A DNA stretch of 64,000 nucleotides from Propionigenium maris DSM 9537 (GTDB lineage Bacteria > Fusobacteriota > Fusobacteriia > Fusobacteriales > Fusobacteriaceae): NCBI RefSeq assembly GCF_027925155.1, contig NZ_BSDY01000013.1, forward strand, positions 1 through 64,000, given 5' to 3'. Both the position numbers and the translations under genes were made by a program. The notes under the pieces are model-generated. The model did not search any database. It was not told where the DNA came from and worked only from the letters and a program-made list of their open reading frames with translations. Each line of letters begins with the position of its first letter. The stretch's first letter is position 1. Shown here piece after piece: positions 1 through 64,000 of this stretch.

Positions 1-184
1 AGTAGTTTGAGGTATATACATTACTGGTCATATCCTTTCGAGTAGAATTTTGTGTGGTAACTCAATTATTACTCTATATTGGATATGATTTTTAATTTTT
101 TGTGAATTACTTTTGCAACACTCTAATCAAGAAAGTATAAAATTTTAGATTAGCACCACCATAAAAATTCATTGCATAAGGTTA

Positions 185-210
185 GAAGGGGCGTAGTGTT
201 ACGCTCCTTT
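185..210 (+). terminator. Intrinsic terminator at the head of repeat copy A
   Basis: An imperfect hairpin (arms AAGGGGCGTA and TACGCTCCTT) is followed by a T-rich run. The gene it ends lies beyond the left edge of the window or is absent. It is directly fused to the dispersed repeat at 206-305. Confidence 0.6.
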
Positions 211-305
211 TTATTATTAAGGGAAGTATATAATTTATAAAAAATTATGTGAAACAATGAGTGTTTTAACTGGTTATTAGAATGCAACCTCTGTTGCTTC
301 TTAGA
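206..305 (+). repeat. Dispersed ~100-bp repeat, copy A
   Basis: This is the most diverged of four full copies (others at 31890, 44078 and 51086). It begins in the T-run of the preceding terminator and carries the conserved blocks GGAAGTATA, GTGAAnnAATGAG-like and ATGCAAC. It ends in a small hairpin GCAAC-CTCT-GTTGC followed by TTCTTA. The hairpin stem is kept although the loop differs from the other copies. A 72-codon minus-strand frame through it is not considered a gene. Confidence 0.7.
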
Positions 306-400
306 ATTTTTAATGAAATGCGACAAATGTCGAGAATGGATTGCCCTTTTCAGATAAAATAACCTCATAGATTAAGAGTTCCAGTTAGAAGGAGGTTGAT

Positions 401-604
401 ATGAGAAGAGCTGAACTATTACTTTTACTGGAAAGGGGAGGTTGCATCCCCAGGGACAGAACCAATACCTTCAGTTTAAATCCAGAGGAGATCTACTTGA
501 AACTCAAGTATTATTACCGAAGGCTGAGTATACAGAAGATTTGTGAGGGTATATATGAGATTAAGGGGAAGAGCGGATTTCAGATAATTATAGAGGAGGT
601 TTAA
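401..604 (+). CDS. Hypothetical protein, 67 aa
   Basis: I do not recognise this protein. It is small and mixed-charge, starting MRRAELLLLLERGG, with a mid-region rich in Tyr, Lys and Arg and an Ile/Glu-rich end. A strong Shine-Dalgarno (AGGAGG) sits seven bases before the ATG. Its final codons (GAGGAGGTT) double as the ribosome-binding site for the 44-aa membrane protein that starts three bases after its stop, so the two are probably translated together. No signal peptide or membrane span is visible. The good ribosome-binding site and tight coupling argue that it is real. Confidence 0.55.
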   Translation: MRRAELLLLLERGGCIPRDRTNTFSLNPEEIYLKLKYYYRRLSIQKICEGIYEIKGKSGFQIIIEEV

Positions 605-606
605 TT

Positions 607-741
607 ATGTTAGAGAGGTTTGAACAGTTTAGGAAGGAAAAATTGGGAAGTATTGAGTTTCTATTGTTTGTATATACCTTTTCAGCTTTTATCTCTACTA
701 TGTTTGCCATACTTGTAAGGACTGGTATACTCAGTATATAA
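607..741 (+). CDS. Small single-span membrane protein, 44 aa
   Basis: This is a 44-codon frame with a charged N-terminus (MLERFEQFRKEK) followed by one hydrophobic helix of about 22 residues with FLLFVYTFSAF inside it, ending LVRTGILSI. The ribosome-binding site GAGGAGG lies inside the end of the upstream 67-aa gene. It is a plausible bitopic small membrane protein, N-in by the positive-inside rule. Function is unknown. It lies about 100 bp upstream of the hydrogenase regulator, but nothing in the sequence ties it to hydrogen metabolism. Confidence 0.5.
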   Translation: MLERFEQFRKEKLGSIEFLLFVYTFSAFISTMFAILVRTGILSI

Positions 742-844
742 CTTTTTTATCCCCCAGAAAGGAAATACAATTAAATGGAGAATAGCTACTTAGCGAGGAT
801 TATTAAACATAACAACAAGATCCTTGGAGAAAAAGGGGGAAGAA

Positions 845-1093
845 ATGAATTATAAGTTAGTAGCTATAAAGATGGATGACAGACAAAAATCAGCAGTAAA
901 GGTGCAGAATATTTTGACTGAGAATGGATGTCTTATCAAGGTAAGACTGGGGCTTCACGATATTGGGAGTGATGTGTGCAGCGCATCTGGACTTATTCTT
1001 CTGGAGGTACATCCAGAGAACATTCAGGTAGATGAGATGATAAGTGCCCTAAATAGCATAGAAGAAGTTACTGCCAAAGATCTTACAGTTTAG
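845..1093 (+). CDS. TM1266-type iron-only hydrogenase system regulator
   Basis: An 82-aa protein of the TM1266 family, named a putative iron-only hydrogenase system regulator because it accompanies [FeFe]-hydrogenase genes; it has an ACT/NikR-like alpha-beta fold without an obvious DNA-binding domain. The start MNYKLVAIKMDD is preferred over an ATG seven codons upstream because GGGGGAAG lies just before it. The central segment with Ile-Lys-Val-Arg-Leu-Gly-Leu-His-Asp and the C-terminal pattern ending EVTAKDL are typical. A terminator separates it from the hydrogenase genes 110 bp downstream, so it may be transcribed separately. The family's ligand is not known to me. Confidence 0.8.
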   Translation: MNYKLVAIKMDDRQKSAVKVQNILTENGCLIKVRLGLHDIGSDVCSASGLILLEVHPENIQVDEMISALNSIEEVTAKDLTV

Positions 1094-1129
1094 ATGATTA
1101 TGAATTATTGAAAAATTAAAAGTTGAAGG

Positions 1130-1156
1130 ATAAGAGGCAGCCAGGCTGCCTCTTAT
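1130..1156 (+). terminator. Intrinsic terminator after the hydrogenase regulator
   Basis: Inverted repeat AAGAGGCAG...CTGCCTCTT with a short loop, followed by ATTTATATATTT. It separates the regulator from the hydrogenase operon. Confidence 0.7.
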
Positions 1157-1205
1157 TTATATATTTAGAGTTGTTGAACTACTGATCTCAAGTAAGGAGG
1201 TACCC

Positions 1206-2909
1206 ATGAATAGCCGGAAAAGACAGGAACTGAAAAAAGATATCGGTAAGTGGATAGAGAGTTATGGAGGGGGCAGGTCATCTATCCTCTCGGTACTAGA
1301 GGAGCTGATAAAAAAATATAAGAGGATAGATGGATTTGCTCTCCAGGAGATAGCCTTTAAGCTGGGGATCCATCCCAGTGAAGTATATGGAACCTCAACC
1401 TTCTACTCCTTTCTAGACGGAAGAGAGGAGAGGGGAAGTCACACTATAAGGCTCTGTAAGACCATCTCCTGTCACATGAAGGAGAAGGAAAGGATTGCCA
1501 AGCAGCTGGAAAATGAGCTAGGTATAGCCTTTGGAGAAACCACACCAGATAAGAGGTTTACCCTAGAGTACTGCAACTGCCTGGGGATGTGTGACCAGGG
1601 GCCGGCCCTTCTTATCGATGATGTGCTTATTCCCAAGGTGAAACCCCACGATATCCCAGAACTCATAGACAGCTGTATAAGGGGAAAACTCAAGGAGGCT
1701 TATAGGGATACAGTGGTCTCCACAGTGGCTCAGAAGGGAGCACTTCTTCTAGAGGACTACCATCCTGGAAGGATCCTGGAGAAGGTTCTTCTGGCAAAAC
1801 CAGAGGAGATCTTGAAGGATATAGAGGATGCAGGCCTAAGAGGGAGGGGAGGAGCAGGTTTTCCTACTGGATTTAAGTGGCGGCTGGCCATGGAGGAGAA
1901 GGGAGATCTAAAGTATGTAGTCTGTAATGCCGATGAGGGAGAACCTGGAACCTTTAAGGACAGGTTTCTTCTGCACAAACACTTTTCCAGGGTAATAGAG
2001 GGGATGTGTGTGGCAGCCTATGTTATAGGGGCTTCCAAGGGATATATCTACCTGAGGGGGGAGTACTCCTACCTCAAGGAGAGGATGGAGGAGACCATCT
2101 CCCAATGGAAGAAAGATGGACTTTTGGGAGAGGATATCCTGGGGAAGAAGGGCTTTTCCTTTGATGTAGAGGTAAGGATGGGAGCAGGGGCATATATCTG
2201 CGGTGAGGAGACAGCCCTCATAGAATCCTTAGAGGGTAATAGAGGGGAACCCAGGAACAAGCCACCCTTCCCGGTGGATACAGGATTTTTAGGTGATCCC
2301 ACCATTGTTAACAATGTGGAGACCTTTCTCTGGGCCTCCCTCATCTGTGAAAAGGGAGTGGAGTTCTTTCAGCAGTATGGAACTTCCAAGTCCAAGGGGA
2401 GTAAGTTCTTCAGTGTCTCTGGTGATTGTAGGAGGGAGGGGATCTATGAGCTTCCCTTTGGAATCACAATAGATAAGATAGTTGAGCTTTCAGAAGGAGT
2501 TGATATAAAGGCAGTACAGGTTGGAGGGGCTGCAGGTGAGTGTATTCCTAAAAGGGACTTTCATAGGACCATAGCCTTTGAAGCTGTTCCCACTGGAGGA
2601 TCGATAATACTCTTTAACAAGGATAGAGATCTTCTGGATGTGGCGGAAAACTTCATGGAGTTTTTTGTTGAGGAGTCCTGCGGGCAGTGTACCCCTTGCA
2701 GGGAAGGGACAATAAAGATCCTTGAGGGAGTAAGGCTCCTTAAGGAGGGAAGGTGCTCCATGAGTCACCTGGAGAAACTGATGGAACTCAGCGAGACCAT
2801 AGAGCTGGCATCTAAGTGCGGACTGGGACAGTTAAGTGTAAAGGCATTTAAATCTATTGTTGAAAACTTTAAGGAAGAAGTTCTTGGAAGACTTCCAGAG
2901 GAGGGATAG
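1206..2909 (+). CDS. hydB: NADH-binding subunit of [FeFe] hydrogenase (HydC-HydB/NuoE-NuoF fusion)
   Basis: The 567-aa protein fuses two complex-I-like modules. Residues 1-140 are a NuoE/HydC thioredoxin-like [2Fe-2S] domain with Cys84, Cys89, Cys125 and Cys129. Residues 170-567 are the NuoF/HydB flavoprotein with the FMN/NADH loop GLRGRGGAGFP (about 210-220), the NADEGEPGTF motif (241-250), and the C-terminal [4Fe-4S] ligands Cys492, Cys495, Cys498 and Cys538. It would pass NADH electrons through FMN to the catalytic subunit encoded four bases downstream. Unlike the Thermotoga HydB it has no C-terminal 2[4Fe-4S] ferredoxin domain, which bears on whether the enzyme bifurcates electrons. RBS TAAGGAGG precedes the start. 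Confidence 0.9.
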   Translation: MNSRKRQELKKDIGKWIESYGGGRSSILSVLEELIKKYKRIDGFALQEIAFKLGIHPSEVYGTSTFYSFLDGREERGSHTIRLCKTISCHMKEKERIAKQLENELGIAFGETTPDKRFTLEYCNCLGMCDQGPALLIDDVLIPKVKPHDIPELIDSCIRGKLKEAYRDTVVSTVAQKGALLLEDYHPGRILEKVLLAKPEEILKDIEDAGLRGRGGAGFPTGFKWRLAMEEKGDLKYVVCNADEGEPGTFKDRFLLHKHFSRVIEGMCVAAYVIGASKGYIYLRGEYSYLKERMEETISQWKKDGLLGEDILGKKGFSFDVEVRMGAGAYICGEETALIESLEGNRGEPRNKPPFPVDTGFLGDPTIVNNVETFLWASLICEKGVEFFQQYGTSKSKGSKFFSVSGDCRREGIYELPFGITIDKIVELSEGVDIKAVQVGGAAGECIPKRDFHRTIAFEAVPTGGSIILFNKDRDLLDVAENFMEFFVEESCGQCTPCREGTIKILEGVRLLKEGRCSMSHLEKLMELSETIELASKCGLGQLSVKAFKSIVENFKEEVLGRLPEEG

Positions 2910-2912
2910 GCC

Positions 2913-4841
2913 ATGATAAAAGCTTGTAAATATAGATCCTGTAGAACTCCTAAAACCGAGAGGCTGAGGGATGCCTGTGAAAGCAAGGGAGAGGAGTGTT
3001 CCATAGAGGTAGTAGCAGTTAATATAGATGGGAAGGAGATTCAGGTAAATAAGGGGACCACTATCCTAGAGGCTGCCAGAAGAATAGGGATAAAGATCCC
3101 TACCCTCTGCTACCACGAGGACCTCTGTGTAGCGGGGATATGTCGGATATGTCTGGTGGAGGTAGAGGACAGTAATACCTTAGAGGCTGCCTGCTCCTAC
3201 TCTATCTATAAATCCCTTAAGATAAAGACCCATACCCCTAAGATTAGAAGGGCCAGAAAGAATGTACTGGAGCTTATGCTGGCCTCCCATGTGGGAGAGT
3301 GCTACAGCTGCATCAGAAACAACAACTGCGAGCTACAGCGACTTGCCATGGAGTACGGGATAACCTCCTATTCCTTTGGTCACGAAAACACCCCTAAGAA
3401 GGGAGTGGATAAAACTAGCCATTCAATTGTAAGGGATATGGATAAGTGTATCCTGTGCAGAAGATGTGTAAGGAGCTGTATCGACCTGCAGGAGGTAGGA
3501 GTATATACAGTAAAGAACAGGGGGAAGGATTCCTCTATAGCCACCTTCAAGGACTGCAGTATGGAGGATGCTGTATGTATAAACTGTGGTCAGTGCGTCA
3601 ATAGATGTCCCACTGGTGCCCTCCATGAAAAGGATGAAACTGAGGAGGTTTGGAGGGCTCTGGAAGATTCCAGTAAACATGTAGTTATCCAGACGGCTCC
3701 AGCTCCCAGAGCGGGGATTGGTGAGGAGTTTGGTATGCCTCCGGGAACTCCTCTTACCCTGGAGATGAACACTGCTTTAAGGTACTGTGGCTTTAAAAGG
3801 GTTTTCGATACCTGTTTTACAGCGGATCTTACCATAATCGAGGAGGGAACGGAGCTTTTGGTGCGTCTCAAGGATCAATTGATAGGTGAGAAGAAGAAGG
3901 TTCTTCCCATGTTTACCTCCTGTTCTCCAGGTTGGGTAAAGTATTTGGAGCACTTCTATCCTGAGTTTATTCCAAGCTTGTCCACAGCTAAGAGTCCCCA
4001 GCAGATGTTTGGAAGTATTATAAAAACCTACTATGCTAAAACTCATAATATTGATCCTAAAGATATTGTGACTGTGGCTCTTATGCCATGTACAGCTAAG
4101 AAGTTTGAAGCTGGAAGACCTGAGATGAACTCCTCAGGTTACAGAGATGTGGACTACGGCCTGACAACTAGGGAGATGGCTAAGATGTTCAGGGAAACTG
4201 GAATAGATCTTCCAAATATGGAGAAGAGCGGGTTTGATACTCCCTTTGGGGGAGGCAGTGGTTCGGGAATAATTTTTGGAGCTACTGGAGGAGTGATGGA
4301 ATCAGCCATTAGAACCCTCTTTGAGCTGGTAACTGGTGATGAGATCAACTCCCTCTTCCAGCATGGGGAGATTAAGGAGGTCAGAGGATTTGAGGATGTA
4401 AAGTATATGGAACTGGAGATCCCTAAGGTAGGAGAGGTTCCTGAAATTCTTAGAGGAGTTGTGGATGATTTCAACTTCCTGAAAGGAGCAACCCTCAAGG
4501 TAGCTATCTGTCACGGTACCGCCAATGCCAGAAGAGTATTGGAGGATATTAAGGCTGGAGGAGTATTCAGCGAGTGTCACTTTATAGAGTTCATGGCTTG
4601 TCCTGGAGGATGCCTCGGAGGAGGAGGACAGCCTATTCCTACAGATGAAAATATCAGAAGGGAAAGGGCCAAGGCTATCTACTCCGAGGACAATGAGGCC
4701 AGTGTAAGAAAATCCTATCAAAACCAGGAAGTTTTAAAGCTCTATGAGGAGTTCCTCCCAGAGGGACCAGGATGTAAGAAGGCTCATAAATATCTTCATA
4801 CCTCCTATACTCCTAGGGGGAAGGAGGAAATTAAAATTTAG
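2913..4841 (+). CDS. hydA: [FeFe] hydrogenase catalytic subunit
   Basis: The 642-aa protein is an M3-type [FeFe] hydrogenase that reduces protons or oxidises H2 in the cytoplasm. After a short Cys-containing N-terminal extension it has a [2Fe-2S] ferredoxin domain (CYHEDLCVAGICRIC), a His-Cys3 cluster (HVGECYSCIRNNNC), and two [4Fe-4S] clusters (CILCRRCVRSC and CINCGQCVNRC). The H-cluster motifs are TSCSPGW (about 333-339), MPCTAKK (about 389-395) and ACPGGCLGGGG (about 561-571). Length matches Thermotoga HydA. It follows the NADH-binding subunit by three bases, with GAGGAGGG as RBS, so both form one operon. It is likely NADH-dependent, possibly also ferredoxin-dependent. Cys5, Cys10, Cys22 and Cys29 in the leader segment are unusual. 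Confidence 0.95.
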   Translation: MIKACKYRSCRTPKTERLRDACESKGEECSIEVVAVNIDGKEIQVNKGTTILEAARRIGIKIPTLCYHEDLCVAGICRICLVEVEDSNTLEAACSYSIYKSLKIKTHTPKIRRARKNVLELMLASHVGECYSCIRNNNCELQRLAMEYGITSYSFGHENTPKKGVDKTSHSIVRDMDKCILCRRCVRSCIDLQEVGVYTVKNRGKDSSIATFKDCSMEDAVCINCGQCVNRCPTGALHEKDETEEVWRALEDSSKHVVIQTAPAPRAGIGEEFGMPPGTPLTLEMNTALRYCGFKRVFDTCFTADLTIIEEGTELLVRLKDQLIGEKKKVLPMFTSCSPGWVKYLEHFYPEFIPSLSTAKSPQQMFGSIIKTYYAKTHNIDPKDIVTVALMPCTAKKFEAGRPEMNSSGYRDVDYGLTTREMAKMFRETGIDLPNMEKSGFDTPFGGGSGSGIIFGATGGVMESAIRTLFELVTGDEINSLFQHGEIKEVRGFEDVKYMELEIPKVGEVPEILRGVVDDFNFLKGATLKVAICHGTANARRVLEDIKAGGVFSECHFIEFMACPGGCLGGGGQPIPTDENIRRERAKAIYSEDNEASVRKSYQNQEVLKLYEEFLPEGPGCKKAHKYLHTSYTPRGKEEIKI

Positions 4842-4867
4842 AAGTTATTGGAAATTAAAATTAATAG

Positions 4868-4911
4868 AAAGGGGAGGAGCAGGCTGTCTATTCAGCCTGT
4901 CCCTCCCCTTT
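4868..4911. terminator. Bidirectional terminator between hydA and the LysR gene
   Basis: A long imperfect hairpin (AAAGGGGAGG...CCTCCCCTTT) between converging genes. The stop codon of the minus-strand LysR gene lies inside the stem-loop. T-rich flanks occur on both sides. Confidence 0.75.
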
Positions 4912-5769
4912 AAAGGTCTCTATAAACTTTTGGGCTACCCTGGACAGGGTTCTGTTTCTTACCCATGTAATGAGGGTCTTGGTATTTAGAGAGGAGCTGT
5001 CTATCTCCCTTATCACCATATCCCTTGAAGGAAGAAGTTCTCCGGCGCTCCTTGGAACCACAGCAACTCCCATTCCCGAGGAAGCCCATCCCAGAAGGGA
5101 TCTGCTGTCCTCCCCTTCACACAATACCTTGGGAATAAACCCCGCCTGCTGGCATGCCCCTATAATCAACTTTTCAAACCTTTTGTCTATAACCAGAGGT
5201 AAACCCTTCAACTCGTTCAGCTTCAACCTTTCCTCTCCCCAACCCTCTAAATACCTTTCTGTGGCAACGGCTACCATCCTCTCACCTGGAAGCTCTACAT
5301 ACTCGTAGTTTTCCAGGTTAAAGGGTGTTCTTACAATCCCCACCTCTATAATACCGTTGTTTAGCAGATCCAGTATCCTGTGGGTACTCCCCTCACGCAC
5401 TTGAAAGGTGACCTCTGGATACTTCCTGTTAAAGTCCGGTATCCTGTGGGGCAGGAGGGCAGCTCCCGATGAAGCCACGAAACCCACACTGAGGGTTCCC
5501 TGCATCTCCGATACAGAATCCCTCACCTCCCTGACGGTACTGTCCATAAGTTCCATAATCTGAAGACATCTCTCCCTGAAAACTTTTCCCGCCTGGGTTA
5601 TCTCCAAACTTCTTGTAGTTCTTTCAAAGAGTTTTACCTCCAGCTCCTCCTCCAGTGCCTTTAGCTGTTGACTCAGGGGCGGCTGGGAGATGTAGAGCTT
5701 CTTGGCGGCCCTGCTTATGCTTCCATCCTCTGCGATAGCCAAAAAATACCTAACTTGTCTTATATCCAT
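4888..5769 (-). CDS. LysR-family transcriptional regulator
   Basis: A 293-aa LysR-type regulator. Residues 1-60 hold the winged helix-turn-helix (SISRAAKKLYISQPPLSQQL) and residues 88-290 the two-lobed co-inducer-binding domain, including a LSVGFVASSGAALLPH strand-turn typical of the family. It is divergent from the aspartate/glutamate racemase gene with 126 bp between, the usual arrangement for a LysR protein and its target, so the racemase is its likely target. The ligand is unknown. The RBS GGAGCT lies just before the ATG. The stop codon is embedded in the terminator hairpin shared with hydA. Confidence 0.85.
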   Translation of the reverse strand: MDIRQVRYFLAIAEDGSISRAAKKLYISQPPLSQQLKALEEELEVKLFERTTRSLEITQAGKVFRERCLQIMELMDSTVREVRDSVSEMQGTLSVGFVASSGAALLPHRIPDFNRKYPEVTFQVREGSTHRILDLLNNGIIEVGIVRTPFNLENYEYVELPGERMVAVATERYLEGWGEERLKLNELKGLPLVIDKRFEKLIIGACQQAGFIPKVLCEGEDSRSLLGWASSGMGVAVVPRSAGELLPSRDMVIREIDSSSLNTKTLITWVRNRTLSRVAQKFIETFKGEGQAE

Positions 5770-5895
5770 AGCTCCTCCTATTTATATTTAAAACAACTTA
5801 ATCCTATACTATTTAAATATTTTTCATATCTATATCTTCTAGGTATAATGTTACTACTTTAGAGGAAATTATTCCATAACTTTTAGGAGGAGCAT

Positions 5896-6585
5896 ATGAA
5901 AACATTGGGTATTCTCGGGGGGATGGGTCCCCTGGCCACTGCAGATCTTTTCTATAAGATAATTAACCTTACCCAGGCCAAGTGCGACAGGGACCACATC
6001 CATATAATCACAGACAACTACTGTGAGATTCCAGACAGAAGTGCATATATCCTGGGAGGGGGAGAGGATCCCATAGATCACATGTCCGAGGCTGCCAGGA
6101 AGCTTGAAAGTATAGGGGCAGATTTTCTGGTGATGCCCTGCAATACAGCTCACTACTTCTATTCTGAGCTCTCAAAGAGGGTGGATATTCCCTTTCTGAA
6201 TATGATCGAGGAAACAGCTTCCTATCTTGCCGGGGAGGAGAGAGTAGGGCTCCTTGCCACTGAGGGGACATACAGCGCCAAGCTCTATGAAGGAGCCTTT
6301 CTTCCCCGTAATATCAAGGTGGTGACCCCAGATGAAGATATAAAAAAACTTATCAACACCCTCATCTACAACTTCAAGGGTGGAAGAGGTGCAGGAGAGG
6401 AGGATCTTTTCACTATTCTGAAGCACTTTAGGAGTAAGGGCGTGGATAAGCTTATCTTAGGATGTACGGAACTGCCTCTGATCTTCAAGGGAGTTGTCTC
6501 GGACATGACCCTGGTAGATCCCACAGAGATCCTGGCTGTGGCGGCTATAAGATATGCTGGTAAAGAGGTAGTGGGAATCAACTGA
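5896..6585 (+). CDS. Aspartate/glutamate racemase family protein
   Basis: A 229-aa cofactor-independent amino-acid racemase. It begins MKTLGILGGMGPLATADLFYK, the canonical first strand-loop. The two catalytic cysteines are visible as MPCNTAH (Cys82) and LGCTELPL (Cys190), so it should be catalytically competent. Family members racemise aspartate, glutamate or hydantoins; the GGMGP start and Cys spacing favour aspartate racemase (RacD-like), but substrate cannot be fixed from sequence. A strong AGGAGG lies before the ATG. The gene is divergent from a LysR regulator that may control it. Confidence 0.85.
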   Translation: MKTLGILGGMGPLATADLFYKIINLTQAKCDRDHIHIITDNYCEIPDRSAYILGGGEDPIDHMSEAARKLESIGADFLVMPCNTAHYFYSELSKRVDIPFLNMIEETASYLAGEERVGLLATEGTYSAKLYEGAFLPRNIKVVTPDEDIKKLINTLIYNFKGGRGAGEEDLFTILKHFRSKGVDKLILGCTELPLIFKGVVSDMTLVDPTEILAVAAIRYAGKEVVGIN

Positions 6586-6683
6586 TCTATAAGTATTCCT
6601 TCAATGTATAATAAAATTTTCTTAAAAGGGCTATTGAAAAATCAAAAAAACTGTGATATTGTATAGCTAAATTAACAAATATA

Positions 6684-6752
6684 ACGCTCATATATTCTCG
6701 AAATATGGTCGAGAGTCTCTACGGCTAACCTTAAATTAGCTACTATGGGTGA
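6684..6752 (+). promoter_or_regulatory. Purine riboswitch aptamer, guanine/hypoxanthine type
   Basis: All three helices are visible: P1 (CGCTCATA with TATGGGTG), P2 (CTCGA...TCGAG with loop containing ATATGG) and P3 (GCTAA...TTAGC with loop CCTTAAA). The GG and CC of the two loops can form the kissing contact. The core GTCTCTAC and ACTATG are canonical. The specificity base at 6743 is C (ACTATG), the guanine-type state. It precedes a nucleobase permease and an intrinsic terminator, the classic repression arrangement. Confidence 0.9.
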
Positions 6753-6775
6753 TAGGGATAAATTAGATTTTAGGA

Positions 6776-6828
6776 GGATCTGGCTTATTTTCTTTCACTT
6801 ATAGTGGGAAGATAAGAAGATCCTTTTT
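6776..6828 (+). terminator. Riboswitch expression-platform terminator
   Basis: A long hairpin (GGATCT...AGATCC closing, inner arms CTTATTTTCTTTCAC and GTGGGAAGATAAG) is followed by TTTTTG. It lies between the purine aptamer and the permease start, so ligand binding should favour it and turn the permease off. Confidence 0.85.
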
Positions 6829-6892
6829 GTTTTTCCACTAGATGAGCCGTTATTAAGAACTATTAATAAAAAGGTTTTAGGAGGAAAAGAAA

Positions 6893-8227
6893 ATGACAAA
6901 CAGATCACCTTATCACTTGGACGGGAGACCACCACTTAAGGAGGCGTTCCCTCTTGGGCTTCAGCATATCCTGGCTATGTTTGTAAGTAACCTTGCACCA
7001 ATTCTTATTGTTTCAGGGGCCATAGGAGTTACAGATGCTGAAAGAACTATGCTTGTACAGTGTGCTATGTTAATGGGAGGAGTATGTACTCTAATTCAGA
7101 CCTATAGAATCGGAAGAGTGGGAGCTAAGCTTCCAGTAGTTGTAGGAACAAGCTTTGCCTTTGTACCAGTGGCACTGTCCATTGGTAGCAGATATGGTAT
7201 GGAGGGAGTCCTTGGAGCTGCCCTTGTGGGAGGTATATTTGAAGCTTTCCTGGGAACATTTATCAGTAAAATTAAGAAGTTTTTCCCACCTATTGTAACT
7301 GGTGTTGTAGTGTTGTCCATCGGACTGTCCCTGCTTCCAGTGGGAATTAAGAACTTTGCCGGAGGAGTGGGAGTACAGGACTTTGGTTCCCCTTCAAACC
7401 TTGCTCTTGGATTCATAGTTCTAATTTCAGTTATATTTCTTAAGCAGTTTACCAAGGGAATTACAAGTACAGGAGCTATCGCTCTTGGTACCCTTGTGGG
7501 GGTAGTAGCTGCAACTCTTATGGGTAAGATGAGCTTTGCTCCCATCGGAGAGGCTGCTATCTTTACCCTTCCAAAGCCATTTATGTTTGGATTTGCCTTC
7601 CACCTGGATGCCATCCTGGCTATGATGCTTATGTTTGTGGTATCAGCTGTGGAAACTGTGGGAGATATGTCTGGTGTGGCACTGGCTGCAGGTCAGAGAG
7701 ATCTTAGAGACGATGAACTTACTGGAGGAATCATTGCAGACGGACTTGGAAGTGCCCTCTCCACTGTATTTGGAAACCTGCCAATGACATCATTTAGCCA
7801 GAATACAGGTATCATCATCATGACTGGGGTTGTAAGCAGATTTGTAGTTGGACTGGGAGGAGCTATCCTGGTTGCTGGAGCATTTATTCCTAAGATCGGT
7901 GCTCTATTCACAGCTATTCCTACAAGTGTTATAGGTGGAAGTTTGGTAATGGTATTTGCCATGATTACAATTGGTGGAATCAGGCTGATCACAAAGGAGC
8001 CTCTATCCAACAGAAATAGTCTTATTGTAGCTGTTTCCCTGGGACTTGGATTTGGTCTTGGAAGTGTACCTGAGGCACTGGCTTACTTCCCTGAGGCTAT
8101 TCAGCTTATATTTGGAGGATCGGGAATCGTAGTTGCTGGTGGAATAGCTATCATTATGAATGTTCTTCTTCCTGCAGAGATAGTGGAGACTGAAAAGAGT
8201 GTGGAAGCTAAGCTTCAAAATGCTTAA
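6893..8227 (+). CDS. pbuX: Xanthine/guanine-type nucleobase permease (NCS2 family)
   Basis: A 444-aa NCS2 (UraA/PbuX) permease of the inner membrane, with about 12-14 hydrophobic segments. Family signatures include the LGLQHILAMF motif near residue 21-30, GTSFAFVPVALS in TM3, and the central SAVETVGDMSGV segment that supplies the substrate-binding Glu. The guanine riboswitch in its leader supports a purine, probably xanthine or guanine, over uracil as substrate. RBS TAGGAGGA. A terminator follows, so the gene is monocistronic. Confidence 0.88.
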   Translation: MTNRSPYHLDGRPPLKEAFPLGLQHILAMFVSNLAPILIVSGAIGVTDAERTMLVQCAMLMGGVCTLIQTYRIGRVGAKLPVVVGTSFAFVPVALSIGSRYGMEGVLGAALVGGIFEAFLGTFISKIKKFFPPIVTGVVVLSIGLSLLPVGIKNFAGGVGVQDFGSPSNLALGFIVLISVIFLKQFTKGITSTGAIALGTLVGVVAATLMGKMSFAPIGEAAIFTLPKPFMFGFAFHLDAILAMMLMFVVSAVETVGDMSGVALAAGQRDLRDDELTGGIIADGLGSALSTVFGNLPMTSFSQNTGIIIMTGVVSRFVVGLGGAILVAGAFIPKIGALFTAIPTSVIGGSLVMVFAMITIGGIRLITKEPLSNRNSLIVAVSLGLGFGLGSVPEALAYFPEAIQLIFGGSGIVVAGGIAIIMNVLLPAEIVETEKSVEAKLQNA

Positions 8228-8241
8228 GGATTAGGATATTT

Positions 8242-8273
8242 TAGACCTTAGAAGATTCTAAGGTCTTTTTTTC
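8242..8273 (+). terminator. Intrinsic terminator after the permease
   Basis: Hairpin AGACCTTAG-aagatt-CTAAGGTCT followed by a T7 run. Confidence 0.9.
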
Positions 8274-8331
8274 TTTTCACGTAAGTTTGAAATTTGAAGA
8301 ATAAGAGGTAATATAGTATAGAGGTGGTTAG

Positions 8332-8619
8332 ATGTTTGTTTTTTCCAGCCGTATTAAGATAAGGCTTCATAGTAGTTTTTCCCTAAAGGATAAGAGGCAG
8401 GTTATTCACAGTCTTAAACATAAATTTAATTCATTCTTTAAGATCCTTCTGGTGGAGATAGGGGAGCAGGATAACAAGAGGTTATCCCTTTTAGCCTTTA
8501 CCTTTGTGTGTGAGGAGATAGCCTATGGAGAAAAGCTTCAAGGTAAGATGCTGGACTTCATAGAGGAAAACTGTCTTGAAGAGGTAGTAGATATAGAAAA
8601 TTTTTTAGAGAAGTATTAG
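8332..8619 (+). CDS. DUF503 (YlxP-like) small protein
   Basis: A 95-aa DUF503 protein. The family pattern is visible: an N-terminal beta strand, then SLKDKRQVIHSLKHKF and a VEIGEQD segment, ending in the LDFIEEN helix. Homologues often sit in the rbfA/ylxP neighbourhood and have been linked to ribosome function without a settled role. Here it is followed eight bases later by a thioesterase, so the two are probably co-transcribed. RBS GAGGTGG precedes the ATG. Confidence 0.8.
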   Translation: MFVFSSRIKIRLHSSFSLKDKRQVIHSLKHKFNSFFKILLVEIGEQDNKRLSLLAFTFVCEEIAYGEKLQGKMLDFIEENCLEEVVDIENFLEKY

Positions 8620-8627
8620 GAGGAAAG

Positions 8628-9038
8628 ATGTTTGTTGAAGAATATAAGGTAACTGTTGGAGATATAAACTATGGAGGACATATGGGAAATGAGAGAGCCC
8701 TTGTTGCCTTTCATCAGGGAAGGATTGCATGGCTTAATTCCATGGGGTACTCCGAGTTAAATATCGGAGAGGGTATTGGTATAATTCAAAGGGAGTCCAA
8801 GGTAGAATACCTAAAGGAAGCCTTCATGGGGGATATTCTTTCTGTAAGGATAGCCGATGTTATCCTAAAAAGAAGCAGCTTCAGAATCAAGTATGAGATC
8901 AAAAACCAGAGGGATGAGGTTATAATTATAGGGGATACCCTTATGATAGCCTTTGACTCTCAAAGGAAAAAAATTGTTTCCCTTCCAAAGGAATTTAGAG
9001 AAAAAGTCGAAAGAAGTATTGAGAACAATATGGATTAA
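8628..9038 (+). CDS. Acyl-CoA thioesterase, YbgC/4HBT hotdog family
   Basis: A 136-aa single hotdog-fold thioesterase. The N-terminal GDINYGGHMGNERALVAFHQGR is the 4HBT/YbgC signature with the catalytic Asp near residue 12. It should hydrolyse a short- or medium-chain acyl-CoA. It sits eight bases after the DUF503 gene and 20 bases before an ADP-ribosylglycohydrolase-like gene, forming a small operon. The substrate is not evident. Confidence 0.8.
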   Translation: MFVEEYKVTVGDINYGGHMGNERALVAFHQGRIAWLNSMGYSELNIGEGIGIIQRESKVEYLKEAFMGDILSVRIADVILKRSSFRIKYEIKNQRDEVIIIGDTLMIAFDSQRKKIVSLPKEFREKVERSIENNMD

Positions 9039-9058
9039 TCTTTAAAGGGAGTGATTTT

Positions 9059-9922
9059 ATGAGTAAGAAAGGACTTCTTCTTGGGTCGGTACTGGCAGAT
9101 GCTTTTTCACTGGGGGCCCATTGGATATATGACTGCGACAAGATAAAGCAGAACTTTGGTGAATACGACAGACTCCACGATCCACTGCCTGGAAGTTTTC
9201 ATAAAAACAGAAGCAAGGGAGAGCACACTCACTATGGAGATCAGACCCTTCTTCTCTTGGAGTTCTTTGCTGAAAAGGGGGAGTTCAATACCCAGGAGTT
9301 TAAAAAGTTTTGGTATGAGCGAATGGAGAAGTATGACGGGTACCTGGATCATGCCACAAAGGAAAGTCTTTCAGCATTAAAGGCTGGAAGTGAGTGGGGA
9401 TCTACCTCTACAGACTTGGCTGGAGCCTCTAGGATAGCTCCTGTTATATACTGTAACTCCGATAGGGAAAGAGGAGTGGAGTTTTCTGTACAGCAGACCA
9501 AGGTAACCCACAACAACCAGGGAGTCCTCCTGGCAGCGGAGTTCTTTGCAAGGGTGGCCTATGGGGTTCTTGAGGGCAAATCTCCTAAAAATAGTGTAGA
9601 GGCTGTTACTGCTGAGATGGATAACTCCTGGATTGCTGCCAATGTGAATAAGGCTGTGGAATCTCTGGAACTTTCTCCAGAGGAGGCTATAGGTAAGCTT
9701 GGTCAGGCATGCACCGTCTCTGGAGCTTTTCCTGCAACCATCTATATAATCCTTAAGTATGAAGATGACTATAGGAGTGCAATGATTGCCAATGTAATGG
9801 CTGGGGGAGACTCAGCAGCAAGAGGACTCTTGGCTGGAATGATTATAGGGGCCTACAGAGAGGAGACAATTCCCAAGGAGTGGATGGATGAGATGTGCAG
9901 CTTGGAAAGAGTTCACTTCTAA
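9059..9922 (+). CDS. ADP-ribosylglycohydrolase family protein
   Basis: A 287-aa all-alpha protein of the DraG/ARH superfamily. The N-terminal GSVLADAFSLGAHW matches the family's first helix (usually G-x-x-G-D-A-x-G), THYGDQTLLLLE corresponds to the metal-binding GDDT motif, and AGGDSAARGLLAGMIIGA is the C-terminal GGDxDTxxA-like motif. Several metal-ligand positions deviate (GDQT, GGDSAARG), so either activity is altered or the protein uses another substrate; family members also include enzymes acting on other glycosides. It is the last gene before a strong terminator. Confidence 0.75.
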   Translation: MSKKGLLLGSVLADAFSLGAHWIYDCDKIKQNFGEYDRLHDPLPGSFHKNRSKGEHTHYGDQTLLLLEFFAEKGEFNTQEFKKFWYERMEKYDGYLDHATKESLSALKAGSEWGSTSTDLAGASRIAPVIYCNSDRERGVEFSVQQTKVTHNNQGVLLAAEFFARVAYGVLEGKSPKNSVEAVTAEMDNSWIAANVNKAVESLELSPEEAIGKLGQACTVSGAFPATIYIILKYEDDYRSAMIANVMAGGDSAARGLLAGMIIGAYREETIPKEWMDEMCSLERVHF

Positions 9923-9976
9923 ATAATGACCTTAAAAAATTCCATGAATATATGAGTAAGAACTTAAAAAAACTAA

Positions 9977-10013
9977 AAACCCCTTCACCGGGCTATCTGG
10001 TGAAGGGGTTTTA
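9977..10013. terminator. Bidirectional terminator between converging genes
   Basis: Perfect 12-bp stem AACCCCTTCACC...GGTGAAGGGGTT with A-rich and T-rich flanks. It serves the glycohydrolase gene (+) and cat1 (-). Confidence 0.92.
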
Positions 10014-10042
10014 TATTGATTGATTTTTCTACTTGTATGAAC

Positions 10043-11557
10043 CTACTTTGCTACCTTCATACTACCAGTCTTCATGAATCTCTCATGCCATGAGAGAGCT
10101 TCCCCGATGATGTGAGGCTGGTGTCCTCCCACCTCAGCTTCAGCTCTTGTAAGATACTCCGTGAGCATCTCTTTATAGTCTGGATGAGCACAGTTTTCTA
10201 TAATTGCTCTTGCTCTCTCTCGTGGGTTCAGTCCTCTCAGGTCTGCAATTCCCTGCTCAGTAACCACTACCTGTACATCGTGCTCTGTATGATCCACGTG
10301 GGATACCATAGGTACGATGGAGGAAACAAGACCTCCCTTAGCTGTGGATACAGTGGTATAGATGGAGATATAGGCATTTCTGGTAAAGTCTCCAGATCCT
10401 CCCAGACCATTCATCATCTTACTTCCCATTACATTTGTAGAGTTAACGTGGCCATAGATATCCACCTCTATAGCTGTATTCATGGCAATTACTCCTAATT
10501 GTCTTGCTATAGATGGGTTGTTGGAGATCTCCATAGGTCTGAGAACACAGTGTTTGCTGTAGTGCTCGATATTTCCCAGAAGCTTCTCCAGTCCCGCTTC
10601 CGATGGAGTGAAGGAGGTTCCAGATGCAACAGTAACCTTTCCGGCATCGATGAGGTCAAACATGGAGTCCTGAATTACCTCTGTATAGCAGGTAAGGTTT
10701 TCAAACTTAGAATCTACAAGACCTCCCAAAACAGCATTGGCTACAGATCCCACACCAGATTGTAGAGGAAGTAGGTTTTCTGGAAGTCTACCGCACTCAA
10801 CCTCATTTTCAAGGAAGCTTATGATGTGCTGGGAGATTTTCTTGGAATTATCGTCTATAGCTCCAAGAGGTCTTACCTTATCCGAGATATCGGAGTGTAC
10901 TATAGCTGCAATCTTAGCTGGATCACACTCTATATAGGGCTTACCTATTCTGTCTCCTGGATGCTTTAGAGGGATAGGGTCCCTGTGGGGAGGATTTTCA
11001 GTCATATAGATATCGTGAACTCCCTCTAGAGCCAGGGGCTGGTTTGTATTTACCTCAACTATAACCATGTCTGCATTTTTAACAGCCTGGGGAGATATTC
11101 CCACAGATGTTGACGGAACGATTCCTCCCTCTTCAGTTATGGCAATGGCCTCCACTATAGCCACATCCACCTTTCCAAAGAAGCCGTAGTTCAGCATCTG
11201 GGGAACGTGGGAGAGGTGCATATCCTGATACCTGATACTACCGTTGTTGATTCCCTTTCTGAGGTCCTTATTTGTCTGGTAGGGATAACGCTTGGCAATG
11301 GCTCCTACCCTTGAAAGTGCCCCGTCCAGTTCATCTCCTACAGATGCCCCGGTGATCAAAGTCAACTTCATCTCCTCGCCGGTTTCCTCCACCCTCTTAG
11401 CTAGAGCTAGGGGTACAGCCTTGGGATATCCAGCTGGTGTAAAACCACTGGTAGCAATAACCATATTTGGCTTGATAAGCTCTGCAGCTTTGTCAGCTTC
11501 CACAACTTTATTTAATAGATCCTTCCTTCTGATTCTGCTATTTAACATATTACTCAA
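10043..11557 (-). CDS. cat1: Succinyl-CoA:acetate CoA-transferase (acetyl-CoA hydrolase/transferase family)
   Basis: A 504-aa class I CoA-transferase of the Cat1/SCACT group. The catalytic Glu is Glu293 in YTEVIQDS, and the C-terminal half has SGVGSVANAVLGGL and GLGGSGDFTRNA, which form the CoA and oxyanion sites. It would activate succinate with acetyl-CoA. It is the last gene of the succinate/4-hydroxybutyrate cluster, nine bases after the AAEx transporter. In C. kluyveri cat1 begins the equivalent pathway. A propionyl-CoA:succinate transferase role is possible for this family, but context favours Cat1. Confidence 0.88.
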   Translation of the reverse strand: MSNMLNSRIRRKDLLNKVVEADKAAELIKPNMVIATSGFTPAGYPKAVPLALAKRVEETGEEMKLTLITGASVGDELDGALSRVGAIAKRYPYQTNKDLRKGINNGSIRYQDMHLSHVPQMLNYGFFGKVDVAIVEAIAITEEGGIVPSTSVGISPQAVKNADMVIVEVNTNQPLALEGVHDIYMTENPPHRDPIPLKHPGDRIGKPYIECDPAKIAAIVHSDISDKVRPLGAIDDNSKKISQHIISFLENEVECGRLPENLLPLQSGVGSVANAVLGGLVDSKFENLTCYTEVIQDSMFDLIDAGKVTVASGTSFTPSEAGLEKLLGNIEHYSKHCVLRPMEISNNPSIARQLGVIAMNTAIEVDIYGHVNSTNVMGSKMMNGLGGSGDFTRNAYISIYTTVSTAKGGLVSSIVPMVSHVDHTEHDVQVVVTEQGIADLRGLNPRERARAIIENCAHPDYKEMLTEYLTRAEAEVGGHQPHIIGEALSWHERFMKTGSMKVAK

Positions 11558-11566
11558 TCCTCCTTC

Positions 11567-12928
11567 TTACATAGGTAGTTTGTGAAGTATGATAGTGAAG
11601 AGTACCATTCCAAAGAGTGCAAAGGGATAGGTAGCCCCATATCCAGCAGCAGGGTCATCGGAGCCTACAGCATCAATGGCTACTCCAAGTCCCGGAGTAG
11701 AGGTCATACCTCCGCATATAGCTCCAGAGAGCATGATCCAGTTGATCTTAAATACATATTTTCCAACAATAAATCCTATAACCATAGATACTACTCCCAC
11801 TGCAGTGGAAACAAATGCCAGGTAGAGACCTGAACCAGTGAGAGAGTCGATAACTGCAAATCCATATCTCAGACCAACTATTCCCAGGAAGAAAGCAAGT
11901 CCCACCTCTCTTATTGTTCCGAGGATCTTTTTATCCATTCTGAAGTTTAAAAATCCGATTTTTCCGATATATCCTAGTATGAGGGAGATAATTAGTACCC
12001 CTCCAGTAGATCCCAGGCTGAAGTATCCAAGGGGACCTAGATTCACCTTGAGCATTCCAAAGGTATATCCTCCTGCACAGGCAAGGGCAAAGGCAATGAG
12101 ATCAAAGGAAACAGGCTCTATGTGGGTCACTCCGCTAGCTTCTTCAGCTGCAGCCATCTCCCTTCTGAATGTCTCATACTCCCTCTCCATATCTAACTTA
12201 AATAACTTTGGGATGAGTCTCATAGCCAGGATAACAATGAGTACACCAAAGGGATATCCTATGGCATGTCCGACTCCTACTCCCGCTTCAGCATTAACAA
12301 GGAGGCTGTCCACCTGCCCAGGGACTAACCTCTTCACCTCGGTGGCTGAGAGGTGGTTCCCGGGACTCACTATGCTGAGGATCCTGTTTTTATCGTGTTC
12401 CGTGAGAGTGTCATACTCCCCGGCCCACTGGGAGGCATGGTCTCTGGCTGTTTCAAGGGCTGCCGCCAGACCGGGAGAGCTGGTGAGGGCTCCTGTATAT
12501 ACTCCTGATACTTCATAGGGGTTGGAGCTGTCACTGAGAATAGTGAGAAGGTATGTAGTTCCCGCTCCCAGGAAGGTAATGAGGAATCCAAGAAGGATGA
12601 ATTTAGCTCCGTATTTTTTTATGATAACAGCTATCTTATCTGCAGCAAGGAGTCCCACAGCGGCCACAAAGAGTATTAAAAATAAGCTGAAGAATCCCTT
12701 ATCTACAACACTAACCTTTAAAATTCTCTCAGCAGCTCCGATGTTACCCTGGCCACCCTCTACTACTTTGTTGGCAGCCTTCATAACACCCCATCCTATT
12801 CCAAGGCCTGTAAAGAGTGCTCCAGAGGTACCGATCTTTAATAGTTTTCCCAATAACATTCCGCTGAGTACTGCAATGAACATAAGCATAAATGGATTCA
12901 TTGCCCACTTAATTAAATCGAAACTCAT
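11567..12928 (-). CDS. AAEx-family (AspT/YidE-like) transporter, possibly for succinate or 4-hydroxybutyrate
   Basis: A 453-aa inner-membrane protein with two related Asp-Al_Ex-type halves. The internal duplication is visible in the paired loops TSSPGLAAALETA and TSTPGLGVAIDAV. Each half has about five hydrophobic helices. The linker is a short charged stretch (MEREYETFRREM) rather than a large TrkA-C domain. The AAEx family includes the Asp/Ala antiporter AspT and the corynebacterial succinate exporter SucE. Its position between 4hbD and cat1 suggests a dicarboxylate or hydroxy-acid substrate of the pathway; that is inference. A terminator lies upstream, so it may have its own promoter with cat1. 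Confidence 0.75.
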   Translation of the reverse strand: MSFDLIKWAMNPFMLMFIAVLSGMLLGKLLKIGTSGALFTGLGIGWGVMKAANKVVEGGQGNIGAAERILKVSVVDKGFFSLFLILFVAAVGLLAADKIAVIIKKYGAKFILLGFLITFLGAGTTYLLTILSDSSNPYEVSGVYTGALTSSPGLAAALETARDHASQWAGEYDTLTEHDKNRILSIVSPGNHLSATEVKRLVPGQVDSLLVNAEAGVGVGHAIGYPFGVLIVILAMRLIPKLFKLDMEREYETFRREMAAAEEASGVTHIEPVSFDLIAFALACAGGYTFGMLKVNLGPLGYFSLGSTGGVLIISLILGYIGKIGFLNFRMDKKILGTIREVGLAFFLGIVGLRYGFAVIDSLTGSGLYLAFVSTAVGVVSMVIGFIVGKYVFKINWIMLSGAICGGMTSTPGLGVAIDAVGSDDPAAGYGATYPFALFGMVLFTIILHKLPM

Positions 12929-13027
12929 ACTTCCCCTCCTTTATAAAAAACGGCAACTTTTGGCTGATTACATCTATCAACACCACTCTTCCTTAAAAAA
13001 TTATCCAAAACAGGTCTATAAAAGGGT

Positions 13028-13066
13028 AAAAAAAATTGGGCCCCCCCTGCTCTAGGCAGGGGAGCA
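13028..13066 (-). terminator. Intrinsic terminator after 4hbD
   Basis: On the minus strand, CCCCTGC-ctaga-GCAGGGG is followed, after GGGCCCAA, by a T8 run. It divides the 4-hydroxybutyrate cluster from the transporter and cat1, implying either partial read-through or a second promoter. Confidence 0.6.
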
Positions 13067-13119
13067 CTCCAAATCTTTAGAAATCCTCTCTTTAAAACTT
13101 ACTTTAAAACACTCTAGAT

Positions 13120-14238
13120 CTAATAGAGGTTTTTATAGATATTAACTATATCTTCCCTTGTGAGAGGAACATAGTTGTTTGCCAGAAGTCTCTGCTGTCC
13201 TTCAATAACAGAGTCTGCAAAGCTCTCTATCTCCTTCTCCTTCATACCATACTCCTGGAGAGGTTTTCTTGATAGAAGCCTGTCTAGTACCTTGGACAGT
13301 TCCTCATATACATCGCATCCCTCGTCCACTCCCATTATTGAAGCCAGTACCCTGTTTATACCCTTTATCTTTCCTTCAGGGCTCTTTCTCAGGTAGGTTT
13401 TAAAAACCTCAGTAAAGAACTGGTAGTTAGCTTCTCCATGGGGAACATGGTATACTCCGCCTAACGGATAGGAGAGAGCGTGAACAGCTCCTACCCCTGC
13501 GTTACCAAAGGCTATTCCTGCGTAGTTGCTTCCAATTATAAACTCCTCTATAATCTCCTTTCTGTACTCCTCTCCCCTTTCGAGGATATCCATATACCCC
13601 TTTAATATCATCTCAATAGCTTTTACACTAAAGATCTCTGTGTATGGATTGGATTTTGGAGACACATAGGCTTCCACAGCGTGGATTAGAGCATCTATAG
13701 AGCTTGTAACAAAGAAGTTAAATGGCAGTCCCATAAATAACTCTGGGATAAGAACTGCACTCTCTGGATAAAGCTCGTCCACAGCCAGTCCCATCTTAGT
13801 CTTCTTGGATTTTATCTCGGAGATGGCGATGTTTGTAACCTCGCTTCCAGTTCCGCAGGTAGTAGGAACAATAATCAGCTCCTTATTCTTCTTAATTGGA
13901 ACCTTTTTTTCAAAGTAGTTGAGGCAGTCATCTGTATCCTCTAAGACAAGAAGCTTGGAGATGTCGATAACGGAACCTCCCCCTACGGAAATTACCCTTC
14001 TTATATCCTTCCCTCTCATGGAAGCCATAATGTAGTTGATCATCTCATCTGAGGGTTCCCCTGTACCAAAGCACTCTATAAAGAGGTACTCTGCTTCCAG
14101 GTTTAGTTTCTCCATAAAGCTGTCATGAAGAAACTGGTGGGTAAATATTAGGTCCCCTTCTCCTATTTTATACTCCGCTGCAAACTCATCAAATCTATCA
14201 AATTTATGTATCTCAGGCTGTATCTTTAAAAGTCTCAT
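13120..14238 (-). CDS. 4hbD: 4-hydroxybutyrate dehydrogenase (iron-containing ADH family)
   Basis: A 372-aa group III alcohol dehydrogenase, close in length to C. kluyveri 4HbD. The NAD-binding GGGSVIDISK (about residues 86-95) and PTTCGTGSE motifs are present. Metal ligands are visible as Asp in SSIDALIHAVEAY, His in the same motif, His in VHALSYPLGG and His in VPHGEANY. It interconverts succinate semialdehyde and 4-hydroxybutyrate with NADH. It follows sucD by ten bases, so the two reductive steps are adjacent. Function rests on family plus strong pathway context. Confidence 0.88.
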   Translation of the reverse strand: MRLLKIQPEIHKFDRFDEFAAEYKIGEGDLIFTHQFLHDSFMEKLNLEAEYLFIECFGTGEPSDEMINYIMASMRGKDIRRVISVGGGSVIDISKLLVLEDTDDCLNYFEKKVPIKKNKELIIVPTTCGTGSEVTNIAISEIKSKKTKMGLAVDELYPESAVLIPELFMGLPFNFFVTSSIDALIHAVEAYVSPKSNPYTEIFSVKAIEMILKGYMDILERGEEYRKEIIEEFIIGSNYAGIAFGNAGVGAVHALSYPLGGVYHVPHGEANYQFFTEVFKTYLRKSPEGKIKGINRVLASIMGVDEGCDVYEELSKVLDRLLSRKPLQEYGMKEKEIESFADSVIEGQQRLLANNYVPLTREDIVNIYKNLY

Positions 14239-14248
14239 TCGTCCTCCC

Positions 14249-15628
14249 TTATCCCCAGATCTCTTCGTCTGTAGGGATTACAACATCTTCTCTAATAAGT
14301 CCTATTCTGGATATGTTTATAAGGTGCTTATAGTCTAAGTTTTCAGAGATAATGTTATTTCCCCATGTTCCGCACCCAAGAGTAGTAGTTGGAGCAAATC
14401 CGTTTTGCATGGAACCACCTGCTGTAAGAGATGACGGAGCATTTACCACCAGTCTGCTCACAGTGAGGTTCTTTCCTACAAGCTCTATATTCTCCAGATT
14501 ATTTGAGTGGATAGATGCAGTATGTCCCTTACCCTCTAAATCTAAGTTTCTCTGGGCTATTGCTATTGCATCCTCAATTTTATCATACTCAAAACTGGAA
14601 AGTACAGGACACATCTTCTCCTTACATAAATCATCCAGTTCATTTGCACTGTGGGTCTTTAAAATTATAACCTTTGCTTCCTTGGGAACCTCTACCCCAG
14701 CCATCGTAGCTATCTTCTCTACAGACTGTCCTACTACATTCTTATTCATGTGACCATCTACAAAGATGGTATCTCTGAACTTGGCAATAATCTCCTCATC
14801 CTCTGTATAGTATGCACCGTTATCTACCATAGCCTGGATAACCTCATTGTACTTATTCTTAGGGGCGATCACAGACTGCTCTCCAGAGCAGATAATTCCG
14901 TTATCAAACTTTCTTCCAGAGATTATCTTTGCAGCTGCATCGTGGAAGTTAGCATCCTCATCTACAATAACCTGGACATTTCCAGCTCCCACTCCAAAGG
15001 ACGGTTTACCGCTGGAGTAAGCTGCCTTAACCATTCCCATTCCTCCAGTGGCTATAACCACATCAACTGAGTTCATTAGAAGGTTTGTATATTCAAGGGA
15101 TGGCTCAGGAATAGCCTGGATAGCATCTTCTGGGCATCTGATCCCCTGGGATCTGATAGCATCATTTATTCTCTTTACAGTTTCCACAGTACACTTCTTA
15201 GACCTTGGGTGGGGAGCTATGATAATGCTGTTTCCCCCCTTGATTGCAAACATTGCATTACACATAGGAGTAACGATGGGATTTGTAGTAGGTGTAACAG
15301 CCCCTACAACTCCTATAGGTTTTCCAACCATAACTAAATTTTTCTCAAGATCCCTATCTATAATTCCAACTGTCTTCTTATCCTTGAGGTTGTTCCAGAT
15401 ATTTTTAGATTTTCCTCTGTTCTTGGCAACCTTGTCCTCATATACTCCCATTCTTGTCTCAACAACTGCCATCTCTGCCAGTTCCTCTGCATTGTCGTAG
15501 ACAGTCTTCCCTATAATCTTAACAATTGCATCTAGCTCCTCCTGAGAGTATGTTGCAAGTTTTTCCTGAGCCTTTTGTGCCTTTTCAATTAAGTTGTTGA
15601 TGTAATTTTTTGAATCCACCTTGATCAC
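14249..15628 (-). CDS. sucD: CoA-acylating succinate-semialdehyde dehydrogenase
   Basis: A 459-aa CoA-dependent aldehyde dehydrogenase. The active-site Cys is in FDNGIICSGEQSV, and the NAD site includes TPTTNPIVTPMCNAMFAIKG. The family also contains AdhE/EutE acetaldehyde dehydrogenases, but context identifies succinyl-CoA as substrate: succinyl-CoA + NADPH/NADH gives succinate semialdehyde and CoA. The gene sits between abfT and 4hbD, as expected for the pathway. The 70-bp gap upstream contains no terminator. Confidence 0.88.
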   Translation of the reverse strand: MIKVDSKNYINNLIEKAQKAQEKLATYSQEELDAIVKIIGKTVYDNAEELAEMAVVETRMGVYEDKVAKNRGKSKNIWNNLKDKKTVGIIDRDLEKNLVMVGKPIGVVGAVTPTTNPIVTPMCNAMFAIKGGNSIIIAPHPRSKKCTVETVKRINDAIRSQGIRCPEDAIQAIPEPSLEYTNLLMNSVDVVIATGGMGMVKAAYSSGKPSFGVGAGNVQVIVDEDANFHDAAAKIISGRKFDNGIICSGEQSVIAPKNKYNEVIQAMVDNGAYYTEDEEIIAKFRDTIFVDGHMNKNVVGQSVEKIATMAGVEVPKEAKVIILKTHSANELDDLCKEKMCPVLSSFEYDKIEDAIAIAQRNLDLEGKGHTASIHSNNLENIELVGKNLTVSRLVVNAPSSLTAGGSMQNGFAPTTTLGCGTWGNNIISENLDYKHLINISRIGLIREDVVIPTDEEIWG

Positions 15629-15698
15629 CCCTTAAATAAAATATATTTCAAGATATTAAAACTCATTCACTTCAACCTAGAACGTCACCTTTTAAAGG

Positions 15699-17000
15699 TT
15701 AGAACTCACACTTATATATCTTTTTCCATTCATCTATAAGACTCTCTCTGAAGTCTGGATGGGAGATCTTTATGAGGTCTCTTCCCCTTTCTTTGAGGGT
15801 TTTCCCCTTGAGTCTTGCAATACCATACTCGGTAACCACATAGTCCACGTCATTTCTGGAGGTAGTTACTATAGCTCCCCTGTCCAGTGCTGGAACTATA
15901 CGGGATACCTTCCCCTTAGCTGCTGTAGAAGGGATAGCTATTATGGATTTTCCTCCTCTGCTCATGGTAGCTCCCCTTACAAAGTCCACCTGTCCTCCCA
16001 CTCCGCTGACCTGCTTCTCTCCAATGGATTCGGAGCAGATCTGACCGGTTAGGTCTATCTGGATACAGGAGTTTATAGAAATCATCTTTTCATTTTGTGC
16101 TATCACCAATGGATCATTTACATAGTCCACCGGATAAAACTCTATGGCAGGGTTATCGTGCACATAGTCATACAGCTTTCTTGTTCCCATAAGGAAGGTT
16201 ACTATGGATTTTCCCTTATGCAGTGTCTTGCACTTGTTGGTGATAACCCCTTCCCTTATAAGTTCCAGTACACCATCTGAGATCATCTCTGAGTGAATCC
16301 CTAGATCCTTCTTATCCTTCAGGAAGAGAAGAACTGCATCGGGAATAGCTCCTATTCCCAGCTGAAGGGTGGAACCATCCTCTATGAGGTCAGCACAGTT
16401 TCTACCTATTTCCCTCTCCACATCTCCAAGCTTTGGAGGCTGAAGCTCTGTCAGGTCCTCGCTGTGCTCTACGATATAGTCGATATCCGAGATATGGATA
16501 AATGAATCACCCATGGTTCTCGGCATCTTATCGTTCATCTGTGCTATAAGTAGCTTTGCGCTCTCAGCTGCAGGTTTGGTATAGTCCACAGATACTCCCA
16601 CACTGCAGTTCCCATGCTTGTCTGGAGGAGTTACCTGGATCATAGCCACATCTACCGGCATCATCCCCTCCTTAAAGAGCTTAGGTACCTCATGGAAGTA
16701 GCAGGTTGTAAAATCAGCTCTTCCCTCCTGCACAGCCTTTCTTGTACTTGCTCCGGCAAAGATAGCGTTGTGTTTAAAGTGATTCTCCATCCCCTCGCTC
16801 ACATACTCTGCCTTACCCATAGCCACCATGTGGACTATCTCCAGGTCTGTAAACTTCTCTCTATTTTTCACAAGGGAATCCACAAGAAGCTTAGGTTCTG
16901 CACATGCATGGGAGACTACAATTCTGTCTCCTGAATTTATCTTTGAGATAGCTTCGGTAGGAGAAACTATCTTTTCTCTGTAAACATTATTCCAGTCCAT
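15699..17000 (-). CDS. abfT: 4-hydroxybutyrate CoA-transferase
   Basis: A 433-aa class I CoA-transferase of the Cat2/AbfT group, paralogous to cat1 in this cluster but shorter. The catalytic Glu is in LGIHSEMISDGV, preceded by LQLGIGAIPDAV; the C-terminal half carries SGVGGQVDFVRGA, the CoA-binding glycine loop. It transfers CoA from acetyl-CoA (or butyryl-CoA) to 4-hydroxybutyrate, supplying the substrate of the dehydratase AbfD. It lies 22 bases downstream of the small NifU-like gene. C. kluyveri calls the equivalent cat2. Confidence 0.9.
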   Translation of the reverse strand: MDWNNVYREKIVSPTEAISKINSGDRIVVSHACAEPKLLVDSLVKNREKFTDLEIVHMVAMGKAEYVSEGMENHFKHNAIFAGASTRKAVQEGRADFTTCYFHEVPKLFKEGMMPVDVAMIQVTPPDKHGNCSVGVSVDYTKPAAESAKLLIAQMNDKMPRTMGDSFIHISDIDYIVEHSEDLTELQPPKLGDVEREIGRNCADLIEDGSTLQLGIGAIPDAVLLFLKDKKDLGIHSEMISDGVLELIREGVITNKCKTLHKGKSIVTFLMGTRKLYDYVHDNPAIEFYPVDYVNDPLVIAQNEKMISINSCIQIDLTGQICSESIGEKQVSGVGGQVDFVRGATMSRGGKSIIAIPSTAAKGKVSRIVPALDRGAIVTTSRNDVDYVVTEYGIARLKGKTLKERGRDLIKISHPDFRESLIDEWKKIYKCEF

Positions 17001-17022
17001 ATATTCACCTCGTCTGTCTAGT

Positions 17023-17310
17023 TTAGGAATCTCCCCGCAATATCTTCCTTGCCATATCCAGCAGGTCCTCAGATACCCCGCTCTCCAGGATAACTTCCTT
17101 AATCTCAGGAACCTCCTGGAAGATTATCTTTTTTACCACATCCTCAAAGGTTGAGTTCATGTGCGGGCACTCTATGCAGGCTCCCTGGAGCTTCACAGTC
17201 AAGATATTGTCCTCTAGGGAGATTATCCTTATACCTCCCCCGTGCTCCTTGAGCAGGGGGAGGATCTTATCTTTAATTGTATCCTCTACAGATTTTTTCA
17301 TAGTATTCAT
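17023..17310 (-). CDS. NifU C-terminal domain-like Fe-S scaffold protein, 95 aa
   Basis: A stand-alone NifU C-terminal (Nfu) domain. The HGGGIRIISLEDNILTVKLQGAC strand pattern and the cluster motif CIECPHM match the family's CxxC scaffold, which holds a [4Fe-4S] cluster for transfer. The gene starts one base after the stop of abfD and precedes abfT, so it is embedded in the pathway operon. Because AbfD is a [4Fe-4S] flavoenzyme, a role in maturing AbfD is an attractive inference. Start ATG is followed by Asn-Thr-Met; an internal ATG three codons on is also possible. Confidence 0.82.
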   Translation of the reverse strand: MNTMKKSVEDTIKDKILPLLKEHGGGIRIISLEDNILTVKLQGACIECPHMNSTFEDVVKKIIFQEVPEIKEVILESGVSEDLLDMARKILRGDS

Positions 17311-17311
17311 C

Positions 17312-18760
17312 CTATTTTATTCCTGTTAATTTCTTTACTAGTTCCTTCTTCCCATTGATATTTCCCTGTCTGGAGATCATTATTCTCTGTGCCTGAGGTG
17401 ATCCCGCTCCGTGCATGGATTCGGTTCTGTATCCCACAGCTGCAGCTCCAAGGGTAAGATTTTCTATAAATCTTAGTACCTTCTGACGATTCTCTACAGG
17501 AACCTTGCTGTTTCCTGCAAAGTACTTGTTACAGTACTTACCGATCTCTGGGTGGTTGAAGTCCATATCTGTAGGCATAGTTACCATCAGTCCCCCTGCA
17601 ATATCCTCAGCCAGTCTTGCTATCTCATATGGATATCTTGTTACATTCTGCTTACATACATTTGCAAGAAGAAGATCTATCTGGTAGTTTCCAGCCTTTG
17701 TCTGAACTCCCTCGGTAGAACATGCAAGACCACATGCATAGAGAGTTTCGTTTAGGTGGGTCATCTCGATCAGCTTGTCCTTAACATGGGAAGCTCTTGT
17801 AACACCGTTATACTCTGCAGCCAGTGCAGCAGCACCGATTAGGGCGTCTCCCACTCCTACCTTACATCCTCCGTAACTCTGTCTGTGGTAACCTGCAAAT
17901 CTCTCCACAAGCATTCCTGCAAACTCATGCTCTCCATTTAGGTAGATTCTCTCATTTGGGATAAATACATCGTTGAATACAACCAGTGCTTCCTGTCCAC
18001 CATAGGAAGGGTTACCTACATCGATACTTCCATCCTCAAGTTTTCTTGTGTCACAAGACTGTCTACCATAGATCATGATTATTCCTGGAGCGTCCGATTC
18101 GATAGAGAAGGATACTGCATAGTCCTTGTCATTTTCCCCCATGGCAATAGTAGGCATGATCAGGTGTTCGTGGGAGTTTACTGCACCAGTCTGGTGAGCC
18201 TTTGCTCCCCTTACTACGATTCCGTCTTCTCTCTGCTCAACTACACGAAGGTAAAGGTCCGGGTCCTCCTGCTGGTGTGGTGCAAGTCCTCTATCTCCCT
18301 TAGGGTCTGTCATGGCCCCGTCAACTGTAAGGTCGTTGTCCTGAACAAACTTCATATACTTTTTGAAGTTCTCGTGGTAGTGGGTACCGTGTTTTTCATC
18401 TATTTCAAAGGTAGTACTGTAGATGGCATTGAAGGCATCCATCCCCACACATCTCTGGAAACATGAAGCTGTCTTCTGTCCAAGAAGTCTCTGCATCTTA
18501 ACCTTGTTTTTCAGGTCCTCTGTACTCTGATGAAGATGGCAGAAACGGTTAACTCTCTCCCCTGTGATATTGGATACTGCTGTCATTACCTCTCTGTGCT
18601 CATCCTCATGAGCCAGGTCATAGGTTGCAGCTACTGAATTCATCGACGGTCTGATCATAGGGTGGTCCACAAAATTCTCTACTAATTCCCCCATTAGATA
18701 GACCTTGGTTTTCATCTTTCTTAAACTTTCAAGATATTCTTTACCTGTCATCAATGCCAT
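17312..18760 (-). CDS. abfD: 4-hydroxybutyryl-CoA dehydratase / vinylacetyl-CoA isomerase
   Basis: A 482-aa FAD and [4Fe-4S] radical dehydratase that turns 4-hydroxybutyryl-CoA into crotonyl-CoA in the cytoplasm. The cluster ligands known from Clostridium aminobutyricum appear as Cys100 and Cys104 (SCFQRCVG), His292 and Cys299 (YHRQSYGGC). The flavin region includes GDRGLAPHQQEDPDLYLRV. Length agrees with the family. It is the first gene of the cluster, with a good promoter about 90 bp upstream. It commits carbon from succinate to the butyrate branch; this is the key diagnostic gene of the pathway. Confidence 0.95.
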   Translation of the reverse strand: MALMTGKEYLESLRKMKTKVYLMGELVENFVDHPMIRPSMNSVAATYDLAHEDEHREVMTAVSNITGERVNRFCHLHQSTEDLKNKVKMQRLLGQKTASCFQRCVGMDAFNAIYSTTFEIDEKHGTHYHENFKKYMKFVQDNDLTVDGAMTDPKGDRGLAPHQQEDPDLYLRVVEQREDGIVVRGAKAHQTGAVNSHEHLIMPTIAMGENDKDYAVSFSIESDAPGIIMIYGRQSCDTRKLEDGSIDVGNPSYGGQEALVVFNDVFIPNERIYLNGEHEFAGMLVERFAGYHRQSYGGCKVGVGDALIGAAALAAEYNGVTRASHVKDKLIEMTHLNETLYACGLACSTEGVQTKAGNYQIDLLLANVCKQNVTRYPYEIARLAEDIAGGLMVTMPTDMDFNHPEIGKYCNKYFAGNSKVPVENRQKVLRFIENLTLGAAAVGYRTESMHGAGSPQAQRIMISRQGNINGKKELVKKLTGIK

Positions 18761-18851
18761 TCACAACACTCTCCTTCTATTTTTAATTTAAAAATAATAA
18801 TAATCTTATTTTCATTAAAGAATTCAGAACTTTGTTAACAATTTTCACTAG

Positions 18852-18880
18852 AAGATAGCTCACACTTTTCATAAAGGCAA
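18852..18880 (-). promoter_or_regulatory. Promoter of the abfD cluster
   Basis: On the minus strand TTGCCT and TATCTT are separated by 17 bp, placing the start about 85 bp before the abfD ATG. The surrounding 18761-19130 is AT-rich and holds no further gene. Another minus-strand TTGTCT lies near 18975 without a matching -10. Confidence 0.6.
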
Positions 18881-19130
18881 GAGTATTTTTTTTATTTTTA
18901 CTTGTTTTTAATCCTGTTTTAATAAACAAAAACTGTTAAATTGTTATTTTTTTGGTACAGACTTGTATAAAGACAATTGATGTGCTTTAATATCCTTTTT
19001 CATTCTAAAAGACAAAAAACTATAAATAATTATGTTTTTCACTTTTTAGAACCGATACCAAATTATATTTTTTCAAAAAAATACAATTATTTTAAAAGGA
19101 AACTGCTGGCGAATAAACACTTTTTTCATA

Positions 19131-19175
19131 AAAAAAGATCCCGCCTATGGACAAAAGTGCACATAGGTCGGGACC
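19131..19175 (-). terminator. Intrinsic terminator after the HD-GYP gene
   Basis: Minus-strand hairpin GGTCCCGACCTATG...CATAGGCGGGATC with one mismatch, followed by a T6-7 run, 15-60 bases downstream of the gene's stop codon. Confidence 0.85.
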
Positions 19176-19189
19176 TAATAAAATTATTT

Positions 19190-20686
19190 TTATTGGGAAA
19201 ACTTTAAAAATATTTCTTCAAATTTCTGGTGAACTCTTTTAAAGGATTCCAGTACATCGGGATCGAAGTGCTCCGGCATGCTTCTACCATCTCCCTCTGT
19301 GATAATTTTTACTACTTCCTTGTGGGGGAGGGCATCCTTATAGTGCCTCTTGCTCATGAGGGCGTCGTAGACATCAGCTATGGTCATGAGTCTTGCAGAG
19401 ACAGGAATATCCTCTCCAGAGAGTCCCTCAGGATACCCTGAACCATCCCATTTTTCGTGGTGGGAGTAGGCTATCTCCTTGGCAAAACGGAGAAAGGAGT
19501 TGGTACCCATTGTTTTTTCTGTTCTCGCTATGGCATCTCTTCCATAGGTTGTATGCTTCTTCATCTTCTCAAACTCCTCTTCAGTTAACTTCCCGGGCTT
19601 CATAAGGATAGAATCTGGTATTCCCACCTTACCTATATCGTGGAGGGGAGCTGAGTTAACGATGAGTTCAATATTTTTTTCATTTAAGTAGTGGGAAAAC
19701 CTTGGATGTTCTCTGAGATCCTCTGCTAGGACTTTAACATAATCCTTGGTTCGCTGAATATGCGCACCTGTTTCGTTGTCTCTGATTTCAGCCAAACTTG
19801 CTAGGCTTCTGATAGTTATATCCTGAGTTACCTTAATCTTCCTTGTACGTTCCTTCACTCTTTTTTCCAAGACATCATTTTGTTCCTCCAGCTTTCTCTT
19901 GATTTTCTTCAGTTCCAGGTCTCTGATATTTATTTGTTTGATCATAGAGTTGAACTTCTGGATCAGGTAACTAAACTCCCCGTGGGAGTTATGCTTGATC
20001 TCATGCTTATAGTCACCGTCGGAAACTTCAACTACAGCATTGAATAATTTTATAATTGGCATAAAAAACTGGTTTATCAATAGAAAAAAGATGCTTAAAA
20101 GAAGTAAAATACCACTGGCAATATATTTTTTAATAAATAAATTTCTATTCCTCAAAAGAATCCTCTCATAGGATTCAACATTTGCCCTGACAAAAATAAC
20201 ACCGACTATATCATTTTTACTTACACTGCTATACCTTTCTCCCTTGATGGGAACTGCAACCTCAAAAACCTTTTTTTCAAAATTGGAAGAGATACTCTGG
20301 AGTTTATTTTGGTCTATAACCTTATCTACAATTGTTAGCTCCAGCTTTTTATTTATTTCATCTTTATTGTTGGAGGAAAGGATTCGGTCGTGGAGGTCAT
20401 ACACCCTTATTGTTTCTATAAAGGAGTATGCGCCTATGTTTTCAACCATCCTCTGGATGGAGTTAAAATCCTCCTTCTCTAAAAGGACTGAAATACCAAA
20501 ATCCAGACCAGATAATGCAGAAAATACCTCCTCCTCTGCATGTTTTTCAAAATAATCGTGAAAGAGATTATCCGTTAGAGTAAAGGAAAAAAAGATATTT
20601 ACCACTATAACAGCCATTATTCCCGTGGCGATCTTTAGATAAAAGTTTATAAAGGACCGATTCAACTCTCTAATCATCTCCCTCAA
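19190..20686 (-). CDS. Membrane HD-GYP domain protein (c-di-GMP phosphodiesterase)
   Basis: A 498-aa sensor protein. One membrane span lies near residues 15-35 and a second near 188-210, bounding an extracytoplasmic sensor domain. A HAMP-like segment and a coiled coil (about 250-285) follow. The C-terminal HD-GYP domain has HDIGKVGIPD (about 350), HHEKWDGSGYPEGL (about 413) and the DVYDALMSKRHY helix, so it should hydrolyse cyclic di-GMP. Its first codons overlap the end of the upstream substrate-binding lipoprotein by 17 bases, suggesting the two work as a ligand-sensing pair. Confidence 0.88.
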   Translation of the reverse strand: MREMIRELNRSFINFYLKIATGIMAVIVVNIFFSFTLTDNLFHDYFEKHAEEEVFSALSGLDFGISVLLEKEDFNSIQRMVENIGAYSFIETIRVYDLHDRILSSNNKDEINKKLELTIVDKVIDQNKLQSISSNFEKKVFEVAVPIKGERYSSVSKNDIVGVIFVRANVESYERILLRNRNLFIKKYIASGILLLLSIFFLLINQFFMPIIKLFNAVVEVSDGDYKHEIKHNSHGEFSYLIQKFNSMIKQINIRDLELKKIKRKLEEQNDVLEKRVKERTRKIKVTQDITIRSLASLAEIRDNETGAHIQRTKDYVKVLAEDLREHPRFSHYLNEKNIELIVNSAPLHDIGKVGIPDSILMKPGKLTEEEFEKMKKHTTYGRDAIARTEKTMGTNSFLRFAKEIAYSHHEKWDGSGYPEGLSGEDIPVSARLMTIADVYDALMSKRHYKDALPHKEVVKIITEGDGRSMPEHFDPDVLESFKRVHQKFEEIFLKFSQ

Positions 20687-21644
20687 CTCCAGCCGAGTTA
20701 ACTATGCTGGGGTCAAATAGCTTACCTGTATCAAGATCAGTTGATATGAGGTTGCTTTCAGCAAGAAAAACCTTGATACCCTCCAATTCTCTCTTGAAGT
20801 CTTCTGAGAGGAAGGTTTCCCTATTTTCTTTTAGAGTGAAGAAGTAGAAGCTCTCGTAAAAGGATTTAAAATCCTCATAGGGAGTTCCCTCCTGGGCAGC
20901 CATGATTTCATAAGCTTCCCGAGGGTTATCTCTTACAAACTCCTGAGCTCTGTACCAGGCTCTTAAAATATTAACATAGTCCTCCTTCCTTTCATTTAAA
21001 ACCTCGCTTCTGGCAACTAAAGTATCTATAATCTTGAAGGTATCTGAAGTAGAGATAATTATCTTTCCCATCCCCCTGTCAGCTGCCTGGCTGAGAAAGG
21101 GTTCATAGGTAAAGCAACCATCTACCTCTCCAGCTATAAAACGTCTCATCCCTTCCTCTGAATCTATAGGAATAATTGTTACCTCTTCCTCCCTTATCCC
21201 TGCTTCCTTTAATAATTTGTGCAGAAGAAAGTGTTCATCGGTCCCCACTTCCACAGCTATCCTTCTTTCCTTGAGATCATGAATATCTTCAATGCCTTCC
21301 TTAACCACCAGGCCATCTGCACCTCTTATCATATCTGAGGAAAGAATTATCTTGGCCTCCTCTCCCCTGGAGTTGTAGTACACAGCATTAAAGTAGGTAG
21401 AGTGGGTCAGGTCTGTTTTCCCCACATAAAGAGAAGCCATATTGTCCGACCATGTGGAAAATCTTATAATCTCCACAGGAGTATCTCCAAAATATCCCTT
21501 CTCCTGGGCAATATACCATAGTTCACAGGGGGGCCAGCCATTAACACCTATCTTAATGGGTTCCTCATAGGAATTACATGCAGCAAGTAAAGGGAGGACT
21601 ACTCCTATAAATAAATTGATAATCTTGTTTTTTCTAATCTTCAT
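20670..21644 (-). CDS. NMT1/THI5-like substrate-binding lipoprotein
   Basis: A 324-aa periplasmic-type binding protein of the SsuA/NMT1 fold. The lipobox is LLAAC with Cys23 as the modified residue. The mature protein starts with IKIGVNGWPPCELWYIAQEKGYF, the usual first strand and helix, and later has DLKERRIAVEVGTDEHFLL. No ABC permease or ATPase lies nearby. Instead the stop overlaps the start of a membrane HD-GYP protein, so it more likely presents a ligand to that sensor than feeds a transporter. The ligand is unknown; relatives bind nitrate, sulfonates, bicarbonate or pyrimidines. Confidence 0.8.
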   Translation of the reverse strand: MKIRKNKIINLFIGVVLPLLAACNSYEEPIKIGVNGWPPCELWYIAQEKGYFGDTPVEIIRFSTWSDNMASLYVGKTDLTHSTYFNAVYYNSRGEEAKIILSSDMIRGADGLVVKEGIEDIHDLKERRIAVEVGTDEHFLLHKLLKEAGIREEEVTIIPIDSEEGMRRFIAGEVDGCFTYEPFLSQAADRGMGKIIISTSDTFKIIDTLVARSEVLNERKEDYVNILRAWYRAQEFVRDNPREAYEIMAAQEGTPYEDFKSFYESFYFFTLKENRETFLSEDFKRELEGIKVFLAESNLISTDLDTGKLFDPSIVNSAGVEGDD

Positions 21645-21838
21645 CTTCGTCCCCTTTTCTTAACTACTACAAAATAAAAATCATAACTTTCTTATTAAAA
21701 TACGATTATTCTAAATATAGATTACTAAAAATAAACTTCTATCCCTTCAAATAAATTAAACTCATACTTCCAGCTCATTCTTCTAGAGGGATGTAGCTCC
21801 TCCTCAATAGAGCTAGGCACCTTCTATAAAAAGGTATC

Positions 21839-21864
21839 AAAAAAGCCCAGACTAACGTCTGAGC
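21839..21864 (-). terminator. Intrinsic terminator after the XRE-cupin gene
   Basis: Minus-strand hairpin GCTCAGAC-gtta-GTCTGGGC followed by a T6 run. Confidence 0.85.
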
Positions 21865-21878
21865 TCCTCTATACTCTA

Positions 21879-22418
21879 TTAAAATGAAGGTGGAGTACTT
21901 ATCCATACTACCTTGGCAGGAGATTTCCCGCAATTGGAGATATAGTGGGTCTTTCTACACTTATAGTAGAAGCTTTCTCCCTTTTTTGCTCTGTGCTTCT
22001 TCTCACCCAGATGGATACAGACACTTCCCTGGAGGACATATCCAAACTCCTCTCCCTCATGGGCTGATTCCTCCTTATACTGTCCCCCTGGTTCTAAGGT
22101 AATAAGGATGGGTTCCATATCGTTCTTCTGGGCATTGGGTACAATCCAGTCTATCTTATATCCCAGCTCCTCGTCCTCTACCTCGAAGAAGTCTTCCCTG
22201 GTAAAGACTATTTTTTCAGGTTCCTCCTCATTAAAGAACTCCTTAAGGTTTGTTCCCAGGCTCTCCAGTATATCAACCAGGGTAGCAATGGAAGGTGAGG
22301 TTAGATCCCTTTCCAGCTGAGAGATGAATCCCTTGGAGAGTTCACATCTGTCTGCCAACTCCTCCTGTGTTAAAAATTTTTCCAGTCTTAAACGTTTAAT
22401 CTTTTCTCCAATAATCAT
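21879..22418 (-). CDS. XRE-cupin transcriptional regulator (PuuR-like)
   Basis: A 179-aa regulator with an N-terminal helix-turn-helix (EKIKRLRLEKFLTQEELADRC, then ELSKGFISQLERDLTSPS) and a C-terminal cupin (ITLEPGGQY...HEGEEFGYVLQG). The start at 22418 is chosen because a consensus promoter lies at 22488-22516, inside the longer open frame, and because the HTH begins there; GAAGGGA serves as RBS. It is divergent from the spermidine operon, and this family includes the polyamine-responsive PuuR, so regulation of spe genes is a reasonable inference. Confidence 0.82.
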   Translation of the reverse strand: MIIGEKIKRLRLEKFLTQEELADRCELSKGFISQLERDLTSPSIATLVDILESLGTNLKEFFNEEEPEKIVFTREDFFEVEDEELGYKIDWIVPNAQKNDMEPILITLEPGGQYKEESAHEGEEFGYVLQGSVCIHLGEKKHRAKKGESFYYKCRKTHYISNCGKSPAKVVWISTPPSF

Positions 22419-22487
22419 AAATATCCCTTCATTTTTAGTTCGCAATATTAATTGTAGATACCAATGTTTTGCCATTTTCTTCCTTAA

Positions 22488-22516
22488 ATTATATATCTTA
22501 ACACATAATAAATCAA
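22488..22516 (-). promoter_or_regulatory. Promoter of the XRE-cupin gene
   Basis: Minus-strand TTGATT and TATAAT with a 17-bp spacer. The transcript would begin near 22480, about 60 bases before the chosen start codon. Confidence 0.7.
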
Positions 22517-22544
22517 GTCCAGGGAAGTTTTGGTAAAATAATAG

Positions 22545-22573
22545 TTGACATGAAAGTTTAAATATACTATACT
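22545..22573 (+). promoter_or_regulatory. Promoter of the spermidine operon
   Basis: TTGACA and TATACT with a 17-bp spacer. It gives an untranslated leader of about 265 bases before speA. The leader (22580-22844) is very AT-rich, has an AGATTTTTTT/AAAAAAATCT inverted repeat near 22660 and repeated AAAGTTTA-type words, but no riboswitch class that I recognise. Confidence 0.7.
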
Positions 22574-22844
22574 TCTTTTCGGAAATATGGTATACTTTAA
22601 TCATATTTAAAGTTCATATATATTAAACTCAAGGAATCGATTAGCCAGATAAAAAAGAGATTTTTTTTAAAAAAATCTTAATGGTAGTAATTTTTAAAAA
22701 AACAAAAGTTATGATTCGGAGTCAACAATAACAGTAGCTTTACGAGATAAGTTTATATAAAAAGTAAAGTTTTTTTTAAAACATAAAGTTTACTAATATT
22801 AATCTTGAGATATAGTTTTACACTACACGAAGTGAGGAAAAAGA

Positions 22845-24299
22845 ATGAAAAATCAAAATGAAACTCCATTATTTGATGCACTAAAAAACTATCAGAAAGA
22901 CAACATTATATCCTTTGATGTGCCTGGTCACAAGAAGAATTCCAAGGGGTTAGCTGAGTTTTCAGAGGTTATGGGGGAGAAGATTCTTCAGATGGATGCA
23001 AACTCCATGAAGCAGTTGGATCACCTGAGCAACCCAACTGGAGTTATAAAAAAAGCTGAGGAGCTTATGGCAGATGCCTATGGCAGTGACCACTCCTTTT
23101 TCCTTGTGAATGGAACTACTTCAGGGGTACAGGCTATGATCATGAGTGCAGTGAAGCCGGGGGAGAAGATAATCCTTCCCAGAAATGCCCATAAGTCAGC
23201 GGTAAATGCTCTTATACTCAGTGCTGCTATACCAGTGTATATACAGCCAGAGATAGATTCAGAGCTTGGAATCTCCACAGGTATCTCAGTGAAGAACCTG
23301 GAGGAGGCCATTGCAGAAAATCCAGATGCCAAAGCGGTATTCCTCATGAACCCCACATACTACGGGGCTATCTCAAATCTTTCTAAGATAATAAACCTGT
23401 CCCACAGAAATGGTATGGCTGTTCTGGTAGATGAAGCCCACGGTGCTCACCTTCCCTTTTCAGAGGAACTGCCGAAAAATGCTATGAAGCTGGGAGCAGA
23501 TATGGCAGCTGTAAGTCTTCATAAGACTGGAGGTTCCCTTACTCAGAGCTCAGCCCTTCTTCTAAACGAGGGATTCATAGGTTACAGCAGCGTTAAGACG
23601 GTGCTGAACCTGACTCAGACTACCAGTGCTTCATACCTTCTTATGGGGAGCCTGGATGTAGCCAGAAAAAATCTGTCGGTAAATGGAGAGAAGAGATTCA
23701 GGGAGATCCTTCAGTGGCTGAGAGAGGCCAGAGAAAGATTAAACAAGATAGACGGAATCTATGCCTTTGGCAAGGAAACAATAGATGGAAACGGGACCTA
23801 TGCCTTTGATGAAACTAAGCTTGGTATAAACGTCAACAAAACAGGTTTAAGCGGATTTGAGGTCTACGATATCCTGAGGGATGAATACAATATTCAGGTG
23901 GAGCTTGCAGATACCTACAATATCCTTGCTATAGTAAGTGTGGGAGACACCAGGGAAAACCTTATGGCCCTTGTGGATGCCATAGAGGATCTTGTGGAAA
24001 AGCACAGGGAGGAGCCCTTCACTGTAAAGTGTATTCCCCTTTGCAACCCTAAGATAATAGTATCCCCAAGGAGCGCATTTTATGCTGAAAAGAAGGTAGT
24101 TTCCCTTAAAAATGCTGTGGGAGAGATAAGCGGGGAATCCATCATGGCTTATCCGCCGGGGATTCCAATTGTTACCCCTGGAGAGAAGATAACCCAGGAG
24201 ATGATTGATTATATAGGATTATTAAAGGAAGAACGTACTGTCCTTACAGGGACTGAAGACCCTGAGGTCAATAATATAAAAGTTTTAGGAATGAACTAG
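22845..24299 (+). CDS. speA: Arginine decarboxylase (Orn/Lys/Arg decarboxylase family, PLP)
   Basis: A 484-aa fold-type I PLP decarboxylase of the short Bacillus SpeA type. The Schiff-base lysine is Lys227 in VSLHKTGGS; the phosphate/ring contacts VNGTTSGVQAM and VDEAHGAHLP are present. Agmatinase later in the operon indicates that the substrate is arginine, giving agmatine. It is the first gene of speA-speD-speE-speB, with speD ten bases downstream. A GAGG ribosome-binding site precedes the ATG. Lysine decarboxylase activity cannot be excluded by sequence alone. Confidence 0.88.
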   Translation: MKNQNETPLFDALKNYQKDNIISFDVPGHKKNSKGLAEFSEVMGEKILQMDANSMKQLDHLSNPTGVIKKAEELMADAYGSDHSFFLVNGTTSGVQAMIMSAVKPGEKIILPRNAHKSAVNALILSAAIPVYIQPEIDSELGISTGISVKNLEEAIAENPDAKAVFLMNPTYYGAISNLSKIINLSHRNGMAVLVDEAHGAHLPFSEELPKNAMKLGADMAAVSLHKTGGSLTQSSALLLNEGFIGYSSVKTVLNLTQTTSASYLLMGSLDVARKNLSVNGEKRFREILQWLREARERLNKIDGIYAFGKETIDGNGTYAFDETKLGINVNKTGLSGFEVYDILRDEYNIQVELADTYNILAIVSVGDTRENLMALVDAIEDLVEKHREEPFTVKCIPLCNPKIIVSPRSAFYAEKKVVSLKNAVGEISGESIMAYPPGIPIVTPGEKITQEMIDYIGLLKEERTVLTGTEDPEVNNIKVLGMN

Positions 24300-24308
24300 G
24301 AGGAAAAA

Positions 24309-24731
24309 ATGAAATTAGAAACTTTAGGAAGACACATATTAATTGAGTACTACAACTGTGATGAGGAAGTAATGAAGAGCCACGAGCTTATTGAAAAATA
24401 TATGAATGAAGCAGCAGCAGCAGCTAATGCCACTATAGTAAACTCTGTTTTCCACCACTTCAACCCATATGGAGTATCTGGAGCGGTTATCATCGCAGAG
24501 TCACACCTGGCTATCCACACATGGCCAGAGTATGGGTATGCAGCAGTAGATGTATTTACATGTGGAGACACTATCGATCCTTGGGTTGCATTTGATTACC
24601 TGGAGAAGGCTTTTGGAGCCAGCAGAAGTGAGTCTATAGAGGTTCCTAGAGGAATGACTGAAAAAATAAGAAAATTCCACCCAAGAGGGGAAGAACTTGG
24701 TAAAATAGTATTCAAGCCAGAGGAAAACTAA
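24309..24731 (+). CDS. speD: S-adenosylmethionine decarboxylase proenzyme
   Basis: A 140-aa class 1B AdoMetDC. The autocleavage site is Glu64-Ser65 (AESHLAIHTWPEYGY), with Ser65 becoming the pyruvoyl group; His70 and Cys85 (FTCGD) are the processing and proton-donor residues. It supplies decarboxylated AdoMet for spermidine synthesis. It is ten bases after speA with AGGAGG overlapping the speA stop codon, and 40 bases before speE. Confidence 0.95.
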   Translation: MKLETLGRHILIEYYNCDEEVMKSHELIEKYMNEAAAAANATIVNSVFHHFNPYGVSGAVIIAESHLAIHTWPEYGYAAVDVFTCGDTIDPWVAFDYLEKAFGASRSESIEVPRGMTEKIRKFHPRGEELGKIVFKPEEN

Positions 24732-24770
24732 AAAGATCAGATTAAAACTATTACTGAGGGAGGAATTTAA

Positions 24771-25631
24771 ATGTTAGATCTATGGTATACAGAGGAATGG
24801 ACAGATAATTGTAGATTTTCACTAAAGGTAAAGGAGCAGATTCACTCGGAGCAGAGTGAGTTTCAGAAGATAGATTTCTTCAAGTCCGAGGAATTTGGAA
24901 CATTCTTTACTCTTGACGGACTGATGATGGTAAATGAAAAGGATGAGTTTGTTTACCACGATATGATAACCCACGTGGCACTGGCTACAAACCCTAATAT
25001 CAAGAGAGTTCTTGTTATCGGTGGTGGAGACGGTGGTACTGTAAGAGAGGTTACAAGATATCCACACATTGAAAAGATAGATATGGTAGAGATAGATGAG
25101 AGAGTGGTAAGACTGTCTCAGAAATACCTTCCAATTACAGCATCAAAGCTGGAGGATCCAAGGGTAACCCTTTACTTTGAGGATGGTCTTAAGTTTGTAG
25201 AGGAGAGTGCAGAGGGATCCTACGACCTTATCCTTGTGGATTCCACAGACCCTATCTCTGTTGGAGAGGGACTATTTACAACTGGATTCTATAAGAACTG
25301 CTACAGAGTACTGAGCGATGAGGGAATCCTTATAAACCAGCACGAGTCTCCATACTTTGCCAAGTATGCAGCTGAGATGAAGAAGGCTCACAATAAGATA
25401 AAGAACCTTTTCCCAGTGGCTAAGGTATATCAATTCCACCAGCCTACATACCCATCTGGTCACTGGCTCTTTGGATTTGCTTCAAAGAAGTTTGATCCGA
25501 TTGCAGACCACCAGAGAGAAGCTTGGGAGAAGTTTGGACTTAAGACAAGATACTACAACTCAGATATCCACACAGGGGCCTTTGCCCTGCCTACCTTTGT
25601 AAGGGAGATGTTGGAAGATGTGGAAGGATAG
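24771..25631 (+). CDS. speE: Spermidine synthase
   Basis: A 286-aa aminopropyltransferase with a Rossmann methyltransferase-like fold. The nucleotide loop VIGGGDGGTVREV (about 82-94), the acidic MVEIDERV strand end and the catalytic Asp in LVDSTDPI are all present. It transfers the aminopropyl group from decarboxylated AdoMet to putrescine. It overlaps the start of the agmatinase gene by 14 bases. Confidence 0.95.
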   Translation: MLDLWYTEEWTDNCRFSLKVKEQIHSEQSEFQKIDFFKSEEFGTFFTLDGLMMVNEKDEFVYHDMITHVALATNPNIKRVLVIGGGDGGTVREVTRYPHIEKIDMVEIDERVVRLSQKYLPITASKLEDPRVTLYFEDGLKFVEESAEGSYDLILVDSTDPISVGEGLFTTGFYKNCYRVLSDEGILINQHESPYFAKYAAEMKKAHNKIKNLFPVAKVYQFHQPTYPSGHWLFGFASKKFDPIADHQREAWEKFGLKTRYYNSDIHTGAFALPTFVREMLEDVEG

Positions 25632-26475
25632 AAATATATCGACATTTATAGCCTGCGAAAGCACCTATAAAGAAGCTGATACGGTTCTTTTCGGTGCTCC
25701 CTTTGACGGGACCACTACCTTCAGACCGGGGACAAGATTTGCCGCTGAAGTTATGAGGATGGAGTCCTATGGTCTTGAGACCTACAGCCCATACCTGGAC
25801 AGGGATATGGAGGATTACTCTATCTTTGACGGGGGAGACCTGGAGCTGCCCTTTGGAAACAAGGAGAAGGCTCTGGATGCCATAGAGGACGCTGTAAAAA
25901 CAATACTTACAGACGGAAAGAGACCATTTATGATAGGGGGAGAGCACCTGGTATCCCTTCCAGCTATAAAGGCGTGTTATGAGAAGTACCCGGATCTCCA
26001 TGTAATCCACTTTGATGCTCACACAGATCTAAGAGAGGACTATATGGGAGAGCCCCTGTCTCACTCATCTGTAATCAGAAGAGCATGGGATTTTCTGGGA
26101 GACGGAAGGATCAACCAGTTTGGAATAAGATCCGGTCTGAGAGAGGAGTTTAAGTGGGCAGCTGAGGGTCATACCAACCTCACAAAGTTTAACCTGGAGG
26201 GCCTTAAGGAAACTATAGATTCTCTCAAGGGGAAGCCTGTCTACCTTACAATCGACCTGGATGTACTGGACCCATCGGTATTTCCCGGGACGGGAACTCC
26301 TGAACCTGGAGGAATCTCCTTCCACGATCTTCAGGGGGCCATCAAGATGATGGAGACCCTTGATATAATCGGGCTGGATGTGGTGGAGCTGGCTCCCCAC
26401 TACGATCAGAGCGGAGCATCTACAGCTGTAGCATGTAAAACAGTGAGAGAACTACTTCTCACTATCCAGAAATAG
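25618..26475 (+). CDS. speB: Agmatinase
   Basis: A 285-aa ureohydrolase. All six dimanganese ligands are visible: His110 (GGEH), Asp133, His135 and Asp137 (FDAHTD), Asp213 and Asp215 (DLDVLD). It hydrolyses agmatine to putrescine and urea, linking SpeA to SpeE. The reading frame begins inside the end of speE, so translation is coupled. A terminator follows. Confidence 0.93.
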   Translation: MWKDRNISTFIACESTYKEADTVLFGAPFDGTTTFRPGTRFAAEVMRMESYGLETYSPYLDRDMEDYSIFDGGDLELPFGNKEKALDAIEDAVKTILTDGKRPFMIGGEHLVSLPAIKACYEKYPDLHVIHFDAHTDLREDYMGEPLSHSSVIRRAWDFLGDGRINQFGIRSGLREEFKWAAEGHTNLTKFNLEGLKETIDSLKGKPVYLTIDLDVLDPSVFPGTGTPEPGGISFHDLQGAIKMMETLDIIGLDVVELAPHYDQSGASTAVACKTVRELLLTIQK

Positions 26476-26538
26476 TCCTATTAGATAAAATTAAGGGTAA
26501 AGTTGTTGACAACTGCCTATGGATTTAAAGATAATAGA

Positions 26539-26580
26539 GGAAGGTATCGGGATAACGGTATCTTCCTTTAAACTTTTTTT
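26539..26580 (+). terminator. Terminator of the spermidine operon
   Basis: Hairpin GGAAGGTATCG...CGGTATCTTCC with G-T pairs, then TTTAAACTTTTTTT. A TTGACA/GATAAT pair with an 18-bp spacer lies just upstream at 26506-26535. Confidence 0.75.
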
Positions 26581-26643
26581 GGAGTTTTAAAGTCAATTAT
26601 TATGGTGCCACAGGCATCTTTTAACTTATCTAGGAGGAACAAG

Positions 26644-27756
26644 ATGAAAAAAATTATACTGGTACTCCTTCTGAGCTTTTCCCTGGTGTCCTTTGCTGAG
26701 GCAGACAACTACATCAAGGGAAGGGTTCTGGAGAAGATAGACACCTATGAAACCCCAGACTCGGATGAGGTGAGCTATATCGACACCTACAACGTTGAGA
26801 TTAAGGAGGGAATCGACAGGGGAGCTACTATCCCCATAGAGTTTCCCATCTACAGGGAGGATGCCTTCAATATCCCACTGAAATCAGGGAAGAGTGTTGT
26901 TCTCTACACTGAAATAGGGGAAAATGGAGACAATATCTACTATATTGCAGATATAGACAAGAGGGGGGGACTGCTCACCCTGGGAGCTCTCTTCCTGGGG
27001 TTGATCTTTATCCTGGGAAGGCTTAAGGGGATAAGGGCAGCAGCAGCCCTTGTGGTGACAATCATAGCCACCTTCTTCTTCTTTATACCGGGGGTTATAG
27101 AGGGATACTCTCCCATAGGACTCTCAGTTATTACTGCGCTCTTTGCCTCCCTTGTTACCATCTACTTTATGACTGGTATCTCCACCAAGGGTCATGTAGC
27201 TGTTCTTGGGAGTATAGGGGGAGTGGCCTGTGCAGGGGTGATCTCCTACTTCTTCGTGTATAAGCTGGGACTTACCGGTTATACAGATATGGATTCCCTG
27301 AACTACGCTTCCTTCCTGAGGGGTATAAAGGTTAAAGAGCTCATATCAGCCGGGGTAATCCTGGGAAGTATGGGGGCTGTTATGGATGTGGCCATGTCCA
27401 TCTCCTCTGCCCTCCACGAGGTAGAGGGGGTAAATGGTGAGCTCACCTCTAAAAATATCTTCAACTCAGGGATGAATATCGGAAGGGATATCATAGGTAC
27501 CATGGTCAATACCCTGGTACTGGCCTATGTTGGGAGCTCCCTCTTTACAATAATGCTCCTCATTATGCAGAAAACCGAGTTTCCTCTGATAAGGATACTT
27601 AACTTTGAGTTTATGGCTGTAGAGATTCTGAGATCCGTCTGCGGAAGTCTAGGGATCTTGGTTACAGTACCTCTCACCTCCTATCTTGCAGGAGTCTTCC
27701 ATAGCAGGATGGCAGAAAGAAAAAGTCAGGAGAGGGAAGAGGCAGTAAGAGGTTAA
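26644..27756 (+). CDS. YibE/F-like membrane protein
   Basis: A 370-aa protein of the YibE/F family. The start is placed at MKKIILVLLLSFSLVSFAEA because a perfect AGGAGGAAC precedes it and it begins a signal peptide. Residues 20-110 form an extracytoplasmic beta-rich region; the rest holds about eight membrane helices, including LGALFLGLIFILGRLKGIRA and the family's SAGVILGSMGAVMDVAMSI. The molecular role of the family is not established. It is monocistronic, bounded by terminators. Confidence 0.82.
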   Translation: MKKIILVLLLSFSLVSFAEADNYIKGRVLEKIDTYETPDSDEVSYIDTYNVEIKEGIDRGATIPIEFPIYREDAFNIPLKSGKSVVLYTEIGENGDNIYYIADIDKRGGLLTLGALFLGLIFILGRLKGIRAAAALVVTIIATFFFFIPGVIEGYSPIGLSVITALFASLVTIYFMTGISTKGHVAVLGSIGGVACAGVISYFFVYKLGLTGYTDMDSLNYASFLRGIKVKELISAGVILGSMGAVMDVAMSISSALHEVEGVNGELTSKNIFNSGMNIGRDIIGTMVNTLVLAYVGSSLFTIMLLIMQKTEFPLIRILNFEFMAVEILRSVCGSLGILVTVPLTSYLAGVFHSRMAERKSQEREEAVRG

Positions 27757-27796
27757 AGCAGACTCAGGAGACTTTTCAAGAGACAGACTAATAGTT

Positions 27797-27829
27797 AAAA
27801 AGGGCCCCGGGAATCTTCCCGGGGCCTTT
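27797..27829. terminator. Bidirectional terminator
   Basis: GC-rich stem GGCCCCGGG-aatctt-CCCGGGGCC flanked by AAAA and TTTA, between converging genes. Confidence 0.85.
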
Positions 27830-27901
27830 ACTCTATCTTGAAATCTTGAAAATTGATCTTTTATCTGTTGAAAAACTTTTATTTTTTAAGGAAAAGAAGA
27901 A

Positions 27902-28159
27902 TTAAAAGCTAATCCAGACTATATCTTCCGCTGCAAAGGTGCACTTGAAGTCCTCTATCCTGTTGTTGAGAAACTCAATCCCCCTCATAACCTCATCCAC
28001 CAGATCGTAGTTACACCCCTGGTAGTTGAGCTGAAGTTTGTTCTTCTCTATAAATCTGTACCTTATCTCATCTCCCTTGAGGTTGTCAAACCCCTCGATT
28101 ACCTTGATACCCATATTCTCAAAAATTCCCCTGATATCCGATATCAGCCTCTCCTTCAT
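27902..28159 (-). CDS. Hypothetical protein, 85 aa
   Basis: I do not recognise this protein. It begins MKERLISDIRGIFENMG, has an alternating beta-rich centre (YRFIEKNKLQLNYQG) and ends in IVWISF. It is soluble, with no signal or membrane segment. The minus-strand RBS AAGGGGTG lies a few bases before the ATG. It is followed on the same strand by nothing for 70 bases, then the shared terminator. The regular secondary structure and RBS suggest a real gene. Confidence 0.5.
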   Translation of the reverse strand: MKERLISDIRGIFENMGIKVIEGFDNLKGDEIRYRFIEKNKLQLNYQGCNYDLVDEVMRGIEFLNNRIEDFKCTFAAEDIVWISF

Positions 28160-28306
28160 AGAATCACCCCTTTTATTGTGTTATCCAACCAGCTAAGTAT
28201 AGCTCTGAAAATTGTAAAAAACAACCTGAAAATACTTAAAAATAAACACTGTAATGATTTCTGGGGCTTGTTTTCTCTTAAAGTAAACTACTTCTGGGAG
28301 AAACTT

Positions 28307-29344
28307 CTATGAATCTGGAGGACCCTCTGGTCCCCCTTTCCTCTCTATAACTTCCATCTTCTTTGAGAGGCTGATGAGATTCTTTATCCTGTTTCCCACA
28401 AAGGGGTGGGTGCTTAGGATCTCCAGTCCGGAAGCCTCCGGGTTCTCCTCCAGCTGTGTGAGGAACTCCTCTACATCCACTGAATCGGTGAGTCCCCAGG
28501 TGAGCTTCAGGAGGGATGAGGTCAGGGGAAGGTGGCTTCCCCTGCTGGCAATGAGAGCAGCTGCATCGGCGGAATACTCACATGAACGGCTCCACTTGTA
28601 GAAGAGGAGGCGGCCCACGCCAAACTGTGTTCCTGCTATACTGATTATCCGTACATGTCCAAAGAGAATGTGCCCCATCTCATGACCTATTACAGCCCTT
28701 ATCTCCTCCTTGGTGAGTTTCTCCACCAGGCTGGATGTGAGAACTATGGTATAGGGCTCATCATAACCGAAGGTATAGGCGTTCATCTGGGGATCCTGTA
28801 TCACAAAGAGACTGACCCTCACAGGGGGCAGGAGCTTCTGTACCTCTGCAAGATCCTCATAGAGTATGGGACGCTGGTGGGGGCCGATACGGACAGCACT
28901 TGCCAGTATCTGATCCCTCCTCATATTTGCAGTGAGGTAACCTATACCGAAGAAGAGAAGGAGAAAGACCCCAGCCAGGAACCCTCCCAGGATAAGTATA
29001 CCTATACCACAGACAAACCCCAGGGCCAGATCCCGGTTCTCCGTTTCACAGCGGTACTCCTCCAGCTTGACAGGTCTTCCCAGGGGAAGGTTACCTGTAA
29101 TTATGAGTTTGTGCTCCCTCACCACAGCCTCGGGGCACATTGTAACAAAGAGTATAGAGGTGACTCCCAGGAGAAGAAGATCATCCAGAAGTCCCACAAT
29201 GGGAAGAAAATCATCTGGAGGAAAGGGCAGGAGGAGATATGCAAGGGGAATGAAGATCAGGAAGATCTTGAGCCACTTATTTACCCGCTTGTCCAGTACC
29301 AGCCTCCCGGTAAGCCGGAAGTGATTGAATATATTCATAAGCAT
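28307..29344 (-). CDS. M48-family metalloprotease with N-terminal DUF1232
   Basis: A 345-aa membrane protein. Residues 25-65 match DUF1232 (YLLLPFPPDDFLPIVGLLDDLLLL). Further hydrophobic helices lie around 105-140. The peptidase domain carries the zinc motif IGHEMGHILFGH (His, Glu, His) and the third ligand region SCEYSADAAALI, followed by STHPFVGNRI, typical of HtpX/M48 enzymes. It would be an integral-membrane quality-control protease with a cytoplasmic or membrane-proximal active site. Start codon usage is ATG with a GAGGGGAT RBS. Confidence 0.85.
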   Translation of the reverse strand: MLMNIFNHFRLTGRLVLDKRVNKWLKIFLIFIPLAYLLLPFPPDDFLPIVGLLDDLLLLGVTSILFVTMCPEAVVREHKLIITGNLPLGRPVKLEEYRCETENRDLALGFVCGIGILILGGFLAGVFLLLFFGIGYLTANMRRDQILASAVRIGPHQRPILYEDLAEVQKLLPPVRVSLFVIQDPQMNAYTFGYDEPYTIVLTSSLVEKLTKEEIRAVIGHEMGHILFGHVRIISIAGTQFGVGRLLFYKWSRSCEYSADAAALIASRGSHLPLTSSLLKLTWGLTDSVDVEEFLTQLEENPEASGLEILSTHPFVGNRIKNLISLSKKMEVIERKGGPEGPPDS

Positions 29345-29637
29345 AGGATCCCCTCCTCTTTATCATAGTCTTTAATTTTATTTACAAGCTACTTCAGATA
29401 ATTCCTTGATTCCAGAAGGTAATCAAGGGGGCCCTTTGGATTGTCTTCCTCACAGCTGGAGTCTTTTTATTATTAAAGGCGAAAGATACGAAATAGATAG
29501 TTTTATAACCGTGATTATGGTTTATTAATCTGCCCATTATTGTTATAATATTCAGGATAGATCTTATGTGGACGTATTTAGTTTTGGAAAGGTAGTTGGA
29601 AGTAGCGTTCTACGATAAATTCTTAGTGAGGTGCTGT

Positions 29638-30813
29638 GTGGAGAATCAGATAAAGAAATTTAATGATAAAGAATTAGAGGCTTCCTTTGAGAGGATGAGA
29701 AGCGCTTACTCGACTATTATAAGGTGTCAGGATATCATTGTAACTGCAGAGAGCGAGATGGAGATATATGAGGAGATCTGTAAGGTGCTTGTAGAGGAGG
29801 GACCCTATAACCTGGCCTGGATAGGCTCAGTTGATAATAGCCCCCAGAAGAGGGTAGTTCCCGTAGCCCAGGCAGGATTTAAAAGGGGATACCTCTCCTC
29901 CATAAATATAAGCTGGGGAGATGATATCTACGGCCAGGGGCCTACAGGAAGGGCAATCCGTGAAGGCAGGGAGGATATAGTAAAGGATATTGTGACAGAT
30001 ACAAGGTGTCTCCCCTGGAGGGAAAGAGCCATAGAGTATGGGTATCGTTCCAGCATGGCTCTCCCCATAAAGTATGGCGGAAGGATAGATGTAGTATTGA
30101 ATATATATTCAGCGCACAGGGATGCATTTAACAGGGAGGAGGTCGACCTCTTCCAAAGGTTAGCTAAAAATATTGCCCAGGGGATCCATCTCCTGAGACT
30201 GAAAAGGGAGAGTGAGGCAGCTCAGAGAACCCATTATGAGATCCTCCTGAAAACTATAGATGCCTTTGTCCTTGCCATAGAGAAGAGGGACCCATATACA
30301 GCGGGACATCAGAAGAGGGTCACCGACCTGGCTGTTGCCATTGGAGAGGGGATGGACCTCGGCAGAAATAAGATAGAGGGTCTTCGTCTTGGAGCTCTCA
30401 TTCATGATATAGGAAAGATCTATGTTCCTGGTGAGATACTCAACAGACCTGGAAGGCTCACCAAGCCGGAGTTCGATCTGATAAAACTCCACTCGGAGAT
30501 AGGCCGGGAGATAATAAGCGGGATAGATTTTTCCTGGGAGATAGAGAAGATGATAGCCCAGCACCACGAGAGACTGGACGGCACAGGCTATCCCGGGGGC
30601 CTCAAGGAGGAGGAGATTATTGTGGAGTCCAGGATAATAGCTGTCTCAGATGTGGTGGAGGCCATAAGCTCCCACAGACCCTACAGGCCGGCTCTGGGAA
30701 TAGAGGCAGCCCTGAATGAGATAAGGAGTGGAAGGGGAACAAAGTATGACCCCCAGGTAGTGAATATCTGTTTGAACCTCTTTGAGAGTGGAAGGTTTCA
30801 GTGGGAAGCTTAA
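29638..30813 (+). CDS. GAF and HD-GYP domain protein (c-di-GMP phosphodiesterase)
   Basis: A cytoplasmic sensor of 391 aa. A GAF domain covers about residues 20-185 (EICKVLVEEGPYNLAWIG...RSSMALPIKYGG...LNIYS). The HD-GYP domain follows, with AGHQKRVTDLAVAIG, HDIGKIYVPGEIL (about 256), HHERLDGTGYPGGL (about 306-319) and SDVVEAISSHRPYRPA. It should degrade cyclic di-GMP under control of a small ligand. The GTG start at 29638 is preferred because GAGGTG lies four bases upstream; an in-frame TTG at 29596 with a weaker RBS is the alternative. The next gene is a GGDEF protein of opposite activity. Confidence 0.85.
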   Translation: MENQIKKFNDKELEASFERMRSAYSTIIRCQDIIVTAESEMEIYEEICKVLVEEGPYNLAWIGSVDNSPQKRVVPVAQAGFKRGYLSSINISWGDDIYGQGPTGRAIREGREDIVKDIVTDTRCLPWRERAIEYGYRSSMALPIKYGGRIDVVLNIYSAHRDAFNREEVDLFQRLAKNIAQGIHLLRLKRESEAAQRTHYEILLKTIDAFVLAIEKRDPYTAGHQKRVTDLAVAIGEGMDLGRNKIEGLRLGALIHDIGKIYVPGEILNRPGRLTKPEFDLIKLHSEIGREIISGIDFSWEIEKMIAQHHERLDGTGYPGGLKEEEIIVESRIIAVSDVVEAISSHRPYRPALGIEAALNEIRSGRGTKYDPQVVNICLNLFESGRFQWEA

Positions 30814-30921
30814 TAGATAGAACAGAAACAAGTAAAAATATAGAGAAATTTATTGGTTAGTGGCGGTCTGGCGGAGTGTTTTACTTTAGAGATTTAATTA
30901 GTTACTTTTAGTTGGGGTAGT

Positions 30922-31836
30922 ATGAACTTAATAGAGTTTATTAATAGTCAAGGAGAACCATTAACAGAGTTATTGGACCTGCTCCCTATTCCTATTTTTT
31001 ACAAGGACAGAAGGGGAGTCTATTTAGGCTGCAATAAAGCGTTTGAGAGATTTATAAAGTTATCCAGGGAGGAGTTTATAGGAAAGACGGTATATGAACT
31101 CTATCCCAAAAAACTGGCAGATATCTATTTTAAGATGGATGAGGAGCACTTTAACAACCCGGGTGTTCAGGTCTATGACGGTGAGGTAAGATCCAGTGAG
31201 AGGGAATCATATAGCGTCCGTTTTCATAAAGCCACCTTCACCAATGAGGAGGGGGAGGTAGCAGGACTTATAGGGGCAGTTCTTGATATCACCAAGGAGG
31301 TAGAGCAGGGAAGGTATCTGGAAAAATTGGCCTCCTACGATGTCCTCACAGGGCTATACAACAGGCGTAAGGGGATGATACTCCTGGAGAGGGCTATTGA
31401 AGATAGCAGGTATCAGGGTGAGGAACTTTCCATTATCATGATGGATGTGGATCACTTTAAGAGGATCAACGACCTCTATGGTCACCTCTATGGGGATGAG
31501 GTCCTTAAAAAGATCTCCCAGGTACTGGAAGATAACCTCAGGGATCAGGATATAGTATTTAGGTATGGGGGGGAGGAGTTTATCTGCTCCCTACCCAAGA
31601 CCAGTAAGGGAGAAGCCCTTTTAGTGGCCGAGAGGATCCGTGAGAGTATAATAGCTTCCTTTACAGATCATGAGAAAAATACAGACAGATATGTAACTGC
31701 AAGCTTTGGAGTATCCACATATCCAGAGGACGGAATGAGCATGGATCAGGTGGTAAGCAGAGCCGACGATGCCATGTACAGGATCAAGAAGAACGGCCGG
31801 AATGGCATTGGGGTTGCAAGGAGGAGGAAGGGATAA
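30922..31836 (+). CDS. PAS-GGDEF diguanylate cyclase
   Basis: A 304-aa cytoplasmic protein. Residues 10-125 form a PAS domain (LLPIPIFYKDRRGVYLGCNKAF...IGAVLDIT). The GGDEF domain follows, with DVLTGLYNRR, MMDVDHFKRINDLYGH, the active-site RYGGEEF and, five residues before it, the inhibitory I-site RDQD. It is therefore expected to be an active, product-inhibited diguanylate cyclase. It is 108 bp downstream of a GAF-HD-GYP gene and is followed by a strong terminator and repeat copy B. Confidence 0.9.
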   Translation: MNLIEFINSQGEPLTELLDLLPIPIFYKDRRGVYLGCNKAFERFIKLSREEFIGKTVYELYPKKLADIYFKMDEEHFNNPGVQVYDGEVRSSERESYSVRFHKATFTNEEGEVAGLIGAVLDITKEVEQGRYLEKLASYDVLTGLYNRRKGMILLERAIEDSRYQGEELSIIMMDVDHFKRINDLYGHLYGDEVLKKISQVLEDNLRDQDIVFRYGGEEFICSLPKTSKGEALLVAERIRESIIASFTDHEKNTDRYVTASFGVSTYPEDGMSMDQVVSRADDAMYRIKKNGRNGIGVARRRKG

Positions 31837-31868
31837 ATTTTTAACCTTACCTTGAGGATTAAAGAAAA

Positions 31869-31896
31869 CAGCAGTTGATATCAACTGCTGTTTTTT
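31869..31896 (+). terminator. Intrinsic terminator fused to repeat copy B
   Basis: Perfect palindrome CAGCAGTTGAT/ATCAACTGCTG followed by TTTTTT. Confidence 0.9.
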
Positions 31897-31988
31897 ATTG
31901 AGGAAAGTATAGAACTTAAAAAAAATTCCGTGAAGTCATTGGTGCTCCAGTTAATTGTTAGGATGCAACGTCACGCTGCTTCTTATTT
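31890..31988 (+). repeat. Dispersed ~100-bp repeat, copy B
   Basis: It carries GGAAAGTATAGAACTTA, GTGAAGTCATTGG and TTAGGATGCAACGTCACG, ending in a hairpin GCAACGTCACGCTGC plus TTCTTATTT. It starts in the T-run of the PAS-GGDEF terminator. One stem base differs from copies C and D. Confidence 0.85.
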
Positions 31989-31998
31989 GCAGGATACT

Positions 31999-32487
31999 TT
32001 ATTGACGGAGGTTAAGGAGCATCACATAGTCATCCTCTCTCTCAACAATAACTTTAAATCCCAGCTTCCTATATAATCTTACAGCGTAGTTCCCCCTGGA
32101 TACGCTCAGGGAGGCCTGGGTGCAGCCATCACCCTTCAGAAGAGAGATCATCTCCCTCATGAGAGCACTACCAACTCCCCTTCCCCTGTAACCCTTTAAG
32201 AGGGAGATGGAAAATTCCGGAGTAAAGTCATCTACATAACCATACCCCTTGTCGGTACCACTCCACTTTCTTACCCACACTCCCCCTATAATCCTCCTAT
32301 CTGCCTCTGCTACCAGGCACCGGTCGCCACTTCTTCCAAAATCTCTTATGTATTTAAACAGTTCAGGCTTCCCTATAATATCCCTGGAAATCCTTTCCCC
32401 TCCAGCAGGCTGAAAGATAGCTTCATAGAGGAGATCCTCTAAGATCTCCTCTTCATCTTCTCTTAACTTTCTTATGGTGTAATCCAT
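31999..32487 (-). CDS. GNAT-family N-acetyltransferase
   Basis: A 162-aa GNAT protein. The acetyl-CoA pyrophosphate loop is visible as LLKGYRGRGVGSALMREM (Q/RxxGxG/A pattern), followed by ASLSVSRGNYAVRLYRKLGFKVI, the usual C-terminal motif. The substrate is unknown. It lies 12 bases downstream of a 200-aa unknown gene on the same strand, so the pair may form an operon. GAGGGGGA is the RBS. Confidence 0.88.
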   Translation of the reverse strand: MDYTIRKLREDEEEILEDLLYEAIFQPAGGERISRDIIGKPELFKYIRDFGRSGDRCLVAEADRRIIGGVWVRKWSGTDKGYGYVDDFTPEFSISLLKGYRGRGVGSALMREMISLLKGDGCTQASLSVSRGNYAVRLYRKLGFKVIVEREDDYVMLLNLRQ

Positions 32488-32499
32488 TCCCCCTCCTTT

Positions 32500-33102
32500 T
32501 TAAATGAGATCAGCCTCGTAGATGATCCTCTTCCCTATAGACTCCATATGAAAGAAGTCGCTGTCTCCCTTGACATCCAGGGTATTAAAGGTATCGTAGT
32601 ATAGAAATCTGTCCCTTAAAGATACAAGAACCAGAGTAAGCTCCGAGTTGTGGGAGATAGAGGTGATGGCTCTCCGATACTTACCGAAGATGCTTGGCAG
32701 TGTCCCAGAATTACTCCCCTCGATGACGTGAAAAAAGATCCCCCGGGCATCTTCAAGAATAAGCTTCTGAAAATCCTTCTCTATACTTCCATAGGCACAG
32801 TTGGTTGCCTTGAACTCTATATTTGTCTGCTCCCTGAGATCGGGAGAGTAGGTAGAAACATCGATATTTCCAGAGAGGAGAGTTTCTCCAGAAAAGGAGT
32901 AGGGCAGTCTGGTAGGGGTCTCCACTGAATACTTCACCCCATTCCTGATAACCTCGTGTATAAAGACCTGCTTTGCCTCCTGTTCGCTGATCCTTCTTTC
33001 AGCCTTAGTTCGGTAGGTGGGATAGATAATTGTATTATCCTCCAGCCTCCCCTCCTCCAGGAGAAAAAGGTTTTTAACTGTATCAAAGATGATTTTTTTC
33101 AC
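32500..33102 (-). CDS. Uncharacterised protein, 200 aa, with a nuclease-like D...ExK pattern
   Basis: I do not recognise a named family. The protein is soluble and mixed alpha/beta. A segment reading SGNIDVSTY, then 12 residues later TNIEFKA, resembles the D-(x)n-ExK core of the PD-(D/E)XK nuclease fold, flanked by SVETPTRLPYSF and a C-terminal beta-rich part. That reading is only suggestive. The gene starts with a GGAGGTAT RBS and is followed by a GNAT gene. The 33103-33478 region upstream holds no recognised gene. Confidence 0.55.
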   Translation of the reverse strand: MKKIIFDTVKNLFLLEEGRLEDNTIIYPTYRTKAERRISEQEAKQVFIHEVIRNGVKYSVETPTRLPYSFSGETLLSGNIDVSTYSPDLREQTNIEFKATNCAYGSIEKDFQKLILEDARGIFFHVIEGSNSGTLPSIFGKYRRAITSISHNSELTLVLVSLRDRFLYYDTFNTLDVKGDSDFFHMESIGKRIIYEADLI

Positions 33103-33478
33103 TGTATACCTCCGGGAATCTAAAATTATACCCTATGATAGTACAACTAAGCGAAAGGATGCAAGGGTATCCTTAGCTCTTTACGGGAGAGCAAGTAGAG
33201 GAAGGATTCCAGGGATGATCTGAGCTCAGCCCAAGTAAAAGATTAATTAAAAAAGTTAGTGTTTCTTTAAAGGGAGAGATAAAGATATATCGGGGATTAA
33301 ACAAAAGTTTACAAAATCCATCTTCCCAGTGGAGGAGGTCAGTGATTTAAGCCTGAAGACACCTGTATAAAAGTGAACGCCTATAGAGGTTTGTGAACTA
33401 GTCTTTGTTTTTTTGAAATTATGTCATTGTAAAAGGTGACAAAAAATGTATTTTTAACATAAAAAGTATAAAATTTAG
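33103..33478. other. Intergenic region without a recognised gene
   Basis: About 375 bases between divergent genes. It contains short imperfect hairpins, for example around 33220 (CTGAGCTCAG) and 33380, but no recognised RNA family and no open frame with a good RBS. Confidence 0.5.
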
Positions 33479-33507
33479 TTGAAACCCTATCTCTTTTAGG
33501 TTATATT
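33479..33507 (+). promoter_or_regulatory. Promoter of the secreted repeat protein
   Basis: TTGAAA and TATATT with a 17-bp spacer, giving a start near 33514 and a leader of about 33 bases that includes the RBS AGAGGGAGAG. Confidence 0.55.
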
Positions 33508-33546
33508 GTTAGTAGGAGAGTAAAAAATAAAGAGGGAGAGAGAGCT

Positions 33547-34329
33547 ATGAAAAAATTAATATCACTTTTAACGATTACATTTCTTTTAACGGTATCGGGA
33601 GACCTATATGCCAAGAAAGACGGAGAGAGAGGCAAATCATCTGACAGAGGAGGAAGATCGGAATCCGACAGGGGAGACAGGTCCGGCGGAGACAGGGACA
33701 GAGGAAGGTCATCGGATAAAGAGGATAGATCAGATAGATCAGATAGATCAGATAAGTCGGAGAAATCTAGCAAGTCAGAGGAAAGGGAAAAAAATCAGAA
33801 GGCTGTAGACGCCCAGAAGAACTGGGGGCAGCTGAAGGATGAGCTGATGAATGATCCTGAATATGCAGAGAAGTATGCAGGGGAGTATGGGGAGAAGAGG
33901 CTCAAGGAGGAGATCAAGGCCAAGAAGAGAATCAGAAGAGAGGTAAGAAGGAACTACGATTCAGATCTGCCTGAGGATGAGGTTGAAAAGGAGATCGAGA
34001 AACTTGTAGATGATTACTTTAATAGGGAGATTGTTCCTGGTGAAACCGAGGGAGTTGAGATGACTGAGAGATCCCAGAGAAAGATTGAAAAAGCACTTTC
34101 AAAGTATGATACAGCCATTGACAGAATAGATGCCAAGGAGCAGGAGGATACAGAGGATGAGGAGATAGAGGAGGCGCCGGAAACACCGGATATGGGAGAG
34201 ACCCCTGAAGAGCCGGAAACACCAGATATGGGAGAAACTCCTGAGGAGCCTGAAACACCCGATACACCAGAAGTTCCAGAAACACCTGAAGACGGGGGAG
34301 AGGAAGTAGAAAATACCCTAGAAGGATAG
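33547..34329 (+). CDS. Secreted low-complexity charged protein, 260 aa
   Basis: The first 22 residues (MKKLISLLTITFLLTVSGDLYA) are a signal peptide. Residues 23-80 are a Ser/Asp/Arg/Gly-rich segment with repeated RSD and RGD-like triplets, including three RSD units in tandem encoded by repeats of AGATCAGAT near 33726. Residues 85-190 are charged and helical. Residues 195-255 are an acidic Pro/Glu/Thr tail with two copies of PETPDMGETPEE. No enzyme motif is visible. It is probably an exported structural, metal-binding or surface-associated protein. The DNA repeats make unit-number variation likely. Confidence 0.7.
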   Translation: MKKLISLLTITFLLTVSGDLYAKKDGERGKSSDRGGRSESDRGDRSGGDRDRGRSSDKEDRSDRSDRSDKSEKSSKSEEREKNQKAVDAQKNWGQLKDELMNDPEYAEKYAGEYGEKRLKEEIKAKKRIRREVRRNYDSDLPEDEVEKEIEKLVDDYFNREIVPGETEGVEMTERSQRKIEKALSKYDTAIDRIDAKEQEDTEDEEIEEAPETPDMGETPEEPETPDMGETPEEPETPDTPEVPETPEDGGEEVENTLEG

Positions 34330-34360
34330 GTACGTTCCTCAAAAGAAGGAGACAAAACAG

Positions 34361-34387
34361 AGCCACTCGATTGAGTGGCTTTTTTTA
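34361..34387 (+). terminator. Intrinsic terminator after the secreted repeat protein
   Basis: Perfect stem AGCCACTC-gatt-GAGTGGCT followed by T7. Confidence 0.9.
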
Positions 34388-34413
34388 TTTTTTGAACCTT
34401 CCTCCTTTGGAAT

Positions 34414-34442
34414 AAAAAAAGCCCGGGAAATCCCCGGGCCTT
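34414..34442 (-). terminator. Intrinsic terminator of the EamA transcript
   Basis: Minus-strand stem GCCCGGG...CCCGGGC followed by T7. It lies after the 38-aa small-protein gene, so that gene is inside the EamA transcript. Confidence 0.88.
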
Positions 34443-34476
34443 TAGTGCTTTGAAGTTTTCCTTTGTTGGAGTAAGG

Positions 34477-34593
34477 TTAACTTTCCAGGAAAAAAGCAAG
34501 AAGAGCCAGAATAGCAAAAACCAGCTTTAATGCCTTCTTCTCCATAAAGAATGATCCTGTGAGGTATATTACCGATGGTATAACTGACTTCAT
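34477..34593 (-). CDS. Small membrane protein, 38 aa, downstream of the EamA exporter
   Basis: A 38-codon frame with a strong RBS (GGAGGAAG) six bases before its ATG. It begins MKSVIPSVIYLTGSFF, has MEKKALK as a charged turn and continues with a hydrophobic helix ending LALLAFFLES. One or two short spans are possible. It starts 12 bases after the EamA stop codon and precedes the transcript's terminator, so it is co-transcribed and may be an accessory subunit. I recognise no family. A vestigial, truncated gene is the alternative. Confidence 0.55.
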   Translation of the reverse strand: MKSVIPSVIYLTGSFFMEKKALKLVFAILALLAFFLES

Positions 34594-34605
34594 ATTACTT
34601 CCTCC

Positions 34606-35523
34606 TTAACTCAGCTGGGCTGCAGCTCTTCTTCTCTTGAAATTAATATTAAGCACTCCCATGGATATGAGGATTATCCCCATCCCAGCAACCTGCATAC
34701 CTTCCAGTACCTCCCCAAAGGTTAGGTAGGCAAGAACAGCAGCCACAAGGGGCTCCATGGAGATAATGATACTTCCCGTGCTGGCCTCTACATACTCTGT
34801 GGATTTAACGTAGGCAGCGTTAGGTATAACTGTGTTTATCACTCCCAGGATAAAGAGGTTTACCATCATCCCGTGAAGGTTCCCCCCCTGGAATACCTGG
34901 AAGGTGTTGGCAAGGTCCGTGAAGAACAGGAGAAAGATGCTGGCAAAGAGGAACCCGTAGATAAGTAGGGTATCCTTGCTGTACCTGTCCTCAACAAACT
35001 TCGGCATAACAACCTGAAGGGCAAAGGTTATCCCTGCAACTATGGCAAAACCTATCCCCAGAAGATCCATGTCCAGGCTGTCCAGTTTATACCCCTTGGA
35101 GATAAGGAAACACCCCATGAGGGAAAGCCCTATGGCCAAGCCCTTCCTCGCAGTGAGCTTCTCCCTGAAGAATATCTTGGAGAAGATGATAACCCATACA
35201 GGGGAAGTGAACATAAGCACCGTGGCAACAGCTATTGGTATCCTTGAAACAGCTATATTGTAGGCAACAAAGGCCAGACCAAAGCTCAGAATACCATAGA
35301 CAGCACAGAAGAGAAGCCCCCTTCCGTCTATCTTCAGCACGCTTCTGTCCTTCCTCCCGAAGAACACCAGGTAAAATACAAAGGCTATTGCAGTACGGAA
35401 GAAGGAGATTGAGAAGGGATCCAGCTGGAACTCATTCAGGTTCCTTATGGTGATCCCCATAGATCCCCAGAATAATGCCGCCATGGCTACCATGAGCAGA
35501 CCGATACTTCTTTTGTTTTTCAT
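34606..35523 (-). CDS. EamA/DMT-superfamily transporter
   Basis: A 305-aa inner-membrane protein with ten hydrophobic helices in two homologous EamA halves (AALFWGSMGITIR... and GIGFAIVAGITFALQVVMPKF...). DMT proteins export amino acids, nucleosides, drugs or other metabolites; substrate cannot be read from the sequence. Expression appears governed by the leader at 35558-35740, which has tandem structured units and a terminator just before the RBS TAGGAGGA. Its regulation by a putative RNA ligand sensor would identify the exported compound. Confidence 0.85.
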   Translation of the reverse strand: MKNKRSIGLLMVAMAALFWGSMGITIRNLNEFQLDPFSISFFRTAIAFVFYLVFFGRKDRSVLKIDGRGLLFCAVYGILSFGLAFVAYNIAVSRIPIAVATVLMFTSPVWVIIFSKIFFREKLTARKGLAIGLSLMGCFLISKGYKLDSLDMDLLGIGFAIVAGITFALQVVMPKFVEDRYSKDTLLIYGFLFASIFLLFFTDLANTFQVFQGGNLHGMMVNLFILGVINTVIPNAAYVKSTEYVEASTGSIIISMEPLVAAVLAYLTFGEVLEGMQVAGMGIILISMGVLNINFKRRRAAAQLS

Positions 35524-35551
35524 AAAAAAATCCTCCTAAAATTTTGGTAAC

Positions 35552-35577
35552 AAAAAAAAGACAACCGCAGCTGTCTT
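35552..35577 (-). terminator. Leader terminator upstream of the EamA gene
   Basis: Minus-strand hairpin AAGACA-gctgcgg-TTGTCTT followed by T8, ending about 28 bases before the EamA start codon. A second T10 run lies just upstream (35579-35588), directly after CCAGTTG, which can pair with CAAACTGG at the 5' end of the leader. Confidence 0.8.
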
Positions 35578-35588
35578 CAAAAAAAAAA

Positions 35589-35740
35589 CAACTGGATCAA
35601 CAATTCAATTTAGCGGAATGGACGTAGTAACGCCTGATGACACTTCCGCAGCACCAGTGAAATGGACGGCAACTTCCCGCCTAATGACACTCTCACAGCA
35701 CCCTTGAACTGGTGAAACCCAGTTTGATGATATTTAATAT
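35589..35740 (-). ncRNA. Candidate tandem-aptamer riboswitch in the EamA leader
   Basis: Two units at 35663-35717 and 35619-35662 share the order GGUGCU, stem A, GUGUCAUYA, stem B, CA, stem A'. Stem A is GUGAGA/UUUCAC in the first and GCGGAA/UUCCGC in the second. Stem B is GGCGG/CCGUC and GGCGU/ACGUC. Both stems keep pairing while their bases change, and the internal loop stays constant. The ends (CAAACUGG and CCAGUUG) can close the whole domain. Promoter, leader and terminator are all in place. I do not match it to a riboswitch class known to me. Confidence 0.7.
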
Positions 35741-35746
35741 TGTTTT

Positions 35747-35775
35747 ATGTTATCAAATCCAAAAAAATCTGTCAA
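35747..35775 (-). promoter_or_regulatory. Promoter of the EamA leader
   Basis: Minus-strand TTGACA and TAACAT with a 17-bp spacer, giving a start near 35740 and a leader of about 217 bases. Confidence 0.8.
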
Positions 35776-36237
35776 GAGTAAATTTTAATTTATTATTACA
35801 ATGGATAATGCCTACTATATGGAACATTTGAGGAAGTCTAGATTAAATTTTCAGGAGAAAATTCACCCCATATTTTTTGGGAGTCAGAGGAAAAAAGTTG
35901 TTATTTTAAAGAAAAAATCTGAGGAGGATAGGCAGAGGAGCAATATGATAAAAGTCCTAAGCTTTAAAGGGAACTTTCTATAGTTGTGTATTCTTTTAGT
36001 TGGTTTTGGCAACTTTACGTAGAGTAAAACGTTGTGTGGTTGATTAAGTCAATTAACTTTGGAAGTGAAAAGGAGTATTATTGAAATAGTTGAAAAGAAA
36101 AGAGAGTGAAAGTTCTACAGAGTTATAAATATTTGAGTACAGTGGATTGTATTAAAAAAATTAGTAGCTATATAATTATAGTTAGTTATTATAAGTCACT
36201 TAGTTCAAAATAAGCCTTTAAAAAATCAGGAGGGGAA
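35776..36237. other. AT-rich intergenic region left of the ABC-3C cassette
   Basis: About 460 bases with no supported gene. A 60-codon frame at 35801 lacks a ribosome-binding site and family resemblance. Base composition becomes markedly AT-rich from about 36000, marking the left side of the cassette. No clear integrase, tRNA or direct repeat is seen at the boundary. Confidence 0.5.
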
Positions 36238-37434
36238 ATGAAACAGGATAGTGATCTTAAAGTAAAAATTCAAAAACCTAAGTTATATCAAGGTAAAAAC
36301 TACCCTTTGGAATGTATTGGAGATCAAGAATTTGAAAAAATTACATCAATCCTTTTTAATTGCAGTAGGGAATTAAAAGGAAAATATGATTATTCTAAAG
36401 CAGAATTAATAGAAGGTGGATCAGACAAAGGTCGAGATGTTATTTGTTATGATGAAAATGAAGAAGTGAATATTATAATTCAGTGTAAACATTCTATAAA
36501 TCGCCATACTAAAATGGGGAAGCTTTATGGACAAAAAGAAATATTAAAGACAATAGCAAATATATACCTAGACAAAAGTATGGTAAAGGAAAATGAATTT
36601 AAATATATTCTATTCATTGCATATGGTATAACTGTTGAAAACAAAAATAGTTTAGAAAAGTTTTTTTATGAAGATGTAATGGAAAAGGACACTATTCTTA
36701 GGCAAAGAATTAATAAATTAAAATCAGATGATGGAGAAGGGTTTGTAAAAATTAGAGAAGGAATTCCAAAAGTTACAAATAGCGTTTTAGAAGATTTTAG
36801 AAAAATTGCTAAGAGAATGACGATTCATGTAGAGGAAGAAAAAGAAATTCAAAGTTATTTAAGAAACGTAGAAGCAATAAAATTTAAAGATTTCTTTGAA
36901 ATGAAAATAGTTATAGAAAAACCTAAAGATTTATTTGCTTTCCAGCCTAATAATGATAAAGAAATGTTAAAGAGTGATGAGGTAAAAAAACATAAAGAAA
37001 AAATATTTTATAAAGAGTTGGAGAAAATAGAATTAGATAATAAAAGTAAAGAAGAAGCGTTATTAGACTTTCAAAAAAAAATACTTTGGCAGTTAGAATT
37101 GATAGATCATATGGAAGTAGAAGGAGAAAAATTGAGATATTCTTTAAGTGAATATGAAAAGGATATTTTAAGTAAAGAAAACGGCCATAGAATGAATTAT
37201 AAAGATGATATTTTGTTAACAAATGATGGTGAAGGAATAGAAAAACTAGCTGTTCCAACTCAAAAGACACATTCAAGAAAGTACTATAGACAATTTATGA
37301 ATGATATAACAAGAGAAGTAGCAACTTTAAGAGGATTTTCTGAAGTACCTTCAGGATTTACTAAAGGAACATGCCACGATTTAGTAGAGTCAAAAGAGAT
37401 TAAAGGGTGGCATTTAGGAGAGAAGGAGGAATAA
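36238..37434 (+). CDS. ABC-3C system effector with Mrr-like nuclease domain
   Basis: A 398-aa protein. Residues 25-130 resemble an Mrr/restriction-endonuclease-like PD-(D/E)XK domain: Glu32/Glu34 in the first helix, Asp67 in GSDKGRDVICY and Gln82-Cys83-Lys84 in IIIQCKHS form the usual D...QxK core. The C-terminal region (about 230-398) is charged and helical, ending in a segment with TREVATLRGFSEVPSG, and probably binds the middle component. Together with the next two genes it matches the layout of ABC three-component conflict systems. GC content is far lower than in neighbouring genes, which suggests acquisition by transfer. RBS AGGAGGGG. Confidence 0.75.
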   Translation: MKQDSDLKVKIQKPKLYQGKNYPLECIGDQEFEKITSILFNCSRELKGKYDYSKAELIEGGSDKGRDVICYDENEEVNIIIQCKHSINRHTKMGKLYGQKEILKTIANIYLDKSMVKENEFKYILFIAYGITVENKNSLEKFFYEDVMEKDTILRQRINKLKSDDGEGFVKIREGIPKVTNSVLEDFRKIAKRMTIHVEEEKEIQSYLRNVEAIKFKDFFEMKIVIEKPKDLFAFQPNNDKEMLKSDEVKKHKEKIFYKELEKIELDNKSKEEALLDFQKKILWQLELIDHMEVEGEKLRYSLSEYEKDILSKENGHRMNYKDDILLTNDGEGIEKLAVPTQKTHSRKYYRQFMNDITREVATLRGFSEVPSGFTKGTCHDLVESKEIKGWHLGEKEE

Positions 37435-37436
37435 GA

Positions 37437-37904
37437 ATGTCAAGTTTTGGTCAAAAGCTAATAAAAGTTACAGATAATCCATTTTTTATTGCTGAAATTT
37501 TAGCAGTTGCATTTGAAAATTTTATAGATAAAAGAAGAGCTACCTTGTGGGATGCTTACCTTATAATTCCTCTAATTCTGAAAAAAAGAACTAGAGAGAG
37601 GTTTGTTTCAACAAATAAAACAGGAACAATAATAAACTTATTTTCAGAAATTAAAAAAGTTGATTTATTAAGTTTGGAAGAAGATGTAAAAGTATATAAA
37701 AAGAAGGTTAACAAAGCAATTATTATTGGAATTGAAAGAGGTATAATATCTTTGAATAAGGAAACTTTAAGCTTAAATGGTAAGAAGACGAAGGGATTAT
37801 TAGAGGACGAAAATTATAGAAAAGCTTCTCAAAATATAGGAAAAATATTTAGTAAATACGAGGTTTATGAAATATTTGAATTTATGGAGGTATACAACAT
37901 ATGA
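37437..37904 (+). CDS. ABC-3C system middle component
   Basis: A 155-aa protein resembling the middle component of ABC-3C systems: FGQKLIKVTDNPFFIAEILAVAFENF at the start, then LWDAYLIIPLILKKRTRERF, a small helical/winged-helix-like body and a RGIISLNKETLSLNGKK segment. The start MSSFGQK is chosen because GAAGGAGG precedes it and the upstream gene ends two bases before. Its stop overlaps the ATPase start (ATGA), so translation is coupled. In this family the middle component is thought to connect the ATPase with the effector. Confidence 0.78.
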   Translation: MSSFGQKLIKVTDNPFFIAEILAVAFENFIDKRRATLWDAYLIIPLILKKRTRERFVSTNKTGTIINLFSEIKKVDLLSLEEDVKVYKKKVNKAIIIGIERGIISLNKETLSLNGKKTKGLLEDENYRKASQNIGKIFSKYEVYEIFEFMEVYNI

Positions 37905-39805
37905 AATCTTACATTTCAAGAATAATAGCTTTTTCAGAAGATGGATATAAAAATGAAGTGAAGTTAAAAGAAGGTTTAAATGTAATTACTGGAAATTCTA
38001 AAACAGGAAAGAGTGCGTTACTTGAAGTAGTAGATTATTGCCTCTTTAATTCAGCAGATTGTATTCCGGCAGGGGTTGTAAGGGAGAATATTGAAGTATA
38101 CGCAGTTGTTATAGTTTTTCAAGATAAAAAACTTATTTTAGGTAGAAAACCATTTAATAATGGTGGTAATAGAACAGGATTCTATTCTCTAGAAAGTTTG
38201 GGCTTTCAAGAAAAGAATATAGATTCTAATTATTTTAAAAATAAAAAAAGTAACTTTAGACCAAAATCTGAAGTGATTAAATTTTTATTAGAGATATTTA
38301 ATGTTAGCACATCTACAAGAACAACTTATGTTAATAATAAGCTAAAAAAGCAGACTCCTACTATCAGAAATATTTCTTCTTTTATTTTTCAACATCAAAA
38401 TTTAATAGCAAGTAAGTTTGCCTTATTCTATAGGTTAGATAACTCTGAAAAAAGAAAATCTGTAATTACAGAGTTTCCTATTTTTACGGGATTAGTAAAC
38501 CAAAACTATTATCAATTAGCCGTAACCAAAGAGGAGCTAATCAAAGAAAAAAAACGTTTAGAGAGAGAAATAAAAATAAATAACCAGCTTGAAGAAAGTT
38601 TTATATCTAAAGTTAATAAACTAAGGGCTGAAGTTTCTGAATTATTAAATATTTCTAATGATTTTAACTTAGATGAATTAGAAATCAGTAGCCATATTAA
38701 AAATACAGATACTTTACTTAGGGAAAAACTAAAGTTAGAAGATGAGGTAGAAGGATTAGAAAAAAATATTTATCAAACAGGACTACAGTTGTCAAATCTA
38801 AATAAAGTAATCATTTCTAGTAATAAAATAGAAGATAAACTTAAAAAAAGAGCATCAATGAACTTTCATGAAGTCGAGAAATGTCCTCTTTGTAACTCCG
38901 AGCTAGAAGAGCTTAATAATGAAATAAAGAGTTTAAATAATCAAAAAAAAGAGATATTTGGGATGCTTACTGGTGTTCAAAAAACTTCACCTAGAGTAAT
39001 TGAACGTCAAAATGAATTAAAAGTGAGTCTTGAAAGTTTAAAGAGATTAAAGAATAAGAAAAATAGAGAACTAAAGGACATTGAAGAAGCATTTGATTTA
39101 TCAAAAAAGAAAAGTTTATATCATTATATTTTCGAAAAAAAAATAGAGTTAGAAATAACAGAAAAAAAACTTACTAATAAGGATGGAGAACTAGAAAAAG
39201 AATACGATAAAATTTCTGAAGAATTAGATGATTTAGTTAGAGAATTAGATGGATATGATTTAGAAAAGAAAAAATCTGAAGCAGAAGTTGAAATTTCAAA
39301 ATTTATGAATAAAATGGCTAAAAAGCTAGATTTTGAAGTAAGCTTGGGAAAACCAGATTTAGTTTTTGATTTGAAAAACTTTGATTTATATCAAAGGCGA
39401 GGAAACGGGAAAATTTATTTATCATCTATGGGGAGTGGCTCCAATTGGTTAACATGCCATTTATCATTATTTATGGGGTTACATTATTATTTTGCAAGTA
39501 GAGGAAATAAATGTTCTATTCCAAATATTTTGTTTTTAGATCAACCAAGTCAAGTGTACTTTCCTGATAAAGAATCTATACACAATAAAGAATCTAAAGA
39601 TTATAAAAATGTTGAAGAAATTTATAAGGCAATTTTATGGGGAATTAGAGAAATTGAAAAAGAGACTGAAATAAAACCACAAGTTATTATTATGGATCAT
39701 GCTGATAATTTGGATTTAGGTAAAGAAAATGATTTTGAAAGTTATGTAAATGGAAATAGGTGGAAAGAAAAAGGAGAAGGATTTATAAAGGTTGATCAAA
39801 ATTAG
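37901..39805 (+). CDS. ABC-3C ATPase (DUF3732, SMC/Rad50-like)
   Basis: A 634-aa coiled-coil ABC ATPase. Walker A is GNSKTGKS (residues 31-38), a long coiled coil spans about 205-480 with a CPLC zinc-hook-like turn in its middle, the ABC signature is SSMGSGSNWL, Walker B is ILFLDQPSQVYFP, and the H-loop-like MDHADNL follows. The DQPSQVYFP motif is characteristic of DUF3732. It probably senses a nucleic-acid state and licenses the Mrr-like effector. It is AT-rich like its two partners. No other defence gene is adjacent. Confidence 0.88.
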   Translation: MKSYISRIIAFSEDGYKNEVKLKEGLNVITGNSKTGKSALLEVVDYCLFNSADCIPAGVVRENIEVYAVVIVFQDKKLILGRKPFNNGGNRTGFYSLESLGFQEKNIDSNYFKNKKSNFRPKSEVIKFLLEIFNVSTSTRTTYVNNKLKKQTPTIRNISSFIFQHQNLIASKFALFYRLDNSEKRKSVITEFPIFTGLVNQNYYQLAVTKEELIKEKKRLEREIKINNQLEESFISKVNKLRAEVSELLNISNDFNLDELEISSHIKNTDTLLREKLKLEDEVEGLEKNIYQTGLQLSNLNKVIISSNKIEDKLKKRASMNFHEVEKCPLCNSELEELNNEIKSLNNQKKEIFGMLTGVQKTSPRVIERQNELKVSLESLKRLKNKKNRELKDIEEAFDLSKKKSLYHYIFEKKIELEITEKKLTNKDGELEKEYDKISEELDDLVRELDGYDLEKKKSEAEVEISKFMNKMAKKLDFEVSLGKPDLVFDLKNFDLYQRRGNGKIYLSSMGSGSNWLTCHLSLFMGLHYYFASRGNKCSIPNILFLDQPSQVYFPDKESIHNKESKDYKNVEEIYKAILWGIREIEKETEIKPQVIIMDHADNLDLGKENDFESYVNGNRWKEKGEGFIKVDQN

Positions 39806-40100
39806 AATAGTGTGTATAAAATCTTATATTTTTAAAGGAAGTATAAGGTTTAAAAAATAAGTAGTAGAATTTTAAATATTCATAGAAAATTTGTAGAGAT
39901 AAGTTTATAACATGCGTCTACTTGTAATAGCTATAAAAGATTCTAAATAAGCTTTTAAACAGTCGACTGCAGGTAGTCGTTGGGCTACACTTATTATTCC
40001 TACTTCGTTTCGTCGAGCAGGATAGGTTCTATCCAGAGCCCGGAAAAGAAACGGAAACCTTGCTATACCTAAAAAGACAATTACCGGAGGTCTTGAACTT
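39806..40100. other. Intergenic region right of the ABC-3C cassette
   Basis: AT-rich to about 39955, then an abruptly more GC-rich stretch (39960-40075) with short hairpins such as GACT-gcaggt-AGTC and GGATAG-gtt-CTATCC. It has no open frame and I cannot match it to an RNA family. It may be a remnant at the insertion boundary. Confidence 0.4.
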
Positions 40101-40103
40101 TGG

Positions 40104-40139
40104 GCACCTTTCTTTCAAGAGAAAGGTGCTCCTTTTTTT
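40104..40139 (+). terminator. Intrinsic terminator right of the cassette
   Basis: Stem GCACCTTTCT...AGAAAGGTGC with a TTCAAG loop region, followed by T7. It is about 300 bases beyond the ABC-3C operon. Confidence 0.8.
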
Positions 40140-40216
40140 ATTTGAAATAGATTTTACAAGGGATACAGGTACTATAATTAAAGCGAGGCTTCTCGCCTCT
40201 CTTTTCTATTACAAAA

Positions 40217-41419
40217 TTAAACCAACCCAAACTCCACCCGATTCCTCCCCCTATCCTTAGCTCTGTAGAGGAGTTCATCCACCCCTGTGAGAAGCCCCTC
40301 TATATCCTTGGATGAGCACCCTTCTACTACCCCTATACTCATTGTGATCCTCTCACCCTCTGGAAGGTACTCCGCCTCATATTCCATAACAGCCCTTCTC
40401 AGCCTCTCAGCTGTTTCCAGAGCCTGGGTAAGGGTAAGCTTAGGCAGGATGATGAGAAACTCCTCCCCGCCCCACCTTCCAAGGGAGTCCGAGGAACGGA
40501 TATTTTCCCTGGTTATCCTGGTCACATCCACTAGCACCCTGTCCCCTACCTGGTGTCCATAGGTGTCGTTTACCCTCTTAAAGTGGTCGATATCCGCAAG
40601 GAGAAGGGAGAAGGGGGTCCCGTAGTTTTTAAGTCTCTCCACCCTTCCTGCAAGGATCTCCTCGGTCCTCCTCCTGTTCCAGACCCCTGTGAGGGAGTCC
40701 GTTGTGGCAAGGAGCCTGGTCCTCTCAAGGAGCCCCTCCCTCTCATCTGCAGCCTCATCTGCCCTGGAGAAGAGGTTGCTGATGATCATCACCTCAAGGA
40801 GGAAGGCCAGAAGAACGGTAAGCCCCTGGCTCAGGAGAACAAAAAATCCATCCATCATGGGGGTGGAGAAGTAGCCCTCCACCCTCCCCTGGGCAAGGGC
40901 ATAGAGGATCCTCAGGGTGTTCACTGCTATAAAGAGCAGGGATAGCCACCCAACCCCCAGGGCGTGCTTTCTGAGCTTATTGGGAGAACCCCAGAAGATC
41001 AGGTATGCCACATGGAGGAAGATGGGTATGGTCATGGCTGAGAAGAGGACTATCCTAATCCTTACATCGGGGGCTATGAAAACGTAGTAGAGGTAGGTAG
41101 TGGTAAATACTCCCGTGTAGATATAGTAGGGCCTCCTCTGAATGTTTAGTTCCAGGAAGCATCCCATACCAAGGAGGAGTAGAAGGATACTTGAAAACAT
41201 GAGGATGTTGGGGAGAAGCACCGATATAGTAGGGGGAAGCCCCCTCCAGAATGCAGCCAGGGTGAGCCCCGCCGAGTGGAGGATGAACTCTCCCAGGAAA
41301 AATTTGAGCCCCCTAAAGGTCCTCCCGTAGGAAAACCAGAGGTGGAGGATGATGAGGGTGGTGATATAGCTGATAAATATATAGTTTATAATAAGGGTAT
41401 TCATATGAAGGTAGTTCAC
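40217..41419 (-). CDS. Membrane-anchored GGDEF diguanylate cyclase
   Basis: A 400-aa protein with about seven membrane helices in residues 5-220, a short coiled linker (about 222-240) and a C-terminal GGDEF domain. The cyclase has DSLTGVWNRRR, LLADIDHFKRVNDTYGH, the active-site RWGGEEF and the I-site RSSD five residues earlier, so it should synthesise cyclic di-GMP with product inhibition. The GTG start is supported by a GGAGGTGA RBS seven bases upstream; an ATG five codons later is less likely. The membrane part resembles a 7TM sensor but I do not assign its ligand. Confidence 0.88.
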   Translation of the reverse strand: MNYLHMNTLIINYIFISYITTLIILHLWFSYGRTFRGLKFFLGEFILHSAGLTLAAFWRGLPPTISVLLPNILMFSSILLLLLGMGCFLELNIQRRPYYIYTGVFTTTYLYYVFIAPDVRIRIVLFSAMTIPIFLHVAYLIFWGSPNKLRKHALGVGWLSLLFIAVNTLRILYALAQGRVEGYFSTPMMDGFFVLLSQGLTVLLAFLLEVMIISNLFSRADEAADEREGLLERTRLLATTDSLTGVWNRRRTEEILAGRVERLKNYGTPFSLLLADIDHFKRVNDTYGHQVGDRVLVDVTRITRENIRSSDSLGRWGGEEFLIILPKLTLTQALETAERLRRAVMEYEAEYLPEGERITMSIGVVEGCSSKDIEGLLTGVDELLYRAKDRGRNRVEFGLV

Positions 41420-41533
41420 CTGGGGGTCACCTCCCGAATCAAAAAGTTTACACAGATAACTATCTATCTACTTCTCGAAATCTGCCATATATCCTCTTCC
41501 AGAGGGAAGGTTTAGGAGGGAATTTTGCAGGAT

Positions 41534-41560
41534 AAAAAAAGCCCCTGAGTACTCAGGGGC
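41534..41560 (-). terminator. Intrinsic terminator after pstS
   Basis: Minus-strand palindrome GCCCCTGAGTACTCAGGGGC followed by T7. Confidence 0.92.
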
Positions 41561-41583
41561 AGGTTCTTTAAAACTTTAAAATC

Positions 41584-42420
41584 TTACTTCGCAGGTACAA
41601 ACCCCTCTTCAGCTACGATAGCCTGTCCCTCAGGTGAAAGGGCAAACTCGATGATGTTTGAGATAACCTGGGATCTCTCAGCTGGTGCATACCAGAAGAG
41701 CTCCCTTGCAATGGGGTACTTCTTGCTGGATACATTCTCAACTGTAGGAGCAGATCCGTCTACTTCCAGAGCCTTAACGGTCTCATCCATGTAGGCCATT
41801 CCCACATAACCGATTGCATTCTCATTGCTGGCCGCTTCCTGCACGATAGCTGAGTTTGACGGAAGGAACAGAGTAGCATCTGCATACTCCTTAGCTGACT
41901 TCTTAACTCCCCCTCTTACTACAGCCTCCTTGAAGTATACATGGGTACCAGAGGATGAATCCCTCGAAAGAAGTATGATAGGAGCATCCGCTCCTCCTAC
42001 CTCCCTCCAGTTGGTGATCTCTCCGGAAAAGATCCTACCTATTACCTCCTTGGAAAGGGCATTTACAGGGTTATTTGGGTGAACGATTACAGATAGACCA
42101 TCCCATCCGAATACGATCTCCTCGAGAGGGTTTCCTGCATCTGCCGCACTCTTAAGCTCACTCTCCTTGGCATCCCTTGAAGCCATGGCAATATCTGTAG
42201 TTCCGTTGATGGCCGCAGCGATACCTACCCCGGAACCTCCACCAGTTACTGCAATCCTTGCATCCCTATTGCTCCCCATATAAGCTTCCGACAGCTGCTG
42301 GGTTACATTTAGACATGTATCCGATCCGGTGATCTGAACCACCTGGGATTTCTCCTTATTGCTGCCACATGCAGCCAGTAATAATAACGATACTCCCAAA
42401 AGCATTTTCTTTAACATCAT
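41584..42420 (-). CDS. pstS: Phosphate-binding lipoprotein PstS
   Basis: A 278-aa phosphate ABC-transporter binding protein. The lipobox is LLLAAC with Cys18 as the anchor. Phosphate-contact motifs are visible: TGSDT near residue 31-35, TGGGSGVGI (about 59-67) and SRDSSSGTH (about 152-160). No pstC, pstA or pstB gene lies nearby, so the permease must be elsewhere. Upstream are Pho-box-like repeats, so expression should rise under phosphate limitation. RBS AGGAGGAA overlaps the leader before two consecutive ATG codons. Confidence 0.9.
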   Translation of the reverse strand: MMLKKMLLGVSLLLLAACGSNKEKSQVVQITGSDTCLNVTQQLSEAYMGSNRDARIAVTGGGSGVGIAAAINGTTDIAMASRDAKESELKSAADAGNPLEEIVFGWDGLSVIVHPNNPVNALSKEVIGRIFSGEITNWREVGGADAPIILLSRDSSSGTHVYFKEAVVRGGVKKSAKEYADATLFLPSNSAIVQEAASNENAIGYVGMAYMDETVKALEVDGSAPTVENVSSKKYPIARELFWYAPAERSQVISNIIEFALSPEGQAIVAEEGFVPAK

Positions 42421-42451
42421 AATTCCTCCTAGAACTTTTTTTCTTATCTTT

Positions 42452-42516
42452 CTTATACAACCACTTTACAGTAAACTTGTAAAAGGGGTATATAGAAAGT
42501 GTAAATGTTGTGTAAA
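42452..42516 (-). promoter_or_regulatory. Pho-box promoter of pstS
   Basis: On the minus strand TTTACA occurs at 42511-42516, 42500-42505 and 42478-42483, with starts 11 and 22 bp apart. A -10-like TATAAG follows at 42452-42457, about 20 bp beyond the last repeat. The 11-bp phasing is that of PhoB/PhoP binding sites, which replace the -35 element. Confidence 0.7.
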
Positions 42517-42658
42517 TGGCCCCTTATCCTAATTCAGACCCGTAAATTGACCCTGAGGAAGGTTTGGGAGTATAGGTCGGTGAGGGGAGGAAGGTGCAGA
42601 TATCTTCCCTTTAATGGTCCTTTGCGGGCAAAAAAAAATAAAAAGTTGCATAAATCAC

Positions 42659-42688
42659 TTAACTTTAGAGGTAAAAAAATACTATAAT
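42659..42688 (+). promoter_or_regulatory. Promoter of the M29 aminopeptidase gene
   Basis: TTAACT and TATAAT with an 18-bp spacer. A hairpin GCTTCC-ggcaga-GGAAGC lies in the leader at 42739-42756. Confidence 0.5.
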
Positions 42689-42791
42689 TAGGGAGGATAT
42701 CCCAAAATTTAAGACTTAGAGGGGTATTTGGTTTAGGCTTCCGGCAGAGGAAGCAGCGAGAGTTTAAAATTAGTACAGAAGGAGAGTTGAG

Positions 42792-44015
42792 ATGGAAAAA
42801 AGATTGATGGAGTATGCCAACCTGGCTATAGCAACAGGGGTAAATGTTCAAAGGGGTCAGAAATTATATATAAATGCTCCCATCCATGCAGTTAAGCTGG
42901 TAAGGATGCTAACAAAGATTGCATATGAAAGGGGAGCAGCAGAGGTGGTTCACAACTGGATGGACGATGAGCTGGAGCTAATGAAGTACAGCAACGTAAC
43001 TATAGAGGATCTTTCGGTATTTCCTGCATGGAAGATAAAGCAGATGGAGGACCTGGCAGAGGAGGGGGCTGCTTTTCTTCACGTGATCTCCCCAGACCCG
43101 GAGCTTCTAAAGGATATAGATCCAAAGAAGATAGCTGAGGCCAATAAAGCCAACTCCATAGGACTCAAGGCCTTCAGGGAGAAGATGATGAAGCCGGACA
43201 ACGCATGGAGTATCATAGCGGTACCCAATGAAGCATGGGCAGAGAAGGTGTATCCAGAGGCAACTACCGAGAAAGCAATGGAGATGCTCTGGGACAGTAT
43301 CCTAAAATGCTCAAGAGTGGGAGAGGGAATGGCTGTGGAAAACTGGGATAACCACAACATCAGACTGAGGGAGAAAACGGACCTTCTTAACAGTAAGAAG
43401 TTTGTTAAGTTCCACTACAGATCCGAAAAAACAGACCTCATAGTAGAGATGTCTCCAAAGCAGGCATGGAAGGGAGGGATATCCGAGACAACCAATGGGG
43501 TATCCTTCAACCCAAATATCCCAACAGAGGAAGCCTTCTCCATGCCAAAGAGGGACGGAGTAAACGGGGTCCTTGCCAGCACAATGCCTCTAAACTATGG
43601 AGGAAACCTTATAGATGAGTTTGTTCTTACCTTTAAGGATGGAAGGGTAATCGACTTTACAGCAAAGAAGGGGTATGAGATACTGGAGAACCTTCTCAAT
43701 ACAGATGAGGGTGCCAGATACCTTGGGGAGATAGCCCTTGTACCGGTGGATTCTCCCATCTCAAACCTAAACACTATCTTCTACAATACTCTCTTCGATG
43801 AGAATGCTTCATGCCACTTTGCCTTTGGAACAGCATACAAGGGTTGTATAGAAGGGGGCGAAACTATGACCGAGGAGGAGCTTAAGGAGAACCAGGTTAA
43901 TACAAGTCTGGTTCATGTGGATTTCATGGTGGGAAGTAAAGACCTGAATATAGATGGAATCGATGAGGAGGGGAACAGGGTTCCTGTCTTTGTAGATGGA
44001 AACTGGGCAATATAG
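42792..44015 (+). CDS. M29-family metallo-aminopeptidase
   Basis: A 407-aa aminopeptidase of the AmpS/PepS/aminopeptidase T family. The metal-site region is visible in GNLIDEFVLTFKDGRVIDF and in the C-terminal CHFAFGTAYKGCIEGG and HVDFMVGSKDLNI, where the conserved His, Tyr, His and Asp ligands lie. It is a soluble cytoplasmic exopeptidase for peptide turnover. It is monocistronic, with RBS GAAGGAGA, and is followed by a strong terminator and repeat copy C. Confidence 0.9.
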   Translation: MEKRLMEYANLAIATGVNVQRGQKLYINAPIHAVKLVRMLTKIAYERGAAEVVHNWMDDELELMKYSNVTIEDLSVFPAWKIKQMEDLAEEGAAFLHVISPDPELLKDIDPKKIAEANKANSIGLKAFREKMMKPDNAWSIIAVPNEAWAEKVYPEATTEKAMEMLWDSILKCSRVGEGMAVENWDNHNIRLREKTDLLNSKKFVKFHYRSEKTDLIVEMSPKQAWKGGISETTNGVSFNPNIPTEEAFSMPKRDGVNGVLASTMPLNYGGNLIDEFVLTFKDGRVIDFTAKKGYEILENLLNTDEGARYLGEIALVPVDSPISNLNTIFYNTLFDENASCHFAFGTAYKGCIEGGETMTEEELKENQVNTSLVHVDFMVGSKDLNIDGIDEEGNRVPVFVDGNWAI

Positions 44016-44043
44016 TAAGGAGTTATAGCATTTAAATTAAGAG

Positions 44044-44084
44044 GCGGCAGGTATCTTTTATTATGGGATACCTGCCGCTTTTTT
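44044..44084 (+). terminator. Intrinsic terminator fused to repeat copy C
   Basis: Twelve-bp stem GCGGCAGGTATC...GATACCTGCCGC with an AT-rich loop, followed by T6. Confidence 0.9.
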
Positions 44085-44180
44085 ATTGTTAAGGAAAGTA
44101 TAGAACTTATTAAAAATTTTCATGAAGTAATTAGTATTCCAACTGATTATTAGGATGCAACGTCACGTTGCTTTTTATTT
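44078..44180 (+). repeat. Dispersed ~100-bp repeat, copy C
   Basis: The best-preserved copy. Blocks are TTTTTTATTGTTAAGG, AAGTATAGAACTTAT, CATGAAGTAATTAG, AACTGATTATTAGGATG, and the terminal hairpin GCAACGTCACGTTGC followed by TTTTTATTT, which looks like a second intrinsic terminator. Confidence 0.88.
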
Positions 44181-44208
44181 AAGTTATAGAATTTTCAGTT
44201 GAAGATAT

Positions 44209-44859
44209 TTAACCCTTAAGGAGCTCCCTGGCTAACCTCATATCAATTATCCTTAGGGTCCTTCCCTCCTTCTCCAGGATACCTCCTGCAATGAGCTTTT
44301 TGATTATCCTCTGAAGGGTACGTATCTCGATGTGGAGCATCTGAACCAGGTCCTCATTGGAGGTATAGGTGATCTCTCCCCCAGTGGAGATAAGAAAATC
44401 CACAACATACTGTTCATTGGAGAGGTTGACCTTGGCAGCATGTTTCTTTATGAGTTTTAAAGCATTTTTGACTATAGCCTTGTTTAACAGGTTATTTAAG
44501 CCAGTGAGGGTCTGGGCACCGATACTGTCCATAATCCTTATCATTGGTACCTCTAAGACTGTGGCAGAGGGCATCCCCTTTAATATAATATCCAGGGACT
44601 TATCTACCAGTAGTTCCAAGTGGCCCAGGCAGTCACCCTCCTGAAACTCCATGGTGACCTCCAAGTGATCCTCTATAAACCCTGTAATCACAACCCTCCC
44701 CTCCACTACAATATAGAGGCAGTCATCCTTGGGTATGAAGATCTCATCCCCAGAAAAACTTTGCAGTGTAAAGTAGTTGTTGAGGGATCTAGAAGAAATT
44801 ATATTTAAATCCTCTGAAGTTAACTGAGGCATTAACTCAGATAGCTGTTCAATATTCAT
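44209..44859 (-). CDS. Crp/Fnr-family regulator with cyclic-nucleotide-like sensor domain
   Basis: A 216-aa regulator. Residues 20-115 form a cNMP-binding-like beta roll (FSGDEIFIPKDDCLYIVVEGRVVITGF...FQEGDCLGHLELL), and residues 140-210 a winged helix (YVVDFLISTGGEITYTSNEDLVQMLHIEIRTLQRIIKKL). No Cys set for an Fe-S cluster is present, so it is not a classic Fnr. A paralog at 58109-58762 is interrupted by a stop codon. The RBS AGGAGCT lies just before the ATG. Its targets are unknown. Confidence 0.85.
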   Translation of the reverse strand: MNIEQLSELMPQLTSEDLNIISSRSLNNYFTLQSFSGDEIFIPKDDCLYIVVEGRVVITGFIEDHLEVTMEFQEGDCLGHLELLVDKSLDIILKGMPSATVLEVPMIRIMDSIGAQTLTGLNNLLNKAIVKNALKLIKKHAAKVNLSNEQYVVDFLISTGGEITYTSNEDLVQMLHIEIRTLQRIIKKLIAGGILEKEGRTLRIIDMRLARELLKG

Positions 44860-45206
44860 AGCTCCTCCTTTGCCTAATATTCATTTAATTATAGCAAACT
44901 TAAGATACTGAACTCCACTTTTTGTTAAAATTTTAAGGGAGGATAAGGGGAAGAAGAACTCCTCCTCTGTAAACCACTTAAAAGAATCCTTATCTATATA
45001 TGAATCATAAAATATATTTTATGATTTCTTTTGGAAATTAATTACCTTGGTATAAATTCTTTAAAGAGAAATATGGTTTTTTATTAATAAAATGGACTAA
45101 AGCACTTGTTTTCCCCTGGAGATATATTGATAATATGTTTAAATTGAAATTATTTTCTGTGAAAAATCTGTTTCTTTATGGAAGGGATATAGGGGAAGAT
45201 TTCTAG
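44860..45206. other. AT-rich intergenic region between divergent genes
   Basis: About 350 bases with no supported open frame. Runs of A/T and possible -10 boxes (for example TATAAA near 45050) suggest promoters for both flanking genes, but none has a convincing pair of elements. Confidence 0.4.
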
Positions 45207-45428
45207 ATGAAGGGTGGAGTGGCAGTGGAGGAGTTAATCGAGAGGATTAAGATATTGCACGCTGATATTGAGAGGGAGTGCAATGAGAAGCTGGAGGTTT
45301 TAGAGGAGTGCAGTCGGAGGGATGGCCAGTGCAGTGGATGCTCCCAGGGGGAGAGGTGCAGGATAGATATGTCCAAGATAGTTAAGATCTCTCAGCTATA
45401 TAATGAGCTGAGGTCCAGAGAGGGCTAA
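45207..45428 (+). CDS. Cys-rich hypothetical protein, 73 aa
   Basis: I do not recognise the family. The protein is mostly helical, with an N-terminal helix (EELIERIKILHADIERE) and a cysteine cluster: Cys35, Cys42, Cys45 and Cys51 in the pattern CX6CX2CX5C, with Cys25 nearby. This could bind zinc or an Fe-S cluster. It ends in another helix (IVKISQLYNELRSREG). An alternative GTG start lies four codons in. It begins a run of three small genes (45207-46255), each with a good RBS. Confidence 0.5.
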   Translation: MKGGVAVEELIERIKILHADIERECNEKLEVLEECSRRDGQCSGCSQGERCRIDMSKIVKISQLYNELRSREG

Positions 45429-45533
45429 ATGGTAGTGAGGGGGGCAACTTTTCAGCAGAGGGTTAACAGGGAAAGATTTAAGGATGAATATTTGGGGCAG
45501 TGGAAGGTATAATGAAACATCGAGGTGAATTGA

Positions 45534-45854
45534 ATGTTTGAAAAGCTATTGGAAATCGAAAATTTATATAGATATTTAAAGGTGGAGTACAGTTTAACAA
45601 GGACCGATGTAAAGATTATTATCTCCAGTGTGAAAAATGACAGCCTCTATCTCCTGGGGGAGAACCTGGAAACAGACAGATCCCTTATCTCCAGAAGGGT
45701 AAAGAGGCTGCTGGAGAAGGGCTTTCTTCACAAGAGGGCTGAAAGTAAGGGGTATAAGATAATCCTTCTTCCAAAATCCCACAGGGTATTAGATGATATC
45801 AGGGATTTTCTGAGGGATGCAGACTTAGAGGGACTCATTGCAGCTGAGAAGTAG
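45534..45854 (+). CDS. Small winged-helix DNA-binding protein, 106 aa
   Basis: A MarR-like winged helix: RTDVKIIISSVKNDSLYLLGENLETDRSLISRRVKRLLEKGFL is the helix-turn-helix, followed by a wing (KRAESKGYKIILLPKS) and a C-terminal helix. It lacks the long dimerisation helices of full MarR proteins. The RBS GAGGTGA is five bases before the ATG. Its neighbours are a Cys-rich protein upstream and a TPR protein downstream. Targets are unknown. Confidence 0.65.
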   Translation: MFEKLLEIENLYRYLKVEYSLTRTDVKIIISSVKNDSLYLLGENLETDRSLISRRVKRLLEKGFLHKRAESKGYKIILLPKSHRVLDDIRDFLRDADLEGLIAAEK

Positions 45855-45922
45855 GGAGGATCTAGATGTGTTGGCTCTAGATGGTGGTCTTTATAGGCGG
45901 AAGTTATCTGAGGTAGGTATCG

Positions 45923-46255
45923 ATGGAGGTGGAGGTAGTGGAAGGAAGTCAGCTTTTTTTGGAATCCAATCCCAGGGAAGCAAAAAAATTCGTGTATTAT
46001 GGTAATATCAGGTATTTAAAGAGGGACTATGAGGGTGCCCTTGAGTACTATAAAAAAGCTTTGGAACGGGACTACTTCGATGGGGGAATCCACTACAACC
46101 TGGGTCTTATAATGGAAAAACTTCAGGATTATGAGGGGGCTCTGAGGAACTACCTTACCAGTATGAAGTTGAGCTGTCAGACTGAAACCTACTATGCCAA
46201 GTCTCAGAGGAAGGTAAGAAACCTCAAGCTTCACCTGAAAGCTAGGAAGAAGTAG
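45923..46255 (+). CDS. TPR-repeat protein, 110 aa
   Basis: A short protein with two recognisable tetratricopeptide repeats, KFVYYGNIRYLKRDYEGALEYYKKAL and GGIHYNLGLIMEKLQDYEGALRNYL, followed by a very basic tail (KLHLKARKK). TPRs mediate protein-protein contacts; the partner is unknown. GAGGTAGG is the RBS. It is followed by a terminator and a truncated copy of the dispersed repeat. Confidence 0.75.
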   Translation: MEVEVVEGSQLFLESNPREAKKFVYYGNIRYLKRDYEGALEYYKKALERDYFDGGIHYNLGLIMEKLQDYEGALRNYLTSMKLSCQTETYYAKSQRKVRNLKLHLKARKK

Positions 46256-46283
46256 GTAGAGCTTATTAATAATAAAGAGAAGG

Positions 46284-46306
46284 GGACTCCCAGAGGGTCC
46301 TTTTTT
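46284..46306 (+). terminator. Intrinsic terminator after the TPR gene
   Basis: Imperfect stem GGACTC...GGGTCC followed by T6. Confidence 0.65.
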
Positions 46307-46345
46307 ATTATTAAAAAAGCATAGAATCAAAAACTTGTATTTTTT
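46299..46345 (+). repeat. Probable truncated copy of the dispersed repeat
   Basis: TTTTTTATTATTAA followed by AAAGCATAGAATC resembles the first 40 bases of the repeat family, again starting in a terminator T-run. The 3' part with the GCAAC hairpin is absent. Confidence 0.4.
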
Positions 46346-46637
46346 AGATTATGAATTGGAAAAACTTTAGATATAGTACTGTAGATGTTTAGCAGATATA
46401 TTTAAGTATTACAAAATGCCGTATAACTTTTCCTTCTGGATGTTTAATTTTTTTAGTATAGCCTTCAAGAAAATTTATAGAAAACAAGTATAGACTATTT
46501 GACTTTATCAACACTAATTAAATGTAATAGTGCAGATCTCCAAAAAAACTTTATTGGTGTACACTCTTGTGTTCCTTGGTTTTACTGGTGTGTAGTGGTG
46601 GTGTAAAAAAAGATGGAAAAAACAGGGGGAAAAGGTA

Positions 46638-46666
46638 TTGTGTTCTAATGAAAATTAGTGTAATAT
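46638..46666 (+). promoter_or_regulatory. Promoter of the CcpN-like/PPSR genes
   Basis: TTGTGT and TAATAT with a 17-bp spacer. The sequence upstream (46550-46605) has three GGTGT-containing repeats and a TTTTAC/GTAAAA inverted repeat that could be operators. Nothing else recognisable lies in 46346-46749. Confidence 0.45.
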
Positions 46667-46749
46667 CTGAGACATAGAGAGGAACAACAAAGAGGAAGAC
46701 AAAATATTTAAATATAAATTATTAGTGTACTCTAATGAGGTGGTTAGGA

Positions 46750-47361
46750 ATGTATTCTGAAAGACAGGAAAGAATAGTAGATATAGTATTAAAGAGAGGG
46801 CCTATAACGGGGAAGGAGATCGCTGAGATCCTGGGAGTAACCAGAGGAGCTCTGAGAACAGATTTCTCGGTACTTACAAAGGATAAGGTCATAGCTTCTA
46901 AGACAAAGATAGGTTACTCATACCTGGGAAACGGAACTCCCACAGGGAAGAAGCTGGGAAGAAAACAGGTAAGTGACTATATGAGTATGCCAAATATACT
47001 TCAGGAGGAAACTACTGTATATGAGTCCATAGTATCCATCTTTTTAAAGGATACTGGAAGCATATATGTAACTAAGAACGGAGTACTTTCAGGAGTGGTC
47101 TCCAGAAAGGATCTTCTTAAGCATATGATGGGGGGAACGGACAGCCGTAACTCACCTATCGGAATGATAATGACGAGAATGCCCAACGTAATCTTCTGCT
47201 ACAGAGATGAATCGATTCACAGTGCAGCTGAGAAGATGGTGGAGCATGAGATAGATTCCCTTCCAGTGGTATCTGAGATAGAGGACGGGAAGTATAAGGT
47301 AGTAGGAAAGATATCCAAAACAACAATTACAAAAATCTTCGTAGAAGAGTTTAAGGGGTAG
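46750..47361 (+). CDS. ccpN: CcpN-like regulator with HTH and CBS domains
   Basis: A 203-aa repressor of the CcpN/YqzB type. The HTH is ERQERIVDIVLKRGPITGKEIAEILG with the recognition helix GVTRGALRTDFSVL. Two CBS motifs follow (GSIYVTKNGVLSGVVSRKDLLK and the C-terminal ...DSLPVVSE), which bind adenine nucleotides. The start MYSERQERIV is preferred over an ATG five codons upstream because GAGGTGG lies seven bases before it. In Bacillus CcpN represses gluconeogenic genes; here it precedes the PPDK regulator and ppdK, so control of pyruvate-PEP conversion is the likely role. Confidence 0.82.
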   Translation: MYSERQERIVDIVLKRGPITGKEIAEILGVTRGALRTDFSVLTKDKVIASKTKIGYSYLGNGTPTGKKLGRKQVSDYMSMPNILQEETTVYESIVSIFLKDTGSIYVTKNGVLSGVVSRKDLLKHMMGGTDSRNSPIGMIMTRMPNVIFCYRDESIHSAAEKMVEHEIDSLPVVSEIEDGKYKVVGKISKTTITKIFVEEFKG

Positions 47362-47368
47362 ATGACAT

Positions 47369-48193
47369 ATGAAGGACTTTAGTGTACATGTATTTTCAGA
47401 TTCCTTTGGGGAAACAGGGGAGCAGTTAGCAAGGTGTGCCCTGAGCCAGTTTGGCCTAAGGGAGAGCGAGGTAATAAAGCACTCTCACGTATGCAACCTG
47501 GAGGTATTGGAGAGGGAGCTGAAGATATTAAATGGAGCTAAAAATATTATTGTGCTCTACACAATAGTACACCTGGATGTAGTGGGGAGGCTAAAGGAGT
47601 TTTGCCAGGAGAGGGAGTTTAAGTGTATAGATATGCTTAACCCGCTGATAGACCTGCTTCAGGAACATGTAGGGAAAGCCCCTAGAAGGGAATCGGGGCT
47701 CTACAGAAGGCTGGATGAAAAGTACTTTAAGAGGATAGAGGCTATAGAATTTGCAGTAAAATACGATGACGGAAAGGATATCAGGGGAATCCACGAGGCA
47801 GACCTTGTTATTCTGGGAGTATCCAGAACATCTAAAACTCCGCTGAGTATATATCTTGGAAACAAGAAGAAGATAAAGGTAATAAATATACCTCTAGTAC
47901 CAGAGGTAGAGGTTCCTAAGGAGGTCTTTGAGATACCAAAGAGAAAGGTAATAGGCCTTACAAACTCAATAGAGATGCTCAATAAGATAAGGGAGCAGAG
48001 ACTGAAGACAATAGGATTTGAAAATGGATCAACATACTCATCTATGGGAAGGATAATAGAGGAGCTGGACTATGCAGAGAATGTAATGAAGAGAGTAGGG
48101 TGTCCAGTGGTGGATGTATCTGAAAAGGCCATAGAGGAGTCTGCTGAGATAATAATGGAGATAGCCAGAGAGAACGGCTTAAGACTCTACTAG
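47369..48193 (+). CDS. Pyruvate,phosphate dikinase regulatory protein (PPSR/DUF299)
   Basis: A 274-aa bifunctional ADP-dependent kinase and Pi-dependent phosphorylase that inactivates and reactivates PPDK. The N-terminal FSDSFGETGEQLARCAL and the P-loop LGVSRTSKTPLSIYLG (about 149-164) are family hallmarks. It lies seven bases after the CcpN-like gene and 250 bp before ppdK, its likely substrate protein. Confidence 0.9.
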   Translation: MKDFSVHVFSDSFGETGEQLARCALSQFGLRESEVIKHSHVCNLEVLERELKILNGAKNIIVLYTIVHLDVVGRLKEFCQEREFKCIDMLNPLIDLLQEHVGKAPRRESGLYRRLDEKYFKRIEAIEFAVKYDDGKDIRGIHEADLVILGVSRTSKTPLSIYLGNKKKIKVINIPLVPEVEVPKEVFEIPKRKVIGLTNSIEMLNKIREQRLKTIGFENGSTYSSMGRIIEELDYAENVMKRVGCPVVDVSEKAIEESAEIIMEIARENGLRLY

Positions 48194-48293
48194 GATTAAA
48201 TAGAAGATAAAGACTTAATCATAAACTTAACTACTGATCTTGTGATCTACTCTAAATTGGAGAGTGATTAATACATGGGAAAAGGAGGGGGCA

Positions 48294-48359
48294 ATGAGCA
48301 AGGGTAAGTACAAAAAAAATCACTTCTTAAGAAGAAAAGCTCTTAAGAAAACAGTCTAG
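48294..48359 (+). CDS. Tiny basic peptide, 21 aa
   Basis: A 21-codon frame with a very strong RBS (AGGAGGGG) three to five bases before its ATG. It encodes MSKGKYKKNHFLRRKALKK and two further residues, with nine Lys/Arg. A GGGGAGG/CCTCCCC hairpin follows before ppdK. It could be a leader peptide for ppdK or a small basic protein. I recognise no family, and short length makes chance occurrence possible. Confidence 0.35.
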   Translation: MSKGKYKKNHFLRRKALKKTV

Positions 48360-48443
48360 GCTGAAAGGCGGGGAGGTAGTGTAGGGCCTCCCCTTCTAAA
48401 TACAAAAAATTAACGAAATTTATTATAAACAGGGGGTCAAGGT

Positions 48444-51056
48444 ATGAAAAAATTAGTGTATTCATTTGAAATGGGTGACAAGAGCTGGAGAGATCTTCTT
48501 GGAGGAAAGGGAGCAAACTTAGCTGAGATGACGAAGATAGGTCTTCCAGTACCACAGGGGTTCACAGTATCCACTGAAGCTTGTAAGGAGTACTACGAGA
48601 AGAACCAGTGGCTGAGTGAAAATGTTAAAAGCCAGATAGCTGTACACATGATGAAGCTAGAGGAGAGCATGGGGAAGAAGTTTGGAGGAGATGAAAATCC
48701 ACTTCTTGTATCTGTAAGATCTGGTGCAGCAGTCTCAATGCCGGGAATGATGGATACAGTACTGAACCTTGGATTAAATGATACAAGTGTAGAAGCTCTT
48801 GCAAGAGAATCTCAGAATGAGAAATTTGCATGGGACTCATACAGAAGATTTATCCAGATGTTTTCAGATGTAGTAATGGACATACCTAAGTACAAGTTTG
48901 ATATAGTTTTAGAGAGACTTATGGAGGAGAAGGGATGCGATTCCGTTGAGGGACTGGAAGCAGAGGACTTCAAGAAGGCTGTAGAGGAGTTTAAGGGGAT
49001 CTATGTAAAGGAGACTGGTAACGACTTCTTAACAGATCCATTTGATCAACTGTTAGCTACGGTGGAAGCTGTATTTAAGTCTTGGAACAACCCGAGAGCT
49101 ATCGTATACAGAGACATAAACGGAATAGACGGAAGCATCGGAACAGCAGTAAATATCCAGAGCATGGTATTTGGAAACTTGGGACAGACATCTGGAACCG
49201 GTGTAGCCTTTACAAGAAACCCAGCCACAGGAGAGAAGAAGATCTTCGGAGAGTACCTTCTAGATGCCCAGGGTGAGGATGTAGTAGCAGGAATAAGAAC
49301 TCCTAAGGAGATCGAGGGAATGGCAGATGAGATGCCAGAGGTATACAAGGAGTTTATGGATGTATGCGCACTTCTTGAGAAGCACTACAACGATATGCAG
49401 GATATCGAGTTTACAATAGAGAAGGGTAAGCTATACCTTCTTCAGACAAGAAACGGAAAGAGAACCGCTCAGGCTGCAATAAAGGTAGCTGTTGACATGG
49501 TAGAGGAGGGACTTATCTCTAAGGATGAGGCTATCCTGAGAGTGGACCCGTCCAGCATAAACCAGCTTCTTCACAAGAACTTTGATCCAAAGGAGCTAAA
49601 GAAGGAGAGACCACTTACAGAGGGACTTCCAGCATCTCCAGGGGCAGCAAGCGGAAGAGTGGCATTTACAGCAAATGACATAAAGCAGGGTAAGGGAGAG
49701 ATCCTAGTTAGATTAGAGACATCTCCAGAGGATATAGAGGGAATGAACCTGGCAGAGGGAATCCTTACAATCCATGGAGGTATGACTTCCCACGCAGCAG
49801 TAGTAGCTAGAGGAATGGGTAAGTGTTGTATCAGCGGATGCAGCTCTATAGAGTTAGATGAAGCAGCTAAGAGAATGGTTATAGGGGATGTAGTTATCCA
49901 GGAGGGAGACTGTATCTCACTAGATGGTGGAACTGGAAAGGTATACAAGGGAGAGATTCCTAAGAGAGAGGGAATGATCGACTCTACCTTTGAGAAGTTC
50001 ATGGAGTGGACTGGAGAGTATAAGAGTCTTGGAATCAGAACCAATGCCGATACAGTTAAGGACTGTGAAACTGCTATCAGATTCGGAGCAGAGGGAATTG
50101 GACTTTGCCGTACAGAGCACATGTTCTTCGATGAGAACAAGATCTGGCCAGTTAGAGAAATGATCGTATCTAAGACTTCCTATGAGAGGGAGCAGGCTCT
50201 GGCAAAGCTTCTTCCACTACAGAAGGAGGACTTTGTAGGAATCTTCAAGACTATGGGAGCAAGACCTGTAACTGTAAGACTTCTTGACCCGCCTCTACAT
50301 GAGTTCCTTCCACATGAGGATGATGATATCGAGAAGTTATCCAAGGATATGAACATAGAGTTCAGAGACCTGAAGAACAGAATCGAGGGTCTTAAGGAAT
50401 TTAACCCAATGCTAGGACATAGAGGATGCAGACTGGCAGTTACCTACCCTGAGATCTATGAGATGCAGGCAAAGGCTATTATGCTGGCAGCTATTGAAAA
50501 CAAGAGGAACGGTGTAGATGTATCCCCTGAGATCATGATACCACTTGTTGGAGAGGTAAATGAGCTTACTTATGTAAAGAAGAGAGTACAGGGAGCTATC
50601 GAGGAGGTATTCAGAACTGAGGACTTCAAACTTGAGTACAAGCTGGGAACTATGATAGAAGTACCAAGAGCGTGTGTAACTTCAGATGAGATCGCCAAGG
50701 AAGCAGAGTTCTTCAGCTTCGGTACAAACGACCTTACTCAGATTACATTTGGATACTCGAGAGACGACTCACCTAAGTTCATAGGGGAGTACAAGAGCAA
50801 GGAGATCCTTGCCCACGATCCATTTGAATCTATCGATGAGAGAGGGGTAGGAAGACTTATGAAGATGAGTGTTGACCTGGCTAAGGCTGAGAAGGGCAAC
50901 ATAAAGCTTGGAATCTGCGGAGAGCACGGAGGAGATCCTAAGAGTATTGAGTTCTGTCACGGACTGGGACTTGACTATGTATCATGTTCACCATACAGAG
51001 TACCAATTGCAAGGGTTGCAGCAGCTCAGGCAGAGATTAAGTCAAAGAGAGGATAG
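48444..51056 (+). CDS. ppdK: Pyruvate, phosphate dikinase
   Basis: An 870-aa PPDK interconverting pyruvate + ATP + Pi and PEP + AMP + PPi. The N-terminal nucleotide-binding domain starts VYSFEMGDKSWRDLLGGKGANLAEM, the swivelling His domain has GGMTSHAAVVARGMG with the phosphorylated His, and the PEP/pyruvate TIM-barrel ends with GICGEHGGDP and FCHGLGLDYVSCSPYRVP with the catalytic Cys. Length is typical. It follows its regulatory protein gene and has its own RBS. A terminator fused to repeat copy D follows. Confidence 0.97.
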   Translation: MKKLVYSFEMGDKSWRDLLGGKGANLAEMTKIGLPVPQGFTVSTEACKEYYEKNQWLSENVKSQIAVHMMKLEESMGKKFGGDENPLLVSVRSGAAVSMPGMMDTVLNLGLNDTSVEALARESQNEKFAWDSYRRFIQMFSDVVMDIPKYKFDIVLERLMEEKGCDSVEGLEAEDFKKAVEEFKGIYVKETGNDFLTDPFDQLLATVEAVFKSWNNPRAIVYRDINGIDGSIGTAVNIQSMVFGNLGQTSGTGVAFTRNPATGEKKIFGEYLLDAQGEDVVAGIRTPKEIEGMADEMPEVYKEFMDVCALLEKHYNDMQDIEFTIEKGKLYLLQTRNGKRTAQAAIKVAVDMVEEGLISKDEAILRVDPSSINQLLHKNFDPKELKKERPLTEGLPASPGAASGRVAFTANDIKQGKGEILVRLETSPEDIEGMNLAEGILTIHGGMTSHAAVVARGMGKCCISGCSSIELDEAAKRMVIGDVVIQEGDCISLDGGTGKVYKGEIPKREGMIDSTFEKFMEWTGEYKSLGIRTNADTVKDCETAIRFGAEGIGLCRTEHMFFDENKIWPVREMIVSKTSYEREQALAKLLPLQKEDFVGIFKTMGARPVTVRLLDPPLHEFLPHEDDDIEKLSKDMNIEFRDLKNRIEGLKEFNPMLGHRGCRLAVTYPEIYEMQAKAIMLAAIENKRNGVDVSPEIMIPLVGEVNELTYVKKRVQGAIEEVFRTEDFKLEYKLGTMIEVPRACVTSDEIAKEAEFFSFGTNDLTQITFGYSRDDSPKFIGEYKSKEILAHDPFESIDERGVGRLMKMSVDLAKAEKGNIKLGICGEHGGDPKSIEFCHGLGLDYVSCSPYRVPIARVAAAQAEIKSKRG

Positions 51057-51064
51057 TTTATTGG

Positions 51065-51093
51065 GGGGGACAGGGAAACCTGTTCCTCTTTTT
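51065..51093 (+). terminator. Intrinsic terminator fused to repeat copy D
   Basis: Stem GGGGACAGG-gaaa-CCTGTTCC followed by TCTTTTT. Confidence 0.85.
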
Positions 51094-51185
51094 ATTATCT
51101 GGGGAAGTAGAGAAGTTATAAAAATCATGTGAAGCAATGAGGGGGCCATCAGATTATTGGGATGCAACGTCACGTTGCTTTTAAT
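51086..51185 (+). repeat. Dispersed ~100-bp repeat, copy D
   Basis: It begins in the ppdK terminator T-run and has GGGGAAGTAGAGAAGTTAT, ATGTGAAGCAATGAG, GATTATTGGGATG and the hairpin GCAACGTCACGTTGC followed by TTTTAA. Confidence 0.88.
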
Positions 51186-51290
51186 GGAGGAAGAAATTTT
51201 TCCGGGGAGTCTATGGTTTGGGGAAAAGATGGGGTAAAATGTAGTAGTGGCAGAAGCGACTATACATCTAAGAAGAATGGAAGTGATATT

Positions 51291-51584
51291 ATGATGGAAG
51301 TAAAGATGAGTAAGAAGACAGTGAACTATCTAGAGGCTGGTGGATACAGAAGCGTGGTAATTAGTCTGGAAAAAAGTTGTTCATGCGGAGGAAGTAATAT
51401 CACAGGGCTTCATCTGGAGCTTGCGACCGGCAGAGCAGGAGAGAGGGAGGGGTACACCTACCTCAGGGCAGAGGGATTTGATATCCTGGTGGACAGAAGA
51501 TTAAAGTGCAGATCAAAGGTGGCATTTTATCTCAATGAGAGTGGAATAGGAAATATATTTGATATAGAGGGGATAGAACTATGA
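51291..51584 (+). CDS. Small Cys-containing protein, possibly HesB/IscA-like
   Basis: A 97-aa protein starting MMEVKMSKKTVNYLEAGG; GGAAGTG lies five bases upstream. A frame extension to 51162 would start inside repeat copy D, so it is rejected. It contains SCSCGGSN (residues about 27-34) and a C-terminal beta-rich half (GFDILVDRRLKCRSKVAFYL) faintly like A-type Fe-S carriers, but the canonical C-terminal CGC is missing. I do not assign a function. It overlaps the cutA start by four bases, so the two are co-translated. Confidence 0.5.
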   Translation: MMEVKMSKKTVNYLEAGGYRSVVISLEKSCSCGGSNITGLHLELATGRAGEREGYTYLRAEGFDILVDRRLKCRSKVAFYLNESGIGNIFDIEGIEL

Positions 51585-51889
51585 ATATAATGGTATTTAC
51601 AACCTTTAGCAACAAGGAGGAAGCCAGAAGGATAGCGGGGATACTCTTAGAGGAGAAGGCAGCTGCATGCGTGCAATTGAAGGAGATAGAAAGTCTCTAC
51701 ATGTGGAAGGGACATATAGAGGAGGACAGGGAGGTCCAGGGACTTATTAAGACTAGAAGGGAGCTCTTTGGCATAGTAGAAGAGATAATCAAGAGGGAGC
51801 ACTCCTATGAGGTGCCCCAGATTGTGGCAGTGGATATAGAGAGTGGAAGTGAGGCCTACCTTCAGTGGATAGGAGAGGTGACCAGATAG
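51581..51889 (+). CDS. cutA: CutA divalent-cation tolerance protein
   Basis: A 102-aa trimeric ferredoxin-like-fold protein of the CutA1 family. MVFTTFSNKEEARRIAGILLEEKAAACVQL, the YMWKGHIEEDREVQGLIKTR centre and HSYEVPQIVAVDIESGSEAYLQWI are all characteristic. Family members are linked to copper/divalent cation tolerance, though the mechanism is unsettled. It is translationally coupled to the small Cys protein upstream. Confidence 0.93.
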   Translation: MNIMVFTTFSNKEEARRIAGILLEEKAAACVQLKEIESLYMWKGHIEEDREVQGLIKTRRELFGIVEEIIKREHSYEVPQIVAVDIESGSEAYLQWIGEVTR

Positions 51890-51932
51890 CAGAAATACTG
51901 GTATATTAAAGGTTAAATCCCCAAAGAGACGG

Positions 51933-51961
51933 TTGAATTGTAGGAGGGGATAATGTATAAT
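51933..51961 (+). promoter_or_regulatory. Promoter of rpiB
   Basis: TTGAAT and TATAAT with a 17-bp spacer; start near 51968 and about 30 bases of leader containing AGGAGGAAG. Confidence 0.65.
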
Positions 51962-51997
51962 ATATCTAGATTTTATAATGGATTTAGGAGGAAGTAG

Positions 51998-52468
51998 ATG
52001 AAGATAGCACTGGGAGCAGACCACGGAGGATACACACTAAAGGAGCAGATTAAGAAGCACTTAGAGGGGAAGGGGCATGAGGTAGTAGACCTTGGGGCAC
52101 ACTCAACTGAATCTGTGGACTATCCGGAGTTTGGAAGAGCAGTTGGAGAAGCTGTAGTTGAAGGTAAGGCAGACAGAGGAGTAGTTGTGTGCGGTACTGG
52201 AATCGGTATCTCTATCGCTGCAAACAAGGTAAAGGGGGTAAGAGCAGCTCTTTGCACAAATACAACAATGGCTAGACTGACTAGAGAGCACAACGACGCC
52301 AATGTACTGGCTATAGGAGCTAGAATGGTAGGAGACGTGCTGGCACTTGAGATGGTGGATACATTCCTTACAACTGAGTTTGAGGGAGGAAGACACGCAA
52401 ACAGAGTGGCTAAGATAGAGGGAGAAGAGAAGAAGGGCGGATGCAGCTGCGGCGGAAACTGCCACTAA
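51998..52468 (+). CDS. rpiB: Ribose-5-phosphate isomerase B with a Cys-rich tail
   Basis: A 156-aa RpiB/LacAB-family isomerase interconverting ribose-5-phosphate and ribulose-5-phosphate. The ALGADHGGYTLKEQIK start, VVCGTGIGISIAANKVKGVRAALC with the catalytic Cys, and EHNDANVLAIGARMVG are canonical. It has an unusual C-terminal extension ending CSCGGNCH (Cys149, Cys151, Cys155, His156), which looks metal-binding. It precedes a HIT protein by 30 bases. Confidence 0.93.
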   Translation: MKIALGADHGGYTLKEQIKKHLEGKGHEVVDLGAHSTESVDYPEFGRAVGEAVVEGKADRGVVVCGTGIGISIAANKVKGVRAALCTNTTMARLTREHNDANVLAIGARMVGDVLALEMVDTFLTTEFEGGRHANRVAKIEGEEKKGGCSCGGNCH

Positions 52469-52498
52469 GATATATAAGAGATAGAGGAGGAATCATAG

Positions 52499-52843
52499 AT
52501 GTCTACAATTTTTACTAAGATAATAGAAAGAGAGATTCCAGCAAACATCGTATATGAGAATGATAAGGTACTAGCCTTTAAGGATATCAATCCCCAGGCA
52601 CCGATTCATATACTTGTAGTTCCCAAGAAGGAGATCCCTACAGTTAATGATATAAAGGCTGAGGACAGGGAGCTTATCGGAGAGATGTACCTAGCTATAG
52701 GTGAGATCACCAAGGAACTAGGAGTACAGGAGGAAGGATACAGAGTAATCACCAACTGTAACCAGTATGGAGGGCAGGAGGTATTCCACCTACACTTCCA
52801 CATAATGGCTGGAGAACCTCTAGGGCCTATGAGAGCAAGGTAA
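52499..52843 (+). CDS. HIT-family protein (HinT-like)
   Basis: A 114-aa histidine-triad nucleotide-binding protein. The triad HLHFHIM sits near the C-terminus, and the N-terminal CxxC-less start MSTIFTKIIEREIPANIVYEND with AFKDINPQAPIHILVVPKKEI is typical of HinT purine-nucleoside phosphoramidases. It is in one operon with rpiB. RBS GAGGAGGA. A terminator follows. Confidence 0.92.
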   Translation: MSTIFTKIIEREIPANIVYENDKVLAFKDINPQAPIHILVVPKKEIPTVNDIKAEDRELIGEMYLAIGEITKELGVQEEGYRVITNCNQYGGQEVFHLHFHIMAGEPLGPMRAR

Positions 52844-52902
52844 CATGAAGGTGAAGATGAATTTTTTATAGATTTTCATTTTTTGAAACTTAAAAAATTT
52901 TA

Positions 52903-52940
52903 AACCAGAAAAAATCAGGATAGATTTTTTCTGGTTTTTT
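52903..52940. terminator. Bidirectional terminator
   Basis: Stem AACCAGAAAAAATC...GATTTTTTCTGGTT followed by T6, between the HIT gene and the converging hydrolase pseudogene. It overlaps the end of the latter. Confidence 0.85.
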
Positions 52941-54173
52941 ATTTACTTAAATTTTCAGTAATTCTACGAAAAACTTCTACAGTTTCTATGGACCTCTCAG
53001 TTCCATCTAGGTTATAGTCTGTATATGCTGAACTCTTTACTATTACAACTCTGTGCTCGGGATTTACATAGATAAACTGGCTGTAAATTCCTTTTGCAAG
53101 ATTATCTCCCTTTGGTTCCGGAGGAATCCACCAATGAAAACCATAACCAAATGGTGAATCTGAAAGAACGTTTTTCCCTGGCTCTAAGTGAGGTGAATCT
53201 GGAGTAACAGAGGCAGTAATCCAATCTTTCTGAATTATCTGCTCTCCATCCCATAAGCCATTATTTAAATAAAGCATGCCAAACCGGGCATAATCTCTGA
53301 GTACAGCATTAAAACCGCCAAAAGCCAATTCCATTCCTCTGTTATCGAGAAGCCAATAAGCATTGGACTCCATCCCTATTCTTTCCCATATTTTTTCCTG
53401 AAGATAGGTTGTTAAGGACTTACCTGTAGCTTCTCTTATTACCATTCCCAGAACCTGAGTATTTACACTGATATAGTGATTATAAGTTCCCGGTTTTTTT
53501 TCACGGCTCAAAGATGAAACATAAGTATCTAAAGAGGTGTTAAAAGCAATTGCCCTGCCTAAACGGTTGATATCTGAAAAAAATCTCCGTAATCTTCATT
53601 AAAATCTATTCCAGAAGACATCTGGAGAACATCCTTAATAGATACCCCTTCATATCCGCTGCCATGCAGGGAAGGAACATATTTTGTAACCGGCTCGGAA
53701 ATATCTTTTATATAGCCTTCCTCCACAGCGATTCCTATCAACGCTGAAATAATTGATTTTACAACCGACCAGGAAATTACTTTAGTATCGGCACTATTCC
53801 CGTTATAATTTTTTTCAAAGGTGATCTTTCCATCTTTAATTACTATTAGCCCTGTTGTCTGCGTGTCTTTAAGAAATCCATTAACACTCCTTATCTCACC
53901 TAAGTATCTATATGTATCAGGAAGTTCAATAAGATCATACTCAAAGCGATGAATCGATTGTCCACGATAAACAGTTGACGTATCAAAATATCTGTCCATA
54001 TTTCTAAAATTATCCACTATCTTATCTGAGTTAAACAGTGTGACTACACGATAGACGCGAATAATTTTTTTGTAAAATAATATAGATAGGATAAGAACGA
54101 CTCCTATGATAATTAAAATCATTTTCTTATCTATTCTTCCTATTCTATTACTTTTAAATTTTCTCTCTTTCAT
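52939..54173 (-). pseudogene. Beta-lactamase-family serine hydrolase, frameshifted
   Basis: Two overlapping-phase parts (53559-54173 and 52939 to about 53580) form one class C-like beta-lactamase-family protein of about 410 aa. The N-terminus is a basic segment plus one membrane span (MILIIIGVVLILSILFY). The nucleophile motif is Ser136-Val-Val-Lys139, and YISVN is the Tyr-x-Asn-like motif in the second part. A run of seven A (53577-53583) marks the break: adding one base restores continuous reading through DFFSDINRLGRAIAF. It is either a true frameshift, a phase-variable tract or a sequencing error. Such proteins are usually esterases or peptidases rather than resistance enzymes. Confidence 0.8.
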
Positions 54174-54285
54174 AAGTTTTCTCCGGCTTACCTTTATTAA
54201 TCAAGCTTTATAAATGTATTAGAGGATTTAAGGTTCTATCCTTTAATAGATTATTAGAGACTAAACCTATCAGGGAGGTATTCAT

Positions 54286-55461
54286 ATGCGCTGGAAAATT
54301 AGCTTTCTTAATATACTGCTGCTTATTTCATTTTTTACAGGATGTTCCACCGATAACCAAGAATTTTTTGAGGCAGAAAATTATTTTTCCAGCAGCTATG
54401 CAGAAGCCCGGAGGAAGTTTATAGGTGTATCTCTTGGATCTGGCGCCCATATAGAAAGCTTAGAAAATCCAAATAAGGGTCCTAGCGGCGAACTACTCTA
54501 TACAGACATTGCTTTGTTTGAATCTGAGAAGGCAAAAAATATCCTTGTTTTAATATCGGGTACCCATGGAGTAGAGGGTTTTGCCGGTTCCGGCATTCAG
54601 ATTGGCCTCCTAGAGGAAGGGATAATTTCAGAATTACCTCCCGATACAAGTTTACTTATGATCCATGCATTAAACCCATACGGGTTTTCCCATATACGTA
54701 GGTTTGATGAGAATAATATTGACCCAAACCGTAATTTTGTAGACCATTCAGAGGATCCACGTGAAAATAAAGGTTACGAAGTCCTTAAAGACTCCATTTC
54801 TCCAGAGTCTGTCTCCTTTTTTACAAATATAAAATCTTTATTCAGATTAATGGGATATGGTTTGAAAAACAGAAGCATGTCCAAGCTAAAGGTTGCAATA
54901 AGTAGAGGACAGTATACAGATCCTGACGGTCTTTTTTATGGGGGAAGGTTTAAAGGGTGGGTACATAATACAATAGAGTATATAACTCAGAAATACCTTT
55001 TCCAGGCTGAACGTGTTATTGTTTTAGATTTTCATACTGGTCTGGGAGATTATGGAAGTTGTGAAATCATAACAAATGAAAAGGAGAATTCAGAAGTCTA
55101 TATACGTGCTAAAAAGATCTGGGGAAACAAGGTCAAAACTACCTATTCTGAAGATTCTGTTTCTATACACATAGCCAGCTCTCTTAAGCTTGCTCTTCCA
55201 AGTATGCTGTCAAATAAGGTTGAAGTCACTGTGGTAAGCCCTGAATTTGGAACTTTATCCCCTTTAAAGGTTTTTTGGGCCCTCAGATCAGAAAACTGGC
55301 TCCATCACCATGGAAGTAAAGATCATCCAAAAGCCAAGAAGATTAAAAGCAGGCTGTTACAGGCCTTTTACCCCGATGATTCTGATTGGAAAGTTAGTGT
55401 CTGGAAGCAAGGAAGGGACATTGTAAAGGAAGCATTAAGTAGTTTGGACATTAAAAATTAA
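54286..55461 (+). CDS. DUF2817 (M14-like zinc peptidase) lipoprotein
   Basis: A 391-aa envelope protein with a signal peptide and lipobox SFFTGC (Cys20). The DUF2817 domain has GTHGVEGFAGS (metal His94 and Glu97), the substrate-side NPYGFSHIRRFDENNIDPNRNF and the third-ligand region VLDFHTGLGDYG (about 246-257), as in M14-related carboxypeptidases. It probably hydrolyses peptides or amides outside the inner membrane. It is divergent from the frameshifted hydrolase and ends with its own terminator. RBS AGGGAGG. Confidence 0.88.
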   Translation: MRWKISFLNILLLISFFTGCSTDNQEFFEAENYFSSSYAEARRKFIGVSLGSGAHIESLENPNKGPSGELLYTDIALFESEKAKNILVLISGTHGVEGFAGSGIQIGLLEEGIISELPPDTSLLMIHALNPYGFSHIRRFDENNIDPNRNFVDHSEDPRENKGYEVLKDSISPESVSFFTNIKSLFRLMGYGLKNRSMSKLKVAISRGQYTDPDGLFYGGRFKGWVHNTIEYITQKYLFQAERVIVLDFHTGLGDYGSCEIITNEKENSEVYIRAKKIWGNKVKTTYSEDSVSIHIASSLKLALPSMLSNKVEVTVVSPEFGTLSPLKVFWALRSENWLHHHGSKDHPKAKKIKSRLLQAFYPDDSDWKVSVWKQGRDIVKEALSSLDIKN

Positions 55462-55503
55462 AATTGGCAGCCAATGGCTATACTTATCAAGCTAATAAAT
55501 CTC

Positions 55504-55533
55504 AAAGACCATAGTAATTATAACTGTGGTCTT
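55504..55533 (+). terminator. Intrinsic terminator after the DUF2817 gene
   Basis: Stem AAAGACCATAG...CTGTGGTCTTT followed by GCTTAG; the T-run is within the stem's 3' arm. Confidence 0.65.
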
Positions 55534-55586
55534 TGCTTAGTGGAAAGTAGAAAGCCTGGCGACTTGCTAGAATAAAAAATTGGAAT

Positions 55587-55619
55587 AAAAAAAGCACATA
55601 GGATTGCTTTCCTATGTGC
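55587..55619 (-). terminator. Intrinsic terminator after the BCCT gene
   Basis: Minus-strand stem GCACATAGGA-aagca-TCCTATGTGC followed by T7. Confidence 0.88.
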
Positions 55620-55723
55620 CCTCTTAATTACTGTCTCTTGCTGACTTTCTTATGAAATTGATGGTTTACCAAAAATTTTAAACAGACTCTATACAAAACT
55701 TGAAAAAAGGTCAGGAGAATTCT

Positions 55724-57406
55724 TTAGTCTATATTTAACCTCGATTTTACCTTTTCGTCATTTTCGAAAGCACCCCTTATCTTTTCATTAAATAGGGTTA
55801 CCGCCATCTTGTCTTCCCTGTATTCCTTAAGTTTTTTAAGATCTTTTCTCAGTCCAACATGAAGACTGTAGCTCATAAGTAATAATATAATTGCAAACGG
55901 GAAGCCAGATGCTACAACTCCTGCCTGTAGTGCATATAGAGCATTATTTCCACCTAACAACAGAAGGGCAATAGCTATCGTTCCCTCCATGGAAGCCCAA
56001 AACACCCTCTGTGGTATGGGAGAATCCAGCTTTCCTCCAGAAGTTAAATTATCTACAACAAGTGATCCTGAATCTGAAGACGTTACGAAAAAAGAGATTA
56101 TAAGGAATGTTCCCATGGCAGACATTATAGTTTTCAGTACTCCAGGTATCTGCATCCCGTTAATCATAGCAAAAAGTGCTGTAGATGTATTGGAATTTAC
56201 AGCCTCATAGACCTGCCCACCTGTAGCAGCATCCTGATATAGTGCCGTAGCTCCAAATGTTGACATCCAGACAAAAGTCAGAAGGACAGGAATTACTAAG
56301 ATTGCAGTAACAAATTCTCTGACACTTCTACCTTTGGAAATTCTGGCAATGAACATCCCTACAAATGGAGACCAAGATATCCACCAAGCCCAGTAGAATA
56401 CTGTCCAAGATCCCTGCCATGAGTTTCCGTTTTCACTGAAAAAACTAAGGGTAACAAAGTTATTTAAATAGTATCCCAAACCGTTATTAAATGACCTCAA
56501 TATATAAAGTGTGGGCCCTAAAACTAATACCAATAAAAGAAAGACTCCTGCTACCCTCATATTCAATTCAGAGAGTATTCTTACCCCTTTACCAATTCCT
56601 GAAACAACAGATAGGGTTGCAATTAAAGTTATGATAATTATTATCCCTACCTGAATATTTGTACTTTGAGGAACACCAAATAAATAGTTTAATCCGGCAT
56701 TTATCTGCTGAGCTCCAAGTCCTAAGGAGATGGCCAATCCAAACAGACAAGAAATTACAGCACTAATATCTATTATATCTCCGATCTTTCCAAAAACCTT
56801 ATCCTTAAAAATAGGATAAAAAACAGATCTCAATGAGAGAGGAAGCCCTCTGTTATATGCAAAAAATGCAAGGGCTAAAGCTATAAGTGCATAGATCCCC
56901 CATCCATGAAATCCCCAGTGTAAAAAGGTTATAGCCAGAGCTTCAGTGGGTGAAGAGCCTCCAGTCATAGGGAGAACACTATTTGCGTGAAATATAGGTT
57001 CTGCCACACCAAAGAACAGTAAACCAATACCCATTCCGGCTCCCATCAGCATAGAATACCATGAGAAATTTGAAAATTCCGGCTTCGCTTCTGGTCCTCC
57101 CAGTCTTATTTCCCCCAGTTTGCTGCACATGAGGTAGATTGGAAAGACCAAAAAGAAGTTAGCACTTAATATAAAAAACCAGTTGAAGTTCCCTGTGATC
57201 TTATCCTTTAAACCTCTCAACATAACATTAGCATACTCTGGATTATAAAGTGTCAACCCAATGAGCAACAAAACAAAAGTTCCAGATATCAGAGATACCT
57301 CTGGATGAAAATCAAATCCATATTTGTTAAAATTTCTCTCGTGCAGCTTATCTGTTTTCCCCTTAAACCTATCGGTTTCGAATTTCGGTTTTTTTAATTT
57401 AACCAT
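55724..57406 (-). CDS. BCCT-family betaine/carnitine/choline transporter
   Basis: A 560-aa inner-membrane symporter with twelve predicted helices. Signatures include MGAGMGIGLLFFGVAEPIFH in TM3 and the aromatic box stretch FYWAWWISWSPFVGMFIARIS in TM8. It would import a quaternary ammonium compound such as glycine betaine by Na+ or H+ symport, as an osmolyte or as a substrate. A hairpin with a T-run ends just before its RBS AGGAGGAG, so expression may be attenuated. The short C-terminal tail has charged residues typical of osmosensing members. Confidence 0.92.
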   Translation of the reverse strand: MVKLKKPKFETDRFKGKTDKLHERNFNKYGFDFHPEVSLISGTFVLLLIGLTLYNPEYANVMLRGLKDKITGNFNWFFILSANFFLVFPIYLMCSKLGEIRLGGPEAKPEFSNFSWYSMLMGAGMGIGLLFFGVAEPIFHANSVLPMTGGSSPTEALAITFLHWGFHGWGIYALIALALAFFAYNRGLPLSLRSVFYPIFKDKVFGKIGDIIDISAVISCLFGLAISLGLGAQQINAGLNYLFGVPQSTNIQVGIIIIITLIATLSVVSGIGKGVRILSELNMRVAGVFLLLVLVLGPTLYILRSFNNGLGYYLNNFVTLSFFSENGNSWQGSWTVFYWAWWISWSPFVGMFIARISKGRSVREFVTAILVIPVLLTFVWMSTFGATALYQDAATGGQVYEAVNSNTSTALFAMINGMQIPGVLKTIMSAMGTFLIISFFVTSSDSGSLVVDNLTSGGKLDSPIPQRVFWASMEGTIAIALLLLGGNNALYALQAGVVASGFPFAIILLLMSYSLHVGLRKDLKKLKEYREDKMAVTLFNEKIRGAFENDEKVKSRLNID

Positions 57407-57423
57407 ACAACTCCTCCTTAAAA

Positions 57424-57475
57424 ATAAAAAAACACTCCAACTCTATTATCGGTTGATAATAGAGTTAGAGTGTTT
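57424..57475 (-). terminator. Attenuator-like hairpin in the BCCT leader
   Basis: Minus-strand arms AAACACTCTAACTCTATTATC and GATAATAGAGTTGGAGTGTTT pair over about 21 positions with one mismatch and are followed by TTTTATTTTT and then AAGGAGGAG and the start codon. A terminator directly before the RBS suggests conditional expression. Confidence 0.75.
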
Positions 57476-58108
57476 AAGTTTCGCCATAGTGACTCACTTT
57501 ATACCATTAAAAATAGTATAATTCATTGCCTGAAATCCAGACCCTGAATAAACCCCAGTTCTATAAGATGTTTTTCAGCCATGCTTTCCTTCTTTCGGCC
57601 AGTTTGAATCCCCACTACCAATAGCATTGAAGACCTTACCAGTCAAGTACTCACTTGATTTACTTTACATTTGAATTTTTTCGCACATGTTTATTTTCCA
57701 CATAAATATGTTAACACAAATATTTATTTATGTCAAATATGTTCTAAAATAAATCAATATCAAATAAAGAGAGATAAGTTTTTAAAAGTTAGCAAAAGAG
57801 TATTTAGAGAAAGAAGGGCTTATATTCCCGTCTGAAACTTTAATCTTTGCAACAGTTTGTGGCTTAAAAGATTTATTTAATTATAGCAGAGTCTATCCCG
57901 AGAACTTGCTGTAATGCCATCCTTTATTATATTAATGCCAAGGCTACAGTTTTTGTAGTCCTGGAGTTCACAGGTAAGGTTTGGGGACCGAACCCATGCA
58001 GAATCATGGGAATCTATAATTCAACAATTAACAAAATTATAGATAATTCTCCTTCTATTCTTAAATGTTTTTAACAAACAAAAGATCTTCCAGAAGCAAT
58101 ACGAGGGT
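57476..58108. other. Long leader/intergenic region upstream of the BCCT gene
   Basis: On the minus strand it holds a palindrome CAAGT-GAGT-ACTTG near 57645, a coding-like stretch read from about 57655 to 57493 (GKVFNAIGSGDSNWPKEG, one TGA, then KTSYRTGVYSGSGFQAMNY) that may be a gene remnant, and a hairpin near 57940-57970. I identify no named gene or RNA. Confidence 0.35.
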
Positions 58109-58762
58109 TTAGTAGTTCATTATCCTTTCTTTAGCCCCATTAATATCTACTACAGTTAAAGTCTTTCCACTTTTCTTAATAAGATTTTCATCCTGGAGCT
58201 TTTTTATAATTCTCTGAAGGGTCCGTATATCAATATGTATAAGGAGTGCTAATTCTTCTGTAGAATTATAGTGAATAGATCCTCCACTAGATATTAAATA
58301 ATTAATAAAATACTGCTCATTTGAATATGAAACCTTAGCTGCGTAAGCTTTGAATAATCGAAGGATATTTTTAGACATGTTAATTATCATCTCCTCATAG
58401 ATAGATAGGATGAATTTTATGTCCGCTTTATTCAGAAGTTTCTGTATAGGTATTTCAAGAAGAGTAGTAGAAGTCCTCCCCTCTATAACACTATCGAGAC
58501 CTTCCTCCTGAAGGATTTAAAACCTTCCTAAAGAATCCCCCTGACTAAACGTCATATTAAATTCCATGTTATTTTCTAAAAAGATAGAGACTTTGATATC
58601 TCCATCCTCTATAAAATAGATACATTCTGGTTTAGGAATGAAAACCTCTCCTGCTGATATCCGGTGTAGATAAAAGAAGTTGTTAAGACCTTTGGAAGAA
58701 ATTTGATTTAATTCATTACTTGTAAGTTTTGGAAGTATTTTAGCTATTTTCTTTATGTCCAT
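58109..58762 (-). pseudogene. Crp/Fnr-family regulator paralog with in-frame stop
   Basis: A 217-codon frame whose layout matches the intact regulator at 44209-44859 throughout. It has the beta-roll sensor (ISAGEVFIPKPECIYFIEDGD) and the winged helix (YFINYLISSGGSIHYNSTEELALLIHIDIRTLQRIIKKL). A TAA at 58517-58519 interrupts it after GDSLGRF; reading continues in the same frame with ILQEEGLDS. The paralog has Glu at the equivalent place (GHLELL), so a single GAA to TAA change explains the stop. Confidence 0.85.
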
Positions 58763-58975
58763 TTTACATTGTATGATATTTATATAACACCATACTCCTC
58801 CTTTTACTATTAGTCTTTAATGTCTAGAGGCCAGTCATAAGTACCTCATTATTATTAACTTCAAACAAATATATTTATATAATTTGTATTACTCTATAAT
58901 ATGGAAGATTCCTTTACTTTCTATCCTTCTTTTTATACTCTTAAAATACAGAAAAAACTACACACCTCCTAAAAT

Positions 58976-59281
58976 TTAAAAGCAAAGGATTTTATTTGCC
59001 GGGACATACTTATAATCCTTATAGCTTACTCTAAATAATACCGCATAAAATAGTGGTACTACTCCCAAAGTAAGAGTTCTTCCGAATATAAGTGCTACTG
59101 CCAGTGGTGCAAATAGTGTTCCACCAAAGAAACATAGTGGCAGCAGCCCACAAAGAGCTGTTATTGTAGTCAGAAGTATAGGTCTCATTCTTCTCTGGCA
59201 TGCTTCTATTACAGATGCCTGAGGTGTTCTCCCAAACTCTGTTAGCTGGAGATCTATACTACCGATGATTAGAGTTACTCT
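58976..59281 (-). pseudogene. RND efflux pump, C-terminal remnant
   Basis: Only the last part of an AcrB-type pump remains: GRTPQASVIEACQRRMRPILLTTITALCGLLPLCFFGG and LFAPLAVALIFGRTLTLGVVPLFYAVLFR, which match the final membrane helices. The remaining thousand residues are missing. The fragment begins abruptly at the end of a 93-aa open frame, indicating a deletion junction near 59280. Confidence 0.75.
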
Positions 59282-59556
59282 ATTAGATGAATAAAATCTT
59301 TAAATCCCACTTCTGAAGGGGTATTCTTCACACTGTGAACGCCCTCTATAGAGAAAGGGGGGCAGCTGTAATGAATCTCAGCTATAGATTCCTCCAGAAA
59401 ATTTATTGAGTAACAAACTTCTTTTGACAGTATTTTTTTAACCTTATCTGGGTTAAATTTAAAATCGGACCCGCAGCTTATGATAATATAGGATCTCCCC
59501 AAAATAAGTGAACTGCTTAATTCGCCATTATTTAATATGTAGTAGGGTTTAGCCAT
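59275..59556 (-). CDS. Hypothetical protein, 93 aa
   Basis: I do not recognise this protein. It starts MAKPYYILNNGELSSSL, has a hydrophobic stretch (LILGRSYIIIS) and three Cys, and ends FKDFIHLIE at the junction with the RND remnant. RBS AAGGAGAA. It may be an intact small gene or the N-terminal part of a truncated one, since its stop codon lies exactly at the deletion junction. Confidence 0.4.
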   Translation of the reverse strand: MAKPYYILNNGELSSSLILGRSYIIISCGSDFKFNPDKVKKILSKEVCYSINFLEESIAEIHYSCPPFSIEGVHSVKNTPSEVGFKDFIHLIE

Positions 59557-59674
59557 AACTTATTCTCCTTTAAAATAATAATAATTTTTACTAAATCTAT
59601 AAAGTGGTTTAGAATACAAGACCTTCTATTCACCCCTAAGGACCAATAGTCTGAAAAGCCAGGTGCAGCACCAC

Positions 59675-61069
59675 TTATTTTAAGACCTTCTTTATCATGT
59701 TTAATTTCTGCGGGGTATATGGCGGGAAAAGCAGTCTTATTCTTACGGCTGTGGATTTATTGAGAATACTCTTCATATGAGAAAAGGTTTTGAAGCTCTC
59801 CTCTCCGTGATAACCTCCAATACCTGAGCTTCCCACACCACCAAAAGGAAGATGATGGTTGGTAAAGTGACTGACTGTGTCATTTACACAGGCTCCCCCA
59901 GAACTTGTTTCTTCAAGGACCTTCTCCTGGATGCTCCTGTTTTCAGTAAAAATATATAGGGCTAATGGTTTAGGGTGTTCATTGAGCATTTCAGTCACCC
60001 CTTCAATTGTAGTAAATGACATTATCGGCAAAATTGGCCCGAATACCTCCTCCTCCATGGAAGCATCCCCCCAAGCAACATTATCGATCAAAGTTGGTTC
60101 AATATATTTTTTACCCAGGTTATAACCTCCCCCAAAAACAATCTTATCTTTGTCTTTTTTGAGGATGGATATGAGTCTGTCTGTATGTCTTTCATTTACA
60201 ATTCGTGCAAAATCTTTTGACTTTGAAACATCATCTCCATAAAATCTTCTGATAGTATCCTTTAGCTCTTCAATAAACTGATACCTTACAGATTCGTGGA
60301 CTATTAAGTAGTCAGGAGCAATACATATCTGACCTGCATTAAAGAACTTGCCTAAAGCAACCCTTTCGGCAGCTACTTTAATATTGGCATCCCTATGGAT
60401 AATACAAGGGCTTTTTCCCCCTAGCTCTAAGGTCACAGGCACTAAGTTTTTACTCGCTGCAGCCATAACGATCCTTCCAACAGACACACTTCCTGTGAAG
60501 AAAATATAGTCAAAGGGAGAGTGTATTAAAGAGGAGATGACCTCTTCTCCCCCCTCCACTACACGTATATAGTTATTTGAAAAGTTTTTGCTAAGGAGAT
60601 GGTTTATAAGTTTTGAAACAGAAGGAGTCTGTTCCGATGGCTTAACTACAACACAGTTCCCGGCAGCCATTGCACCAGCCATAGGCTCAATACACAGGTT
60701 AAATGGGAAATTAAAGGGACCAATTATTAAAGCGATGCCATAGGGCTCAGGCTTTATATAACTTTTGGACCCAAACTGTGTTAGGGGTGTTTTTACCTTT
60801 TTTATTTTTGACCATTTCTTTAGGTTCTTAATTGTAAAGGAGATACTATTTAGAGTTGATCCAATTTCAGCTGCATAGCTTTCATTCTCATGTCTTCCTA
60901 GGTCAGATTCAAGTGCCTGGATTATCTCCTCCTGATTTTCATAAATGATTTCCTTCAGCTTCTTTAGCTGCTCAATTCTGAATGAAAGAGACCTTGTTTG
61001 TCCTGTATAATAATACTCCTTCATCTCCTTTAATACCCTTTTACTTTCGTATAAATTCACTTCATTCAT
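59675..61069 (-). CDS. Aldehyde dehydrogenase, ALDH3-like
   Basis: A 464-aa NAD(P)-dependent aldehyde dehydrogenase of the ALDH3/coniferyl-aldehyde type. Motifs are IIGPFNFPFNLCIEPMAGAMAAGN, FTGSVSVGRIVMAAA, the general-base Glu in VTLELGGKSP and the catalytic Cys in NAGQICIAPDYLIV. A hydrophobic/basic C-terminus is present, as in membrane-associated ALDH3 members. It likely oxidises long-chain or aromatic aldehydes. The neighbouring FadL-type porin suggests a link to hydrophobic substrates. An ACTGAA...TTCAGT inverted repeat lies upstream near 61123-61144. Confidence 0.88.
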   Translation of the reverse strand: MNEVNLYESKRVLKEMKEYYYTGQTRSLSFRIEQLKKLKEIIYENQEEIIQALESDLGRHENESYAAEIGSTLNSISFTIKNLKKWSKIKKVKTPLTQFGSKSYIKPEPYGIALIIGPFNFPFNLCIEPMAGAMAAGNCVVVKPSEQTPSVSKLINHLLSKNFSNNYIRVVEGGEEVISSLIHSPFDYIFFTGSVSVGRIVMAAASKNLVPVTLELGGKSPCIIHRDANIKVAAERVALGKFFNAGQICIAPDYLIVHESVRYQFIEELKDTIRRFYGDDVSKSKDFARIVNERHTDRLISILKKDKDKIVFGGGYNLGKKYIEPTLIDNVAWGDASMEEEVFGPILPIMSFTTIEGVTEMLNEHPKPLALYIFTENRSIQEKVLEETSSGGACVNDTVSHFTNHHLPFGGVGSSGIGGYHGEESFKTFSHMKSILNKSTAVRIRLLFPPYTPQKLNMIKKVLK

Positions 61070-61180
61070 AGCATTGCCCCCCTATTAAATTATTGATTGC
61101 TAATCTTTAGTTTTATAATAAAACTGAATGACCAATCCTTCAGTTAATGATATAAATTGGATTACAGTTTTCCCAGAAGA

Positions 61181-62515
61181 TTAAAACCTTTTTGTCAGGG
61201 ATACTCCAAAAGCTGTAACTTCCTTGTTGTATCTTACTGTATCCTCCTCTCCCAATGCCGGAGTATCACTATAATCTGTTCCATCTGCTGCACTATACCA
61301 ATAATGACTAACTGAAACTACCCAGGTAGTGGTGTCATTTTCTCTACACTTCAAACCTGTTCCAAGCATAAATGAATCAAGAGCAAATTCTATATCTGAG
61401 TAGGTGTCCTCATCAGCTCCGGTAACAGCATAGTTAGCCCCTGTCATCCAGGCTACCTTAGAGGTTATCCAGTATTCCGACCCCAGAGATACCTCCCAGC
61501 CATTGTCATACTCGCCGTGGGTATAATCATCGTCCAGCTTGGCATCCTTATTGAAGTAGTAGTTTCCCCCTGCAAATGCCGTCCATACATCAGTGACTCA
61601 ATATGAAGCTCCAAGAGCTAAGATAGCCGGGAGATCCCTCCTGGATTCATTTCCGTCTCCATATTGAGGGAAAAACGTTGAGACCCCTAGAGGCAGATTT
61701 ATATTTCCGGGACCGGGAAGCCTTATATCAGCCATCTCTTCATCTGCATCTGCTTCAAAGTTCATATTTATTTTTGTATCATACCTCATCCCTATATTAA
61801 GATTTTCTGTAGCCCTGTAGTTCAGGCCGAATACTCCCCCATACCCCCAGGCAGTTCTTTCAGAATCTATGCTTCCTTCCAGGTGCTGAGTTCGTCCTGT
61901 TACAGATTTCAGGTCCCCTGCAAACTTGGTTTTTAATGTTCTTTCACCATAGACCACTCTTCCTGCTGCTGAGACCGAAACCTTCTCTGTTATAAACCAT
62001 GCACGTCCCAATGTAGTCTGGATATAGTGGTTTCCCCCTTCATCGGAGTTTTCAGTTAACTGTGCATCCTTTACCCCGGGAACCGACTCCATTATTGGGG
62101 CTACCATCTCCAGTCCGGGAACGCCATTGTCGTATTCTAAATATCCTCCTCCTGCGATTCCTCCCAGTGTCCAATACCATGCTCTCCGATCATTCTTATC
62201 AATATATGAAATATTCGGGATTATATCCACTAAATCTGCATCATAGGTATCACCTCTATACTTCATCTCCTCCCTTCCTGTGGCAAGCTGTGCACCAATC
62301 TGAAAATATCTTCCGTTTTCTATCTGCATAAGCCCTGCCGGGTTATAGTATTGAGATGTTCCCGGATTTACTGCTCCCTGCTGTGCCGGATTGGCATTAT
62401 ACTCTGGTGTATAGTTTTGTATGTGATCTATAGATGCTCCGTATGCCGCTCCTGATAAGCCCAAAAGCAATACCCCTGAACTCATTTTTTTAAATGTCCA
62501 TTCCTTTAAATACAT
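61181..62515 (-). pseudogene. FadL/OmpP1-type outer-membrane transporter with in-frame TGA
   Basis: A 444-codon frame with a signal peptide (VLLLGLSGAAYG), the N-terminal plug-like region with GAVNPGTSQYYNPAGLMQIENG, and beta-barrel strands to the end (TAFGVSLTKRF, last residue Phe as in outer-membrane barrels). A TGA at 61598-61600 follows LALGASY; the same frame continues VTDVWTAFAGGNYYFNKDAK. A CGA to TGA change is the simplest cause. Without it this would be a hydrophobic-compound porin. A 19-bp palindromic operator shared with the TetR gene lies 25 bp upstream. Confidence 0.82.
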
Positions 62516-62539
62516 TTTTCTATCTCCCCGTTTCTTTAG

Positions 62540-62558
62540 TTAGTGAGTAATCACTTAC
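62540..62558 (-). promoter_or_regulatory. TetR-family operator upstream of the FadL gene
   Basis: TTAGTGAGTAATCACTTAC contains the inverted repeat AGTGA-n4-TCACT. The same 19 bases, in reverse orientation, precede the tetR gene. Confidence 0.8.
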
Positions 62559-62588
62559 CAGTGTGTTGAAAAAAAACTGAATGAAGTA

Positions 62589-63158
62589 TCATTCAGCTGC
62601 TAATATTAATGACATTAAACTTGATATTACCTCTTCCCTCATTTCTTTGGTAAGTATCAAGTCTCCTGTGGTAGCTAATCTGGCAATCTCTACAATTGGA
62701 GTATTTGCAAATGCATGATAAAAAGATATCGGCCTGTCCTTAAAAAAACCACTCTTAATGTTTTCATCGATGTACTGCATTAAATTCTCCAATTCCCTCT
62801 TGCCTCTCTCATTAATAACCTGATTCATGTAGGTTGAATTGGTAAATTGAAGGTAGTATTTCAGCTGATCCTCATTTGCCAGGAAATAATCCAGATAATT
62901 GGAATAAACCCTTCTGCATTTTTCCAGCGGATCTTTAATGTCTTTAGTACCTCTAAAAATTTCCTTGTCTAAGTCTGATTTGATCTTTAGGTAAACCTCC
63001 ATAAGAAACTCATCTTTACTGGAAAAATGCTTATATATGGTCCCCTCAGAAAATCCAGCTTTTTTTGCAATCTTAGAAGTTGGTGTATTATGAAGTCCAA
63101 AAGTGTTTACCAGTTCCATAGCTGCCTGAATTAATTTATCTCGTGTATTGATATTCAT
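62589..63158 (-). CDS. TetR-family transcriptional regulator
   Basis: A 189-aa repressor. Residues 1-50 hold the HTH (TRDKLIQAAMELVNTFGLHNTPTSKIAKKAGFSEGTIYKHFSSK); the remainder is the helical ligand-binding domain, starting EFLMEVYLKIKSDLDKEIF. The ATG at 63158 follows AAGGAG by four bases; a GTG immediately before is the alternative. Operators in front of this gene and in front of the FadL-type porin gene are identical, so it likely represses itself and the porin. The ligand may be a fatty acid or other hydrophobic compound, by context. Confidence 0.88.
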   Translation of the reverse strand: MNINTRDKLIQAAMELVNTFGLHNTPTSKIAKKAGFSEGTIYKHFSSKDEFLMEVYLKIKSDLDKEIFRGTKDIKDPLEKCRRVYSNYLDYFLANEDQLKYYLQFTNSTYMNQVINERGKRELENLMQYIDENIKSGFFKDRPISFYHAFANTPIVEIARLATTGDLILTKEMREEVISSLMSLILAAE

Positions 63159-63168
63159 CACGCTCCTT

Positions 63169-63187
63169 GTAAGTGATTACTCACTAA
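63169..63187 (-). promoter_or_regulatory. TetR-family operator upstream of its own gene
   Basis: GTAAGTGATTACTCACTAA, exact reverse complement of the operator at 62540-62558, ending eight to eleven bases before the start codon. Confidence 0.8.
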
Positions 63188-63341
63188 AAACAAAGTATAG
63201 TTTATACATATATATTTGTCAAGGTAAAAAAGTCCTTCCATTGAAACTTCACCATAACCGAATAGGACAGTATCTTAAAAATATATGAAAATCAAATGAT
63301 AAAAGCATCTAGTTTCTAATATTAGGTAATGAAAAAAAATC

Positions 63342-63370
63342 TTGACACTACTTGGATATCCAAGTAAAAT
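63342..63370 (+). promoter_or_regulatory. marR promoter with operator in the spacer
   Basis: TTGACA and TAAAAT with a 17-bp spacer. The perfect palindrome ACTTGGATATCCAAGT (63350-63365) fills the spacer. The start of transcription would fall at about the first base of the marR start codon, giving a leaderless message. Confidence 0.8.
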
Positions 63371-63376
63371 AAATTT

Positions 63377-63814
63377 ATGAAATATGATAATACTATTAAC
63401 TTAATAAGCAGAATAAGAGAACTATCGGGAAATGTAATTGTTTCCGAGCTGGAGAAGGCAGGGGTAGCAGGGATCGTTCCCTCCCACGGGGATATAATAG
63501 TGACCCTGATAAAGCACAGGGAGCTCACCATGACGGAGATAGCAGAGAGGATCAAAAGAGACCGTTCCACCGTTACTACCCTGGTTAAGAAGTTGAATAA
63601 GCTTGGCTTCACCGACACAAAGAAAAATGAGCTGGACCAAAGATCGAGCCTGGTGTTCCTTACACCAAAGGGAAGGGAGTTGGAGAATGGGTTTAAGGAG
63701 ATTTCTGAAAAACTATATTCTATTCAGTATGAAGGGGTAACAGAGGAGGAAAGAGAAGTTTTCAGAAGGGTTCTGATAAAGATGCACGATAACTTTAATA
63801 AAAGAGTTCTGTAA
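63377..63814 (+). CDS. MarR-family transcriptional regulator
   Basis: A 145-aa winged-helix regulator. The DNA-binding part is LTMTEIAERIKRDRSTVTTLVKKLNKLGF followed by the wing (TDTKKNELDQRSSLVFLTPKGRE), with N- and C-terminal dimerisation helices. No Shine-Dalgarno is visible and the promoter places transcription at the ATG, so it is probably leaderless. Operators at 63350 and 63850 suggest self-repression and control of the NhaC-like antiporter gene downstream. Confidence 0.9.
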   Translation: MKYDNTINLISRIRELSGNVIVSELEKAGVAGIVPSHGDIIVTLIKHRELTMTEIAERIKRDRSTVTTLVKKLNKLGFTDTKKNELDQRSSLVFLTPKGRELENGFKEISEKLYSIQYEGVTEEEREVFRRVLIKMHDNFNKRVL

Positions 63815-63841
63815 AAATTAGATATTATATCTAATTTTTTT
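63815..63841 (+). terminator. Intrinsic terminator after marR
   Basis: Inverted repeat AAATTAGATAT/ATATCTAATTT followed by T-run, starting at the marR stop codon. Confidence 0.75.
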
Positions 63842-63849
63842 ATAAATAT

Positions 63850-63865
63850 ACTTGGATGTCCAAGT
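63850..63865 (+). promoter_or_regulatory. Second MarR operator
   Basis: ACTTGGATGTCCAAGT differs by one base from the palindrome in the marR promoter and lies 18 bp before the next start codon. Confidence 0.75.
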
Positions 63866-63882
63866 AGGATGGAGGTTGTTTT

Positions 63883-64000
63883 ATGGATTATGGATGGGTA
63901 TCTCTTTTACCCATGGTTTTGGCACTTCTGCTAGCTGTTGTAACAAGGGATGTTTTAATCGCTCTTCTTTCCGGGATATTATTTTCCGATTTAATCTTAG
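63883..64000 (+). CDS. NhaC-like Na+/H+ antiporter family protein, N-terminal part
   Basis: The frame starts MDYGWVSLLPMVLALLLAVV and runs off the window with VTRDVLIALLSGILFSDLIL. The GWVSLLPxxLAL...VTRDVLIALLSGI pattern is that of the NhaC ion-transporter family; the substrate may be Na+/H+ or an organic acid. GGAGG lies 8 bases before the ATG. A MarR operator overlaps its promoter region. Confidence 0.7.
   Translation, partial: MDYGWVSLLPMVLALLLAVVTRDVLIALLSGILFSDLIL

Follow-up and report, generated by a model that had tools for sequence, protein, structure and literature searches.

A conserved tandem leader RNA and candidate orphan riboswitch upstream of EamA and MATE exporter genes in two Fusobacteriota genera

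Guanidine-IV riboswitches and their Gd4v variant are found upstream of MATE genes and link two hairpins through a pseudoknot, with the 3′ hairpin acting as the terminator (PMC7736828; PMC9788692). Guanidine-II (mini-ykkC) RNAs are defined by ACG trimers in both of their hairpin loops (PMC7736828), and ykkC subtype 2d is an orphan riboswitch located upstream of EamA transporters (PMC7266159). Here we describe a leader RNA with two adjacent units of the same design, which precedes an EamA gene in a 64,000-nucleotide stretch of the Propionigenium maris DSM 9537 genome (hereafter the window, meaning the whole stretch that was analysed). The original prediction had presented it as a class it did not recognise. 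In agreement, a search of the leader against Rfam 15 returned no match at the gathering score, nor up to E 10 with permissive filters. Motifs of a recent 50-genome survey are represented in the library, among them nqrA-II and manA-II, as is the glycine aptamer model, which likewise gave no match to the window leader up to E 10. Searched in the same way, the other tandem leaders described below yielded nothing noteworthy, the matches listed up to E 10 being chance. Nor did the open literature searched yield any account of the tandem element, although this is no proof of absence. A purine riboswitch (RF00167, 72 bits) is present at 6668–6765 (+) of the window, upstream of a gene for a 444-aa membrane protein (6893–8227) which, judged by eye, resembles a xanthine/uracil-type permease.

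The leader comprises about 217 nt on the minus strand, from approximately 35740 to 35524, and ends at the start codon of the EamA gene at 35523 (Table 1). Both its length and its promoter had been proposed in the original prediction and were located in the sequence. The promoters of other tandem leaders read TTGACA-17-TAGAAT and TTGACA-17-TATAAT. Close relatives of the EamA gene are lacking in other Fusobacteriota, the best identity being 27–31%. The leader adjoins three plus-strand genes (36238–39805) that resemble a Lamassu/ABC-three-component defence locus and encode a protein with a weak match to Mrr-like restriction endonucleases, an LmuC/MC3 middle component, and an LmuB/DUF3732 ATPase. 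The window also encodes, at 33547–34329 (+), a 260-aa protein without a Pfam family, which begins with a signal-peptide-like stretch and contains TPEEPETPDMGE repeats as well as a region rich in S, D, R, and K.

Table 1. Features of the EamA leader and its gene, in window coordinates.
Feature	Position	Strand	Evidence
Promoter, TTGACA-17-TAACAT	35747..35775	−	10/12 consensus letters, TG ahead of −10
5′ hairpin H5: s1 AACUGG (35724..35719) with s1′ CCAGUU (35712..35707)	35707..35724	−	Energy beats 400/400 shuffles
Domain-closing helix P0: AGUUCAA (35710..35704) paired to UUGAAUU (35608..35602)	35602..35710	−	Flank pairing beats 400/400 shuffles
Unit 1: GGUGCU, P1 GUGAGA/UUUCAC, GUGUCAUUA, P2 GGCGG/CCGUC, CA	35656..35702	−	54.8 bits, model R1
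Unit 2: GGUGCU, P1 GCGGAA/UUCCGC, GUGUCAUCA, P2 GGCGU/ACGUC, CA	35612..35655	−	59.5 bits, model R1
Antiterminator alternative: s2 CAGUUGUUUU (35594..35585) with AAGACAGCUG (35577..35568)	35568..35594	−	Local energy −11.7 vs terminator −9.5
Intrinsic terminator AAGACAGC/GUUGUCUU and U tail, 8-bp hairpin	35552..35577	−	3/400 shuffles fold equally well
Ribosome binding site AGGAGG	35532..35537	−	Sequence
EamA-family transporter, 305 aa	34606..35523	−	Pfam EamA 7.5e-45

Each unit spans 43–47 nt and follows the general plan GGUGCU / P1 / GUGUCRUYA / P2 / CA / P1′. The resulting hairpin carries a conserved 9/2 internal loop, in which GUGUCRUYA lies opposite CA, and a short P2 cap, with GGUGCU placed 5′ of the hairpin. 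In the window, where P1 has 6 bp, P2 has 5 bp, and the long side of the loop reads GUGUCAUYA, the letters of P1 and P2 differ between the two units and pairing is retained, exactly as had been claimed. The unit alignment shows no variation in GGUGCU, in CA, or in six of the nine internal-loop letters; the terminal loops are variable (GAAGUUG, UACU, UUAUU, UUAUG, GAAU, AAAU, and UAAA). A helix between the GGUGCU motifs of units 1 and 2 appears in predicted folds, but it consists mostly of wobbles, and the motif is identical in all copies, which provides no evidence for pairing.

Covariation in homologues had been named as a test of the element, and the pairing is indeed kept. Standard pairs occupy 96.8% of the pair cells in the unit alignment, compared with 40–50% when the partner is slid by one to three columns. 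Six of the nine modelled pairs have changed on both sides, which only 2 of 500 shuffles equal, and none of 500 shuffles reaches the covariation score, in a sample that is small (seven distinct units from about three independent leaders). The fourth P2 pair, outside this 9-pair structure, is G-C, A-U, U-A, or C-G depending on the unit. P1 of unit 1 is nearly constant across leaders, and much of the covariation is found between paralogous units.

Homologous leaders exist outside the window. When 61 related genomes were searched by blastn with the window leader, hits came from elsewhere in the P. maris genome (G000:C2:284964, E 1.8e-10) and from three genomes of another genus (E ~1e-9); the homologues are 77–79% identical, and every copy has two units. 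We then built a covariance model of the unit from seven sequences (R1), which detected 12 units in five of 98 Fusobacteriota genomes, all in tandem pairs and scoring 51 to 65 bits. The next-best match (23.7 bits) lies in a sixth listed genome, antisense within a carboxyltransferase-like gene, and was set aside as chance level. To avoid circularity, a further model (R2) was made from the two window units alone. Within 220 kb of loci, R2 found each of the ten units in the five other leaders, which precede MATE genes (29.6–48.2 bits, with E between 2e-5 and 1e-10), and its best match outside a leader had E 0.49. In total, six tandem leaders were found, two in the P. maris genome (one EamA, one MATE) and one in each of four genomes of a second genus (g12; MATE). 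A search of Fusobacteriota and Firmicutes genomes had been suggested in the original prediction, and homologues were found in the former; one sample of about 400 Bacillota genomes, searched with R1 without a positive control, gave zero units. A distant blastn search of plasmids and phages with the leader gave no match either. Among the matches listed in a contig scan with the loose pattern GGTGCTN{5,8}GTGTCRTYAGG, 80 loci were scored with R1 and all reached 21 bits or less, and the matches on viral contigs were weak or partial (at most 25.6 bits); both sets were regarded as chance. With homologues found in two Fusobacteriota genera only, the class looks rare as judged from sequence searches.

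The gene downstream of the leader encodes an EamA exporter once and a MATE exporter in the other five cases, one of which is broken. The second leader in the P. maris genome precedes a MATE gene, and the g12 leaders precede related MATE genes that are 56–57% identical where intact. In one g12 genome (G023), the MATE gene that follows its tandem leader (C2, L140) lacks its 5′ part and contains one internal stop, and the same genome has a leaderless relative of this broken gene (C5, L223), possibly an escape from the control exerted by the tandem leader. Neighbours of the L223 gene encode an AraC/cupin regulator, cupin-BFD proteins, a glyoxalase, and an FMN oxidoreductase, a neighbourhood that hints at defence against toxic small molecules. 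A further 40 MATE/EamA loci of Fusobacteriota and Bacillota were also inspected. No known riboswitch precedes the transporter in any of them, and they offer no hint at the ligand; the one T-box present is encoded on the opposite strand from a MATE gene. At L138, a gene for a MarR/wHTH-like regulator (7222–7599, −) is divergent from the MATE gene with the second tandem leader and may provide a second, DNA-level control.

Such a regulator, together with direct repeats of about 44 bp, would also fit DNA operator sites for a transcription factor, with no RNA element involved. We give this explanation hardly any credence, given that the P. maris genome contains only four units, all within its two leaders, that units always lie between promoter and terminator on the coding strand, and that the stems vary on both sides while the unpaired letters are constant. 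The tandem leader RNA is real, conserved, and structured, and it occurs upstream of exporter genes in two Fusobacteriota genera.

The sequences flanking the units add a layer that goes beyond the original prediction, namely a closing helix (P0), a competing 5′ hairpin (H5), and an antiterminator alternative. The pairing between the leader ends that had been noted before is present (CAAACUGG, 35726..35719, complementary to CCAGUUG, 35595..35589, with T10 right after it), and so is the separate hairpin with its T tail ahead of the ribosome binding site. P0 itself has 7 bp and can be extended outward by pairing of s1 with s2 (35724..35719 with 35595..35590). It overlaps s1′ of H5, and the two helices are mutually exclusive. 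A counterpart of P0 is found in the P. maris MATE leader (CAAUUCA/UGGAUUG) and in g12, as CGAUUC/GAAUUG by eye from the alignment or as UCAAU/AUUGA in another register. None of 400 shuffles equals the pairing of the 5′ and 3′ flanks in the EamA leader or in either of the two g12 leaders tested; in the P. maris MATE leader this pairing is marginal (39 of 400 shuffles as good). A terminator hairpin followed by a U run is present in all four leaders tested, where 0 to 5 of 400 shuffles do as well; the antiterminator hairpins taken alone are no better than shuffles.

The closed domain and the H5/antiterminator arrangement of the EamA leader are isoenergetic (−54.6 and −54.3 kcal/mol). Forcing P0 gives a terminator probability of 1.00, and forcing H5 gives an antiterminator probability of 1.00. 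Counterpart strands are also present in the other leaders. Coupling is weak in the P. maris MATE leader, where enforcing the units brings the states near balance, and the terminator dominates in those of g12. Folding models thus leave the two-state switch layout well supported for the EamA leader only, with weaker coupling elsewhere.

Leader-peptide attenuation is known for some antibiotic-induced efflux genes, and ribosome-mediated control of this kind could apply to EamA and MATE genes as drug/metabolite transporters. It is nevertheless most improbable here. Neither the EamA nor the G031 leader has an ATG-started reading frame of at least six codons, no frame with a ribosome binding site is common to the tandem leaders, and the conserved letters are not codon-like.

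Taken together, these features make it probable that the EamA leader is a cis-acting structured RNA that works by transcription attenuation; its likeliest identity is an orphan riboswitch whose single domain comprises two paralogous aptamer-like hairpins. This riboswitch reading is supported by the recurrence of the tandem leader in two genera ahead of EamA and MATE genes, by the recovery of the other leaders' units with a model of the window units alone, and by pair-preserving changes combined with invariant GGUGCU, CA, and most of the internal-loop letters. Further support comes from the placement of the domain between a strong promoter and a terminator, from the mutually exclusive, isoenergetic states of the EamA leader, and from the lack of both a shared leader peptide and an Rfam match. 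Counting against it are the small number of independent leaders, their restriction to two genera, the weak coupling outside the EamA leader, and the predicted OFF sense discussed below. The findings that the original prediction had named as speaking against it or its novelty were an Rfam hit, a lack of homologous leaders, and a lack of covariation; each was looked for and none was obtained.

In the putative order of folding, H5 would fold first as the RNA emerges from the strong promoter. Once both units are transcribed, P0, extended by s1:s2, may displace H5 and join the units into a three-way junction. This closed form would consume s2 and let the terminator form. In the open form, H5 would be kept and s2 would pair with the 5′ arm of the terminator, resulting in read-through. 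A putative ligand bound in the unit loops would shift the balance between the two forms, and the presence of two units could sharpen the response, a putative cooperativity. We lean slightly towards the fuller proposal of a new riboswitch class, in which two very small paralogous aptamers of 43–47 nt within one three-way junction would respond to a ligand in Fusobacteriota and act as a strand-exchange terminator switch for genes of two unrelated exporter families, EamA and MATE.

The original prediction is supported in part. A structured tandem RNA on a terminator-based platform was found, but control of the export of its own ligand does not follow in simple form. In the classic riboswitch layout the ligand stabilises the closed domain, and since the closed form is predicted to have the terminator, a switch closed by its ligand would be OFF. 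Going by the folding models, this is awkward for an exporter of the ligand itself without an extra assumption; where a toxic ligand is exported, an ON switch would be expected. The mismatch would disappear if it were the open form that the ligand favours, if the transporters were importers, or if the ligand signalled something other than the transported compound.

The same platform could be operated by a regulatory RNA-binding protein, with the two hairpins serving as its sites in antitermination or attenuation. Repeated hairpins with a conserved internal loop would also suit a dimeric protein. We regard this as unlikely, although far from negligible: the fixed letters of GGUGCU, GUGUCRUYA, and CA are numerous for a protein site, both units are closed into a single junction, and no such protein was seen encoded beside the leaders in the neighbourhoods examined.

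If the tandem RNA binds a ligand, it would represent a new riboswitch class. That ligand would then give a clue to the substrate of two exporter families, whose members mostly carry no annotation beyond drug/metabolite transporter. Its small duplicated units within one junction would make a compact system for studying the cooperativity of tandem aptamers for the same ligand. The narrow distribution is consistent with the view that many rare riboswitch classes are still undiscovered.

Compared with described systems, the tandem leader shares with guanidine-IV/Gd4v riboswitches the role of a transcription-terminator leader RNA before MATE and other exporter genes (PMC7736828; PMC9788692), which raises the question of a diverged relative beyond the reach of the library model. 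We consider such a relationship very unlikely. By published description, on which this comparison rests, guanidine-IV is a single pseudoknotted domain from several phyla that has no duplicated GGUGCU/GUGUCRUYA units and whose 3′ hairpin is itself the terminator, whereas in the tandem leader a separate terminator follows the two unit hairpins, the unit terminal loops are not conserved, and no Rfam match is obtained up to E 10, in a library whose coverage of guanidine-IV is unconfirmed. Guanidine-II resembles the leader in its two small successive hairpins ahead of exporter genes, but its ACG loop trimers are missing from all unit loops listed above. With ykkC subtype 2d, the leader has in common that it is an orphan leader RNA before EamA genes; that subtype has the ykkC fold, and no ykkC-type Rfam match occurs here. 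Similar to the tandem glycine riboswitch (gcvT), finally, two similar aptamers would be adjacent in one leader, but in the present case the leader precedes exporter genes and its units are small, each of 43–47 nt with one internal loop.
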